Shown piece after piece: positions 1 through 52,760 of a stretch of 52,760 nucleotides of DNA. This DNA comes from Clostridia bacterium. Lineage in GTDB: Bacteria > Bacillota > DTU025. The notes under the pieces are model-generated. The model had not been told where the DNA came from and ran no database searches. It saw nothing but the letters and a program-made list of their open reading frames with translations. Made by a program: the position numbers and the translations under genes. Within the stretch, counting starts at the first letter, position 1, and each line of letters starts with the position of its first letter. Location of the stretch: the NCBI GenBank assembly GCA_034926675.1, contig JAYFQW010000046.1:1-52760 (forward strand), given 5' to 3'.

Positions 1-164
1 GCGGCGCCGTGATACTTCGCGAGGCGGGCGGGGCGCTCACGGACCTGTCTGGAGAGGCATGGTCTTGCGAATCGGGGAGGCTTGCGGCATCGAACGGGCT
101 TATACACGATGAGATGCTTGACGTGATAGCGCTCGGCCGCACCGGCCTACGCGCACGCGACTAG
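1..164 (+). CDS. Inositol monophosphatase family protein, C-terminal end (partial)
   Basis: The open frame enters at base 3 and ends at TAG 162-164. It reads GAVILREAGG, then a DLSG turn, then AASNGLIHDEML. This is the typical C-terminal signature of the inositol monophosphatase / fructose-1,6-bisphosphatase-like superfamily (a REAGG helix, then an ASN-G-H segment that closes the active site). The metal-binding motifs lie upstream of the window. The stop is 26 bases before pgsB on the same strand, so the two may be co-transcribed. Family members dephosphorylate inositol phosphates, PAP or sugar bisphosphates; the substrate cannot be chosen from this fragment. Confidence 0.75.
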   Translation, partial: GAVILREAGGALTDLSGEAWSCESGRLAASNGLIHDEMLDVIALGRTGLRARD

Positions 165-190
165 GGAAGGCGGATCCTGGGAGGCCTGGC

Positions 191-1486
191 ATGACGATAT
201 TCTCTGTTCTGTGCGTATTCCTGGCCCTTGCGGCCATCGTTGAGTACTCGATCCATTTGCGCACGCTTCGCAGGATACCCGTGCGCATTCAGGTTAATGG
301 AACTCGGGGCAAATCCACCACAACTCGGCTGATTGCTGCTGGATTGAGAGGAGCCGGCCTGCGGGTGATCGCGAAGACAACCGGCACGGCGCCAAGCCTC
401 ATCCTGGAAGACGGCTCCGAGCAGCTCATCAAGAGGCGGGGTCGGGCGAACATCTCAGAGCAGATGAGAGTTGCCCGATTCGCAGCATCCCGCGGTGCAG
501 ATGCCATTGTGTTGGAGTGCATGGCCTTGGAGCCAGAGAATCAGTGGGTCGCTGAGCACCAGATGGTGAGATCCACCATCGGCGTGATCACTAACGTTCG
601 AGAGGACCACCTCGATGTGATGGGGCCGACACTCCGCGATGTGGGAGAGGCGCTTGCCCTCACAGTGCCTCGAGGTGGGGCTCTGGTGACCGCGGAGAGT
701 GAGATGTTGCCCATATTCGAAGCGGCGGCCCGAAGGCTCGGGGCTGAAGTCCACGTCGTGGATGGGTCAGAGATAGCCGACGAAGTGAACGAGGAGTTCG
801 AGTATGTGAGCTTTAAGGAGAATGTGGCTTGCGCTCTGGCAGCCTGTGAGCTGGCTTCGGTTCCGCGCGACGTCGCGCTGGAAGGGATGCTTCGGGCAGA
901 GGGCGACCCCGGGGCGATGAGGATCATCCGCGTGGAGCGGAATGGACTCTCCTACGTGGTGGCGAACGCCTTCGCTGCTAACGACTACACCTCCACGTTG
1001 ATGATATGGAGGATGCTCACTAAGAGGTTCGAGATAGTCGCGGAAGCGCGCGCTGGCCAGGCTCGCCCCGTCCGGTCAGGTGCTGATCGGGAGGCGCCGG
1101 GCCCGCGGGCACTGCACGGAACTGAGGCACAGGCGTTCGCCACTGTTCGTGGGGGCCAGAACCTGCCTATAGCTGTGGTGATGAACAACAGGGCCGACCG
1201 GCTGCCGCGCATCGGCGAACTCGCTCCACTAGTCGCACAGGTGATTCAGCCTGCGAAGGTGTTCCTGATTGGGCAAGCAGGGAGAGTAGCTGCTCGACGT
1301 CTTGCGGCCGCTGGCGTCAGGGGCGGCTGCATCATCGACCTGACTTCGGTCGCTGATCCCGAGGAAGTAATGCAGCGGATAGCCGAATCGCTGCCTGCGG
1401 GGGCGTTGCTGTTCGCTATGGGCAACACCAAAGGAATGGGCCTCACATTTGCCGACTATTCTGAACGGAACGGGGAATCACTGTGA
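191..1486 (+). CDS. pgsB: Poly-gamma-glutamate synthase PgsB (CapB)
   Basis: PgsB is the ATP-dependent, Mur-ligase-like amide ligase that polymerises glutamate at the membrane. An N-terminal hydrophobic segment (residues 1-20) is followed by the P-loop NGTRGKSTTT (about residues 36-45), and then TNVREDHLDVMG and NNRADR, both typical of CapB. The protein has 431 residues against roughly 390-400 for common PgsB. The extra length is a low-complexity insert at about residues 284-325 (ARAGQARPVRSG onward), just before the NNRADR segment. The stop overlaps the pgsC start in GTGA, so the two are translationally coupled. No pgsA/capA gene is present in the window. Confidence 0.9.
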   Translation: MTIFSVLCVFLALAAIVEYSIHLRTLRRIPVRIQVNGTRGKSTTTRLIAAGLRGAGLRVIAKTTGTAPSLILEDGSEQLIKRRGRANISEQMRVARFAASRGADAIVLECMALEPENQWVAEHQMVRSTIGVITNVREDHLDVMGPTLRDVGEALALTVPRGGALVTAESEMLPIFEAAARRLGAEVHVVDGSEIADEVNEEFEYVSFKENVACALAACELASVPRDVALEGMLRAEGDPGAMRIIRVERNGLSYVVANAFAANDYTSTLMIWRMLTKRFEIVAEARAGQARPVRSGADREAPGPRALHGTEAQAFATVRGGQNLPIAVVMNNRADRLPRIGELAPLVAQVIQPAKVFLIGQAGRVAARRLAAAGVRGGCIIDLTSVADPEEVMQRIAESLPAGALLFAMGNTKGMGLTFADYSERNGESL

Positions 1487-1926
1487 CCATCACTCTCTCC
1501 ATCGGAATTGGCCTCATAGTCAGTTTCATCTTCACTGAGCTGACTGGCTTGTATGGCGGTGGGCTCATTGTGCCGGGGTATCTGGCCCTATATCTTGATC
1601 AGCCTGCGAGGATCATCGCGACGTTCGCGGTGGCCCTGGCAGCCTACGGTGTTGTGTGGGTTCTATCGAGCTTTATGATCCTCTATGGGAGGCGCCGGTT
1701 CATGGCGATGGTGCTGGTCGGATTCTGGCTCGGCCTCGGGCTCTCGAGGGTTGGCATTTACTTCAGTTGGGCTCGAAACCTATCTGGCCAGGGATTTAGA
1801 GCTGTGGGCTACATCATTCCAGGCCTAATAGCCAACGACATCGCTAGGCAGGGAGCTGTAAGAACGTTCGCATCTGTGCTATTCCTGGCGGCAGTGGTCA
1901 GGCTAGCCATGGTGTTCGTTAAGTGA
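1483..1926 (+). CDS. pgsC: Poly-gamma-glutamate biosynthesis membrane protein PgsC (CapC)
   Basis: PgsC is the small polytopic partner of PgsB. The 147-residue length matches the family (about 149). The N-terminal segment with TELTGLYGGGLIVPGYLAL is the characteristic CapC motif, and four to five hydrophobic helices follow. The start is GTG at 1483, overlapping the pgsB stop by four bases. The C-terminus overlaps the next frame in another GTGA, although the real start of the next gene is probably 27 bases downstream. Known role: with PgsB it forms the membrane complex that makes poly-gamma-glutamate. Confidence 0.9.
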   Translation: MTITLSIGIGLIVSFIFTELTGLYGGGLIVPGYLALYLDQPARIIATFAVALAAYGVVWVLSSFMILYGRRRFMAMVLVGFWLGLGLSRVGIYFSWARNLSGQGFRAVGYIIPGLIANDIARQGAVRTFASVLFLAAVVRLAMVFVK

Positions 1927-1952
1927 CTGGCATAGAAAGCAGGAGGAGCCGG

Positions 1953-3101
1953 GTGAGTGTGACGGGCGAATCGGGAACGATGAGCAAATTGGCGCGACCG
2001 GCCTGGGGAGCAAGGCGCGGAACGGTTAGCGTCGTGCTTCTGCTGCTCAGTGCCTTGATTGCGCTCATGGGCTCATGGGGGGCCCGGCTTGCAGCGCCAG
2101 CTGGGCGCGCCGATTGCTACGATGAGCAGGTGATCGCGGCCGAGGTAATGCAGGCTGGCGCCGCCGCAGTGCGTGACCTCCGGTTGGAGCTGGGCATTTC
2201 CATCGATCCCGAGATCGATCCGAACGGCACTGGCCTGATCGGCGATGAGTTCACACTGATGACTACGTCCGTCGGCGTGCTTGAGGCAAAGCGTACTTCC
2301 ACTAACCCTGCGTTTGCGGCGGTAATGGTCAAGTATTTCAGGGAAGCGGGGCTCGCGGCGGGGGATGTTGTGGCAGTGGGGTCAAGCGGCTCGTTTCCCG
2401 CTCTGATACTTGCAACGCTATCCGCTGCCCGTGCCCTAGATCTTGAGCCGGTCATGATCTACTCCGTAGGGGCATCGATGTACGGCGCCAACATCCCAGA
2501 GCTCACGTTCGTACCCATGCTCGCGAGGCTTAACGAACTCGGCATCATCCCATACAAGCTGGAGGCGGTGTCGCTAGGCGGAGAGTCTGATCAGGGAGGG
2601 GGCGCCATCTTCGGAGACGGACGGCCTGTGATGGAGAAGGCAGCGATGAGCGCGGGCGTTCCGGTCATCCGCGAGCCATCGGTGTCGGCAAGCATCGCTG
2701 CTCGCCATCGGGTGTTCGAAGAGGCTGCCGCCAGGGTGGGCCGCCCGATAAGCTGTTTCGTGAATGTGGGAGGCGCCACCGCCAACTACGGCAATACCTC
2801 GGCGTCGCTTGAGTTTCCGAATGGTCTCGTCATGCGCCCGCCGGTGATGTCCACCGATCCAGAACGCGGTCTCATCTTCGAGTTCGCCGCCGCCGGAGTG
2901 CCAGTCATCAACCTCCTGGACGTGCGGGGGCTAGCCATGAAGAACGGCCTGCCTGTGGACCCGGTCCCGCTGCCTGGAATAGGAGAGGGAGGAGTGTACC
3001 GCGCAAGGCAGTATTCGCGAGTCGTAGCTGGCCTTGCACTGATTGCGAGCCTGGCGCCGCTGGGGTTCGGCCTGCAAAATGCCAGGAAGCGGCGTGTGTG
3101 A
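1953..3101 (+). CDS. pgsW: Poly-gamma-glutamate system protein (PgsW-like)
   Basis: This is the third gene of a pgsB-pgsC-pgsW set. I chose GTG 1953 because a perfect AGGAGG at 1941-1946 lies six bases upstream; the GTG at 1923 has no such site. The product (382 residues) has an N-terminal membrane anchor (VVLLLLSALIALMGSWG), a large extracytoplasmic domain rich in GG motifs (VGSSGSFPAL, NVGGATANYGN) and a second hydrophobic segment close to the C-terminus, ending in RKRRV. This matches the 'poly-gamma-glutamate system protein' family that replaces PgsA in some Firmicutes and Fusobacteria. Its biochemical role is not established. It is the last gene of the operon and faces manA convergently. 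Confidence 0.75.
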   Translation: MSVTGESGTMSKLARPAWGARRGTVSVVLLLLSALIALMGSWGARLAAPAGRADCYDEQVIAAEVMQAGAAAVRDLRLELGISIDPEIDPNGTGLIGDEFTLMTTSVGVLEAKRTSTNPAFAAVMVKYFREAGLAAGDVVAVGSSGSFPALILATLSAARALDLEPVMIYSVGASMYGANIPELTFVPMLARLNELGIIPYKLEAVSLGGESDQGGGAIFGDGRPVMEKAAMSAGVPVIREPSVSASIAARHRVFEEAAARVGRPISCFVNVGGATANYGNTSASLEFPNGLVMRPPVMSTDPERGLIFEFAAAGVPVINLLDVRGLAMKNGLPVDPVPLPGIGEGGVYRARQYSRVVAGLALIASLAPLGFGLQNARKRRV

Positions 3102-3141
3102 TGGCGTGGTCTGCGAGACGGAAGGGCACATCGCGCGCGGC

Positions 3142-3168
3142 GTGCGCGCCGTGTGCGCCGTGCGCGCC
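3142..3168. repeat. Three tandem GC-rich 9-mers
   Basis: GTGCGCGCC, GTGTGCGCC and GTGCGCGCC follow each other in the 151-base gap between the convergent pgsW and manA genes. No T-tract follows, so it is not a standard terminator. It may just be local slippage in GC-rich DNA. Confidence 0.5.
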
Positions 3169-3252
3169 GAGAACCCTGCGTGTGTGGCTCAGCGGAGGAC
3201 GGGCAGCCGGCAAGGCAGGCATGTTCTGCCGCCACTGTGGCGCTAGGTTGAA

Positions 3253-4287
3253 CTAGCGGTGCGGGAGCGACATCCTTGCGGGCGCATCCTCATGAGCCAT
3301 GCTGGTTTCCAGCAGCGTTAGGTCCCCGGAGACTGCATAATCAGGGCAGTCTGCAGGTATGAGGATCGAGGATCCGGCACTGAGGCCCAGACGCTGGCGC
3401 CCTGACTCGTTTGTGCCCCAGCTGAGATCGCCGATGCCGCTGATGACCACAATCGATCTGAAGGTGGCCCTGGAGGCGCTTCGCGTCCATGGGCCCGAGC
3501 AGGTCGAACGCCATACGTCGATGCCTGAGAACGAGGATAGGAGCTGCACAGTCCCAGGGCCAGGCGGATCTGGTCGGGTTGTCGCTGGTGTTGCTCCACA
3601 ATCGATAACATCAAGCGCCTGTTCCACATGGAGTTCTCTCGGCCTGCCGTCAGGCCCGAGCCTTCCGTAGTCCCACAATCGATACACAGTATCCGAGTTC
3701 TGCTGGACCTCAGCTACTACCACACCTGCTCCCAGCGAATGAACAACACCGGGCGGGATGGGGATCACATCGCCAGGGGAGACCTCGACCTGCCGTAGGC
3801 AGGTCATGATGTCCCCGGCTCCGGCCCTGGATGCGGTCTCGAGTTGCTGGCGAGTGATGCCGGGTCGAAGTCCATATACTATCCTCGCACCTGGGTCTGC
3901 CCGGAGAACCAGCCACATCTCTTCCTTCCCCGATTCCCCGGGGCGAAGGCCATCATATCTGCTAGGCGGATGGACCTGTACTGATAGATCCTCTCTTGAG
4001 TCCAGCAGCTTGACTAGGAGCGGAAACTCCAAGGCATCTTGGGCCGAACGACTGATCGCGGCGGAACCCACCAGGCCTTGGCCAAACTCAACTTGAAGCT
4101 CTGGGATGGTTCGACCACTCAGCGGCCCATTCTCCACCACGGTTGGGCCGTGAGGGTGTGCCGATAGAATCCATGCCTCACCTATGGGGCCAGCCGGCAT
4201 GTGCGGAAAGTAATGCGCCAGGCGGCGCCCGCCCCATAGTCGCTGCTTGAACTCGGGTTTGAAGGCAAGCGGATAAAGAGTGCTCAA
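3253..4287 (-). CDS. manA: Mannose-6-phosphate isomerase, class I (ManA/Pmi)
   Basis: Interconverts mannose-6-phosphate and fructose-6-phosphate with one zinc ion, feeding mannose into glycolysis or GDP-mannose synthesis. The N-terminus contains the family motif LAFKPEFKQRLWGGRRL. VQVHPP supplies zinc ligands near residues 100-105. GDVIPIPPGVVHSLGAGVVV and EVQQNSDTVYRLWDYGR form the cupin core and the conserved C-terminal strand. The 344-residue length fits the short Bacillus-type enzyme (about 315-320) with a modest extension. It is a single gene with a plausible promoter at 4357-4386, divergent from the DUF134 operon. Confidence 0.9.
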   Translation of the reverse strand: MSTLYPLAFKPEFKQRLWGGRRLAHYFPHMPAGPIGEAWILSAHPHGPTVVENGPLSGRTIPELQVEFGQGLVGSAAISRSAQDALEFPLLVKLLDSREDLSVQVHPPSRYDGLRPGESGKEEMWLVLRADPGARIVYGLRPGITRQQLETASRAGAGDIMTCLRQVEVSPGDVIPIPPGVVHSLGAGVVVAEVQQNSDTVYRLWDYGRLGPDGRPRELHVEQALDVIDCGATPATTRPDPPGPGTVQLLSSFSGIDVWRSTCSGPWTRSASRATFRSIVVISGIGDLSWGTNESGRQRLGLSAGSSILIPADCPDYAVSGDLTLLETSMAHEDAPARMSLPHR

Positions 4288-4356
4288 AGACCACGCCTCG
4301 CTCTTTCCCCTGGCGCCTTGTGTGGAATGGCGCTGCCGGTTTGTGGACTCAAGGTA

Positions 4357-4386
4357 ATCCTAAGTCTCCGAGGGCGTGCGAGTCAA
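4357..4386 (-). promoter_or_regulatory. Predicted sigma-70-type promoter for manA
   Basis: On the minus strand, TTGACT (4381-4386) and TAGGAT (4357-4362) are separated by 18 bases. The predicted start of transcription is roughly 60 bases before the manA start codon. Confidence 0.5.
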
Positions 4387-4400
4387 CCCGCCAAGTGAGC

Positions 4401-4425
4401 GCCACGATGATTGTGGCATCGTGGC
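4401..4425. promoter_or_regulatory. Perfect 9-bp inverted repeat between divergent promoters
   Basis: GCCACGATG and CATCGTGGC flank a seven-base spacer. It sits between the manA -35 (4381-4386) and the DUF134 -35 (4433-4438), so a bound dimeric regulator could act on both genes. The regulator is unknown. Confidence 0.5.
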
Positions 4426-4432
4426 AAACCAG

Positions 4433-4461
4433 TTGACTTACGCACAGAACCACGCTACTAT
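4433..4461 (+). promoter_or_regulatory. Predicted promoter of the DUF134-mrp-nifX operon
   Basis: TTGACT (4433-4438), a 17-base spacer and TACTAT (4456-4461). The expected transcription start falls on the palindrome at 4468-4479. Confidence 0.6.
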
Positions 4462-4467
4462 CATTAT

Positions 4468-4479
4468 GTGCATATGCAC
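4468..4479. promoter_or_regulatory. 12-bp palindrome GTGCATATGCAC at the predicted +1
   Basis: This is a perfect palindrome seven bases after the -10 of the DUF134 operon promoter, a position where a repressor would block initiation. DUF134 proteins have a sigma-region-4-like helix-turn-helix, so autoregulation is possible but only inferred. Confidence 0.45.
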
Positions 4480-4505
4480 GAATAGAGTTCGCGAGGGGTG
4501 AGTGG

Positions 4506-5087
4506 ATGTCGAGGCCGCGGAAGTGGAGATGTGTGGACAGCCTCCCGTTAGTCTGTTCGTTCGGGCCGCGCCTGAAGGCATCGGACCCTGCGGAGACTGG
4601 CGAGGGCCCTGGCTCGGATTCCATCCACAGCCCGGATTTGGGCCCTGGCCAGTCTCTGAGCCCTGATTTAGCTGGCAGCGGCAGGCGAATTGTTCTCACA
4701 GTCGATGAACTTGAGGCTGTGCGCTTGAAGGATCTTAATGGGCTTGACCAGGCGGCATGCGCGGAGAGCATGAGTGTATCGAGGGGGACGTTCCAGAGGA
4801 TTCTGGCATCTGCACGTGCCAAGATCGCCGAGGCGCTAACTGAAGGGCTATGGCTTGACATCTCCGGTGGCGAGTACTGCCTTGCTAAGTGGCAGGCGGT
4901 CTGCCCTGACTGTGGGTGCGCGTCTGATCCGGCCAGAGCAGTGGTGCACGGCGCGCCCTGTGGTGTGCCGGCTGGCAGCGGGCAGCGTTGCCCGCATTGT
5001 GGAGGAGAGAACGTAACATGGACGAGCTGTCGGCGGACGGGGGGCCATTGTTCTGACCTGGGCTGCCGGCGCCGAAGGCAGTCGTAG
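4506..5087 (+). CDS. DUF134 family DNA-binding protein with C-terminal zinc-ribbon-like cysteines
   Basis: The N-terminus MSRPRKWR plus VDELEAVRLKDLNGLDQAACAESMSVSRGTFQRIL is the DUF134 helix-turn-helix (sigma-70 region-4-like), about residues 55-110. Usual members have about 100-120 residues. This one has 193, with an insert near residues 15-55 and a C-terminal tail holding CPDCGC and CPHCGG pairs plus further cysteines, which could bind a metal or Fe-S cluster. GTGAGTGG precedes the ATG, with GAGGGG about eight bases upstream. DUF134 genes are commonly next to mrp/NifX-like genes, as here, and probably regulate them. No biochemical function is firmly known. Confidence 0.8.
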   Translation: MSRPRKWRCVDSLPLVCSFGPRLKASDPAETGEGPGSDSIHSPDLGPGQSLSPDLAGSGRRIVLTVDELEAVRLKDLNGLDQAACAESMSVSRGTFQRILASARAKIAEALTEGLWLDISGGEYCLAKWQAVCPDCGCASDPARAVVHGAPCGVPAGSGQRCPHCGGENVTWTSCRRTGGHCSDLGCRRRRQS

Positions 5088-5132
5088 AAGCGCGCGGTGA
5101 TGCCGATTATGTCGCGAGAAGGAGCAGAACAT

Positions 5133-5954
5133 ATGACAGGGTATGAACAGGGGGAGCTATCCCACGTGGGGCGCGTGGTTGGGGTGATGAGTGGAAAGGG
5201 CGGGGTGGGGAAATCATCGGTTACGGCTCTCTTGGCCGCCGCCCTCGCCCGCAGGGGGCATATTGTCGGCGTGATGGATGCGGATATCACCGGGCCAAGT
5301 ATGCCGAAGATGTTCGGGGTGCATGGCAGGCTCGAAACTTCAGATGCGGGGATCTTCCCAGCTTTCACAGAACGCTTCGGGATTCGGGTGGTCTCCCTGA
5401 ACTTGCTGCTCGATGAGGAGGAAGCGCCGGTTGTGTGGCGGGGGCCACTCCTATCAGGAGCGGTGAAGCAGTTCTGGACTGACGTGGTATGGGGCGATCT
5501 GGACTTCATGATCATTGATCTCCCGCCGGGCACTGGCGATGTCCCGCTCTCGGTGATGCAGTCGATTCCCCTAGATGGGCTTGTCACCGTGTCATCTCCT
5601 CAGGATGTGGCGGTGCTTGTTGTGAAGAAAGCAGTTCAGATGGCGCGCATGATGAATAAGCCCGTTATCGGCCTTGTGGAGAATATGAGCCAGATTGCAT
5701 GTCCTAAGTGCGGCGAAGTCATCTACCCGTTCGGCAAGCCGCGCGGCGCCGAACTCGCTCGGGAATTGGGAGTCAAGTTCATCGGAGAGCTTCCGATCGA
5801 TCCGCGCCTTTCGGAATTGGCTGATGCGGGCTTGGCCGAGGAGTATGAACACCCAACCATGGAAGCCCTCGCGGATGCGGTGGTCGCGGCGACATCAGGT
5901 CCCGAGGCCTCTGAAGATGGCAAGACCAAAAGGGGAGGAAGCGAGTCTATATGA
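5133..5954 (+). CDS. mrp: Mrp/NBP35-family Fe-S cluster carrier ATPase
   Basis: A cytosolic P-loop ATPase that binds a bridging [4Fe-4S] cluster and passes it to apo-proteins. Visible features are the deviant Walker A SGKGGVGKSS (about residues 19-28), DADITGPS (Walker A'), IIDLPPGTGD (Walker B) and the cluster-binding CPKC pair near residues 189-192 in ENMSQIACPKCGE. I chose ATG 5133 because AAGGAG lies eight bases upstream; the more upstream GTG 5097 has no site. The C-terminal tail (after EALADAVVAA) is short and charged. The stop overlaps the following start (ATGA), so it is coupled to the NifX-like gene. Confidence 0.9.
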   Translation: MTGYEQGELSHVGRVVGVMSGKGGVGKSSVTALLAAALARRGHIVGVMDADITGPSMPKMFGVHGRLETSDAGIFPAFTERFGIRVVSLNLLLDEEEAPVVWRGPLLSGAVKQFWTDVVWGDLDFMIIDLPPGTGDVPLSVMQSIPLDGLVTVSSPQDVAVLVVKKAVQMARMMNKPVIGLVENMSQIACPKCGEVIYPFGKPRGAELARELGVKFIGELPIDPRLSELADAGLAEEYEHPTMEALADAVVAATSGPEASEDGKTKRGGSESI

Positions 5955-6424
5955 TAATAGCCGTTGGCACTGAGAATGGGGTAGTCTACCCCCACTTTGG
6001 AAAGGCGCCGGAATACACTGCATATGCTATTGAGGATGGAAAGATCGTGAGCAAGGAGACGATCTCCAGTCCGGGTCACGGTGTGTGCGGAATGCCCGCA
6101 TTCATGCAGGAGCACAGGGTGGAAGTTGTTATCGCTGGCGGAATTGGCCAGGGAGCGATCGAGAATCTGATAGTTCGAGGCATCGAAGTCGTGGCGGGCG
6201 CGTCGGGCAATGCTGATCAAGTCGTACAGGCGTACCTACGTGGTTCCCTGGCGACCTCCCCTCAAACGTGCGGGTGCGGCGGACACGGACACGATCACGC
6301 GCACGAAGGCCGGCATGACCATTGCCATGAGCACGGGCATGCGGATGGGGGATGCTGTGGAGACCATGGGCACGAGCACGGGCACGTGCTGGGCCACGAG
6401 AATGAAGAGGGCAAGACCATGTAG
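5951..6424 (+). CDS. NifX/NifB-type dinitrogenase cofactor-binding domain protein with His-rich tail
   Basis: Residues 1-105 form the 'dinitrogenase iron-molybdenum cofactor biosynthesis' fold (MIIAVGTENGVVYPHFGKAPEY, then VVIAGGIGQGAIENL). This domain binds Fe-S or metal-cofactor precursors. From about residue 108 the protein changes to CGCGGHGHDHAHEG and continues as a His/Cys/Gly-rich tail of about 45 residues, a likely metal-storage or metal-sensing appendage. Translation is coupled to mrp, and AGGGGAGG lies upstream of the start. No nif structural genes are in the window, so nitrogen fixation should not be inferred. A role in Fe-S or metal handling is more likely. Confidence 0.85.
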   Translation: MIIAVGTENGVVYPHFGKAPEYTAYAIEDGKIVSKETISSPGHGVCGMPAFMQEHRVEVVIAGGIGQGAIENLIVRGIEVVAGASGNADQVVQAYLRGSLATSPQTCGCGGHGHDHAHEGRHDHCHEHGHADGGCCGDHGHEHGHVLGHENEEGKTM

Positions 6425-6427
6425 CGA

Positions 6428-8572
6428 TCAGTCGCCAATATCTGTCTGTTGCCACGGCGAGGAGCGCGCATGCCTCCTCGCCCTTCCAAGCCTGACCTCA
6501 AGATCCGATCCTGTGAAGGTCTTTCTGATCCATGTGACGATCTGTTCTTCCGCGGCGCCATCTGTGGAGATCTTGTCATCGTACATCGACTTGTCAGCTT
6601 TGCCATACGCGTCCATCATGGACTGGCCTGGCTGTGAGCATACTGCCCATCCGGCTGAAACCAGGACTGGCGGTGAGCTGCTCTCGACGTTGCGTTCGTC
6701 GATGGTCTGCCTCACCTTGCGGATGCATGCGGTTGCTCCTCTTCCATCCATTCCAGGCAACGACGCCGCAAACTCGTCGCCTCCCATCCGAGCGATGATA
6801 GCTGAGGGGCCAAATGCTGACCGCAGTATGTTGGCGATTGCCACCAGTTGCTTATCTCCTTCCAGGTGACCGAGGATATCATTAACTACCTTTAGGCCGT
6901 CAAGATCGAACAGAAACACTGCGACTGGGCGGATGCAGTCCGCATCGAGCTTCTCGGCATGGGTGAGAAAACACCGCCTGTTGAGAAGGCCAGTGAGCGG
7001 ATCGTGGTTGCTCAGGTAATCCAGGCGGGTCTCAGTGATACGCCTGCGCAGGATGTTCATGATATCGAGAGCCATTGCCTCGGCCACGCGATTCGTTGAC
7101 GAGTCCTCAAAGGCCCTTTCATCCTTCGCCAGCAGCACGAAAAAGACATCCATTACTTCGCCGAGACCACTATATGCAACCAACATGCGGGGGAAATCCA
7201 CTTTGAGATCGAGTTCCTTAGTGGTCTTTCGTATTATGCGCACGTCCGGCTTTGTTTCTCGCCCTTCAGCCTGTTCATGTTGTGCGGATCTGATCTGCTG
7301 AAAGTGTTCAATATGTCGAGCCATGATGCGCGCAATGTGCGCTCGCGGGAAACCGTCCGTCTGGCTCAGGCAGGCGACTGTTTTCTCCTCAGTAGTGAAT
7401 GCCGCGCCTTCATCTGCGCCAGCAGCCTCAACCAGAGCTTTCAGAAGATCGGAACTGATACCCTCTGTAGACCCGTCCGCGTGTCCAAGACGGGCGACGT
7501 TGTACAGGGCCTCCAGTTCGGCCTGACGGGACGCCAACTGGCGCTGGGCTACTCTTTCGGCAGTGATGTCGCGTAGAACTACGCCGCGCCCTGCGATGAC
7601 TCCATGCCGGTCGAGGATAGGACGGGAAGATGCTCGGATCACAAAGTGCTGGCCATTCCTAGTGAGATCGACATCGGATTCCCATGGCTTGCAGCCGTCC
7701 TGTGAACGGGATACCTTGCGAAATGGAGCAAGTTCAGCGATTTCGTCCATTGCAATCCCCGGCCTTACCGTGTCTCCGATATCCAGGATCTCTTTGGCTT
7801 TAGAGTTGGCGAATACGAATAGTCCCGCTCGGTCTGCCAGGATGATCCCTTCGCCCATGGAATCCGCTACTGCTCTAATCGGGATAGGCTCAACGCCGAG
7901 CATCCTAGCTGTTAGGGCTGCCTGAAGAGTAAGAGAGCTTGCAGTCAGCACCAAGAACGGGCCCAGGCTGAATGGCAAGGCATAATATGGCGCCACCATC
8001 AGTTTCATGATCCGGCTTATCAGGAACCCAACAGTCCAAACGGCCACGTATCCTAGGTGGATGCGAGCACGGAAGAACCCGCGGGCACAGGAGCGCATCA
8101 ACGTGGCAAGTGCTGCGAGCATGTAGAGAGAGCTTGTGATGTAGTAGAACCAGAAGCCAGGGCCTCCGTCACTGGCCGTACGGCCGGGTCCAGACCAGAA
8201 CAGATGAAAGCGATCCTGCGTGGCGAGGGCCAACAAGGCGATAGCCGTGGGTAGGAACGCAGGCAGATACTGAGCTGCCCTGAGCGTATTACGCTGCCCA
8301 TCATACTTCAAGGAGTAAAGGTGGAGAAGCGGAGCAACGACGGATATCATAGCGATGCTGAGCGCATCGCCTGCAGACCGTATACGTTCTGTCCCCCCTT
8401 GCTCGCTGAATCCATAGCCGATCACCCAGAACACCATTCCGGTCATGATGACGGAGAGCAGGGTAAGCGGTTCCCACACGTGCCTTCTGTTGAATGCCCG
8501 GAGGGCCGCAATGGCCATAAAAAGGGCAGACAGATGAAAGCACGCTATGTACACGATCTGCAAGATCTCCAT
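6428..8572 (-). CDS. Membrane-bound PAS-GGDEF diguanylate cyclase
   Basis: The start MEILQIVYIACF at 8572 is chosen because the hydrophobic N-terminal domain begins there; the upstream open frame is low-complexity. Domain order: histidine-kinase-type 7-TM sensor (residues 1-220), PAS (about 230-345, MGEGIILADRAGLFVFAN), a GAF-like region (about 360-510) and GGDEF (about 520-690). The catalytic site reads SNHDPLTGLLNRR and ARMGGDEFAAS, with FLFDLDGLKVVND for metal and substrate, so synthesis of cyclic di-GMP is expected. The RxxD inhibitory site that normally precedes GGDEF is absent (GPSA at that place), suggesting no product inhibition. It converges on the NifX-like gene with only three bases between stops. 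Confidence 0.85.
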   Translation of the reverse strand: MEILQIVYIACFHLSALFMAIAALRAFNRRHVWEPLTLLSVIMTGMVFWVIGYGFSEQGGTERIRSAGDALSIAMISVVAPLLHLYSLKYDGQRNTLRAAQYLPAFLPTAIALLALATQDRFHLFWSGPGRTASDGGPGFWFYYITSSLYMLAALATLMRSCARGFFRARIHLGYVAVWTVGFLISRIMKLMVAPYYALPFSLGPFLVLTASSLTLQAALTARMLGVEPIPIRAVADSMGEGIILADRAGLFVFANSKAKEILDIGDTVRPGIAMDEIAELAPFRKVSRSQDGCKPWESDVDLTRNGQHFVIRASSRPILDRHGVIAGRGVVLRDITAERVAQRQLASRQAELEALYNVARLGHADGSTEGISSDLLKALVEAAGADEGAAFTTEEKTVACLSQTDGFPRAHIARIMARHIEHFQQIRSAQHEQAEGRETKPDVRIIRKTTKELDLKVDFPRMLVAYSGLGEVMDVFFVLLAKDERAFEDSSTNRVAEAMALDIMNILRRRITETRLDYLSNHDPLTGLLNRRCFLTHAEKLDADCIRPVAVFLFDLDGLKVVNDILGHLEGDKQLVAIANILRSAFGPSAIIARMGGDEFAASLPGMDGRGATACIRKVRQTIDERNVESSSPPVLVSAGWAVCSQPGQSMMDAYGKADKSMYDDKISTDGAAEEQIVTWIRKTFTGSDLEVRLGRARRHARSSPWQQTDIGD

Positions 8573-8956
8573 TTCCTCAGTCCCCTCGCACAGCCGCCCT
8601 GTGCGCTCTAGCTCACGCCACGACCCGAGCTGGTTCCTGGCGTGGCTCCGAATATTCTGTCGATAATCATAACCTATCTTAGGCATTCTCGGCAAGGCCC
8701 GAGGGAAGTTGAGTCTTCGATACCCATGGCGCCTCGTGCCTACGACGGCAGGCAAGATGCCGCGATGCCCAGGAGGAGCCCCACGGGTCATGAGCATGGA
8801 GGGAGCTGGCGGGCAGAGGGGAGAGTGGTGAGCGGCCGAGGGGCGAGGGCGGGGGGTGAGAACATCGAGAAAGCACGACGGAAGGCTATCGGGGCGCGAC
8901 GCGAGGCGGGTCAGAATGGTCGACCGCGCCGCGCCCTTTCGCTGCTCCGGGAGGTC
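8573..8956. other. Intergenic region between ilvE and the GGDEF gene
   Basis: These 384 bases contain a plausible GGDEF promoter (8666-8695, minus strand) and purine-rich, low-complexity DNA around 8800-8860. I see no convincing gene, RNA or terminator. Confidence 0.5.
8666..8695 (-). promoter_or_regulatory. Possible promoter of the GGDEF gene
   Basis: Minus strand: TTGCCG (8690-8695), 18 bases, TATGAT (8666-8671). It would give a leader of about 90 bases. Confidence 0.4.
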
Positions 8957-9988
8957 CTATTTCACTTCAACGAGCCAGCCTTCTGGCGCCTGAACCAGGC
9001 CGGTCTGCATGCCCGCCAGGGTATCGTATAGCTTGCGGGAGACGGGACCGACCTGCTTGCCATCGCCGAACACGTGCAGCTTGCCTTTGTATGAGATGGC
9101 GCCGATTGGACTGATGACTGCGGCGGTGCCACAGCAGCCTGCCTCGGAGAACTCGTCGATGCTGTCGATTCGCACCGGTCGCTCCTCGACCTGCATCCCA
9201 AGGCAATTCCCAGCGATGTGTAGGAGCGAGAACCGGGTTATCGACGGGAGAATGGAGTTCGACTTCGGGGTGACGAACCTGTTGTCGCGGGTGATGCCGA
9301 AGAAGTTGGCTGCACCTACTTCCTCGATGTATGTGTGGGTGGCCGGGTCAAGGTAGATCGCGTCCTGGAAGCCTGCCTTGGCTGCGAGCTCATGCGCCAA
9401 GAGGCTGGCGGCGTAATTCCCGCCCACCTTGATATGCCCGGTGCCGTTTGGCGCCGCACGATCATAATCAGTGACGATGAAGTTGACCGGCTGCAGACCG
9501 GCCTTGAAGTACGGTCCCACCGGCGAGCCCAGAACCAGGAAGGTGTATTCCCGAGCGGGTCTCACACCTAGGTTGTCTCCAACACCGATTAGCAGAGGCC
9601 GAAGGTAGAACGAAGCGCCATGTCCGTAAGGCGGCACCCACTTCATGTTCGCCTTTACAACCTCGATGCAGGCATTTACGAACATCTCCTCTGGCACTTG
9701 AGGCATGAGCAGCGTTTCCGCGCTGCGCCGCATCCGTTTGGCATTTTCGTTGGGCCGGAAGATCGCCACGCGCCCATCCGCCATTGTGAAGGATTTCAGC
9801 CCTTCGAAGCACTGCTGCCCATAATGGAGGGCAGTCGAGCCCTCGGAAATGTGGAGGACATTGTCCTCGATGAGCTTGCCCTCTGACCAGTTGCCATCTT
9901 TCCAGTGGGCGATGTACCGTTTGTCGGTCTTGATGTAGGAGAACCCGAGTTTACTCCAATCAAGAACTGCCTTCTCAACGTTGCTCAC
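8957..9988 (-). CDS. ilvE: Branched-chain amino acid aminotransferase (class IV PLP, BCAT type 2)
   Basis: Transfers the amino group between Leu/Ile/Val and 2-oxoglutarate using PLP. Family marks: HYGQQCFEGLKSF, FRPNENAKRM, ASFYLRPLLIGVG, HIKVGGNYAASL (containing the PLP lysine) and YIEEVGAANFF with the substrate loop. The length (343 residues) fits the longer eukaryote-like bacterial BCAT. I chose GTG 9986-9988 because a strong TTAGGAGG lies about seven bases upstream; an ATG 36 bases further up has none. It has its own promoter (10031-10060). Beside the Liv-type genes it can serve either synthesis or catabolism of branched-chain or aromatic amino acids. Confidence 0.93.
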   Translation of the reverse strand: MSNVEKAVLDWSKLGFSYIKTDKRYIAHWKDGNWSEGKLIEDNVLHISEGSTALHYGQQCFEGLKSFTMADGRVAIFRPNENAKRMRRSAETLLMPQVPEEMFVNACIEVVKANMKWVPPYGHGASFYLRPLLIGVGDNLGVRPAREYTFLVLGSPVGPYFKAGLQPVNFIVTDYDRAAPNGTGHIKVGGNYAASLLAHELAAKAGFQDAIYLDPATHTYIEEVGAANFFGITRDNRFVTPKSNSILPSITRFSLLHIAGNCLGMQVEERPVRIDSIDEFSEAGCCGTAAVISPIGAISYKGKLHVFGDGKQVGPVSRKLYDTLAGMQTGLVQAPEGWLVEVK

Positions 9989-10030
9989 GGCAGGACCTCC
10001 TAACCCTGTGCTTTTGCGTATCACGCTGTA

Positions 10031-10060
10031 ATCGTAGTCTAGAAGTCAGAGAGTTGTCAA
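10031..10060 (-). promoter_or_regulatory. Predicted promoter of ilvE
   Basis: Minus strand: TTGACA (10055-10060), 18-base spacer, TACGAT (10031-10036). It lies about 45 bases before the chosen GTG start. Confidence 0.6.
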
Positions 10061-10112
10061 TAAAGCGTCACGGGCACAATTGCGCGGGATGTAATGGGGA
10101 TGCAAGGGGAAT

Positions 10113-10145
10113 GCGAACGAGGCGGGGTGCTCCCGCCTCGTTCGC
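10113..10145 (-). terminator. Strong 14-bp hairpin downstream of the livK-like gene
   Basis: GCGAACGAGGCGGG and CCCGCCTCGTTCGC pair perfectly around a five-base loop (10127-10131). On the minus strand it lies about 80 bases after the livK-like stop and before the ilvE promoter, so it should separate the two transcripts. The U-tract is weak (ATTCCCCTTG). Confidence 0.65.
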
Positions 10146-10224
10146 GCTATCGACATCGTTGGCATCGTTGGCAATGCGCTGCATGCTGCACGCCGTATTG
10201 GCCATGGGGGCAGGTTGCCTGCTA

Positions 10225-11355
10225 TTACGGGGTGACGCTGGTCTTATACGTGAACTTGGACCCAACTACCTGTAGGATAACGGCGCTCTTGATTGGGTTC
10301 CTATCGGGGCCCATTGTGAGCACACCGCATACTGCCGGAACATTCTTGGTCGCCGCCATCGCATCGCGGATCGCGATACGGTCGAGCTTACCGGCTTTCC
10401 CTATAGCGTTCTCCACGATCAAGCAGGCATCATAGGCAAGGGCTGCTAGTGCGTCGGGGTTCACGCCATACTTGGCCTTGTAGGCTTTGAGGAACGAGAC
10501 TGCCATCGGGTTGGTGCTCTCCGGTGTGTAGTGGTTGGTGAAGAAGCTCCCATCCATTGAGTTGCCAGCGATCTTGGCGAGCTCCGGAGAGTCCCAGCCG
10601 TCGGATCCGAGGAAAGTCGCTTTGATCCCGAGCTGGCGCGCCTGTGAAGCCTGAAGCCCCACTGAGTTGTAGTAGTCGGGCAGATACAGCACGTCGGGGT
10701 TGGCCTTCTTAATCTTAGTGAGCTGAGCGAAGAAATCCGACTCGCCGGTGCTATAGGACTCGGCCGCCACGATCTTGCCTCCGCCAGCCTTGAACGCCTT
10801 TTCGAAGTTCTCGGCGAGGCCTTTAGTATAGTCATTGCCCACGTCGTAGAGCATGGCGGCTGTGTCCGCCTTCATCTCGTTGAGGGCGAACTTGGCCATT
10901 ACGAGGCCCTGGAAGGAATCGATGAAGCACGCGCGGAAGATGAAGTTCCCAAGCTTGGTTACGGGCTCTGCCGTGGAAGTTCCGGAGATCATAGGAACAC
11001 CCTTCGACTGCGCAATTGGGGCTCCAGCGAGGGTGCAGTTGCTTGTGCACGAACCCATAATCAGGAGGACTTTGTTCAGGTCGATCAGCTTGGAGACGAC
11101 GTTCGCGGTCTCAGCTGGAACGCCTTTGTCGTCCTCGATGACGAGCTGGACCTTGTTCCCCAGGATTCCGCCCTTGGCATTGACCTGTTCTGCCCAGAGC
11201 TCGGCTGCGTTCTTAGTCGAAATTCCGAAGGACGCGACGTCGCCGACGAGAGGGGCTACGAAGCCGATCTTGATCACCTGTTCGGCAGGTATGGCCGTTG
11301 CGCTAAGGGCTAGCATCAGTGCCACAAGTGCACACGCAGTTGCCAGTCTCTTCAT
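10225..11355 (-). CDS. Liv-type ABC transporter substrate-binding protein (orphan, own promoter)
   Basis: An extracytoplasmic amino-acid-binding protein (376 residues, peripla_BP_6 fold). The signal peptide is MKRLATACALVALMLALSATAIPA, and mature IKIGFVAPLVGDVASFG is the typical first strand. NAKGGILGNKVQLVIEDDKG and MGSCTSNCTLAGAPIAQSKGVPMISG follow. The start at 11355 is where the signal peptide begins; GGGGAGG lies 11-12 bases upstream. It sits downstream of the fused LivMGF gene but is preceded by a hairpin and a strong promoter (11435-11463). It can therefore be made independently, perhaps giving the transporter a second specificity. The ligand cannot be read from sequence. Confidence 0.9.
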   Translation of the reverse strand: MKRLATACALVALMLALSATAIPAEQVIKIGFVAPLVGDVASFGISTKNAAELWAEQVNAKGGILGNKVQLVIEDDKGVPAETANVVSKLIDLNKVLLIMGSCTSNCTLAGAPIAQSKGVPMISGTSTAEPVTKLGNFIFRACFIDSFQGLVMAKFALNEMKADTAAMLYDVGNDYTKGLAENFEKAFKAGGGKIVAAESYSTGESDFFAQLTKIKKANPDVLYLPDYYNSVGLQASQARQLGIKATFLGSDGWDSPELAKIAGNSMDGSFFTNHYTPESTNPMAVSFLKAYKAKYGVNPDALAALAYDACLIVENAIGKAGKLDRIAIRDAMAATKNVPAVCGVLTMGPDRNPIKSAVILQVVGSKFTYKTSVTP

Positions 11356-11434
11356 CCCTACATCATCCTCCCCATTTTGAAAATGCGCCACAGCGCTCAC
11401 CCCCATGGGGAAGCCGCCGTGGCTATTAGGAATA

Positions 11435-11463
11435 ACTATACTGACGGAGAAGCCTTCTGTCAA
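11435..11463 (-). promoter_or_regulatory. Strong predicted promoter of the orphan livK-like gene
   Basis: Minus strand: TTGACA (11458-11463), exactly 17 bases, TATAGT (11435-11440). The leader would be about 75 bases. Confidence 0.75.
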
Positions 11464-11494
11464 TTGAATAAAATGGAATTATCTGCTCCAGTAT

Positions 11495-11536
11495 ATGGCC
11501 TGATGCGACATTCCAACCCCGGGGTGATCAGGCCAT
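11495..11536 (-). terminator. Hairpin overlapping the livMGF stop codon
   Basis: ATGGCCTGAT and ATCAGGCCAT (10 bp) surround a 22-base loop that itself contains CCCCGGGG. The stop codon of the fused transporter gene lies in the stem. No U-tract follows, so it may act as an attenuator, an RNA-processing site or a 3'-end stabiliser rather than a classical terminator. Confidence 0.4.
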
Positions 11537-14239
11537 GTAGGCCTTGGTCACCTGCTCATCTGCGCGCAAGTCAGAAGAGGAACCGGATGCGACCACACGT
11601 CCCCCGCGAATAACGTATGCCCTGTCCGCAACTGATAAGGCCGCCTGTGCGTTCTGCTCAACGAGAAGAATCGCAGTTCCCATTCGGTTTATCTCGATGA
11701 TCGCTTCCATCACTCTCTCGACCATTATCGGCGCCAGGCCCATGGACGGTTCATCCATGCATATAAGTGCAGGCGAGGTCACAAGGGCACGCCCAATCGC
11801 AAGCATCTGCTGTTCTCCTCCAGAGAGGGTCCCTGCGAGCTGCTTCGCTCGCTCTGCAAGAACGGGAAACAGCTCGTAAGCACGCTCCATGCCGGAGCGC
11901 ACAGCGGCCCGATCACGGCTGCCGCGAGGGGCAGCTGCGAACGACGATGTCTCTAGGTTCTCCGCCACCGTAAGCTCGGGGAAGATCCGGCGACCCTCTG
12001 GGACCATGCTGATTCCCCGGCGCACGATTTCATTGGTGGGTCGCCCATCTATGCGCTGGCCTGCAAGGAGAATCTCCCCGGCGCATGGACGAAGGCGCCC
12101 CATCACCGTCTTGAGCATTGTGGATTTCCCCGCAGCATTGCTCCCCAGAAGGGCCACGATCTCGCCGGGATAGACGACAAGATCCACTCCATCGAGCACC
12201 TTTGCCTGGCCGTAGGCTGCATGCACAGAGCGCAGATCCAACACAGGTGTGGCGGCTGTGCCCGCGGCGCCCCTCGGCATGCTCGATGTGGGGCGCAGTG
12301 CGGCCTCTCTGTTGGCGGCGGAGTACCCGAGGTAAGCCCGCACGACATCAGGATCGGCAGCGACCTGGGATGGCGAACCCTCGGCGATTTTCTCGCCGTG
12401 ATCGAGCACAATAACTCGGTCGCACGCAGCGGCGATCAGATCCATGTGGTGCTCTATCACCATGATCGTGCAGCCTTGTGCGCGGAGCCTTGCGATGTCG
12501 TCGACCAAAGCAGCGATCTCGTCCGGCGCCATGCCGGCGGCGGGCTCGTCGAGCAGCAGAACGCGGGATCTGGTGGCCAGTGCGCGGGCGATCTCCACTC
12601 TTCGGCGGTCAGGGTAGGAGAGTGATTTCACTGGGTCCGCCTCGCGCGATGCAAGCTCCGGTCCAATGGAGGTCAGCACCTTCCTCACCCATGCGACTTC
12701 CTCCGCCTCCTGTGCCGCATGGCCGGGGGTCCGCAGGATCGCTCCGATGACGTCTGTAGGTTGGTGAAGGTGGCAGCCGGCGAGGACGTTCTCCAGGACT
12801 GTCTGGGTGTCATACAGCCTGATGCTCTGGAATGTCCTGGCGATCCCCATGGCGGTGATCTCGTTGGGAGGAAGCCCCACTAACTGATGGCCTGACGAGG
12901 ATATGCTCCCAGTCGATGGCTTCACAAGGCCAGTAATCAGGTTGAAGAGCGTGGTCTTGCCTGCGCCGTTCGGCCCGATCACGCCGAGTATCTCACCTGC
13001 GTGAAGCGTGAAACTGACATCCGACACTGCAGCAAGCCCACCGAAATGGCACGTGAGTCCAGATATCTCGAGTACGGGCTGGGATGGCTGGCGCGTCTGG
13101 CGCGTTTGGGGCGGCCGGCGCCGCCGCGATGGCGGCGATGCTAGAGATGCCCGCCTTGGCTTGACATGCACGCTGCCCGCCCTTATTCTGCCGGGGGCAA
13201 CGGCAGGGGTCAGCCTCTCACCAACCGCCATGAGCCCCTGGGGCCTGAACACTGCCAGCAGAACCAGGGAGAAGCCGTAGATAAGCATGCGATAGATGCT
13301 GTATGCCCGAAGGAGTTCCGGCAGGATCTGCAGGAGAAGTACTCCGAGCATGATCCCTGGAACACTCCTAATGCCGCCCAGGATTGCCATGCAGTAGAGG
13401 GCAATGGTCTCCGACATCGTGAAGTTCTGAGGGAAAACTGCGCCCTGCCAGGAGGCGAACAGCGCTCCGGCAAGCCCTGCGATCGCAGCGCCCGCAAGGA
13501 AAGCCGTCACTCTGTAGCGCTTCACATTCACGCCCATGCACGACGCTGCAGTCTCGTCTTCCCTCAGCGCGTTCCAGGCCCTGCCGACTTTTGAACCGAC
13601 GAGCCTGCTCACGACCACGAGCGTGGCCAGCGCAAACGCCCATATCAGCACGTACGACGAGTGCATTGAGGAGAGCGTGAGGCCGAGAATACGGGGAGGA
13701 TCGATAGCCACGATTCCATTAGGCCCGTTCGTGATGTTGATGGGGCGATCCGCGTTGTTGAGCAGGATCCTGACTATCTGGCCGAACCCGAGGGTGACCA
13801 TGGCGAGATAGTCGCCGTGCAGCCGCAGGGTGGGCAGGCTCACTGCGGCTGCAGCGAGCAGTGCCGCCGCAATAGATGCCATGGCCGCCGGGATGAACGG
13901 AAGATGGATTCCAAAGTGCGGTGAGGCCAGAAGTGCGTACACGTAGGCCCCGATGCCGTAGAACCCAGCATAGCCAAGGTCTAGCAGTCCAGCGTGGCCC
14001 GCGACTATGGAAAGACCTGCGCTGAGCATCACGTAGATTCCGATTGATCCACCTGCTCTAATGAGGTAGTAGTTGCCTGTTAGCAGAGGTATGGGGAGCA
14101 TGATCGCGTATGCCGCGAATACGGCGGCCCGGGACAGCCAACCTGCTTCCCGAGGGGCGGCTGGAAGAATGCCAGGCTCAGAACCGCCTTGAGGCGACGG
14201 TCTTCTTTTCCTGAGGATCTGGCTGAATCCAAACGACAT
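11528..14239 (-). CDS. Fused Liv-type ABC transporter: LivM permease + LivG ATPase + LivF ATPase
   Basis: One 903-residue polypeptide holds three normally separate subunits. Residues about 30-345 are a LivM permease (many hydrophobic helices, [19 protein letters not shown] and FRPQGLM). After a low-complexity linker ([13 protein letters not shown]), residues about 385-650 are a LivG ATPase with Walker [10 protein letters not shown] (about 423), the [13 protein letters not shown] signature region, Walker [10 protein letters not shown] and the IEHHMD switch. A second linker leads to a LivF ATPase (about 668-903) with Walker [25 protein letters not shown] and [17 protein letters not shown] precedes the start by about seven bases. 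The companion LivH ends 15 bases upstream. The second Liv operon here (29.9-34.6 kb) keeps these subunits separate. Confidence 0.92.
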
Positions 14240-14254
14240 ATGCCACTCCGCCTT

Positions 14255-15184
14255 TCACGCTCTTGTACGCGACTCCTGACCAAACAGGCCCGCAGGTTTG
14301 AGAATAAGGGTGAGGATGAGCACTGCGAACACGATTGCATCCTTGTACACGGGAGGCGCCAACAACACTCCGACGCTCTCAGCGAGGCCCAGAACGAGCC
14401 CGCCGGCCATCGCTCCGTGGAAATTCCCTATCCCGCCGAGCACTGCGGCCGTAAACGCTTTCAGACCCGCCGAGAAGCCAATCATGAAGTCTACCTGCAT
14501 ATAGTACATGCCAACCATGACCCCTGCTAACCCTGCGAGCGCAGAGCCAAGTACGAATGTGGCGGATATCACCATTGAAGTGCGTATCCCCATGTACTCC
14601 GCTGCCTCTGCATCTTGGCTGGTGGCCCGCATCGCGCAGCCGAACCTGGTGCGAGACACGATTAGGTCGAGCATGGTCATGATGAGCAGGGATGTCCCGA
14701 TCATCGCCAGACGAGTTGCGCTCACGGTGGCTCCTGCGAAATGGATCACCCAGTCCTGTGGGATCAGGAGTTCGGTGGCGTAGGCCTTGGCTCGGGCCGA
14801 AGTGAGCAGCATCGCGGCGTTCTCCAGGACGATCGACACGCCGAGGGCCGAGATGAGTGGCGCAAGACGTGAGCCTCCGCGCAGGGGCCGGTAGGCGAAT
14901 CTCTCGATGGCCAGGCCGAGCAATGAGGTGACTGCCACTGCACCTGCCCCCATTGCGAGAAGGATCAGAATCGGGCTCACGATTGGCGCGCCGCCGCGGG
15001 TGAGGAGCGACAGCACTCCCCATCCCGCGAAGGCGCCGATCATCAGCACATCGCCGTGAGCGAAGTTCAACATCTTGAGGATGCCGTAGACCATCGAGTA
15101 GCCCAACGCTAGGAGAGCGTAGACGCTTCCGAGAGTAAGGCCGTTCACTATCTGTTGAGGTATCTGGGCGAGAAGCTGATCCAT
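14255..15184 (-). CDS. Liv-type ABC transporter permease LivH
   Basis: An integral membrane permease (309 residues) of a branched-chain/polar amino acid ABC transporter. Family marks are QQIVNGLTLGSVYALLALGYSMVYGILKMLNFAHGD at the N-terminus and AFTAAVLGGIGNFHGAMAGG near the C-terminus, where it contacts the ATPases. I chose ATG 15184 (MDQLLAQIP) with GAGGTG about eight bases upstream. The gene lies in the T-box operon between the binding protein (64 bases upstream) and the LivMGF fusion. It would pair with the LivM half of that fusion to form the membrane channel. Confidence 0.92.
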   Translation of the reverse strand: MDQLLAQIPQQIVNGLTLGSVYALLALGYSMVYGILKMLNFAHGDVLMIGAFAGWGVLSLLTRGGAPIVSPILILLAMGAGAVAVTSLLGLAIERFAYRPLRGGSRLAPLISALGVSIVLENAAMLLTSARAKAYATELLIPQDWVIHFAGATVSATRLAMIGTSLLIMTMLDLIVSRTRFGCAMRATSQDAEAAEYMGIRTSMVISATFVLGSALAGLAGVMVGMYYMQVDFMIGFSAGLKAFTAAVLGGIGNFHGAMAGGLVLGLAESVGVLLAPPVYKDAIVFAVLILTLILKPAGLFGQESRTRA

Positions 15185-15248
15185 GGGATACACCTCGTTG
15201 TTCCGCCACCGCGCACTGCAGGCAGTTTTGGCCTGCATGCTGCTGCTG

Positions 15249-16418
15249 CTACTTGCCGGCCGCCGCCGGGTACTCTCTTACTTGCGCGAAGTCGTCCCCC
15301 TTGACCTGATACACGAAGATACTCGAGCCCACCACATCGCCTTTCGGGTCGAAACTGATGGGGAAGCCTAGAATGCCCTTGAAACTCACTGTCTTCGCCA
15401 CTGCCTGGAGGACTTCTGCCCGGTTGAACTTGGATGCCCCTAGGGATGAGGCCTGCTTCATGGCGGCGATCAGAATGTTGGTCGCCTCGTACGACTGCCC
15501 GGAGAACACGCTCATCGCACCGTACTTGCCTTCAAACTTGCGGATGAACTCGCGGGCGTCGGCGACTTCCTTGATGTCGCGTCCTATAGACGTCACGTAC
15601 ATCCCCTCGGCGAGCCCACCTGCTCCAGCAATGAGCTGGTCCCTCTCCTTCACGCCATCCCCTCCCATGTACTTCGGGGATAAGCCAAGCCCCGCCGCCT
15701 GCTTGATGAGGGCTGCTGCCTGTGCCGGATTCGCCATACCGAGGTATAGCAGGTCAGGTTTTGCCGCCTTCACCTTGGTGAGGATGGGCGAGAAGTCCCT
15801 ATCATCCGTGGTTGCCTGCCCACGGGAGAACTTGACTCCAGATGCCTTAAGAGATAACTCGACCTGATCTGCGAGGCCCTGTCCGTAGGAGGTCTTGTCA
15901 TCTATCAGATACACGTACTTCGCCTTGATGACTTCCACGATAAACCTGGCTGCCGCCGGCCCCTGGGCATCGTCGCGGGGGCATATCCTGTGCATGACCT
16001 TGTAGCCCATGTCGGTGAGGGCGGGATTGGTTGCGGACTGGCTGATGACCACAAGGCCTGCACGCTGGTAAGTAGGGAGCGCTGCCTGTGTAGTCTGGCT
16101 GTTCATCGGGCCGACCACTCCCAGGACCGCCTTGTCCATCGCGAGCCTCTCAGCGACGAGGATGGCCTTTGATGGGTCACCGCCGTCGTCGGCTTCAACG
16201 ATCTCGATCTTCCGCCCATCAATGCCGCCGTTGGCGTTAGCCTCGTCAACAGCCATTCTAATGGCGTTCAGAGCGTCGAGGCCGATCTTGGAGAGGTCTC
16301 CCGTGAATGGACCTGCCGCTCCTATCTTTACTGGCGGCAGGGGTGCGCGGCCCAGCCCTGGGGCTGATAACGATAGAAGCGCGGCGAGGATGAGGACCAT
16401 GAGTACTCTTTTCTTCAT
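15249..16418 (-). CDS. Liv-type ABC transporter substrate-binding protein of the T-box operon
   Basis: 389 residues with a clear signal peptide (MKKRVLMVLILAALLSLSAPG) and mature VKIGAAGPFTGDLSKIG, ANANGGIDGRKIEIVEADDGGDP, GVVGPMNSQTTQAALP and SQSATNPALTDMG, all of the LivJ/LivK fold. A strong AGGAGG lies nine bases before the ATG. It follows the AOR gene by 16 bases, so it belongs to the operon controlled by the tryptophan T-box. The ligand may therefore be tryptophan or a related aromatic compound (inference from regulation, not from the binding-site residues). Confidence 0.92.
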   Translation of the reverse strand: MKKRVLMVLILAALLSLSAPGLGRAPLPPVKIGAAGPFTGDLSKIGLDALNAIRMAVDEANANGGIDGRKIEIVEADDGGDPSKAILVAERLAMDKAVLGVVGPMNSQTTQAALPTYQRAGLVVISQSATNPALTDMGYKVMHRICPRDDAQGPAAARFIVEVIKAKYVYLIDDKTSYGQGLADQVELSLKASGVKFSRGQATTDDRDFSPILTKVKAAKPDLLYLGMANPAQAAALIKQAAGLGLSPKYMGGDGVKERDQLIAGAGGLAEGMYVTSIGRDIKEVADAREFIRKFEGKYGAMSVFSGQSYEATNILIAAMKQASSLGASKFNRAEVLQAVAKTVSFKGILGFPISFDPKGDVVGSSIFVYQVKGDDFAQVREYPAAAGK

Positions 16419-16434
16419 TTGAAGTGCCTCCTAT

Positions 16435-18966
16435 CTATTTGGTTGACTGGGATGGATGGTCTCCGATTCGAGTTGTTGCCCACTGGGTTAAGCCAAGCCG
16501 CTGTAGTGTAGCAGCGGTTGGAATTCCGGATGCCCGATCCCAGCCGCGGGCGTCGTAGTATTCATCGAGCATCTCGTCTAGCGGCACTGTGCTTCCGCTG
16601 GTTTCGCCACACCCTTCAGGCATGGGCTCTGCGAGAAACCGGCGCGGGAGGGTGTCATCGCGGCGCCGTATCCCAAGCGAAGCAATGAAACATCGCTCGA
16701 GATTGACTGTCCTCTCACATGCATCTCTGACTGCGCATTCCGAAAATGGCAGCCCTGTGGCTGCTGCCAGCAGTTGCGCCGCGTCGGCGAAGGAAAGGAC
16801 CTCCATATTGGTGATGGTGTTCTTGCACGCGTCGAGGGCGTCGGCAAGGGCTGAAAGCTCCTCATAGTGCTTCACGACCCTGCCCTTCCCACGGCTCCCC
16901 AGGCGGAAGGCTGATTCTGCTGAACCGAAACGAGCGAGGCCCGCAGCTGCGTCCTCCGTGAACTCGAAGGACGGTTCCGAGCGCAGATGGTCGCCGCCTC
17001 GACTTGCGACCGCATTGCCCAGAGCGTAACCCTTGATTCCCCGTGGATCCGCCATGAAGAGCTCCAAGCCCTTTACGTGCATTGCAAGCTCCTCACTTCC
17101 CCGACCAATTCGGCGGGCCGCCTCTCGGACTCCGTCGGCAAGCACGTCACCGAAACCATGTCGTGCCGCGATTCTCTCTATCATGGCAAACACGGTGTCC
17201 ATGTTGCCCCAGGACAGATCCAGCCCGTCGGCCTCCGCAGAGGTTATGATTCCACGCTCGAAACACTCCATGGAGAAGGAAATGCACTCTGAAGTCGTGA
17301 TCACGTCCATTCCCAGGCGATTGCACAGGCTAGTTGCGGCGAGCCCGGAAGCGAGGTCCGGGTTGCCTACCCGCGATGTGAAGGCGGCGAGCCCCTCGAA
17401 TTCCGGGCCTTCGCTGCGCAGGCCCGCGTGAGGCCCCGCCGTTATCTCGAAGAACCGGGAGCATGGTATGGTGCACGACTGGCACGCTTTGCCTTTCACC
17501 CGGAATCGGTCAGCGAGAGCCTCTCCGCTCACCATGGAGGCGTGCTCAAACCGGCCCATCTGATAGTGGCGAGTTGAGAGGCATCCCATGGAATTGAGGG
17601 AAGAGAGGAGCCTCGTGGTCCCCAGTGCTACACGGGAGCCATAGTCTGAATGCGAGTAGATGCGGGAATCCACAGCGGCGACCAGCCGGACGAAGCGATC
17701 AGGGTCAGAGACTGCAACAGGCTTTGTGCCTCGGACCACGATGGCTTTGAGCCCTTTCGATGCCATCACTGCGCCCATACCGGTCCGAGCTGCAGCGCGG
17801 ACCAGATTGCAGAATATGCCCGCGAACTTCACGCCTGCCTCTGCCGCTGGACCCACGGCTGCCACCTGCGCCCGCGGGCCATGCACTGCATGAAGATAGT
17901 GCTGGACTGCTGGGATTTCCGCGCCTGCAAGCTCCGGACAGGGGATCAGCTTCACTTGATCATCCTCTATGACCAGGTAGGAAAGCTCGGATGCGGCGCC
18001 AGTGATAATCACCCGGTCATAGCCCGCGTACCGGAGTTCAGCTCCGAAGAACCCGCCTGCGTTCGAGTCACCGAGTATGCCTGTTTGGGGCGACTTGGAC
18101 GTGAAGTTGACTCTGCCTGATCCTGGGAACATGGTTCCGGCCAGAGGACCGACCCCGATGATCAGGGCGTTTTCGGCGGAGAGCGGGTCCACATCCGGGG
18201 CTGCGCCGAGTTCCCGAACTAGCGTGGCCACGTTCGCGCCGCGTCCGCCGATGTAGCTGAGGGCGAGGGAAGGGTCGGATGGCTCAGCCGTAAACCGCGG
18301 CGCGGAGAGGTTGGCGCGCATAGTGCGGCCTGCGTAGGCGTATGCATGTGCATCGGCCGATGCGCCAAATGCCCTCGCGCAGAGCGTCGTGACCTCGTTC
18401 GCTGGGACTTGGTTCGCTGGGACTTGGTTTGCTTGGATTGGGTTTGCTTGGATTGGGTTTGCTTGGGCCGCGGGAGAGACTGGACCTTGGGCGACGCCTG
18501 CACTCCGCCGGGCCGAAGATTTGCCGTGGAGGACAGTTTCCCCAAATGAGATGGCGCCAGTAGCGCATCGCGCCACGCATTGGGGATCGCCTCCGCACAA
18601 GTCGCAGATCAAGGGGGCCGTCCGTCCGGCTGCAAAGTGGACGGCGCCGTGGGGGCATGCCTCTCTGCAGGCTTCGCACCCCATACATAGGGATTCGTCG
18701 AGTGATAGACGACTAGCGCCACCACCAATGATGGCAGCAGTGAGCGCGCCCGCCGGGCACGCCGCTACGCAGGGCGCATCGGAGCATTGACGACACACGA
18801 TCGGAAGGTCCAGCCCTTCTTCATCGACCTTGTGGACCCGGATGCGCGACCGCTCAGGCCAGAAACAGCGCTCATGAGCGAAACTGCACGCCAGCTCACA
18901 TGCGCGGCATCCCGAGCATAGCTCGCGTGTAACTGCTATACAGACTGATCCGACCTGGCGTGTCAT
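16435..18966 (-). CDS. Ferredoxin-fused aldehyde:ferredoxin oxidoreductase (tungsten AOR family)
   Basis: About 843 residues. Residues 1-170 form a four-cluster ferredoxin of the HycB/DmsB type: CSGCRACELAC, CRQCSDAPCVAAC, CMGCEACREAC and CDLCGGDPQCVARC. A repeat linker (about 175-195) leads to the AOR body: GGRGANVATL, GPLAGTMFPGSGRVNFTSKS (tungstopterin binding), CQSCTIPC (the [4Fe-4S] site) and the distal cysteine in DALDACKNT. AOR interconverts aldehydes and acids with ferredoxin; the N-terminal domain probably supplies the electron wire. The frame is open up to 19068, but that part is the T-box terminator, so I chose ATG 18966 (MTRQVGSV). First gene of the T-box operon. Confidence 0.88.
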   Translation of the reverse strand: MTRQVGSVCIAVTRELCSGCRACELACSFAHERCFWPERSRIRVHKVDEEGLDLPIVCRQCSDAPCVAACPAGALTAAIIGGGASRLSLDESLCMGCEACREACPHGAVHFAAGRTAPLICDLCGGDPQCVARCATGAISFGETVLHGKSSARRSAGVAQGPVSPAAQANPIQANPIQANQVPANQVPANEVTTLCARAFGASADAHAYAYAGRTMRANLSAPRFTAEPSDPSLALSYIGGRGANVATLVRELGAAPDVDPLSAENALIIGVGPLAGTMFPGSGRVNFTSKSPQTGILGDSNAGGFFGAELRYAGYDRVIITGAASELSYLVIEDDQVKLIPCPELAGAEIPAVQHYLHAVHGPRAQVAAVGPAAEAGVKFAGIFCNLVRAAARTGMGAVMASKGLKAIVVRGTKPVAVSDPDRFVRLVAAVDSRIYSHSDYGSRVALGTTRLLSSLNSMGCLSTRHYQMGRFEHASMVSGEALADRFRVKGKACQSCTIPCSRFFEITAGPHAGLRSEGPEFEGLAAFTSRVGNPDLASGLAATSLCNRLGMDVITTSECISFSMECFERGIITSAEADGLDLSWGNMDTVFAMIERIAARHGFGDVLADGVREAARRIGRGSEELAMHVKGLELFMADPRGIKGYALGNAVASRGGDHLRSEPSFEFTEDAAAGLARFGSAESAFRLGSRGKGRVVKHYEELSALADALDACKNTITNMEVLSFADAAQLLAAATGLPFSECAVRDACERTVNLERCFIASLGIRRRDDTLPRRFLAEPMPEGCGETSGSTVPLDEMLDEYYDARGWDRASGIPTAATLQRLGLTQWATTRIGDHPSQSTK
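18391..18465. repeat. Five in-frame 15-bp tandem repeats in the AOR linker
   Basis: Units start at 18391, 18406, 18421, 18436 and 18451. The last two are identical (GATTGGGTTTGCTTG) and the others differ at one to five bases. On the coding (minus) strand they encode QANPI-, QANQV- and PANQV-type pentapeptides. The unit length is a multiple of three, so copy-number change would only alter linker length. Confidence 0.9.
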
Positions 18967-19032
18967 ACGAGCATTGCCTGCCTTTCGCGATGCCTCGTAG
19001 GCGAACTGATGCATCGGAGCGTGAGGAGTACG

Positions 19033-19066
19033 AAAAAAGAAGCCCATCCCGCTAGGGACGAGCTTC
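19033..19066 (-). terminator. T-box intrinsic terminator
   Basis: Minus strand: GAAGCTCGTCCC (19066-19055), loop TAGC, GGGATGGGCTTC (19050-19039), then six T. The stem has 12 bp including two G-T pairs. CGTCCC also belongs to the alternative antiterminator partner region, as in known T-boxes. Confidence 0.85.
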
Positions 19067-19335
19067 ACACTCGTGGTGCCACCCTAATTAGGTAGAATAG
19101 CCTACCTATCTCATTACAGAGCACGGCCTGCCGGTAACAGGAGGCGATGCCCATGCCTTATAACGGTGGCTTCCGGCTCGGCCTACTAGGCGCCCTTCGG
19201 GTCCTTTCGGCCTGCGACTCCGGGGTCCACTCACCACACCCATCGCGCGGAGCTCACACCGTCCTCCGCTCGCTTTGGTCAGGGCCTGCGTGGCTACCTT
19301 CCCCTTCAACGTCTTTCAGTTGGCTCATCATTCAG
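19033..19335 (-). promoter_or_regulatory. T-box riboswitch, UGG (tryptophan) specifier
   Basis: A roughly 300-base leader upstream of the AOR-Liv operon with every T-box landmark in order. Stem I has a distal-loop segment CGGTGTGAGC resembling known glyQ leaders. The specifier stretch reads GTGAG-TGG-ACCCCGGAG, with TGG at 19229-19227 followed by the usual purine. A CCGTTATAAGG stem III-like segment follows. The T-box motif is AGGGTGGCACC (19085-19075), then the terminator. In TGGCACC the variable base is C, which would pair with discriminator G73, the base found in bacterial tRNA-Trp and so consistent with the UGG codon. Expected behaviour: uncharged tRNA-Trp stabilises the antiterminator and turns the operon on. 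Confidence 0.88.
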
Positions 19336-19345
19336 CTTTGATCAT

Positions 19346-19374
19346 ATGAAACAACATATGACGGGAGTTGTCAA
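19346..19374 (-). promoter_or_regulatory. Promoter of the T-box operon with an internal inverted repeat
   Basis: Minus strand: TTGACA (19369-19374), 17 bases, TTTCAT (19346-19351; a poor -10, with TTCATA one base further also possible). An inverted repeat TCATATG-N6-CATATGA (19342-19361) fills the spacer and overlaps the -10, a typical repressor position. The operon may thus have transcriptional control as well as the T-box. Confidence 0.5.
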
Positions 19375-19437
19375 GAGGCGCCTCGGATGATATGTTATGC
19401 GTCTGTGATATTGTCCTCCTTGAGCGCGACTGAGATA

Positions 19438-19673
19438 ATGTCCCCTATGAACAAGGGCGACATCATCTTGACAGAAAATGCCTCGAGTTCTTATTGAATG
19501 CGCTCCAGATGCTCTCGGCCGCGCACTATGCGCACGGAAACGCAAGGCGCACAGCCCTGCTTGATGATTCGACTGGAGAGATGGTCCGGATTGATCCAAC
19601 GGGTGGTCAGTATCTGTCCATCGAAGAGCAGAAGCTGGACCGCAAGTATCCACCCAGTGTCGCTTATCAGTAG
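19438..19673 (+). pseudogene. Small hypothetical gene broken by a one-base frameshift
   Basis: The frame from ATG 19438 (MSPMNKGDIILTE) runs into TGA after about 19 codons. The next frame immediately continues with CLEFLLNALQMLSAAHYAH and DDSTGEMVRIDPTGGQYLS, ending at TAG 19671-19673. One extra A in the GAAAATG run (19475-19480) would join both parts into a 75-80-residue protein with protein-like composition. I do not recognise the family. It is either a recent pseudogene or a sequencing error in a homopolymer. Confidence 0.4.
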
Positions 19674-19968
19674 GCGGCCCTCGTTTCGCGCAGAAACTGC
19701 GGTCAGAATATGGGAAACCGGGGCTCGGGACAGCTCCACACGCTCCTAAAACACGTTCTCATGCCGTGGGTGGCCAATTGCAGTCCAGCGAAGCACGAAG
19801 GCTGCAAACAACGTGATCAGGGGGTGGATCAAGACGGTCCATCCCTGGATCGGCATGGCGCCTCGATAGCGAAAACCACGGAGGACATGCCGAAGCCACC
19901 GCGCCAATGGCTTGCTCTAGCTTACAGATGCAACGATTCCGTGCACGATTTGACTGAGGAGAAGGCGA

Positions 19969-20178
19969 GTGCGCGAGTCAGTCGCCATCGGACTGCAACT
20001 GATGGCCGAGTGGGATTTCTCGGCGACTACCGCCTTACTGGAACAGTGGCTGGCTGACCAGTCCACGCTTCTGGAAGCGAGAGCCGTCGCTGCCGCCTTG
20101 GCACACCCGCTGATCCTGCATGAGGAGCGACAGGCAGCAGTTGCGCTGCAGGGGTATACGCACCTATGGTTGCACTGA
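19969..20178 (+). CDS. Small hypothetical helical protein
   Basis: 69 codons from GTG 19969 with GAGGAG seven bases upstream. The product reads RESVAIGLQLMAEWDF, then LLEQWLADQSTLLEARAVAAALAHPLIL, then EERQAAVAL. It is rich in amphipathic helix and faintly like one or two HEAT-repeat units. The sequence upstream contains stops in all frames, so if it is a HEAT-type protein it is only a remnant. A genuine small gene is possible because of the good ribosome site. No function is proposed. Confidence 0.35.
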   Translation: MRESVAIGLQLMAEWDFSATTALLEQWLADQSTLLEARAVAAALAHPLILHEERQAAVALQGYTHLWLH

Positions 20179-20289
20179 ATATGCTGTATTGGGGCGGCGC
20201 GCGACCGGGCGCAGAGTGCCACTGGAGACCGTGCGTGACATGGATTCGGCGCGCCGGCTGTTCGCGCCATGATGGAGGTGTGCGCTCCA

Positions 20290-20406
20290 ATGCAGTTTGG
20301 CGTGGATTTCGCCAGCTACTATCCTTGGTGGTACTGGTGGCTACGGTGGATCATCGTGGCTGTGCTGGTCTATCTGATACTCCGGACATTGCTGCTTGTG
20401 CCTTAG
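20290..20406 (+). CDS. 38-residue aromatic-rich single-pass membrane protein
   Basis: ATG 20290 has GGAGGTG at 20274-20280, nine bases upstream. The product starts MQFGVDFASYYPWWYWW, continues LRWIIVAVLVYLILRTLLLVP and stops at TAG 20404-20406. It has a cluster of nine Tyr/Trp/Phe residues at the membrane interface followed by one transmembrane helix with an internal arginine. A perfect 10-bp hairpin follows at 20461-20486. No family recognised; the arrangement (ribosome site, short frame, hairpin) supports a real small protein. Confidence 0.55.
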   Translation: MQFGVDFASYYPWWYWWLRWIIVAVLVYLILRTLLLVP

Positions 20407-20460
20407 CGCCGGCGCACTGGCGTGTGGTACGCCATGACGCCCTGCATATTGCCTGCGACA

Positions 20461-20486
20461 GGCGGGTGCGTTGGACCGCACCCGCC
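20461..20486. terminator. 10-bp hairpin between the small membrane protein and the P-type ATPase
   Basis: GGCGGGTGCG and CGCACCCGCC pair around TTGGAC. It lies 55 bases after the 38-residue gene (+) and 20 bases after the ATPase stop (-), so it can serve both convergent genes. T-tracts are weak on both sides. Confidence 0.55.
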
Positions 20487-20506
20487 ATGTTTCGCAGAAC
20501 AGGACG

Positions 20507-23038
20507 TCACCGCTGAGATAGCTCCGGAACCCGCACATGACGATGCAGGGTGATGAGTTTAACCACTTCCACCATGAGCAGCAGGAAGATGCTGATTCCG
20601 AAGACCTCCGCCCACTCTGTGGAGCCTAGGGCCACAACGCCTAGGGTCTTGCCTATCACTGGGATGAGGTGCGGCGCGAAGGCCAGGATGAACCCGCCGA
20701 TCACCGATGCCAGCAGAGGCTTGTTGGATGTGATGCTTCCAGTGGTGAACATGCTCCTTCGCATGCTTCTGTAGGCGAACACATACACAAGCGATATTAC
20801 AGCGAGCGTCTCAAAGGCCACTGTGCGAGCCAGGGCAATGTCGTTGTGCGTGCGCCAGTAGTGGCCGAACAGCACCAGGATGCCAAGGGCTGCTGAGGTG
20901 CTTATCCCTGCGATCAGGCCCATGCCCATCCTGCCGAGTATGGGTTCGGAGGCGGGCCGAGGCGGCTCGCTCATGATCCCGTCCTCTTTGGGCTCGAAAC
21001 CGAGCACGATGTCGACAGGGCCATCACAGATGAGGTGCACCCAGAGGATCTGGGCGACCGCCACTGGGGCAGGCCAGCCAAGGAGCATTGCCGTGAACAC
21101 CAACAGTATCTCTGCGAACGAGTTGGAAAGGGTGTATGATACTACCTTCTTGATGTTCTGGAAGACCACACGACCCTCTTCGATGGCGCCGACTATCGTA
21201 GCGAAGTTGGAATCCAGCAGCACAAGGTCAGCTGTTTCCTTCGCAACTTCTGTGGCTGTGCCCACCACCACGCCGATGTTCGACTTCTTGAGGGCTGGCG
21301 CATCGTTCACTCCGTCTCCTATCATGGCCACAACCTCGCCGCGATCCTGCAACGCTGCGACGATGCGGAGTTTCTGATGAGGAGATATCCTTGAGAACAC
21401 AATCGCGTCCTGAACGCGCTGTTTCAGTGTGGCGTCGTCCATCAGGTCAAGCTCTGTGCCTTCCACGACATCCGAGCCGAATCTGTCGAGGCCGACCTCC
21501 CGGGCCACCTTCAGGGCTGTGCGCCTGTGATCGCCGGTGATCATCTTCACTCTTATTCCGGCCTTGGCGCACGTCTCCACAGCCTCTCGCACCCCCTCGC
21601 GGACTGGGTCTTCGATGCCCACGAGGCCAGCCCATGTGTATCCGGAATTGGATGCGCCGACCGCCTGTTCGAACTCCTCTAGGGCGAGATCCCCGGATTC
21701 AAGCTGGAAAGCCTGCTCGTCGCCAACGGACACCGGCGCATAGGCCAGGCCGATGAGCTTGAGACCGCGGTCTGCCCACGTGTCGGCCAACTCCAACGCG
21801 GCTTTCCGGCCTTCGTCAGAAAGCGTGCATTGGCTGACTACGGCCTCAGGCGCTCCCTTGAGAAGCATGAATGCCTGACTGCCGATTCGGTTGATGGTCT
21901 TCATGTGCTTGGTCTCACTGGAGAACGGCTCCTCGGCAAGGCGAGGGGACTCCTTGACCATGTCCTGGAATCCCGCACCGACCTTACCTGAGGAGTAATC
22001 CCAGAGAGATGTCTCAAGGGAGTCCTCGAGGTTGTTGTTCAGGGCTAGGATCTTCAGAGCCATGGTTTCGTCTTCAAACTTGGCGCTGGTAACCTTCATG
22101 TGGCCTTCGGTTAGGGTTCCAGTCTTGTCGGTGCAGATCACGGTCACAGACCCGAGGGTCTCAACAGCGAGCATGCGTTTGACTAAACCCTTGCGCTTCA
22201 GCACTTTCTTCATGCCGAGGACCAGGATCACCGTGACTGCGATCAGAAGTCCTTCTGGTATGGCTGCAATGGCGAGGATTATGGCAACTCTCACCATGTC
22301 GAGGGCGGGCTTGCCGGCCAATACGCCAGCGGCGAATAAGGCCAATGTGAGCACTATTACGATCTTGGTGAGCTGGTGGCTGAACTCCTCAAGCCGCCTC
22401 TGCAAAGGAGTCTTCTCCTCGGCAGTATCGCTCAGTGATGCGGCGATCTTGCCAAGCTCAGTCCTAGGCCCGATGCCGCTCACTTCCATGACTGCATGGC
22501 CCGCGAGTATTGTTGTGCCCATGTAGATGGTGTCGCCGTGACGCTTAGGAACTGATTCGCTTTCGCCGGTCAGAATAGCCTCGCTCACAGTGAGCCTGAC
22601 GCTCTCGAGAATACGGCCATCGGCTGGGATCTTGTCGCCGGCGTTTAGGATGACTACGTCCCCTGGAACTAGCTCACGCACTTCGACCTCTCGCCTGACT
22701 CCTCCGCGGACGACCGTGGCGATGGGCTTCACCAGGCCCTTCAAGCTCTCGTAGGTTTTCGTGGTCTCATATTCCTGCACAAAGCCGAGGACTACGTCGA
22801 AAAGCACAACTGCCATGATGATGGCGAAGTCCTTGACTTCACGCATGATCAGCGACACTAGAGCCGCTGCGAGCACCACATACACCAGTGGGCTCTTGAA
22901 CTGCTCCAGAAGTATAGAAATGGGAGAAACGCCCTTGCCAGACGATAGGATGTTCTCTCCATACTGTTCACGAAGGCGGGCGATCTCGCCGTCATTGAGA
23001 CCGGCGTAGCTCTCATTGGATGCGGTCTGTGCGATCAT
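20507..23038 (-). CDS. P-type cation ATPase, Ca2+-transporting (PMR1/SERCA-like, P2A)
   Basis: An 843-residue membrane pump. N-terminal cation-ATPase domain (LNDGEIARLREQYGENIL), TGES in the actuator domain, phosphorylation site CTDKTGTLTEG, KGAPE (nucleotide domain) and MIGDGVNDAPALKKSNIGVVVG (hinge), with about ten membrane helices. The M4 ion-binding motif reads IPEGLL where Ca2+ pumps usually have PEGLP. M6 reads ILWVHLICDGP, lacking the usual NLVTD pattern in exact form, so ion specificity is less certain than the family. GAGAGG lies ten bases before ATG 23038. It follows a TrmB-family regulator by 30 bases, so both are probably in one transcript. Confidence 0.9.
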   Translation of the reverse strand: MIAQTASNESYAGLNDGEIARLREQYGENILSSGKGVSPISILLEQFKSPLVYVVLAAALVSLIMREVKDFAIIMAVVLFDVVLGFVQEYETTKTYESLKGLVKPIATVVRGGVRREVEVRELVPGDVVILNAGDKIPADGRILESVRLTVSEAILTGESESVPKRHGDTIYMGTTILAGHAVMEVSGIGPRTELGKIAASLSDTAEEKTPLQRRLEEFSHQLTKIVIVLTLALFAAGVLAGKPALDMVRVAIILAIAAIPEGLLIAVTVILVLGMKKVLKRKGLVKRMLAVETLGSVTVICTDKTGTLTEGHMKVTSAKFEDETMALKILALNNNLEDSLETSLWDYSSGKVGAGFQDMVKESPRLAEEPFSSETKHMKTINRIGSQAFMLLKGAPEAVVSQCTLSDEGRKAALELADTWADRGLKLIGLAYAPVSVGDEQAFQLESGDLALEEFEQAVGASNSGYTWAGLVGIEDPVREGVREAVETCAKAGIRVKMITGDHRRTALKVAREVGLDRFGSDVVEGTELDLMDDATLKQRVQDAIVFSRISPHQKLRIVAALQDRGEVVAMIGDGVNDAPALKKSNIGVVVGTATEVAKETADLVLLDSNFATIVGAIEEGRVVFQNIKKVVSYTLSNSFAEILLVFTAMLLGWPAPVAVAQILWVHLICDGPVDIVLGFEPKEDGIMSEPPRPASEPILGRMGMGLIAGISTSAALGILVLFGHYWRTHNDIALARTVAFETLAVISLVYVFAYRSMRRSMFTTGSITSNKPLLASVIGGFILAFAPHLIPVIGKTLGVVALGSTEWAEVFGISIFLLLMVEVVKLITLHRHVRVPELSQR

Positions 23039-23068
23039 CAGTCAAAGCCTCTCTATCTCACGATTAGG

Positions 23069-23869
23069 TTACGATTCACCTAGTATCTCCCTCCGCTCTT
23101 CCGCGGAGAACAGGGTGTTGATCTCCTTGCCCAAACGGGAGAAGACCCTCTGGGAGAAGACCTCCTGCCAGATGTATTGCTGGGCGATGAACACCACATG
23201 TCGGTTGCCAGTCCATACGCAGGTCTCTCCGGCGCTATCCCCCCCGATCAGGCACTCGCCGCCGTCACTCACGATCACGAGCGAACCACCCAACTGCTGC
23301 AGGCTGCTCTCTGCCTGCGGGTGGCGGATTGCGTCGCCGAAGTCGATCTCCGCTTCTCCCGAGAGCAGCGCTCGAACGCGTACACCCCGGTCGTGCGCCT
23401 CACGAAGTGTGGACAGGATCTCTACGAGGGTCCTATCATCGATGGAAACAAGCAGTTCGTGCTGTGTTCGGCGAATCGTCTCCCGAGCATGAGCAAGAAC
23501 GGCATCACGTCCCTCGATGTTCCACACCTGATCCCGCGGGGTTGATTCACCGATCCGAATGAGGGTCTCGTGGGCGCTGTCAAGCGCATCCTCGTATCTA
23601 TGGCGAAGCGAGTCGAGAAGCGCGTTCACCGGTTGCGGTGCATACCGAGTTGTATCTCCCGACGGAAGAGACATTATGGCGCCTCTATTGGCGAGTCGGC
23701 CCAGGGCCTCATACACCATCGAGCGGGGAATGCCAGCCTCCTTGCTGATCTGGTAGCCTGTGGCGGGGCTGTGTTGCAGGAGCGCCACGTAGGTCTTGGC
23801 CTCATACTCAGTGAACCCAAGACGAGCCAGCACCCCGGCGGCATCCTTAGTAAGCCCCTCGCTTTCCAT
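23069..23869 (-). CDS. TrmB-family transcriptional regulator
   Basis: 266 residues. N-terminal TrmB winged helix-turn-helix: LARLGFTEYEAKTYVALL, then SPATGYQISKEAGIPRSMVYEALGRL (residues 10-75). A C-terminal PLD-like sensor domain follows (HELLVSIDDRTLVEILSTL, then VRVRALLSGE). The start at 23869 (MESEGLTKD) has GGAGGGG six bases upstream. Known members sense sugars or metabolites and repress transporter genes. Here it directly precedes the P-type ATPase gene, suggesting control of that pump and of itself, perhaps through the 12-bp repeats at 23941-23964. Confidence 0.88.
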   Translation of the reverse strand: MESEGLTKDAAGVLARLGFTEYEAKTYVALLQHSPATGYQISKEAGIPRSMVYEALGRLANRGAIMSLPSGDTTRYAPQPVNALLDSLRHRYEDALDSAHETLIRIGESTPRDQVWNIEGRDAVLAHARETIRRTQHELLVSIDDRTLVEILSTLREAHDRGVRVRALLSGEAEIDFGDAIRHPQAESSLQQLGGSLVIVSDGGECLIGGDSAGETCVWTGNRHVVFIAQQYIWQEVFSQRVFSRLGKEINTLFSAEERREILGES

Positions 23870-23940
23870 ACATATCCCCTCCCGAGAATGCCCGCCCAAT
23901 GAACGGACAACGGATCCAGTGCAATTAGCTAATGGGCCCA

Positions 23941-23964
23941 GCAATGGGTGTTGCAATGGGTGTT
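23941..23964. promoter_or_regulatory. Two adjacent direct repeats GCAATGGGTGTT
   Basis: Identical 12-mers back to back, about 30 bases downstream of the TrmB -10 and within its leader. They are flanked at 23968-23977 by the near-palindrome GTTACGAAAC. A candidate operator for TrmB autoregulation (inference from position). Confidence 0.45.
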
Positions 23965-23990
23965 CCAGTTACGAAACACTAATTGCCCCG

Positions 23991-24019
23991 AGCATAACTC
24001 CGCGCGCGCAATGTGTCAA
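23991..24019 (-). promoter_or_regulatory. Predicted promoter of the trmB-ATPase transcript
   Basis: Minus strand: TTGACA (24014-24019), 17 bases, TATGCT (23991-23996). The leader to the TrmB start would be about 115 bases. Confidence 0.6.
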
Positions 24020-24021
24020 TA

Positions 24022-24080
24022 GTCCGGCAGGCGCATGTCCGGGAGGCGCATGTCCGGCAGGCAGAGTCCGGCAGGCACAT
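24022..24080. repeat. Four tandem 14-15-bp repeats (GTCCGGCAGGCGCAT-like)
   Basis: Units begin at 24022, 24037, 24052 (14 bases) and 24066. They lie upstream of the large regulator and just outside the trmB promoter. There are no spacers, so it is not CRISPR. It could be slippage or a multi-site operator. Confidence 0.8.
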
Positions 24081-24206
24081 GGGTTGCGGCGCTCAGGCAG
24101 CACTGGGGTTCAGCCATGTTCTGCAGGACTATCGCAAACCGAGGAGAAGATTACACGAACAGGCAGTAGCCGAGAAGGGATTTTCGTCTGGTTGGAGGCC
24201 ATGCCA

Positions 24207-27200
24207 GTGGCCGATGTTATTGCTGATGCCAAGATCATACCCCCTAGACGTAGAAGGACAGTCATATCAAGACCACGCCTGACTGCGCTATTCTCCGAAG
24301 CCATCGACTATGGCCTAACCCTTGTGCAGGCCGGTCCTGGCTACGGGAAGAGCACGGAGCTTAGCGCATTGTTCGACTCCTATGCAGGCCCGAAGTTCTG
24401 GTATTCGCTCACTGGCGATGATCGGGATCCTGTCGCTTTTCTGATTGGATTGGCTTGCTCGATCAACTGTCGCTGCCCAGGCAGCATCGACTCACCATCC
24501 CTGGCGAAGGTGCTCCGCGAGGATCTCGACGAGGCGGCGCGGGTCATCTCCGGAGCAGTGCGGGCGGTTTCCCAACTGGATGAGCCATTGTTCATAGTCG
24601 ACGATTTTGATCATTCTGGTTCCGACCCAAGGGTGGGGAGGGCCTTGGAGACTCTCGTGGGCTTCCAGCCCGGCCGCGTTCATTGGATAGTGGCCGGAAG
24701 GGAGAAGGTCGGGTATGAATGGGTGAGGAGGTTGCGAACTCGGGCAGAGGTACTCGAGATCGACGCCCATGCACTCGCCTTCTCCATGGATGAGGTGGAG
24801 AAGCTGTTTGCGGACGGGTACGGGATCCCGCTCTCTCCCGACGAAGCCAACCTCGTGCATCTGCGCACTGAGGGATGGGCGATGGGAATGGAGCTCACCA
24901 ATCAGGCGCTCAGAAAGGGAGCGGCACTGGAGAGAATTCTGGCTGGTGATTTCTCGTCGCTTTCAGGCCTCGCCAACTACCTCGCGTGCGAGGTCCTTGA
25001 GAGGCTTGATGCCGAGCTTGTGGATTTCCTGGAGCGCACCAGCATCCTGGATGAGATCGATACTGGACTGGCTGACGCCGTGGTCCCCTCAGGACGTGGC
25101 GCTGAGCTATTCCTCAAGGCCCGCGAGACAGGGCTTTTCCTGTATGACCAGGGAGGCGCGGCGCGATGCCACAATGTGCTGCAGGAGTTCCTGAGAAAGC
25201 GGCTGGCCGCTCGGGCGCCGGAACTGCCTCAGGCGGGAGTCCAATCACGGGCCCTGCCCCCGGCGCAGCAGGCCCATATCGCAGCTGCACGGGTGTACTG
25301 CGACCGCGGCCACCACGAGAAGGCCATAGGTCATCTGATCGCCGCAGGCGAGTTTCATCCTGCCGCCCGTGAACTGACCCGCGTAGCAGACCGTCTGCTC
25401 TCTGATGGCAGGGCCGACACCCTCATCGGCTGGGTGGAGCAGATACCCGCTGATCTGCTTCAGTCTCGGCCCGAGCTGTTCGTGTCCCACGCTACTGCAC
25501 TTCGCATGCGAAGTCGCTTCGATGAAGCCCTTTTACTGTTGGACCGGGCGGCAGTTGTGTATCGTTCCTCAGGGGATCGTGCAGCAGAGGCCATGGCCAC
25601 AGCAGGGAAGGCCCAAGTGTATCTTGACACGGTCCAACCCGCCCCGGCAGAGGGGCTGCTCACAGAGGCGCTTGAGCTTCTTCCCGCCGATTCCCGTTTC
25701 GAACGGGCCCAGATACTGCGCATGATGGCAGAGAACAAGACGAACCAGGGGGATCTCAAGGGGGCGGTTCACTGTTCCGAAGAGGCGGACGCCCTGTCGG
25801 AGCATGCGGTTGAGAGCGAAATGGACATCCGCGTTTACCTGCGGACTGGGCGCATAAGCCTTGCACAGCGAGCCTTGGAGCGACGGATGAAGGCAGAGGA
25901 GGACCTCGGATCTGATAGGCCGCCGCGTTCACACAGGGAGAGCAGGCTCTTGCTGTCTCTGATCTACTCATTCCTCGGCGAACCGGTGCGTGCTCTCTCT
26001 TGTGCCCGGGAAGGCATCGCCCTCGCCGAGAGGCTCAGGTCGCCATTTGCCGAGGCAGTGGCTTACATGCGCCTTGGACATGCGTTACAGCTCAAACCTT
26101 TGATGTCGGTTGAGGACATGCGGGAGGCCCAGGAAGCGTACCAACGGGCCATCCAGCTGTCGGATGAACTGCATGTGGCCCGGGGCCGTGCTGAACCCCT
26201 GCTTGGCCTGGCGTTTCTAGAGGGTGCTTACGGTGAGCTTCCTAGAGCCGCAGCGAATGCGCGGGAGAGCATAAGGATATGTGATGAGGCTGGAGATGGC
26301 TGGTTGCGAGCGCTCGCGATGGTCTCTATGGGAGCGGCATTCTTCTACCATAGGGAATATGAGCACGCGCTCGAGTGGTTTCACCGTTCAGAAGCCGTGT
26401 TCGAGGAGTGCGGAGACACCTATGGGGTGTGTGTTAGCCTGCTGTGGCAGGCGATCGCACTCCTGCCTGCGCATGCTGCATCAGCTACGTTCGCTGACAC
26501 ATCGCGGGCGCTGTTCGGACTTATGCAGACCCACGCATATGAGTTTCTCACCGCTCGTCCAACCTTCCTCGGCCCGAAGGACCCGAATGTGTTCGTTCCG
26601 GTGCTTCTTGAGGCGCGGAGGTTGGATGTGCGTCCGGAGTATGTGTCGTGGCTCATGGCGTCCCTGGGGCTATCGAGGGTGGAGAGCCATCCAGGGTATA
26701 CCCTATACGTGAGGACGCTTGGGCAGTTCCGCGTGTTTCGCGGTCGCGATGACGTGGGTCTTCGCGATTTCAAGCGCGAGAAGGCCGTGCGCCTGCTCCA
26801 GTACCTCATTACCTTCAGGCGCGAGCTCGTCCCCAAGGAGCGAATACTCGAAACGTTGTGGCCAGGACTTGACTACGAGACTGCCAATCGGGATTTCAAG
26901 GTGGCTCTGAACGCCCTGTCGAATGCACTTGAGCCCTCTCGGCCTGCTCGGGGAAGCTCATTCTACATCGTCAGGCAGGGGGATGCGTATGGTTTGAACC
27001 TCGCATCTAGTTACTGGATTGATGCTGAGGAGTTTGAGTCGCTGATGTCGAAGGGCAACCTCCTCAACGACCGTTCACCTGCCGATGCTCTTGAGGTGTA
27101 CAGGCGCGGGTTCGAGCTGTACGAGGGCGATTATCTGGCTGGCCTGCTATATGAGGACTGGTGCTCCGTGGAGAGGGAGCGTGTCCTGTCGCTGTATCTG

Positions 27201-27461
27201 CGTTCTGCGTCGAAGTATGCGAGGCTCTTGGCCGAGGGTGGGCACTACGAAGAGTGCATTCATGTGTGCGAGAGGCTCATCTCCAGGGACAATTGCTGGG
27301 AGGAAGCCTACCGGCTGCTGATGCTGTGCCACTTCAAGCTTGGGTCCCGCTCGGCGGCTGTCAGGGCGTATGAACGGTGTGTTGACAGGCTCGAACATGA
27401 CCTCGGCGTCGTTCCGATGCCCAGCACGAAGGAGCTTTACAGGAGAATCCTTGGAACATGA
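24207..27461 (+). CDS. MalT/SARP-type large transcriptional regulator (STAND ATPase-TPR-BTAD)
   Basis: About 1,084 residues. An N-terminal P-loop ATPase of the STAND/MalT type has GPGYGKST near residue 45 and FIVDDFD as Walker B. A helical region and multiple TPR units (about 430-800) follow. A winged-helix OmpR-like DNA-binding domain starts near residue 830 (LYVRTLGQFRVFRG, then PKERILETLWPG), and a C-terminal BTAD domain ends YRRILGT. GGAGG at 24194-24198 is only two bases from ATG 24201 but eight bases from GTG 24207, so I prefer the latter. Such proteins integrate a ligand or protein signal to activate nearby genes. The SDR-thiolase-Liv operon starts 155 bases downstream, and the TrmB gene diverges upstream. 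Confidence 0.85.
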   Translation: MADVIADAKIIPPRRRRTVISRPRLTALFSEAIDYGLTLVQAGPGYGKSTELSALFDSYAGPKFWYSLTGDDRDPVAFLIGLACSINCRCPGSIDSPSLAKVLREDLDEAARVISGAVRAVSQLDEPLFIVDDFDHSGSDPRVGRALETLVGFQPGRVHWIVAGREKVGYEWVRRLRTRAEVLEIDAHALAFSMDEVEKLFADGYGIPLSPDEANLVHLRTEGWAMGMELTNQALRKGAALERILAGDFSSLSGLANYLACEVLERLDAELVDFLERTSILDEIDTGLADAVVPSGRGAELFLKARETGLFLYDQGGAARCHNVLQEFLRKRLAARAPELPQAGVQSRALPPAQQAHIAAARVYCDRGHHEKAIGHLIAAGEFHPAARELTRVADRLLSDGRADTLIGWVEQIPADLLQSRPELFVSHATALRMRSRFDEALLLLDRAAVVYRSSGDRAAEAMATAGKAQVYLDTVQPAPAEGLLTEALELLPADSRFERAQILRMMAENKTNQGDLKGAVHCSEEADALSEHAVESEMDIRVYLRTGRISLAQRALERRMKAEEDLGSDRPPRSHRESRLLLSLIYSFLGEPVRALSCAREGIALAERLRSPFAEAVAYMRLGHALQLKPLMSVEDMREAQEAYQRAIQLSDELHVARGRAEPLLGLAFLEGAYGELPRAAANARESIRICDEAGDGWLRALAMVSMGAAFFYHREYEHALEWFHRSEAVFEECGDTYGVCVSLLWQAIALLPAHAASATFADTSRALFGLMQTHAYEFLTARPTFLGPKDPNVFVPVLLEARRLDVRPEYVSWLMASLGLSRVESHPGYTLYVRTLGQFRVFRGRDDVGLRDFKREKAVRLLQYLITFRRELVPKERILETLWPGLDYETANRDFKVALNALSNALEPSRPARGSSFYIVRQGDAYGLNLASSYWIDAEEFESLMSKGNLLNDRSPADALEVYRRGFELYEGDYLAGLLYEDWCSVERERVLSLYLRSASKYARLLAEGGHYEECIHVCERLISRDNCWEEAYRLLMLCHFKLGSRSAAVRAYERCVDRLEHDLGVVPMPSTKELYRRILGT

Positions 27462-27496
27462 GGAGTATGGAGTGTAACTCCTCTGCAACTCCCGGG

Positions 27497-27545
27497 CAAC
27501 GCCCGCATCTTACGCTTACAGCGTAGGGTGCGGGCATTGTGTTTC
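27497..27545 (+). terminator. Intrinsic terminator after the large regulator
   Basis: A 19-bp imperfect stem (27497-27515 with 27521-27539; one C-A mismatch, two G-T pairs) with loop TTACA, followed by TGTTTCT. It separates the regulator from the downstream operon. Confidence 0.75.
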
Positions 27546-27564
27546 TCGCCCCGCACCGTTCACC

Positions 27565-27593
27565 TTGACATGCGCGATGTACGACCCGAATGA
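27565..27593 (+). promoter_or_regulatory. Possible promoter of the SDR-thiolase-Liv operon
   Basis: A clear TTGACA at 27565-27570, but only a weak -10 (GAATGA at 27588-27593, 17-base spacing). A poor -10 would fit dependence on an activator such as the regulator just upstream. Confidence 0.35.
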
Positions 27594-27615
27594 AATATGA
27601 GGCAGGTGCAGTTCG

Positions 27616-28356
27616 ATGAGGCTTGATGGCAAGGTAGCGATAGTGACAGGCGGTGCGTCGGGAATCGGCAAGGAGACCTGCAGGGTATTCGCGGCAGAGG
27701 GAGCAAAGGTGGTCATCGCGGACTACAACGAGGCCGCGGGCCGGGCATTCGAGGCGGAGCTTACCGCTGCGGGGCACGCGGCTCTGTTCTTGCAGGTTGA
27801 CGTGTCCTCAAGCGAGCAGGTAAAGAAGACTGTGGCTACGGTAGTCGAAAAGTTCGGGAGAATCGATATTCTCATCAACAACGCTGGCATAACCGCGGAT
27901 GCTAGCCTTATGAAAATGACTGAGGAGCAGTGGGATCGGGTCATCAGCATTAACCTCAAGGGAGTGTTCAACTTCACCCAGGCGGTTGCGGCAGTGATGG
28001 CGCCCGCCGGCAAGGGGAAGATCGTGAGCGCCTCCTCGGTGGTTGGGATTCAGGGCAACTTCGGGCAGACGAATTACGTTGCTGCCAAGGCCGGCGTGAT
28101 CGGGATGACCAAGGTATGGGCGCGCGAGCTCGGCAGGAAGGGCATACGCGTGAATGCTGTTGCCCCTGGCTTCATTCTGACTGACATGACTGCAAAGATG
28201 CCGGAGACTGTGCTCGATGGAATGAAGTCCAAGACCCCAGTGGGCCGGCTCGGGCTTCCAAAGGACATCGCGAACGCCTATCTATTCCTCGCCTCCGATG
28301 AGTCGGACTTCGTGAACGGGGCCGTTCTCTCAGTCGACGGAGGCGTGACAATCTAG
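27616..28356 (+). CDS. SDR-family 3-oxoacyl-ACP / acetoacetyl-CoA reductase (FabG/PhaB-like)
   Basis: A classical short-chain dehydrogenase (246 residues). NAD(P)-binding TGGASGIGKE (residues 11-20), NNAGIT, catalytic Ser in SASSVVG and the YxxxK pair in NYVAAKAGV, then VAPGFILTDMT. It reduces 3-oxoacyl thioesters to 3-hydroxyacyl thioesters, or the reverse. ADYN at the end of beta-2 (acidic Asp) favours NAD(H) over NADP(H), which fits a catabolic 3-hydroxyacyl-CoA dehydrogenase role; this is inference. Next to a thiolase two genes downstream, it probably handles acetoacetyl-CoA or a methyl-branched analogue from amino acid breakdown. Confidence 0.88.
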   Translation: MRLDGKVAIVTGGASGIGKETCRVFAAEGAKVVIADYNEAAGRAFEAELTAAGHAALFLQVDVSSSEQVKKTVATVVEKFGRIDILINNAGITADASLMKMTEEQWDRVISINLKGVFNFTQAVAAVMAPAGKGKIVSASSVVGIQGNFGQTNYVAAKAGVIGMTKVWARELGRKGIRVNAVAPGFILTDMTAKMPETVLDGMKSKTPVGRLGLPKDIANAYLFLASDESDFVNGAVLSVDGGVTI

Positions 28357-28388
28357 CGTTCCGCATGCTCGCGGCGGAGGAGGAGAAC

Positions 28389-28676
28389 ATGGGCGGCTGT
28401 GGCGAAGTTGTGATGGCGTCCTTCGTGGTGCGATTCACGCAGGAGATTGATGAAGCTGGGGCTGCGATCGGCCAATCCGAATCGGTGGGAATCGAGGCTG
28501 AGGCCGTAGATCATGGCCAACGCCAGGCGCCGCCAAGATGGCGGGTGCTGGTAAGGCACATACAATCCGGCGAGGAGCGGCTTTTCACCGATTTTGCGCA
28601 AGCGATGGAGTTCATCGAGGGACGTGTAAGCGCCTTCGGCTATCAACACCAGCTCGAAAGGAGTCCAGAGGAATGA
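28389..28676 (+). CDS. Small conserved-looking hypothetical protein between SDR and thiolase
   Basis: 95 residues from ATG 28389, with AGGAGGAG ending a few bases upstream (28378-28385). It has two parts: [13 protein letters not shown] near the N-terminus, and [19 protein letters not shown] then AMEFIEGRV at the C-terminus. The latter half resembles many short uncharacterised proteins that end in a 'HIQSGEE..F.....FI' pattern. The stop overlaps the thiolase start (ATGA), so it is translationally coupled and likely a real member of the operon. Function unknown. Confidence 0.7.
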
Positions 28677-29854
28677 GAGAGGTCGTCATTACATCTGCGG
28701 TCAGAACTGCAATCGGCTCGTTCAATGGCACTCTGGCGCCATTCCAAGCCTGGGAACTCGGGGCTATCGCTATCAAGGAGGCACTGGCGCGTTCGAGTGT
28801 AGAGCCTGGAGCTGTGGATGAAGTATTCCTTGGAAGCATCCTAACTGGGGCGCAGGGCTCCAATCCCGCGCGTAGGGCATCTTTGAAGGCAGGCCTGCCA
28901 GTCGAGGTTCCCGCCACTACGTTGAATATGGTGTGCGGCTCCGGGCTGAAGTCAGTCGTGCTGGCTGCCCAGGCCATTGGGGCCGGCGATGACGAAATCG
29001 TGGTAGCTGGCGGGGCGGAGAGCATGTCCAACGCGGTTTACTTCATGGACAGCGCCAGATGGGGTATGCGCATGGGCCATGGCCAGATCAAGGACGAGAT
29101 GATAATGAACGCCCTGTGGTGCCCGTTCGGCGACGTGCACATGGGAATCACGGCTGAGAACGTAGCGGCCAAGTACGGAATCACCCGCCAGGAGCAGGAC
29201 GAGTTCGCCCTCGCAAGCCAGATCAAGGCGAACGCGGCCATCGCATCTGGTAAGTTCGAACGCGAGATCGTGCCTGTGGAGATTCCGCAGAAGAAGGGCG
29301 ATCCGATTCTGTTCGCCAAGGACGAATATCCTCGGGCAGGCGCCACGATCGAGGGCCTCGCCAAGCTGAAGCCTGCGTTCAAGAAAGACGGAACAGTCAC
29401 AGCTGGGAACGCATCTGGCATAAACGACGGGGCTGCAGCCGTGGTGGTGATGAGCGCCGAGCGTGCAGCGAAGCTTGGGATCAAGCCTCTCGCGGTGATC
29501 CGTTCCTATGGGTACGCTGGAGTAGAGCCATCCATCATGGGCATGGGCCCTGTTCCAGCCACGAAGAAGGCACTCGCCAAGATCGGCGCGGCCGTAGGCG
29601 ACATGGACCTCATCGAAGCCAATGAGGCATTCGCAGCTCAGTCTCTGGGGGTTGCCCGGGAACTCAATTGGGACCCCACCCGTGTCAACGTCAACGGTGG
29701 GGCCATAGCTCTCGGCCATCCAGTGGGCGCGAGCGGCGCTCGCATTCTCGTTACGCTGATCCACGCACTCATAGACAGGGGCCTCAAGAAGGGCCTTGCC
29801 ACTCTGTGTGTTGGCGGAGGGCAGGGCGTTTCCGCCGTGATAGAGATCGTCTGA
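28673..29854 (+). CDS. Acetyl-CoA C-acetyltransferase (thiolase)
   Basis: 393 residues, the usual thiolase length. The nucleophilic cysteine is C88 in [19 protein letters not shown] lies in the loop domain. The catalytic histidine is in [17 protein letters not shown], and the second cysteine is in LCVGGGQG. It condenses two acetyl-CoA to acetoacetyl-CoA or cleaves 3-ketoacyl-CoA. With the SDR it forms a two-step 3-hydroxyacyl/3-ketoacyl-CoA module. Co-transcription with a Liv transporter suggests breakdown of imported branched-chain amino acids or acids (e.g. isoleucine to 2-methylacetoacetyl-CoA), although dehydrogenase and hydratase genes are not in the window. Confidence 0.93.
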
Positions 29855-29923
29855 GGGAGCCCTTGGCTAACGCAACTGTGGGACCCGGCCGGACCGGCGG
29901 AACTAGGACTGGGGGTTGGCTAG

Positions 29924-30793
29924 ATGCTCGGCCAGCAGATCGTAAGCGGGCTCTCGGCGGGGTGCCTGTACGCCCTGGCGGCGCTGGGGCTAGTGTTGAT
30001 ATACCGCACAATGGACATAGTCAATTTCGCCCACGGCGAGATGGCCATGATATCCACGTTCGTTGCGCACACGCTGCTCGTGCGCGCAGGGCTTCCCTAC
30101 GTCCTGGCCGCCCTCGGCGCACTCGTATTCGCTGCGCTATTCGGCATGATCGTAGAGCGTGTGTTCCTGAGGCCGATCCAGAACGGGCCGCTGATCAGCA
30201 TGATGATAATGACACTCGGCCTACTCATGGTGCTGAGTGGAGCAGCCGGCTGGGTGTGGGGATTCGACCCAATGAGTTTCCCACGCGCAGTGCGAGGCGC
30301 GCCTCTCTTCGTCGGCGATCTCATCATCACCCGTGATACCCTCCTTGTGCTCGCAGTGACGCTGGCAATGGCGGGAGCGCTTTATGCGGTGCTCAGGTTC
30401 ACCATGGCCGGCATTGCGATAAGAGCGACCAGCCAGAATTCCCGGGCCGCTCGGCTGATGGGGGTCCCTGTGCCGAGGGTATACTCGCTGACCTGGGGCA
30501 TTAGCGCCGTGCTGGGGGCGGTGGCGGGGATACTCATCGCGCCTACTACGTTCCTGAGTCCGAGCATGATGGCGGAAGTGCAGATCAAGGCGTTCACAGC
30601 CGCTGTTCTCGGAGGCTTCACTAGTTTGCCTGGCGCCGTGTTGGGAGGCCTGCTTCTCGGGGTTCTTGAGAACATCGTGGCGGGCTACATATCGACTCAG
30701 CTGAAGAGCACATTCGCTTTTGCGCTCATCATGGTCGTCCTGTTCATCAGGCCAAACGGGCTTCTGGGCTCGACTCAGAGAAGGAAGGTGTGA
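29924..30793 (+). CDS. livH: Liv-type ABC transporter permease LivH (second system)
   Basis: 289 residues. MLGQQIVSGLSAGCLYALAALGLVLIYRTMDIVNFAHGEM is the canonical LivH N-terminus, and KAFTAAVLGGFTSLPGAVLGG is the ATPase-contact loop. Starts 69 bases after the thiolase; GGGGG precedes the start by about nine bases. First of five Liv genes in order H-M-G-F-J. Confidence 0.92.
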   Translation: MLGQQIVSGLSAGCLYALAALGLVLIYRTMDIVNFAHGEMAMISTFVAHTLLVRAGLPYVLAALGALVFAALFGMIVERVFLRPIQNGPLISMMIMTLGLLMVLSGAAGWVWGFDPMSFPRAVRGAPLFVGDLIITRDTLLVLAVTLAMAGALYAVLRFTMAGIAIRATSQNSRAARLMGVPVPRVYSLTWGISAVLGAVAGILIAPTTFLSPSMMAEVQIKAFTAAVLGGFTSLPGAVLGGLLLGVLENIVAGYISTQLKSTFAFALIMVVLFIRPNGLLGSTQRRKV

Positions 30794-30796
30794 CGT

Positions 30797-31876
30797 ATGA
30801 AGGATAGAGCATCTGGCAGCAGGGCGTGTGCGGATCGTGCAGCTTCTGCGGCTTCTGCGGCGAGGCCCGCAGCTGCCATCAGCGTCCGTGCGCGACATGG
30901 CTTCCTCTCAACGCCCACCAGCAAGAGACTCATGCTTGCTCTGGCTCTGATCCTGCTTCCTCTGATCACCGTGGCCGTGGATAGGGCGTATGTAGTCTAC
31001 ATCTATAGCCTCGTGATGGTGTACGTGATAGTTACCCTAGGACTGAACATCCTCACAGGATACACCGGGCAGATATCGATTGGGCACGCAGGGTTCATGG
31101 CCATATCGGCCTACGCTTCTGCGATCCTTACAGGCCGGTTCGGATTACCGTTCCCAGTCGCGATGATCCTGGCGGCGCTGCTATCGGCAGTCGTTGGCCT
31201 TGGCCTTGGAATCCCGGCGCTGAGGCTGAGAGGGCATTACCTGGCCATTTGCACTCTCGGTTTCGGTGTTGCGGTGAGCCAGCTCTCGGCGGTGTGGGAG
31301 GCTTTCACAGGAGGATACCAGGGTATGAAAGTGCCCACCGCCTCGGCCTTAGGGTTTAGGTTCGACACCGACCTCCGCTATTACTACCTTGCTCTTGTTG
31401 TGACATGGCTGCTGATTGAAGCGGCTAGGAACATGCTTCACACGCGACCTGGCCGGGCCCTGATGGCTGTTCGGGATAGCGAAGTGGCGGCGCAGGCTAT
31501 GGGGATAAACCTGTCCAAGTACAAGGTGGCCGCGTTCGCCATAAGCGCCTTTTACGCCGGAATGGCAGGGAGCCTTTACGCGCATCTGGTGAAATACGTG
31601 AGCCCCTTCGACTTCAGCGGCGCAGTGTCCATGACTTTGCTTGCCTCCATTGTGGTGGGCGGATTGGGCAGTGTTCCAGGTTCAATACTGGGAGCGGTGT
31701 TCATGACCCTGCTTCCCCACGTGTTCAGCCGCGTGAAGAATCTGCCCTTGGTTCTATCAGGGATCTCGCTGATCCTCGTGGTGCTGTTCCTGCCATATGG
31801 GCTCGTGAGCCTACCGTGGCGCATTAGGAGCCTCAGATCTGGTGTGAAGAGGGGTGCGAGCCATGGCGATGCTTGA
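30797..31876 (+). CDS. livM: Liv-type ABC transporter permease LivM (second system)
   Basis: 359 residues. The first 45 are an odd, Ala/Arg-rich cytoplasmic extension (ADRAASAASAARPAAA, with a repeated GCTTCTGCG in the DNA). The permease core follows: LGLNILTGYTGQISIGHAGFMA, LRLRGHYLAICTLGFGVA and FLPYGL near the end. GGAAGG lies about eight bases upstream. The stop overlaps livG. Confidence 0.92.
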   Translation: MKDRASGSRACADRAASAASAARPAAAISVRARHGFLSTPTSKRLMLALALILLPLITVAVDRAYVVYIYSLVMVYVIVTLGLNILTGYTGQISIGHAGFMAISAYASAILTGRFGLPFPVAMILAALLSAVVGLGLGIPALRLRGHYLAICTLGFGVAVSQLSAVWEAFTGGYQGMKVPTASALGFRFDTDLRYYYLALVVTWLLIEAARNMLHTRPGRALMAVRDSEVAAQAMGINLSKYKVAAFAISAFYAGMAGSLYAHLVKYVSPFDFSGAVSMTLLASIVVGGLGSVPGSILGAVFMTLLPHVFSRVKNLPLVLSGISLILVVLFLPYGLVSLPWRIRSLRSGVKRGASHGDA

Positions 31877-32642
31877 GCTCAATGGGGTTACCGTTAGGTT
31901 CGGCGGGCTTGTTGCAGTGAACTCCCTGAGCTTCAAGGTGGAGAAGGGAGATATACACGGTCTGATTGGACCCAACGGGGCTGGCAAGAGCACCGTCTTC
32001 AACTGCATCAGCCGTTTCATCAGGCCCGAGGAAGGAAGTATTTTCTTCGCCGGCAGACCTCTGGACTGCGAACCCCACGATGTAGTGCTCCGCGGCATCG
32101 GCCGGACTTTTCAGAACGTGGAGCTGTTCCGCGGCCAGACAGTGATGGACAACATCCTTCTCGGGATGCACACTGCCGGCGCCGCTGATTTCATCGGAGG
32201 GGCCTTCCTCTCGCGAAGGGTGAAAGCCGAGGAGGTGGAACTCCGGCTGCGAGCCGCTGAGGTCCTGAAGTTCCTTGGGATTGCCGAGTACGCGGCACGC
32301 CCGGCGCTTGGCCTGCCGTATGGCGTGCAGAAACTGATCGAGCTCGGTAGGGCTCTGGCTCTGCGTCCAAGCATGATCCTTCTAGATGAGCCCGTGGCGG
32401 GGATGAATCCAACAGAACGGGTTGAGCTCGCGAAGGTGATAAGGCGGATAAGGGACGAATTCCAGATGACGGTCCTCCTAGTGGAGCACGACATGTCGTT
32501 CGTTATGGGCCTGTGCAACGCGATCACCGTGATGAACTTCGGCAGCAAGATCGCGGAGGGGACCCCTTCGGAGGTGCAGAGAAACCCGTCGGTTATCCAA
32601 GCATACCTCGGGGAGGACACAGAAGATGCTGCGACTAAGTAA
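31863..32642 (+). CDS. livG: Liv-type ABC transporter ATPase LivG (second system)
   Basis: 259 residues. Walker A GPNGAGKST, the GRTFQNVELF Q-loop region, Walker B MILLDEPVAGMN and VLLVEHDM switch. The signature position reads LPYGVQKLIELGRAL instead of LSYGxQR, a common LivG variation. I chose ATG 31863 with GAGGGG eight bases upstream; ATG 31869 is also possible. Overlaps livM by 14 bases and livF by 17. Confidence 0.93.
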   Translation: MAMLELNGVTVRFGGLVAVNSLSFKVEKGDIHGLIGPNGAGKSTVFNCISRFIRPEEGSIFFAGRPLDCEPHDVVLRGIGRTFQNVELFRGQTVMDNILLGMHTAGAADFIGGAFLSRRVKAEEVELRLRAAEVLKFLGIAEYAARPALGLPYGVQKLIELGRALALRPSMILLDEPVAGMNPTERVELAKVIRRIRDEFQMTVLLVEHDMSFVMGLCNAITVMNFGSKIAEGTPSEVQRNPSVIQAYLGEDTEDAATK

Positions 32643-33342
32643 GCTCCAGGTCAACTACGGCATGGTCTCTGCACTCACTGACGTGTCTCTCGAGGTCCGC
32701 GAGGGCGAAATAGTGGCCTTGCTCGGTGCAAACGGAGCTGGGAAGACCACCACACTAAGGGCGATCTCAGGCATATGCCGACCGGCCTTTGGAAGCATCG
32801 AGTTTGCAGGCAAGCGCATCGATGGCTGCCCGCCCGAACGCATAGTCTCGTTAGGCATCGTGCAGGCGCCGGAGGGACGGCAGGTCTTCCCGGAGCTGTC
32901 AGTGAAGGAGAACCTCCTGATAGGGACCTACTCGCGCCGCGATCGCAGGAGCATCCCCGATGACTTCACACGGGTGTATGCGCGTTTCCCCATCCTGAAG
33001 GAGCGGGAAACCCAGCCGGCCGGCACCCTGTCCGGAGGAGAACAACAGATGCTGGCGATCGGCCGCGCTCTCATGGCCAGTCCGAGGCTGCTTCTCCTTG
33101 ACGAGCCTTCTCTCGGACTCGCGCCCATAGTCACGAGGCAGATATTCGATATCATTAGGACCCTCAATGATGAGGGCACGACAATACTCCTCGTTGAGCA
33201 AAACGCCCGGCTGGCCCTGGCCATCTCGAAACGGGCCTACATTCTTGAGATAGGCAAAGTTGTCCTATCCGGCCGGAGCGAAGAGCTTATGAAGAGCGAG
33301 GAGGTGAAGCGGTCTTACTTGGGCGGGAATGCGGGCAGGTAG
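32626..33342 (+). CDS. livF: Liv-type ABC transporter ATPase LivF (second system)
   Basis: 238 residues. Walker A GANGAGKTTT, QAPEGRQVFPELSVKENL, signature [15 protein letters not shown], Walker B LLLLDEPSLGLAP and LVEQNA switch, all typical LivF. GGGGAGG lies about ten bases before the ATG, inside livG. It works as a heterodimer with LivG. Confidence 0.94.
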   Translation: MLRLSKLQVNYGMVSALTDVSLEVREGEIVALLGANGAGKTTTLRAISGICRPAFGSIEFAGKRIDGCPPERIVSLGIVQAPEGRQVFPELSVKENLLIGTYSRRDRRSIPDDFTRVYARFPILKERETQPAGTLSGGEQQMLAIGRALMASPRLLLLDEPSLGLAPIVTRQIFDIIRTLNDEGTTILLVEQNARLALAISKRAYILEIGKVVLSGRSEELMKSEEVKRSYLGGNAGR

Positions 33343-33393
33343 TCGCACTTGGGTCCTGCGTGTTCAGATGACAAATATGTGGAGGCGAAAAGC

Positions 33394-34590
33394 ATGAAGA
33401 AGTTCTGGCTTTCGGTCTCGGCGTGCCTCGTCGCTCTTCTCCTAGTGACCATCCCCGGCACGATCATCGCCGCGCCAGTGCCTGGCATAACTGCTGACCA
33501 AGTCCTAATTGGGGCATTCCAGGATCAGTCCGGGCCGGCTGCTGTCGTTGGCATCAACATGCGTAAGGGCATGGAGGCCTACTTGAACTGGATCAACGCC
33601 CAGGGCGGCGTCAATGGCAGGAAGATCAAGCTCATCGTGGAGGACGACGGGTTCCAGGCATCCCGTTCAATCGCCGCCACAAAGAAGCTCGTGGAGCAGG
33701 ACAAGGTGTTCGCGCTCGTGGGCACTCTGGGGACTCCCGGATTGGCTGCGACTATCGACTACATCGTGGAGAAGGACGTGCCCTCGATCTATCAGGGGAG
33801 CGGCATTTCGTCTCTTGCGTACCCTCCCAAGAAGCAGTTCTTCCCGGTCCAGCCCAACTACATCAGTGAAGGCCGCATCATCGCCCAGTACGTGGTTGAG
33901 CACCTCAAGCACAAGCGGATCGCGGTTGCGTGTGAGCAGACCGATATCGGATCCCAGGGCCTTCGCGGCGTGAAGGACCAGCTTTCCAGGTACAACATGG
34001 AGCCTGTGGAGGTCGTCAACTTCGGCGCCGCCGACGTGGACTTCAGCTCTCAGATCCTCAAGCTGATCAAGGCCAAGCCTGAGTCGGTCATCATCTACTC
34101 AACCCTGAAGCCGTGCGCCGGTCTCCTGAAGCAGGCGGCCACGATGGGCCTGAATGCCCAGTTCCTGACCACTTACGTCAACGCCGATCCCGTTCAGATG
34201 CCTGCCCTCGCCGGCGAGGCGTGCGTGGGCCTGATCGCCCCAGGATGGGTGCCCGTGCTCGGAAACGACGCCGATTCCGCCAAGTACCTTGAGATCTATC
34301 AGAAGAGCTTCCCGAAGGAGATGCCGAGCGCCTTCGCCGCTGCCGGTTTCATTGCGGCTGAAGTCTTCACCGAGGGCCTGAAGCGGGCCGGCAACAACCC
34401 CACCCGAGAGGGACTCATTGCAGCAATGGAGACCTTCAACGATTGGGACGGCATCATGGCAAAGGGAATCACCTACACCCCAGAGTTCAGGTCAGGCAAG
34501 GCTTCGATGTACTTCATGAAGTTCATGAAGCCCAAGTTCGAGCAGGGTTCAGTCGAGGTCATCTCCGAGTGGATCAAGCTGAAGATATGA
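33394..34590 (+). CDS. livJ: Liv-type ABC transporter substrate-binding protein LivJ (second system)
   Basis: 398 residues. Signal peptide MKKFWLSVSACLVALLLVTIPGTIIA, mature DQVLIGAFQDQSGPAAVVG, INAQGGVNGRKIKLIVEDDG and YQGSGISSLAYPP. The signal peptide and the GGAGG eight bases upstream fix the start at 33394. It is last in the operon, 51 bases after livF, and is followed by a strong terminator at 34659. ABC binding proteins are usually needed in excess. Ligand unknown; the LVGTLGTPGLAAT segment resembles binding proteins of short organic acids as well as amino acids. Confidence 0.92.
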   Translation: MKKFWLSVSACLVALLLVTIPGTIIAAPVPGITADQVLIGAFQDQSGPAAVVGINMRKGMEAYLNWINAQGGVNGRKIKLIVEDDGFQASRSIAATKKLVEQDKVFALVGTLGTPGLAATIDYIVEKDVPSIYQGSGISSLAYPPKKQFFPVQPNYISEGRIIAQYVVEHLKHKRIAVACEQTDIGSQGLRGVKDQLSRYNMEPVEVVNFGAADVDFSSQILKLIKAKPESVIIYSTLKPCAGLLKQAATMGLNAQFLTTYVNADPVQMPALAGEACVGLIAPGWVPVLGNDADSAKYLEIYQKSFPKEMPSAFAAAGFIAAEVFTEGLKRAGNNPTREGLIAAMETFNDWDGIMAKGITYTPEFRSGKASMYFMKFMKPKFEQGSVEVISEWIKLKI

Positions 34591-34658
34591 CCTGGGCAAG
34601 CCTGAGCTAGGACAATTGATCTAGGGCTATCGATCTGAGACCATCGATCTGGAACTGC

Positions 34659-34699
34659 AAGGCCCGGGCGACAGGCGAGAGTCCTGCCGCCCGGGCCTT
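34659..34699 (+). terminator. Strong hairpin terminator after livJ
   Basis: AAGGCCCGGGCG (34659-34670) pairs with CGCCCGGGCCTT (34688-34699). An inner CAGG/CCTG stem extends it after a 1x1 mismatch. TTATACCTGTT follows. It lies about 70 bases after the livJ stop. Confidence 0.8.
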
Positions 34700-35037
34700 A
34701 TACCTGTTGCGATACGCTGAACCCTAAATGCGGCTCTCGGCTGTGCGGCCCGCGCTCCTGCCTAAACCGGATTCATCCCTTCTGCAAGAAGGATCTCCCT
34801 CAGCCGATCCGGGCCCGGGAGTGGCGGCTACGGCGATCACGAGGAAACCAGCCGCTGTGACCGTCACTTTTGGGGCGCTAGACGGGATGGCGCTGATGCA
34901 GGATTAGTCTGTGTGACGGTGAATGCATATTGCGGCGCGTACTACACCTAGCAGGTACGGCGCGATTGCTGCGTGATGCAGCGTGTTGCTGTGTGGTGTA
35001 ACACCTGCCCGGCTGGGCACGTTTTTGAAATCAGGTG
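34700..35037. other. Intergenic region with a possible minus-strand gene remnant
   Basis: 338 bases before the P1 peptidase gene. On the minus strand, a frame ending at 34762-34764 reads PDRLREILLAEGMNPV and stops. An adjacent shifted frame reads VTVTAAGFLVIAVAAT. Together they look like the 3' end of a decayed gene, but the family is not recognisable. No clear promoter or RNA seen. Confidence 0.3.
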
Positions 35038-36267
35038 ATGGCCTTGTCTGGCGTTCTGCCTCAAGCTCAGGAGAGGGTTCAGCCACGTCCGCGGGCCCGA
35101 GATATCGGAATACACACAGGGATACTCGAGCCAGGCGCGTACAACGCAATAACTGATGTGCCCGGGGTAATGGTGGGGCACTGTACCATTTCGAGAGGCG
35201 AGGGGAAGTTGGTCCGCGGGGAGGGGCCTGTGAGAACAGGCGTCACCGCGATACTGCCTCACGATGGGAATCTGTTTCAGGAGAAAGTGCCTGCTGCTGC
35301 CTACGTTCTGAACGGTTTCGGCAAGTCCATAGGGATCTGCCAGGTGAACGAATTGGGCAACATTGAGACGCCGATAGTGCTGACGAACACGTTGAACGTG
35401 GGGATCGTCGCCGACGCGGTCGTCGAGTGGTCACTTGGGCAGAACCCGGAGATCGGCGTGAACACCGGGACCGTCAATCCCGTGGTGGGAGAGATCAACG
35501 ATGGCAGCCTCAACGACATTCAGGGGCGACACGTTCACAAGGAAGATGTGTTTTCGGCGATACGGAACGCCTTCTCAGGGCCCGTTGACGAGGGTTCGGT
35601 CGGAGCAGGCGCCGGAAGCAGTTGCATGGGGTGGAAGGGCGGCATCGGCGCCGCGTCCAGGTTGCTTCCGGGGAAGCTGGGAGGATTCACCGTCGGCGTG
35701 CTTGTGCAGTCGAACTTCGGAGGTGTGCTCACTGTAAACGGGGCTCCTGTTGGGCGCGAGCTTGGGCGGTTTGCGTACAAGGAGTGCCTCGAAGAGAGAC
35801 TCCCGGAGAGTCCTGATGAACATCTTGAGAACGGATCGGCTGTCGGGCCGGTAGACGATGGCTCGGTGATGGTGATCATCGCCACGAATGCGCCCATGGA
35901 CCACCGCCAGCTCAGGCGGCTGGCGAAACGGGCGGGCATGGGCCTTGCCAGGACGGGATTCTTCGGCAGCAACGGCTCCGGCGACTTCTTCATTTCCTTC
36001 TCAACAGCGCAGCGAGTTCCGCACTCATCCGGCTCGGCGGTGCTAACGACTGCAGTGATGAGCAATGACGCAGTATCAGCCCTTTTCCTTGCAGTCGTGG
36101 AAGCGACGGAGGAAGCGGTGCTCAATTCCATTCTCAGAGCCACAACGGTTGTGGGGCGAGACGGAAATACCGTCGAGGCGATAAACATAGACGACTTGCT
36201 GCGGGTCATGCGCAAGTACAACACGCTGAACTGGCATGAGACTCTTCCGCCGAGGGGTCGCGCGTGA
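35038..36267 (+). CDS. P1 family peptidase (DmpA-like, MEROPS S58)
   Basis: A 409-residue self-processing N-terminal nucleophile aminopeptidase. The family acts on D- or L-amino-acid amides and small beta-peptides. Marks: NAITDVPGVMVGHCTI, RTGVTAILPH, LNGFGKSIG, VNTGTVNPVVGEINDG, GWKGGIGAASR and GVLVQSNFGG. The autocleavage site is visible as DDG|SVMVIIATNAP near residues 275-276, so the serine becomes the catalytic N-terminus of the beta chain. ATG 35038 follows a GTG directly; the ribosome site (CAGGTG) is weak, so the start is uncertain by a codon or more. It begins a run of peptide-processing genes. Confidence 0.9.
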   Translation: MALSGVLPQAQERVQPRPRARDIGIHTGILEPGAYNAITDVPGVMVGHCTISRGEGKLVRGEGPVRTGVTAILPHDGNLFQEKVPAAAYVLNGFGKSIGICQVNELGNIETPIVLTNTLNVGIVADAVVEWSLGQNPEIGVNTGTVNPVVGEINDGSLNDIQGRHVHKEDVFSAIRNAFSGPVDEGSVGAGAGSSCMGWKGGIGAASRLLPGKLGGFTVGVLVQSNFGGVLTVNGAPVGRELGRFAYKECLEERLPESPDEHLENGSAVGPVDDGSVMVIIATNAPMDHRQLRRLAKRAGMGLARTGFFGSNGSGDFFISFSTAQRVPHSSGSAVLTTAVMSNDAVSALFLAVVEATEEAVLNSILRATTVVGRDGNTVEAINIDDLLRVMRKYNTLNWHETLPPRGRA

Positions 36268-36293
36268 GAATTGGAGGTTGGGGCCACCTGGCC

Positions 36294-36795
36294 CTACTTC
36301 ACAGCCGTGATCATCGGATTGTCATCAATCGGCGCTGGCATTCCCACAACAACCTGAACTGCTGGACGCAATACCTCGTCCACCTGTTCCAGGCTGCTCG
36401 GGCGCTTCGCCTCTGGCAGATTGCTGTACAGCCGGGATGCGAATGCGCCGCCGCTGTGGTAGGGAGGACCTCCGTGAATCCGACCTCAGTGAGCCTCGCA
36501 CTCAGCTCCGTGCAGCGCATCGAGAAGGCCAGCCGTCCCCGGGGCCGTAGTCCAGCAACCCTCCGCCTTCGCCCTGAGTGGCGAGGAGGAAATCGAGTAT
36601 GTGCCCGCGGTCATTCCAGTGGGACCTGCGCGCAGTGTCGAAAGGCCGGTACACGATGGGCAACTCCCCGCCTGACTGAGATTCCATGTCATCGTAGATG
36701 AACCGCTCCGAAGTGCATTGCTCCGGCGCCAAGGTTCGCTTGATCCAATCGATTGCGTCCACTTCATCGACTCCCTCAGATGTGATAGTCCACAT
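36294..36795 (-). pseudogene. Decayed SAM-dependent methyltransferase
   Basis: The 5' part reads MWTITSEGVDEVDAIDW, YRPFD, RSHWNDRGHILDFLLATQG and LLDYGPGDGWPS, the last being the SAM-binding motif of a class I methyltransferase. It then hits TGA at 36502. The 3' part resumes in other frames: RCTELSARLTEVGFTEV, then after a further shift GPPYHSGGAFASRLYSNLPE to PMITAVK and stop at 36294-36296. The middle third of a normal protein (about 100 residues) is missing. So at least one deletion and one or two frameshifts have inactivated it. It lies on the strand opposite to its neighbours. Confidence 0.75.
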
Positions 36796-36935
36796 ATGGC
36801 AACAGGCATCTGTTCGGTATCTGCAGGGTGCTTTCCTGTCGGCGTCAGGCGCATGGGGTGGACTGCGGTTGAAGGATATGGGCTGCGCGAGTAGAACAGA
36901 CACGCAGCAGGCGAAGGGAATTGAGGTGATCCAGA

Positions 36936-37610
36936 GTGACCGGCAGAGATACATACGTAGTTGGCCGCTGGGCGTCGATAGTGGCAGCTAGCGCCGTTGC
37001 GCTGTTTGCGGCCCTTCTGGCAGTTGGCCTTACGGGTCATCACACAGAGATGCTCTCGTACGGAACATGCATCATCCTTGCGTGGGGGTTCGTGGCCATG
37101 ATGGCGTCGGTCAACAGATGGGCGCCACGCGAGAAGCGCGTGTGGAGCCAGATTAGCCTATCGTTTGCCATTATGTACGCGGTCCTGGTCAGCGCCTGCT
37201 ACTACACGCAGCTCACTGTGGTGCGCGCTGGCGCCGCGCTGCTCTCCCGCGAGGCCCTGAACCTGTTGAGCTTCAATGCCGGTTCGGTGATGTTCGCCGT
37301 CGACATGCTTGGGTATACGCTCATGGCCCTGTCCACCTGGTTCGCAGCGCCTGTGTTCACAGGGGCGAAGAACGGCCTGTGGCTATCGAGGCTGTGCACT
37401 ATCCACGGATTGCTGGCGGTTCCCACCGTCGTCTACCCATTGCTCATGTCGGCGCCGCAGGGGGAGGCCACGACCCGAGCGGTCCGCCTTGGAAGCATCG
37501 CCCTTTTGGCCTGGTGTGCTGTGTTCATACCCATACCGCTGCTTCTGGCCTCGCTGTTCGGGGGCCGGGCCGTGCGCAGAGAGGGCGGACGCGCCAAGCC
37601 GAGGGGTTGA
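36936..37610 (+). CDS. Six-helix integral membrane protein of unknown function
   Basis: 224 residues from GTG 36936 with GAGGTG seven bases upstream. About six hydrophobic helices: WASIVAASAVALFAALLAVGL, CIILAWGFVAMMASV, LSFAIMYAVLVSACYYTQL, MFAVDMLGYTLMALSTWF, LLAVPTVVYPLL and ALLAWCAVFIPIPLLLASLF. The tail is basic (RRE, then RAKPRG), placing the C-terminus in the cytoplasm. Helix spacing and YYTQLTVVR recall small DUF998-like or similar uncharacterised membrane families, but I cannot assign one. It stands alone between the methyltransferase remnant and the creatininase gene. Confidence 0.75.
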   Translation: MTGRDTYVVGRWASIVAASAVALFAALLAVGLTGHHTEMLSYGTCIILAWGFVAMMASVNRWAPREKRVWSQISLSFAIMYAVLVSACYYTQLTVVRAGAALLSREALNLLSFNAGSVMFAVDMLGYTLMALSTWFAAPVFTGAKNGLWLSRLCTIHGLLAVPTVVYPLLMSAPQGEATTRAVRLGSIALLAWCAVFIPIPLLLASLFGGRAVRREGGRAKPRG

Positions 37611-37691
37611 AAACTGATGCCTGATGTCAATACGTGCTGTCGATGCCTGATGGCGATGCATCAGCTATTCTAGCGCAGGAGGTGCTTCATA

Positions 37692-38642
37692 ATGGCAGAC
37701 CCAGGCGATATCACAATCCGGGAGTATGTGGAGATGCGCTTGCCGGAACTGACGGCGCTGGATCGCGATCACACCGTGTTTCTTATCAGCGTGAGCCCTA
37801 TCGAAGTTCATGGACCCCACCTTCCTGTAGGGACCGACGTGTTCATCTCAGAGGACTTGGTCATCCGATACGCCGTCGAGTTGCACAAGAGTCACCCGGA
37901 GCTGGCGTTCGTGAAGCTGCCTCCGCTGTACGCGGGATCAGACGCCCTTCCAGTGAAGGGGTCGCTTTCGGTGCCGGCGGCCCATGTGGAGGGCGTTCTT
38001 ACTGCGTACGGAAAGGGCCTTGCGAGGCAAGGCTTCCATTACCTGTTCGTGGCCGATAACCATGGCGGGCCGAGGCATCAGATGGCCACTGAAGCAGCTG
38101 CCAGGAGGCTGTGGCGCAATCACAGATTCTATCTGATCGACCCGTTCAACCTAGACTTTCGCTACATGGTGCAGCATGATCCGGGTTTTATGAAGAAGAC
38201 CGGCTTGGGCCCTGGAGTGTGCGGTGACGACCCAGATAGCCACGCCGGGACGAACGAGACATCCCTGATGCTTGCATCATGCCCGGAGCGGGCGCCCGCG
38301 AACTATCGCGAGGCAGCGCCGTCGCTGCCGCCGCCGGTTAAGGGCGGCGCGGCTTTGACGGCTGGCCTTGGCAGGTTCCTGCGGGCTCTGGGCGGGCGTG
38401 TTCTCGGACAGGACCTTGAGCACCTGGCCAACACCTTGGCCTGGGTGAGCGATCCCAACATGGTTCCATACATGGGCGATCCGAGCAGGGCGACGCGCGA
38501 GGCTGGCGAGGCAATGATCGCCGCACGGGTGAAGGTAGCCACAGAACTCTTCGAGCGCGCTCTTGCTAGCGGAGGCGCTGACCCTGTGCATATCGCCCCC
38601 ATGCTATGGGGCATACGATTGATGCGGCGGCTGCCGGAGTAG
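37692..38642 (+). CDS. Creatininase-family amidohydrolase
   Basis: 316 residues. The metal-binding motifs of the creatininase family are intact: PIEVHGPHLPVGTDV (Glu, His and Asp ligands, residues 36-50), VADNHGGPRHQ (residues 120-130) and GDDPDSHAGTNETSL (His and Glu). Members hydrolyse cyclic or linear amides (creatinine, or formamides of the ArfB/MftE type). MftE of the mycofactocin pathway is a peptidase of this fold. AGGAGG lies about nine bases before ATG 37692. Near TldD/E and DmpA it may belong to peptide turnover; the substrate is not predictable. Confidence 0.88.
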   Translation: MADPGDITIREYVEMRLPELTALDRDHTVFLISVSPIEVHGPHLPVGTDVFISEDLVIRYAVELHKSHPELAFVKLPPLYAGSDALPVKGSLSVPAAHVEGVLTAYGKGLARQGFHYLFVADNHGGPRHQMATEAAARRLWRNHRFYLIDPFNLDFRYMVQHDPGFMKKTGLGPGVCGDDPDSHAGTNETSLMLASCPERAPANYREAAPSLPPPVKGGAALTAGLGRFLRALGGRVLGQDLEHLANTLAWVSDPNMVPYMGDPSRATREAGEAMIAARVKVATELFERALASGGADPVHIAPMLWGIRLMRRLPE

Positions 38643-38681
38643 CGAGCAATGGCTCGGGTCACGGAGGATTGAGGACGGACA

Positions 38682-41315
38682 ATGCAGATACGGTTCCTGG
38701 GGGGCGCACGGGAAGTCGGCGCCTCGTGTGTGCTTGTGACGACTGCTGCGGGGCGCAACATACTCCTGGACTGCGGTGTTAGGGTGAACGAGGAAGGCAC
38801 GGGGATGCTCCCGAACCTAGAGCCCTTAAACGACGTGACCATCGACTCCATAATCATCTCCCACGCGCACCTCGACCACTGCGGCGCTCTGCCCGTGGTC
38901 GCGAAGCTGTCGCCCGGAACCTGGGTGCATGCAACGAACGCCACGCGCGACATCGCCAAGGTGATGCTGTACGATGCGATCAAGGTGGCGGAGTTCAGGG
39001 AGGGGCTAAGCCTCTACGATGACAGCGACGCGGAGCGAGCCCTCGATGCCACAATGACCCATGGATACGGCGCTTCATTTGAAGCCGCTCCTGGAGTGCA
39101 GGCCATGTTTCTGCCGGCCGGGCACATACTAGGGGCTGCGGCGGTGCTGCTCCAGATGGATGAAGGGACTCTCCTGTACACTGGCGACTTCACCACGTTC
39201 GAACAGGAGACCGTGGGGATGCAGAAGTTCAGCCATGGTCTGCGGCGGGGCGTGGATGTCGTGATCACCGAGGCTACGTACGGATCGCGGTTACATGCGC
39301 CGAGGGTGCAGGAGGTTCAGAGGCTACTGGATGCGATAGGCGCTGCAGCCGAAAACGGCGGTCGCACCCTGATTCCCGCCTTCGCACTTGGGCGCGCTCA
39401 GGAGATCATCCTTGCCCTCCGCAATTACATCCGCAGGACGAAGAAGAAGATCCCCGTGTACGTCGATGGGCTGATCAGGAATGTGAACCTCGTATTTGAG
39501 CGGAATCCGAACTATCTCGCCGAGAGGTACAAGAGGGAAGTCCTCCGAGGGGATGATCTGTTCTACACAAATGGCATCGAGGCTATCGACAGCAAAGCCA
39601 AGCGCGACAAGATCCTAGCGTCAAATGGACCGTGGGTCGCCATCGCAAGCTCGGGCATGCTCACCGGAGGCGTGTCGCCCATCTACGCCGAGAGAATCGT
39701 GCAGGATTCCGGAAACCTTCTTGCCATAGTGGGCTACCAGGATGAGGAGTCGCCAGGACGGAAGCTCCTAGATCTTGCTGCTAAGCCCGAGGTGGATCGG
39801 AAGGTGGTGCTGAACGGTTCGGAGCGCCAAGTGAAGTGCAAAGTGGAGGGCTTCGGGCTGTCGGCCCACGCGGATTCGTTCGGGATAGTCGCATCAGTGA
39901 AAGCCTTGCAGCCACGATTGGTTCTGGTAAATCATGGGAGCGACGAATCGCTCTCGGCCCTCGCGGAATCCCTTGCGGATCAAATGCCAGAGGCGCGAGT
40001 TGAGATCGCAGCGGTTGGGCAGGCGCACGAGTATGCTCCTTCCCAATCGACAGGTGCGGGCAGGTCGGATGGGCCGCAACTAGGCGTGCCGAGCGCCTCG
40101 AGAAGATACTCGCTGAACCCGCATGTGCAGGAGATTGCTCTTGATAGGGAGGACCATCTTGATCCAACAGAGCTTTGGCGTCATCTTCTGGCCAACGGAG
40201 TGGGCGGAACGGCAGTGACGGTTGGGGACCTGCTCACTGTATGGCATGGCCGGCGCGAACTGGGCGACGACGAGAAGCAGCAGTTCCGACAGGCAGTGCG
40301 CGATGATCGGCGCTTCATGCCCGCCGCTGGCAATCCCAACTTGGTGCACGTGCTCACAGAGGCTGAGTACACTGATGCGGTCACGCCTCACCCCATGGAG
40401 CAGAACGCCGCCAGGTCCCTAGTGCAGGAACGGCTTGGCCGATGCGGCTTGCAGAGGCTGGGGTTCGGAAGCGATGGGACGATCACTCTCTACTTTCCCA
40501 CCCCGGAGTACGCGAAGCGATGCGCCGATATCATTGAGCGTATCCGGGACGAGACCGTCAGGAAGGTGGATGTGGCCCAGACTGTCAACGCTGAGTTCAT
40601 CAAAGCGAAGCTGAGATCGGAACTTGCCGCTGGTTTTGGCTTTTCGCTTGAACGGGACCCTTCCTTCCAGGGCGACGTGGTTACGGTCAGATTGCCCGAG
40701 TCATGCGACGGCGACCCTCGAAGCGGGCTCACCCTGGAGGACTACATAGCGGCCTTCGAGGACGAAACAGGGCTCAAGCTGATATTCAGGAGCGATGGAA
40801 CGCTCCAGGATGCCCAGTCGGCTCTGGGCGCGGCAGGCGCGGCAAGCGCGGCAGCCGATGATGTGACGGTGACGGTCGCGGCGTCGGCTGCGGTGGCCGC
40901 ACCGATCACTGGCAACTTCCCGAGGCTCGAACAGAATGTGGCCAAGGGTGCGGTTGAGGAGGCCTTCGCGAGCCGGCCTCACAGGCCCAAGGTGGGAATA
41001 TACCGCGAGGAAGGTGTCCTGGCGCTATCGTTTGTCAGCCCGCAGGTGGGGCATAGGTACGACGGCCTTCTACAGGAACTTGAGCGGACCACCGGTTGGC
41101 GCCTGCAGGTGCAGGCGAGTGTGAGGGTGAACGAACTGGCCGAGGCGGCAAGGAGCCTGCTGCGCGCTCGGGGGATGGGCGATATGAAAGTTGGAGTATT
41201 CGAGGGGTACGCAGAGGCCAGGAGCTCTGTGCATATCGACGACGACACGGCCTCGGCGCTCAATGAGGAATACCGGCGGCAGACAGGATTCGAGCTGCGG
41301 TTCAGAAGGGTCTGA
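38682..41315 (+). CDS. Beta-CASP metallo-beta-lactamase nuclease with a long C-terminal extension
   Basis: Residues 1-440 form an MBL/beta-CASP RNA-processing nuclease of the CPSF73/Ysh1-like class: LGGAREVGASC, HAHLDHCGALP (zinc HxHxDH), PAGHILGAAA, TGDFT, TEATYGSR, ASSGMLTGG, GLSAHADSFG and NHG. Usual bacterial members end around 450-540 residues; this one has 877. Residues 470-877 are not recognisable. They contain several alpha/beta units ending in similar strands (DETGLKLIFRSDG, RTTGWRLQVQAS and RQTGFELRFRRV), with an Ala-rich insert (about 710-745), so they may be tandem RNA-binding domains of KH type (inference). Starts 40 bases after the creatininase gene. Confidence 0.85.
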   Translation: MQIRFLGGAREVGASCVLVTTAAGRNILLDCGVRVNEEGTGMLPNLEPLNDVTIDSIIISHAHLDHCGALPVVAKLSPGTWVHATNATRDIAKVMLYDAIKVAEFREGLSLYDDSDAERALDATMTHGYGASFEAAPGVQAMFLPAGHILGAAAVLLQMDEGTLLYTGDFTTFEQETVGMQKFSHGLRRGVDVVITEATYGSRLHAPRVQEVQRLLDAIGAAAENGGRTLIPAFALGRAQEIILALRNYIRRTKKKIPVYVDGLIRNVNLVFERNPNYLAERYKREVLRGDDLFYTNGIEAIDSKAKRDKILASNGPWVAIASSGMLTGGVSPIYAERIVQDSGNLLAIVGYQDEESPGRKLLDLAAKPEVDRKVVLNGSERQVKCKVEGFGLSAHADSFGIVASVKALQPRLVLVNHGSDESLSALAESLADQMPEARVEIAAVGQAHEYAPSQSTGAGRSDGPQLGVPSASRRYSLNPHVQEIALDREDHLDPTELWRHLLANGVGGTAVTVGDLLTVWHGRRELGDDEKQQFRQAVRDDRRFMPAAGNPNLVHVLTEAEYTDAVTPHPMEQNAARSLVQERLGRCGLQRLGFGSDGTITLYFPTPEYAKRCADIIERIRDETVRKVDVAQTVNAEFIKAKLRSELAAGFGFSLERDPSFQGDVVTVRLPESCDGDPRSGLTLEDYIAAFEDETGLKLIFRSDGTLQDAQSALGAAGAASAAADDVTVTVAASAAVAAPITGNFPRLEQNVAKGAVEEAFASRPHRPKVGIYREEGVLALSFVSPQVGHRYDGLLQELERTTGWRLQVQASVRVNELAEAARSLLRARGMGDMKVGVFEGYAEARSSVHIDDDTASALNEEYRRQTGFELRFRRV

Positions 41316-41431
41316 GGCACTCGTGAAACCTGGCCCTGCACTGCCTGCCGATCACAGGGATCCGTCCAGGTATGCCGTGACCTCACTGATCTCGCCAAGG
41401 GCGCAGATTTCATTTCAAGGAGGGCGATTGA

Positions 41432-42808
41432 ATGCTCGACCTTCTCAGAAAGGTGCTTGCCGGGAGTTCCGGCTATGTCGAGATCCGGCGCCACAAGCGG
41501 GTGCAGACGGCCGTCGATGCCAGGAATGGCGCCCTTTTTCGTGTGGAACGGAAGACCCAGGCCGGAGCTGGGGTGAGATGCCTGGTGGATGGCTGCTGGG
41601 GATTTGTGTCTACTACCGAGGTCACCGAGGATGGGCTTCGGAAGGCGATCTCAGAGGCTCAGGAGGCAGCGCGAGCGGGGTCACTGCTCAGGCGCGAAAA
41701 GGCCGTCCTGGCCCCTGCCAAGCTTGCCAAGGGGGATCTGGAATATTACAACTCGGTGGGCCAGCCAGGGATCGCGGAGATCATCGGAGTCGTGATGGAT
41801 ACGGAGAGGCGGATGCGCGAACGCTCGCCGTTGGTTGTTGGGAGCATTGTGAGGTACAACCAGTATGAAGACGAGAAGTACATCGCCGCCTCGGACGGGG
41901 CGGCCGTTCATATTCGCGACAACAAGCCCAGCTTCCATATTTCGGCCACTTGTGCCCGCGATGGTAAGCTGGAGATGGCCACCGAGACGTGTGGGGTTAC
42001 CGGTTCGTGGAAAGACCTGATCCGGAAGGCAAGCCCCGAGGCGCTCGCGGATAAGGCGGTGGAGCTTGCAGTTGGCAAGCTCGATGCCGGTTACGCGCCT
42101 GGCGGCCTGTACACTGTGATCCTAGACCCGATGCTCGTGGGCGTGTTGTCCCATGAGGCCATAGGCCACACTGTTGAGGCGGATTTCGTGCTCAGCGGCT
42201 CGGCGGCTCGAGGGAAGATCGGCCAGAAGGTCGCTTCGGAGCTGGTCACCATGGTTGACGATGGCACTCTGGCTGGGGCGTCCGGCATGGTTCTGGCTGA
42301 CGACGAGGGCGTGGCTGGTCAGCCCACTGTCATAATCGATAAGGGCATCCTCAGGGAGTATCTGCACGACCGTGAGACGGCCGCTTCCTTCGGCGCGGAG
42401 CCTCGCGGGAACTCCCGAGCCTTCACCTATCGAGATCAGCCCATTATCAGGATGACGAACACCTTCATACAGAGCGGATCAGGGAACCTGGATCAGATGA
42501 TAGCCGAGATAGACCATGGGCTCCTTCTCAAGGGACTGGGCCAGGGCGGACAGGCCGATTCGACGGCGGAGTTCATGTTCGGCGTGGCCGAGGCCTACAA
42601 GATCAGCCACGGCAAGGTCGGGCAGATGGTCAAGGGGATAAGCATCTCTGGCCAGGCGTTCGAAGTGCTGCAGAGCGTGGATGCGGTCTCGTCCGATTTC
42701 GAGATGGCCATGGGCGCCGGACACTGCGGGAAGTGGCAGCCTGCCAAGGTCGATGCCGGCGGACCATACCTGCGCTGCCGGGTCACCATTGGAGGCCAAC
42801 ATGAGTAG
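41432..42808 (+). CDS. tldD: TldD-type metalloprotease subunit
   Basis: 458 residues. It carries the zinc motif SHEAIGHTVEAD (HExxxH, residues about 239-244), GTLAGASGMVLADDEGV and PRGNSRAFTYRDQPIIRMTNT, all typical of TldD. The C-terminal GSDFEMAMG-like metal loop reads SSDFEMAMGAGHCGK. TldD and TldE form a heterodimer that degrades unfolded peptides and trims leader peptides of modified peptides such as microcin B17. CAAGGAGGG lies about seven bases before ATG 41432. It overlaps tldE by eight bases. Confidence 0.92.
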   Translation: MLDLLRKVLAGSSGYVEIRRHKRVQTAVDARNGALFRVERKTQAGAGVRCLVDGCWGFVSTTEVTEDGLRKAISEAQEAARAGSLLRREKAVLAPAKLAKGDLEYYNSVGQPGIAEIIGVVMDTERRMRERSPLVVGSIVRYNQYEDEKYIAASDGAAVHIRDNKPSFHISATCARDGKLEMATETCGVTGSWKDLIRKASPEALADKAVELAVGKLDAGYAPGGLYTVILDPMLVGVLSHEAIGHTVEADFVLSGSAARGKIGQKVASELVTMVDDGTLAGASGMVLADDEGVAGQPTVIIDKGILREYLHDRETAASFGAEPRGNSRAFTYRDQPIIRMTNTFIQSGSGNLDQMIAEIDHGLLLKGLGQGGQADSTAEFMFGVAEAYKISHGKVGQMVKGISISGQAFEVLQSVDAVSSDFEMAMGAGHCGKWQPAKVDAGGPYLRCRVTIGGQHE

Positions 42809-44213
42809 GGGAGGGAGCAGCTTGAGAGGGCTCGGCCTCTGCCAGCGTTTGGTTGAACGTGCTTTGGCTATGGGGGCTGACGGAGCGGAGGTGTTCTACC
42901 GCAAGGCCCGAACGCTTGAGGCCGTATTCGAGAAAAATGATCTACAAGTGCCCAAGGGTGATGCATACGAAGGAATAGGAATACGAGTGACGCGCACAGG
43001 CGGGAGCGGCGCCTCGGGGACGGGCCGTGCACACTGCGCGCGCGGTGCGAACGGTGCGAAGCAGGGCTTCGCGGCCACCAACATCCTGTCGGACGAGGCG
43101 CTCGACGACTCCCTGAGGGCGGCCATGGCTATCGCTGAGGCATCGCCTGAAGACCCAAATGTCTGGCTTCCTCAGCCTTCACCTGTGTACGCAGTGCCCG
43201 GACTGTGCGATGATTCCGCCTACGGGATCACTCTTCGCGATGCTCTGGAGCAGGGCCGGGCATTCGTGGATTCCGCGCGCGGCTACGATCCCAGGGTCAC
43301 GGTGGACTCAGCCAGCTACAGTGTGGAGCTGGCCGAGAAGGCCATCGCGAGTTCAACAGGCATTGGCCTTTCGGAGAGGCGGACTACGTTCAGCTGCGTG
43401 GGGATGGGCTTTGCCGTCGATGGCGAGTCTATGTCCTCTTTTGATCTGGAGGTTGCAGCCTCCTGCCGGAAGGACGGCATCGACCCAGCGGCGGCAGGCC
43501 GCAGGCTCGGCGAGAAGGTCGTGGCTTCCCTGGGCGCTTCCACGGCGCCAGGTTTCAAGGGCAGCGTGATTATCACTCCATACGCAGCGATGGATTTGAT
43601 CATCGAGCCAGTGCTCTTCTCGGTCAATGCTGAGAATGTGCAAGGAGGCAGATCCAGGTGGAAGGGGATGCTCGGTTCGGTGGTCGCATCGCCGCTGCTA
43701 TCCATCGTCGATGACCCGGGAATGCCAGGAGGCGTCAGTTCCACGTCGTTCGACCGCGAGGGGACGCCTCCGCGCGCTCTCGAGATCGTAAAGGACGGCG
43801 TGCTCGGCAGCTATCTGCACAACTGCCGCACCGCACGGAAAGATGGAGTAGCGTCGAACGGCCATGCAGCTGGAGGAGATGAGAATCTGCCTGAAGTGGG
43901 CCCCACCAATGTCATTATCGCCTCCGGCAGGACGCCGCTTTCGGACATGATTCGCAACTGCTCCAAGGCCCTGATCGTGAACAGGTTCTCCGGAAATGTG
44001 GATCCCGTGAGCGGCGATTTCTCCGGGGTGGTCAAGGGCGGTCAGTATATCGCAGCAGGCGCTGTGGTGTGTCCAGTGAAAGAGGCCATGATCGCTGGGA
44101 ACATATATGAGCTTCTGAAACAGGTAGTTGATCTGTCGAAGGAGACCCTGGCGATTGCCGAGTTCACGGTTCCATACATTCAGCTAGACGGGTGTTCTGT
44201 TACTGGTAAGTAG
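42801..44213 (+). CDS. tldE: TldE/PmbA-type partner of TldD
   Basis: 470 residues from ATG 42801, with GGAGG five bases upstream inside tldD. No HExxxH is present, as expected of TldE. Typical segments: RALAMGADGAEVFYRKARTLEAVFEKND, GIGIRV, GFAATN, FKGSVIITPYAAMDLI and RFSGNVDPVSGDFSGVVKGG. Between GIGIRV and GFAATN an insertion of about 22 residues (TGGSGASGTGR, then ARGANGAKQ) interrupts a hairpin that is normally tight. Together with TldD it forms the active protease. Confidence 0.9.
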   Translation: MSRGGSSLRGLGLCQRLVERALAMGADGAEVFYRKARTLEAVFEKNDLQVPKGDAYEGIGIRVTRTGGSGASGTGRAHCARGANGAKQGFAATNILSDEALDDSLRAAMAIAEASPEDPNVWLPQPSPVYAVPGLCDDSAYGITLRDALEQGRAFVDSARGYDPRVTVDSASYSVELAEKAIASSTGIGLSERRTTFSCVGMGFAVDGESMSSFDLEVAASCRKDGIDPAAAGRRLGEKVVASLGASTAPGFKGSVIITPYAAMDLIIEPVLFSVNAENVQGGRSRWKGMLGSVVASPLLSIVDDPGMPGGVSSTSFDREGTPPRALEIVKDGVLGSYLHNCRTARKDGVASNGHAAGGDENLPEVGPTNVIIASGRTPLSDMIRNCSKALIVNRFSGNVDPVSGDFSGVVKGGQYIAAGAVVCPVKEAMIAGNIYELLKQVVDLSKETLAIAEFTVPYIQLDGCSVTGK

Positions 44214-44337
44214 AGGGTCTCATCTCGGGCCTATGCACCGTGTATGGAAAGTGCTGTGCTGGTCCGATTGTCGTTGCGTTGTGTTGACTGCGTTCTCTGT
44301 GAGGCCGCCGTGGGCTGGGCGGCGAGGGGGGATTTAC

Positions 44338-45411
44338 ATGAAAAGGCTTCTTAAGGCAGTGCTGATCCTGGTCGCTGCCGTGATGCTGGCTTTCGCGGGA
44401 TTTGTGGCAGTGGTGTCTATCACCGACTATCGGCCCGCGCCCGTTGAGGATGTGGACGTGGACAACCAACGCTCTGGGGTGCTCGATGCAGATCGCGAAT
44501 TTGCGATCACCACCTTCAACATCGGTTACTGTGGTCTGGACAAGGAAACCGACTTCTTCATGGATGGCGGGACGATGTCGAGGGCCATCAGCAAAGAGCA
44601 CGTCCTTGCGAGTTTGGACGGGGTGCTGAGGTTCCTGCAGGGGGCGAACTCCGATTTCTTCTTCATACAGGAGATAGACAGAAGGAGCACGCGGAGCTAC
44701 AACGTGGATGAGTATGATGCAGTCACGAAGAGCGTGCCGGAGTACGCTGCATCCTTCGCTGCCAATTACAAGGTGGGGTGGGTGCCTGTGCCCGTGATGC
44801 GGCCCCATGGGCGGGTCCTGGGCGGGCTGGCGACTCTATCGAGGTTCGAGGCAGCGAGGTCACGCAGGTTTTCGCTGCCCGGCGTCTACTCCTGGCCCAC
44901 ACAGCTCTTCATGCTGGATAGATGCCTCTTGGAGAGCAGGATTCCGCTGACCAGCGGGCGCGAACTGGTTCTTGCCCATCTTCACCTCGAAGCTTACGAT
45001 AAAGGCGGTACAATACGCGACCAGCAGCTCGGCTTCGTGAAGGATTACGCCGAAGCTGAGCTTGAGAAGGGCAACTACGTGGTCATCGGCGGCGATTGGA
45101 ACCACATGCTTTCTGAGAATGCAGAAGAGAAGCGGGCTGCCGCGGGCGATTCGTGGCCAAGCTGGCTGCAGACACTTCCGGATGACTTCACGCCCGATGG
45201 GTATGCCTGGGCGTATGACGAGTCGACGCCAAGCAACAGAGGCGTCGACGCCCCCTATGACCCCGGGAGATCATTCCTTGTGACGATAGATGGATTCCTT
45301 GTTTCAAACAACATTGAGATCGTGAGCGTGCATGGGCACGACCTCGGGTTCGAGTACAGCGACCACAACCCGGTCACTGCTGTTCTCAAGCTGAAGGAGC
45401 GAAGCCATTGA
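44338..45411 (+). CDS. Membrane-anchored endonuclease/exonuclease/phosphatase-fold protein
   Basis: 357 residues. An N-terminal signal anchor (KRLLKAVLILVAAVMLAFAGFVAVV) is followed by the EEP fold: ITTFNIGYCGLD (Asn), FIQEIDR (catalytic Glu), LVLAHLHLEAYDKGG, VVIGGDWNH (Asp, Asn) and YSDHNPVTA (terminal Asp-His). Substrates in the family range from nucleic acids to phosphoinositides and sphingomyelin. The export signal argues for an extracellular or surface role. GAGGGGGG precedes ATG 44338; the upstream open frame before it is not protein-like. Confidence 0.87.
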   Translation: MKRLLKAVLILVAAVMLAFAGFVAVVSITDYRPAPVEDVDVDNQRSGVLDADREFAITTFNIGYCGLDKETDFFMDGGTMSRAISKEHVLASLDGVLRFLQGANSDFFFIQEIDRRSTRSYNVDEYDAVTKSVPEYAASFAANYKVGWVPVPVMRPHGRVLGGLATLSRFEAARSRRFSLPGVYSWPTQLFMLDRCLLESRIPLTSGRELVLAHLHLEAYDKGGTIRDQQLGFVKDYAEAELEKGNYVVIGGDWNHMLSENAEEKRAAAGDSWPSWLQTLPDDFTPDGYAWAYDESTPSNRGVDAPYDPGRSFLVTIDGFLVSNNIEIVSVHGHDLGFEYSDHNPVTAVLKLKERSH

Positions 45412-45535
45412 GGGGGGCCTGCCAGGCGCATGCTTATGAGCAGACTTGGATTATCCACTGCGTTCAGACTCTCGGTTTCCAGTTCTGAAGCCAGGTGATA
45501 GCTGGTTTAAGAGGCCGGGCTGAGCATGGATTTCC

Positions 45536-45564
45536 TTGACTTAGGTGTATGGCGTGCATATAAT
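45536..45564 (+). promoter_or_regulatory. Strong predicted promoter of the dpp operon
   Basis: TTGACT (45536-45541), exactly 17 bases, TATAAT (45559-45564), 58 bases before the dppA start codon. It is among the best promoter matches in the window. Confidence 0.8.
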
Positions 45565-45622
45565 GAACGCAAGTCAACTGGGACGGCCAGACTTGTGATC
45601 ATGGCAGGAGGGAGAACACTAT

Positions 45623-47200
45623 ATGCTGAAGAGGACGATTCTGACTATTGCGGCATGTCTTCTGATCGTAACCGCGTCAGTCTCGGTCATTGGGGCGACC
45701 CCGGTGAACGGCGGGACCCTGAAGATTGCTGCCACATCTATGCAGCAGCTCGATCCGTACAAGACCGCCGCCAATGATGAGACCAACCTGTGTGGGCTCG
45801 TATTCGACCCCCTGGTAATCATCAGCAAGGACAACTTCATGCCCATACCGCATCTTGCAGAGAAGTGGGAGACGCCGGATGATCTCACATGGATCTTCCG
45901 AATCCACAAGGGTGTGTATTTCCAGGAGGGCAACGACATCTTCAAGAAGGGCGCAAAGCGCGAAGTCACTGCAGATGATGTTGTCTACTCCATCAACCGG
46001 TTCCTCAAAGTGAGCACCAAGTTCACCCTCGGCGATATCAAGAGCGTAAAGGCACTGGATCGCTACACTGTGGAGATCAAGACTCCGACGCCGTCTCCAT
46101 TCCTGGTGGCCGACTCCAATCGGCTGGCGAGCGTAGGAATTGTCCCACATGAGGCCATCGAGAAGCTGGGCGAGGATGGCTTTGCCAAGCGCCCCATAGG
46201 CTCTGGCCCCTTCCAGCTCAAGAGCTTCTCTCCTGACCAAGGCGCGGTGCTTGAGCGCAACCCCAACTACTGGTTGCCCGTGCACATCGATAAGGTGGAA
46301 TTCGTAGTCATCCCAGACCCGACGGTCCAGATAATGGCGCTGACTGCGGGCGAGGTTGACGTGGTTCCGTATCTGTTCAACATCGACGCTATGGCGACTG
46401 TCGCCAAGAACCCCAAGCTTGAGACTATGGGACGCGGCGGCTCATACAGGGGCCTCGGCTTCAACGTGACGAAGCCTCCCTTCAACGAGCTGGCAGTGCG
46501 CGACGCCATATCAAAGGCAATGGATATCGACGCGGCCTTCAAGGCGGTTGTGGCGCCTCACGGCGAGCGAGCCTACGGACAGTGCGCGCCTTGGCTGCCG
46601 CATGGCTATGACCCGACCCTCAAGAGCCTTTGGAAGTACGACCCCAAGGAGGCCCTCGCCATTCTGCAGAAGGCAGGATTCCGCGATACCAACGGCGATG
46701 GAATTCTCGATCGCAATGGCCAGCCTCTCAAGGTGGAGATACGAACCATACCCGGATCCCAGGTGCGCGTACTGACGATCCTCGCTACCCAGCTCAAGCA
46801 GATAGGAATCGATGCATCAGTAATGCAGCAGGATTCCGCGGTGTGGGTGTCTGATATCGTTGACGGCAACGCCGGAGTCTTCTTCGACTTCAGCTTCGCC
46901 GGAACCACTGGTCTGCACTCGCTCTTCCACAGCAGTTCGATCGGCAGGACAAACGGCCACTTCTACTCCAATGCGACCGTGGACTCACTGCTGGATCGAG
47001 CTCTTGCCACTACCGATATCAACAAGATCACGAGCCTGTGGAAGCAGGCGCAGCGGCAGATCATGATGGACCGAGCCTCGATACCGCTGTACTTTGAGTG
47101 GGGTTACTCGATTGTAAACAAGAAGGTAAACGACTTCGTGCCGCCGTGGGGTGGTCTGCACCTAGTGAGCATGGAAAACAACGTGTGGATCTCAAAGTAA
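45623..47200 (+). CDS. dppA: Peptide/nickel ABC transporter substrate-binding protein (SBP_bac_5)
   Basis: 525 residues. Signal peptide MLKRTILTIAACLLIVTASVSVIGA. The mature part has GGTLKIAATSMQQLDPYK, PHLAEKWETPDDLTWIFRIHKGVYF, VTADDVVYSINRF, RPIGSGPFQLKSF and KWRYDPKEA-like LWKYDPKEALAILQKAGF, all of the DppA/OppA fold. AGGAGGG lies about 13 bases before ATG 45623. First gene of dppABC-peptidase-dppDF. It probably binds short peptides; the peptidase gene inside the operon supports this. Confidence 0.92.
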   Translation: MLKRTILTIAACLLIVTASVSVIGATPVNGGTLKIAATSMQQLDPYKTAANDETNLCGLVFDPLVIISKDNFMPIPHLAEKWETPDDLTWIFRIHKGVYFQEGNDIFKKGAKREVTADDVVYSINRFLKVSTKFTLGDIKSVKALDRYTVEIKTPTPSPFLVADSNRLASVGIVPHEAIEKLGEDGFAKRPIGSGPFQLKSFSPDQGAVLERNPNYWLPVHIDKVEFVVIPDPTVQIMALTAGEVDVVPYLFNIDAMATVAKNPKLETMGRGGSYRGLGFNVTKPPFNELAVRDAISKAMDIDAAFKAVVAPHGERAYGQCAPWLPHGYDPTLKSLWKYDPKEALAILQKAGFRDTNGDGILDRNGQPLKVEIRTIPGSQVRVLTILATQLKQIGIDASVMQQDSAVWVSDIVDGNAGVFFDFSFAGTTGLHSLFHSSSIGRTNGHFYSNATVDSLLDRALATTDINKITSLWKQAQRQIMMDRASIPLYFEWGYSIVNKKVNDFVPPWGGLHLVSMENNVWISK

Positions 47201-47302
47201 CTAGTACGCTCGGCATGTTGTTCCGAGTGTGAAGTCGAACCCAGGGAGCTTTGGCGGGGAGGGCGGGCTTTCCAGGCGGCGAGGCTTGGAATGCGGACCC
47301 CT

Positions 47303-47323
47303 CCCCTCTGAAGTTAAGAGGGG
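47303..47323 (+). promoter_or_regulatory. Hairpin covering the dppB ribosome binding site
   Basis: CCCCTCT (47303-47309) pairs with AGAGGGG (47317-47323) around a seven-base loop. The right arm is the only Shine-Dalgarno sequence for dppB, whose start is a weak TTG. It may reduce permease translation relative to the binding protein. Confidence 0.4.
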
Positions 47324-47333
47324 AAGAACGCAA

Positions 47334-48281
47334 TTGGCGAGATTCATTGTCCGTCGCCTGCTGGCGACGATACCAGTTGTCATCGGCATCACCTTCATAG
47401 TGTTCGCCATGGTGAGTTTCGCCCCGGGGGACGCTCTCAAGCTGATGCTCGGTTCAGAGACGGTGAATGTGGAGAATGTGGAGCGCCTGCGAAAAGAGCT
47501 TGGCCTGGATAGACCGTGGTACGAGCAATACCTGAGCTACATGCGCGGCCTGCTCCATGGGGATATGGGAAGGTCGATCGTGTACCACCGCCCCGCTGCC
47601 GACCAGATACGGGAGAGGTTTGGGAACACTGCAATCCTCGCCGTAAGCTCAACGCTCTTCGCGCTGGCGGTGTCGATTCCTCTGGGGGTGCTCGCTGCGG
47701 CCAATCGGCGCAGCTGGGTGGATTACACGGCCACCACCCTTGCCATGCTGGGAGTGTCGCTTCCAGGTTTCTATCTCGGCATTCTAATGATCATCCTGTT
47801 TGGAGTGAAACTCGGATGGCTTCCGATCAGGGGCATCGGCGCAACTGGGGCAGGCGTGTGGGCGTATGTCAGGCACCTCATCATGCCGTCCATAACTCTC
47901 GGCAGCGGCATGGCTGCCATCCTTACTCGCCTCACAAGATCGTCGGTGCTGGAGGCCTTGTCCCAGGATTTCGTGCGCACTGCTAGAGCCAAGGGAGTGC
48001 ATGAGCAGATCGTTCTCTACAAGCATGCACTCCGCAATGCGTTGCTGCCAGTGGCTACCACCTTCGGCATGCAGTTTGGCGCCCTGCTTGGCGGCGCAGT
48101 GATAACTGAAACCATTTTCTCATGGCCAGGTATAGGCATGCTCGCAGTGAATGCGGTAAAGCAGCGTGACATCCCCCTGATCCAAGGGACCACGCTCGTT
48201 TTCGCCCTCTGCTTCGTGCTCGTGACGCTTGCAGTTGACATACTATACGTCTTCATCGATCCGAGGATCAGATATGAGTAA
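47334..48281 (+). CDS. dppB: Dipeptide/oligopeptide ABC transporter permease DppB
   Basis: 315 residues from TTG 47334, chosen because family homology begins with LARFIVRRLLATIPVVIGITFIVFAMV and AGAGGGG lies about ten bases upstream. Upstream codons in the same frame are not family-like. Marks: FAPGDA, GLDRPWYEQYLSY, GDMGRSI and the EAA loop RTARAKGVHEQIVLYKHALRNALLP. Ends ETIFSWPGIGML to DPRIRYE. It lies 133 bases after dppA and overlaps dppC by eight bases. Confidence 0.92.
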   Translation: MARFIVRRLLATIPVVIGITFIVFAMVSFAPGDALKLMLGSETVNVENVERLRKELGLDRPWYEQYLSYMRGLLHGDMGRSIVYHRPAADQIRERFGNTAILAVSSTLFALAVSIPLGVLAAANRRSWVDYTATTLAMLGVSLPGFYLGILMIILFGVKLGWLPIRGIGATGAGVWAYVRHLIMPSITLGSGMAAILTRLTRSSVLEALSQDFVRTARAKGVHEQIVLYKHALRNALLPVATTFGMQFGALLGGAVITETIFSWPGIGMLAVNAVKQRDIPLIQGTTLVFALCFVLVTLAVDILYVFIDPRIRYE

Positions 48282-49170
48282 GGATACGGGTGTAATGCAG
48301 GAAACAAAGAGAACGATCAGATCTGAGTTCGCGCACGTTGTACGCGTGTTTCTAAGGCACAGGCTCGGAGTCATCGGCGTGGTCATGCTGTTGGCGTTCA
48401 TCGCGTCTGCAGTGTTTGCGCCGGTGGTCGCGCCTAGGGATCCGTTCGAGATGGATCTCGCCTATCCGTTCATGCCGCCTGGGTCGCCAGGGCATATTCT
48501 GGGCACCGACAACTTCGGGCGAGACATCTTCTCCAGGCTCGTATACGGCTCGAGAATCTCCCTGCTCATCGGCGTCGTGGTGGTCTCGATAGCGAGCGTC
48601 CTCGGTTCGTGCCTTGGCCTTTTCGCAGGCTACTACGGTGGATGGATCGACGGCGCCGTGATGCGGCTTGTGGAGGTTTTCTACTCGTTTCCATTTCTCA
48701 TCTTGGTGATCGCGGTGATGGCTCTTCTTGGCCCAAGCATCTTCAATGTGATGTGGGTCTTGGGCGTTGTGAGCTGGCCGTTGTATGCCAGGCTGGTCAG
48801 GGCTCAGGTGATGTCGCTGAAGTCGGAGGACTTCATCAAGTCCGCAAGGGCTTTGGGCTGCAGTGACGCCCGCATCATGTTCAGGCACATACTGCCGAAC
48901 GTACTCACTCCTGTGATAGTATCCGCAACACTCGGCATTCCCGGCGCCATTCTGTCATCTGCATCCCTAGGATTCCTCGGATTCGGAGTTCAGCCGCCAA
49001 CCCCTGAATGGGGCGCCATGGTGAGCGAGGCTAAGGACTTCATGCTTCTCAACTCCAACATGATCATATGGCCTGGGATGTGCATCTTCCTCGTGGTCTT
49101 GAGCTTCAACTTCGTCGGCGACGCCCTGCGTGACGCGCTTGATCCGCGCCTCGCTAAGCAGCTGAACTGA
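48274..49170 (+). CDS. dppC: Dipeptide/oligopeptide ABC transporter permease DppC
   Basis: 298 residues from ATG 48274 (GAGGATC upstream). HILGTDNFGRDIFSRLVYGSRISL is the classic DppC periplasmic motif. The EAA loop is IKSARALGCSDARIMFRHILPN, and the C-terminus has LGFLGFGVQPPTPEWGAM. Six membrane helices. Pairs with DppB. Confidence 0.94.
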   Translation: MSKDTGVMQETKRTIRSEFAHVVRVFLRHRLGVIGVVMLLAFIASAVFAPVVAPRDPFEMDLAYPFMPPGSPGHILGTDNFGRDIFSRLVYGSRISLLIGVVVVSIASVLGSCLGLFAGYYGGWIDGAVMRLVEVFYSFPFLILVIAVMALLGPSIFNVMWVLGVVSWPLYARLVRAQVMSLKSEDFIKSARALGCSDARIMFRHILPNVLTPVIVSATLGIPGAILSSASLGFLGFGVQPPTPEWGAMVSEAKDFMLLNSNMIIWPGMCIFLVVLSFNFVGDALRDALDPRLAKQLN

Positions 49171-49226
49171 GCGCGGCCAGCGTGGACGCGGGGTGCGCTC
49201 GAACAGAATGAACGGGAGGTCTGCAA

Positions 49227-50657
49227 ATGAAGAACGCAGCCATTTCCATAGAAGATCGGCTCGCGAAGGTGCCGGAGTACACTCGGTTTGTTACAGTCGA
49301 CCAGCTCTACGCCCGCGCCCACGAGGCAGCGGCGGCACATCCGGAGTTCGCCAAACTCACCATCGTCGGGAAGTCCACTGCCGGCAGCGAGATACCCATG
49401 ATCTCTATCGGAGGCGGGCCCGCCAGTGTACTCGTTTTCGCCTGCCCTCATCCAAACGAGCCCATCGGAGCGATGATGACCTACTTCCTCATGGATGAGC
49501 TTGTCACAGACGAGCAATTACGCGCAGGGCGCACCTGGCACATCCTTCCCTGTGTCGATCCTGATGGCACTCGTCTCAACGAGGGTTGGTTCGCCGGGCC
49601 GTTCAGCATCAGAAACTACGCTCGTGGCTTCTACAGGCCGCGCCCGCAGGATCAGGTAGAATGGACTTTCCCCATCGAGTACAAGACGCTCAAATGGGAC
49701 AATCCCAAACCCGAGACTCAGGCTCTCATGAAGGCCATAGAGCAGACACGTCCAGACGTCATGTATTCCCTGCACAATGCGGGATTCGGCGGGGCGTACT
49801 ACTACATGACGGACGGACTAGGCACGGAACACTACGCTGAGCTCCACAGGATTCCAGTGGAGCGCGGCATCGCGCTTTCTCTGGGCGAGCCGGAGATGCC
49901 GTGGTCGATTCAGCTGTACCCTGGAGTTTTCAAGGAGACTTCGGTGACTGACTCATACGACTACTACAGCAAGTTCGCCCCCGGAGACCCGGCCCAGTAC
50001 ATTGTGGGCGGAGCGGGCAGTTCGGAGTGGGCGAAGAACGTGGCCCACCCGTTCTCTCTGGTCACTGAAGTCCCATACTTCATGTCGGCGAAGATCGGCG
50101 ACCAGACTCCCACCGCTCGCACTCGTCGCGATGTGATTCTGGAGGGGATCAGCAAGTCAAGGCACGTTTACGATGTGCTCTCGAAGGCCCTTGAGGCAAC
50201 GAAGGATCTGATCTGCACGGGTTCCGGCCCACTCCTCCGCGGCGCGGTGGCCACGTTCGTCGAGGCGGGCAGGAAATCGCTTCCGAGCCAGGAGCGATGG
50301 GCCAGGGAGACCCCTGGAATGGAGCAGCTGGCGACCGTGGCCCAGGCTGCAGACTCCCTGTATGTTGAAGTGTTCTACAGAATGCTCGTCGCGAGCATGC
50401 TCGCCCGTGCCGTAGAAGGCGAGCTGAAGACGGCTGGCGCCGAGGGACAAGAACCGGGCGCGAAGTGCTGCGGATCCTGCTGCGGTCAGTCCAGACAGGC
50501 GACACTCCGGCGTGTTCTGGATGAGCTGCGGATGGAGATCGACGGCTGGGCCTCGGAGATCGAAGAGAACCTCGCATACGAAGTCGTTCCCATAAGGAAT
50601 CTGGTTCAGGTTCAGTATGGAGCGCTTCTTGTAGTTCTCGAGGCCAGGGGACTGTGA
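49227..50657 (+). CDS. M14-family zinc carboxypeptidase-like protein inside the dpp operon
   Basis: 476 residues. Residues about 25-310 are an M14 fold: zinc ligands in [10 protein letters not shown] (HxxE, about residues 75-78) and SLHNAGFGG (third His), with [16 protein letters not shown] between them. The catalytic Glu is probably in LVTEVPYF. No signal peptide, so it is cytoplasmic. A C-terminal helical region includes an inserted Cys-rich patch, [11 protein letters not shown] (about 412-422). GGGAGG lies about six bases before ATG 49227. Position between dppC and dppD suggests that it hydrolyses peptides or peptide-like amides brought in by the transporter. Confidence 0.85.
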
Positions 50658-50670
50658 GGAGGAGCTGGAA

Positions 50671-51666
50671 TTGCCGGAACTACGTGAACCGTTGCTGTCG
50701 GTGAAAGACCTGGTCACGCGGTTTGTGACTGAGGACGGCGAAGTGACGGCTGTCGATGGCGTGAGCTTCGACGTGATGCCAGGCGAGACCTTAGGCATAG
50801 TGGGGGAGAGCGGATCGGGCAAGAGCGTCACGTCCCTTTCTATCATGCGCCTCATCCCGACCCCGCCAGGGAATATCGCGCGCGGTGAGGTCATGTTTGG
50901 AGGGCGCGATCTGTTATCCCTTTCTAATAATGAGATGCGGGCGATCAGGGGCAACGATATCTCCATGGTATTCCAGGAGCCGATGACCAGCCTCAATCCA
51001 GTCTTCACAATCGGCGATCAGATCATGGAGGCCATCCTGCTTCACCAGGCGGTGAACCAGCGGACTGCACGCGAGCGAGCGATAGAGATGCTGCGCAAGG
51101 TGGGAATTCCCTCGCCTGAGCGCCGCGTGGACCAGTATCCGCACCAGATGAGCGGTGGGATGAGGCAGAGGGTGATGATCGCCATGGCGATTGCCTGCAA
51201 CCCCAGGCTCCTAATCGCCGACGAACCCACCACTGCCCTCGACGTGACGATCCAGGCGCAGATACTGGACCTGATACGCCAATTGAAGGCCGATTCCGGG
51301 GCATCTGTGATGCTCATCACCCACGATCTCGGAGTGATCGCAGAGACAGCCGACAGAGTGGCCGTGATGTATGCGGCGCAGATCGTTGAGTCGGGCGACG
51401 TTGAGACCATCTTCGAAAACCCGGCGCATCCCTACACCAGAGGGCTCCTACAGTCGGTTCCCGTACTGACTGAGGACACGGATCGCCTGCACTCTATTGA
51501 AGGCGTCGTGCCGAGTCCGTTTGACATGCCTCATGGGTGCAGGTTCGCCCCACGCTGCCCGAACGCTGACGCCGGGTGCAGGAGCGAGGCGCCCCAGCTG
51601 AAGGCGATTGCCCCTGGGCACGAGGTCAGGTGCATCAAGGCCAGAGGGGAGGCGGCAGTGAGGTGA
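50671..51666 (+). CDS. dppD: Oligopeptide ABC transporter ATPase DppD
   Basis: 331 residues from TTG 50671 with AGGAGG about eight bases upstream. Walker [24 protein letters not shown], signature [15 protein letters not shown], Walker [13 protein letters not shown] and ITHDLG. The C-terminal oligopeptide domain has [14 protein letters not shown], the cysteine pattern that binds a [4Fe-4S] cluster in some DppD proteins. The stop overlaps the dppF start in GTGA. Confidence 0.93.
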
Positions 51667-52655
51667 GCACAGGCTCTGCTGAACAGCTGCTGCGCGTTGA
51701 GAACCTGGTGAAGCATTACCCAATCACCCAGGGCATCATTCGACAAAAGCAGATCGGCGCAGTTCATGCCGTCGACGGGATATCGTTTGTCGTCCTGAAC
51801 GGGGAGACCCTGGGGCTGGTTGGGGAGAGCGGATGCGGAAAATCCACGACCGGTCGCTTGCTGATGCGCCTCGAACCGCCCACAGAGGGAACTATCGATT
51901 TCGGCGGGCGCAATTGGCTGGCCATGGGCAAGAGTGACCTTCGGCGCGCGCGCAAGGACATGCAGATAGTGTTCCAGGATCCGTTCTCCTCGCTCAACCC
52001 GAGGATGACCGTGGGAGAGATCATTGGGGAGCCCATGTTCATACACGGTGTCGCAAAAGGCGCCGAACTGGAGCGAAGGACAGCGAAGTTGCTGGAAGTG
52101 GTGGGGCTCGACCGTTCGCATGCGCGCCGGTATCCCCACGAGTTCTCCGGAGGACAGCGCCAGCGCATAGGCGTTGCGCGGGCTCTTGCTCTGAACCCGA
52201 AACTCATTATTCTCGACGAGCCAGTGTCAGCTCTCGATGTGTCGGTCCAGGCGCAGGTCATCAACTAGCTGCGGGATCTGCAGCAGGAGTTCGGGCTGAC
52301 TTACATCTTCATCGCTCATGATCTTGCAGTAGTGCGCCACATCAGCGACCGGGTGGCAGTGATGTATCTCGGCAAGATCGTAGAGATTGCGAAGAAACGA
52401 GAGCTATACTCAAACCCCGTCCACCCGTATACCGAGGCTCTGATGTCGGCGGCGCCTGTGCCCAACCCGAAACTCAGGGGTGAGAGGAAACGGATCATCC
52501 TGGAGGGAGACGTGCCCAGTCCGGTCAAGCCACCCAACGGGTGTCGCTTTCATACCAGATGTCGCCTGGCGCAGGACATATGCCGAGAGAAGGAACCGCC
52601 ATTCACCGATGTGGGCGGAGGGCATATGTGCGCGTGCTGGGTCCGATGCAGCTAG
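51663..52655 (+). pseudogene. dppF: Oligopeptide ABC transporter ATPase DppF interrupted by an in-frame TAG
   Basis: The GTG start overlaps dppD. The reading frame runs [15 protein letters not shown], Walker [26 protein letters not shown], signature [15 protein letters not shown] and Walker [22 protein letters not shown], then meets TAG at 52266-52268. It continues in the same frame with [36 protein letters not shown] and [14 protein letters not shown] to TAG 52653-52655. Homologues have Leu at the interrupted position, so one base change (TTG to TAG) explains it. Without readthrough the 201-residue product would lack the switch histidine. Either an inactivating mutation, a sequencing error or suppression. 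Confidence 0.85.
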
Positions 52656-52760
52656 CAAGACCAAAGATATGTGGAACGCCTCCGGGGAATCTGGCGGCAA
52701 TCGCTGCGATGCAGCGAGCCTCCGCACTTCCTGAAGCCGGTTCTGTGAGCGTTGTACGGA

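Follow-up and report, generated by a model that had tools for sequence, protein, structure and literature searches.

A window of 52,760 nucleotides (the whole stretch of DNA analysed here, from a Clostridia bacterium) carries on its minus strand a leader that, on sequence grounds, we regard as settled to be a transcriptional T-box riboswitch with tryptophan specificity, standing ahead of an aldehyde ferredoxin oxidoreductase (AOR) and a Liv-type ABC transporter. In our reading, which we hold with good confidence, the operon encodes a tryptophan importer induced by tryptophan starvation in organisms that lack the standard pathway, and the AOR belongs to it by ancestry but can be dispensed with.

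The Rfam T-box model (RF00230) matches the minus strand at 19051-19318 over its full length (model positions 1-219 of 219), with 96.7 bits against a curated cut-off of 93 bits and an E-value of 4.4e-20; this match, together with the register control described below, defines a Trp-specific leader running from Stem I to the antiterminator. The 5' half of the antiterminator (19070-19085) contains the T-box motif UGGCACC at 19075-19081, in which UGGC complements the GCCA end of tRNA-Trp. An intrinsic terminator, AAGCUCGUCCC-UAGC-GGGAUGGGCUU followed by a U run, was found at 19033-19065 on the same strand by a terminator scan, and its region folds with a z of -4.25. Because CUCGUCCC is common to the antiterminator and the terminator, the two structures are mutually exclusive. 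Among the Stem I pairs, 92.3% of pair cells were formed, two-sided changes occurred in 25 of 25 pairs and none of 500 shuffles was equally good, statistics that are biased towards the model since the alignment had been fitted to it. Upstream, TTGACAACT (19366-19374, minus strand) was read from the sequence as a probable -35 element with a weak -10; the promoter scan placed this site below its pass level, and TTGACA is also found upstream of two other leaders, that of L134 and that of a TrpB2 gene. The first-pass annotation had described a T-box with specifier, antiterminator and terminator controlling this operon, and the covariance match, register control and domain searches bear out that description as a whole.

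The specifier UGG lies in the Stem I bulge at 19227-19229 of the minus strand, in the context GAG-UGG-A-CCCC, as placed by covariance alignment. As a control of the register, a Stem I model was built and 26 T-boxes from the window and related genomes were brought into one covariance alignment, with gene identities read from the frames downstream of each leader and four weaker leaders left out as one or two columns off or of unclear product (L117, L120, L007 and L010). The specifier columns hold AUC before ileS, CUC before leuS, GUC before valS, ACC before thrS, UCC before serS, AUG before metS, CAC before a HisS-like gene, UGC before cysE/cysK and UAC before an SSS (sodium:solute) symporter; the same columns hold UGG in the window leader, in the leaders of the AOR relatives and in the TrpB2 leader. 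It could be argued that the true specifier is an overlapping triplet, AGU (Ser) or GUG (Val), and that the operon answers to a different amino acid, given that the bulge GAGUGGA holds overlapping triplets and that non-standard frames can occur (TBDB, PMC7778990). We consider this very improbable: in the serine (UCC), valine (GUC) and further leaders of the class, the standard columns hold the codon that fits the gene, and UGG is invariant in every orthologous leader read, with or without an AOR, while the base 3' of it varies between A and G. The covariance model, which the first-pass annotation had allowed might put the specifier elsewhere, for example on a serine AGU, places UGG in the specifier position, and on the register control we reject both the Ser and the Val frame. 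The host tRNA-Trp (L179) has the anticodon CCA, complementary to UGG, and a 3' end reading CTCCCCT-G-CCA, and its GCCA end, with G73, is complementary to the leader's UGGC, as had been proposed from the leader alone.

The next long minus-strand frame after the terminator is a fusion of an N-terminal 4Fe-4S ferredoxin with an AOR (16435-18966, ATG at 18966, 843 aa), in which AFOR_N (9e-64, 215 bits) and AFOR_C (1e-119, 400 bits) both exceed their cut-offs, Fer4 is also matched and the linker is rich in repeats (ANPIQ/ANQVP). The best PDB match is Pyrococcus furiosus AOR (1aor, 2e-112). The cluster and catalytic residues of known AORs are present (CxxCxxxC, EGPE.E, RGG.H), so the protein very probably works as a ferredoxin-linked enzyme on aldehydes or acids. 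The segment singled out by the first-pass annotation spans the leader and the AOR, and the transporter genes lie just beyond, all on the minus strand: a Liv-type binding protein (SBP, 15249-16418; Peripla_BP_6 1.6e-61; LBP 1usg 3e-44), a LivH permease found by domain search (14255-15238) and a 903-aa chain with one permease and two ABC domains in which LivM, LivG and LivF are fused (11528-14239). Gaps from the AOR on through SBP, LivH and LivMGF measure 10-16 bp. With one Peripla_BP_6 protein, two BPD_transp_2 permeases and two ABC ATPases, the parts of a Liv-type (HAAT) importer are complete. The gene order and domains agree with the operon content first proposed, LivMGF being one frame; the orthologous fusion is kept in relatives.

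A second Liv-type binding protein (10225-11463, minus strand; Pfam 1.4e-67) begins 65 bp after LivMGF, with a promoter-like site at 11463-11435, and is possibly part of the same transcript; no orthologue of it was found beside the operons of relatives. An ilvE-like gene (8957-10024), another 200 bp on, was rejected as an operon member on account of that gap, its own promoter-like site and its not being adjacent in relatives. Elsewhere in the window, a separate plus-strand cluster (28538-34590), in which no T-box was detected, contains a thiolase along with another Liv-type binding protein (33349-34590).

Close relatives of the AOR were sought in 84,980 species genomes, yielding five Bacillota contigs from four MAGs with AOR identities of 63-72%. 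The four of these five contigs that reach far enough upstream share the same leader and the order AOR, SBP, LivH, LivMGF, and a fifth genome with the Trp leader, AOR and transporter (G008) belongs to the order of the window. The same leader, for which a comparative search before AOR genes had been suggested, accordingly recurs in five relatives (L037, L038, L039, L041 and G008). In every AOR-bearing locus with the leader in reach, the AOR with its ferredoxin follows the leader directly, and the AORs of this set group together in a single clade (SH-aLRT 100), separate from the remaining AORs found in the class. A gathering-level Rfam search of the relatives' loci returned no T-box match, and their leaders were located by motif and alignment instead; they score 125-130 bits with the Stem I model, whose training set included L037 and L038, with L039 and L041 outside it. 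A motif search of the AOR loci retrieved from archaeal, chloroflexal and further bacterial genomes found no leader of the Trp T-box kind before the AOR. In the relatives read, the ferredoxin occupies a frame separate from the AOR catalytic chain, whereas the window has both in one 843-aa protein with the repeat-rich linker. In G008 an uncharacterised domain, TIGR04076, precedes the ferredoxin of the AOR and is fused to it (L139:8979-9800, minus strand). The MAG UBA6811 has two AOR-SBP copies (L040 and L041); at L040 no LivH comes after the pair, and the leader lies beyond the contig.

Four genomes from three genera of the window's family (G001, G002, G004 and G006) carry the Trp leader, again with UGG, directly before SBP-LivH-LivMGF with no AOR between. 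These transporters are orthologous to that of the window (61-77% identity). It is thus the transporter that stays with the leader throughout. The AOR relatives that the four genomes do hold reach no more than 37% identity to the window AOR, so an orthologue has not simply moved elsewhere. In a midpoint-rooted tree of the concatenated transporter proteins, the four genomes without the AOR cluster together beside the window (98/94) within a family group (100/100), and the other AOR-bearing loci fall outside the family group. Several of the genomes compared in this work are incomplete MAGs. If the midpoint root is right, this topology is likely explained by one loss of the AOR with the leader and transporter kept, and our best reading is that the AOR is an ancestral but dispensable operon member lost at least once in the window's family.

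The binding protein offers a separate view of the cargo. Its residues matching S79, T102 and Y150 of LBP, together with an acid at 226, do not vary between the window and 10 orthologues, with or without an AOR. In LIVBP/LBP and mGluR, the corresponding residues hold the amino-acid backbone. The LBP sequence on which this mapping is based is consistent with the PDB alignment (1usg). The side-chain pocket differs from that of LBP, with I in place of W18. Because the same Trp leader drives the AOR-less orthologue and the SBP keeps the alpha-amino-acid residue set, we take tryptophan or aromatic amino acids to be the most probable cargo. The first-pass annotation had suggested that the importer might carry acids of the indole-acetate type; the leader on the AOR-less transporter in four genomes speaks against this, as does the backbone-binding set, which would be unexpected for an aryl acid without an amino group.

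Tryptophan supply in the lineage points in the same direction. IGPS/TrpC was found in 0 of 12 genomes of the class and 0 of 4 further AOR-bearing MAGs (G012-G015), in a search whose control was detected in 14 of 14 known genomes; the standard route to tryptophan thus seems to be missing from the class. The T-box specificity, the missing TrpC and the kept pocket residues together suggest that the transporter is likely a tryptophan importer, and the expectation that the system should acquire tryptophan is supported. TrpB2 exceeds its threshold in just two genomes, G000 and G008, which may make tryptophan from indole in this way, and is absent from G012-G015. A second Trp (UGG) T-box, with its leader at about 10409-10702 on the minus strand (G000:C62:32408-32701), precedes a stand-alone TrpB2 (L012:8978-10357, minus strand; TIGR01415, 635 bits), likely an indole-to-tryptophan salvage enzyme. 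TrpB2 was rejected as a partner of the AOR: G000 and G008 are the only genomes of the class in which the two occur together, which had suggested a link, but TrpB2 is lacking from four further genomes that carry the AOR.

We infer the direction of switching, the cargo and the role of the AOR; the leader, its specificity, the gene order, the conservation and the lack of TrpC were computed. When tryptophan is short, the CCA anticodon of uncharged tRNA-Trp would pair with the UGG of Stem I, and the GCCA end of the same tRNA would pair with the UGGC of the bulge, holding the antiterminator so that the operon is transcribed; once tRNA-Trp is charged, the terminator would form. The predicted output is a Liv-type ABC importer for tryptophan or aromatic amino acids, with which the AOR would be co-induced in the window's branch.

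Two further readings concern what the AOR contributes. Known AORs oxidise many aldehydes (PMC6365974) and can reduce acids, including non-activated ones, at low potential (PMC9295118). The enzyme might detoxify aldehydes or recycle ferredoxin during amino-acid fermentation, with imported aromatic amino acids partly degraded to aryl aldehydes. Family genomes have 3-7 AOR-domain matches each, and the Aromatoleum AOR oxidises phenylacetaldehyde in phenylalanine degradation, assumedly preventing its toxic accumulation (PMC6365974). Such a role would, however, require an importer with a broad cargo, and induction of a degradative enzyme by scarcity of the amino acid would be the wrong way round; we regard it as possible, though somewhat unlikely. 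Alternatively, the AOR could convert an aryl acid or aldehyde and be induced to help make tryptophan: for example, indole-3-acetate might be reduced by the AOR to the aldehyde and then pass through a CoA ester, reductive carboxylation and transamination to tryptophan. The position of the AOR and ferredoxin directly behind the Trp leader, the kept catalytic residues, the acid reduction known for the family and the lack of TrpC in the AOR-bearing genomes searched are consistent with salvage. Yet four genomes keep the leader and transporter without the AOR, the AOR reaction on its own would leave the missing carbon still to be added, and TrpB2 does not track the AOR, being absent from G012-G015; we think salvage unlikely. 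Its most specific form, in which a low-potential, ferredoxin-linked tungsten AOR induced by uncharged tRNA-Trp helps anaerobes without the trp pathway to rebuild tryptophan from an indolic acid or aldehyde, we hold to be a shade more doubtful still. The open literature searched contained no paper linking AOR, tryptophan and indoleacetate. Nor did any paper that mentions the T-box together with aldehyde ferredoxin oxidoreductase turn up in that literature, which included few subscription papers, in keeping with the earlier remark that no described AOR under T-box control was known.

Our preferred reading, a starvation-induced tryptophan importer with a dispensable AOR, has precedents in its parts. 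The trpXYZ operon of Streptococcus suis and S. pneumoniae likewise places a Trp T-box before an ABC importer in a tryptophan auxotroph, with induction by low tryptophan in S. suis (PMC9382623), whereas the importer of the window is of Liv type (LivH plus fused LivMGF) and its operon includes an AOR. The same logic of regulator specificity is followed in the portion of Wels et al. (2008; PMC2494555) consulted, where Trp T-boxes precede NSS/ABC transporters and trpB-like genes, and where a Dehalococcoides trpB-like gene under a T-box parallels the TrpB2 leader (L012); the Trp T-box targets in that portion include no AOR or Liv-type importer. With P. furiosus AOR (1aor) and Aromatoleum AorABC (8c0z, PMC6365974), the window AOR shares AFOR_N/AFOR_C, the CxxCxxxC cluster, EGPE.E and the catalytic His, and it has a ferredoxin-type partner as in AorABC or WOR5; it differs from 1aor and AorABC in its fused ferredoxin, its T-box control and its amino-acid importer neighbour. 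Escherichia coli LIV/LS (LivJ/K, LivH, LivM, LivG, LivF) has the same subunit families and ligand-backbone residues, but in the window LivM, LivG and LivF form one chain and the predicted cargo is tryptophan, not branched-chain amino acids. A testable cargo is thus assigned, in a little-studied bacterial class, to a kind of importer usually labelled branched-chain. For the AOR family, with its many members of unknown role, the predicted co-induction with tryptophan uptake provides a regulatory clue, and the AOR-less related genera are a natural control for the contribution of the enzyme. In at least four genomes of the window's family (L001, L118, L123, L133), a Tyr (UAC) T-box stands before an enzyme of the tyrosine phenol-lyase/tryptophanase family, hinting that tyrosine may be made from phenol.
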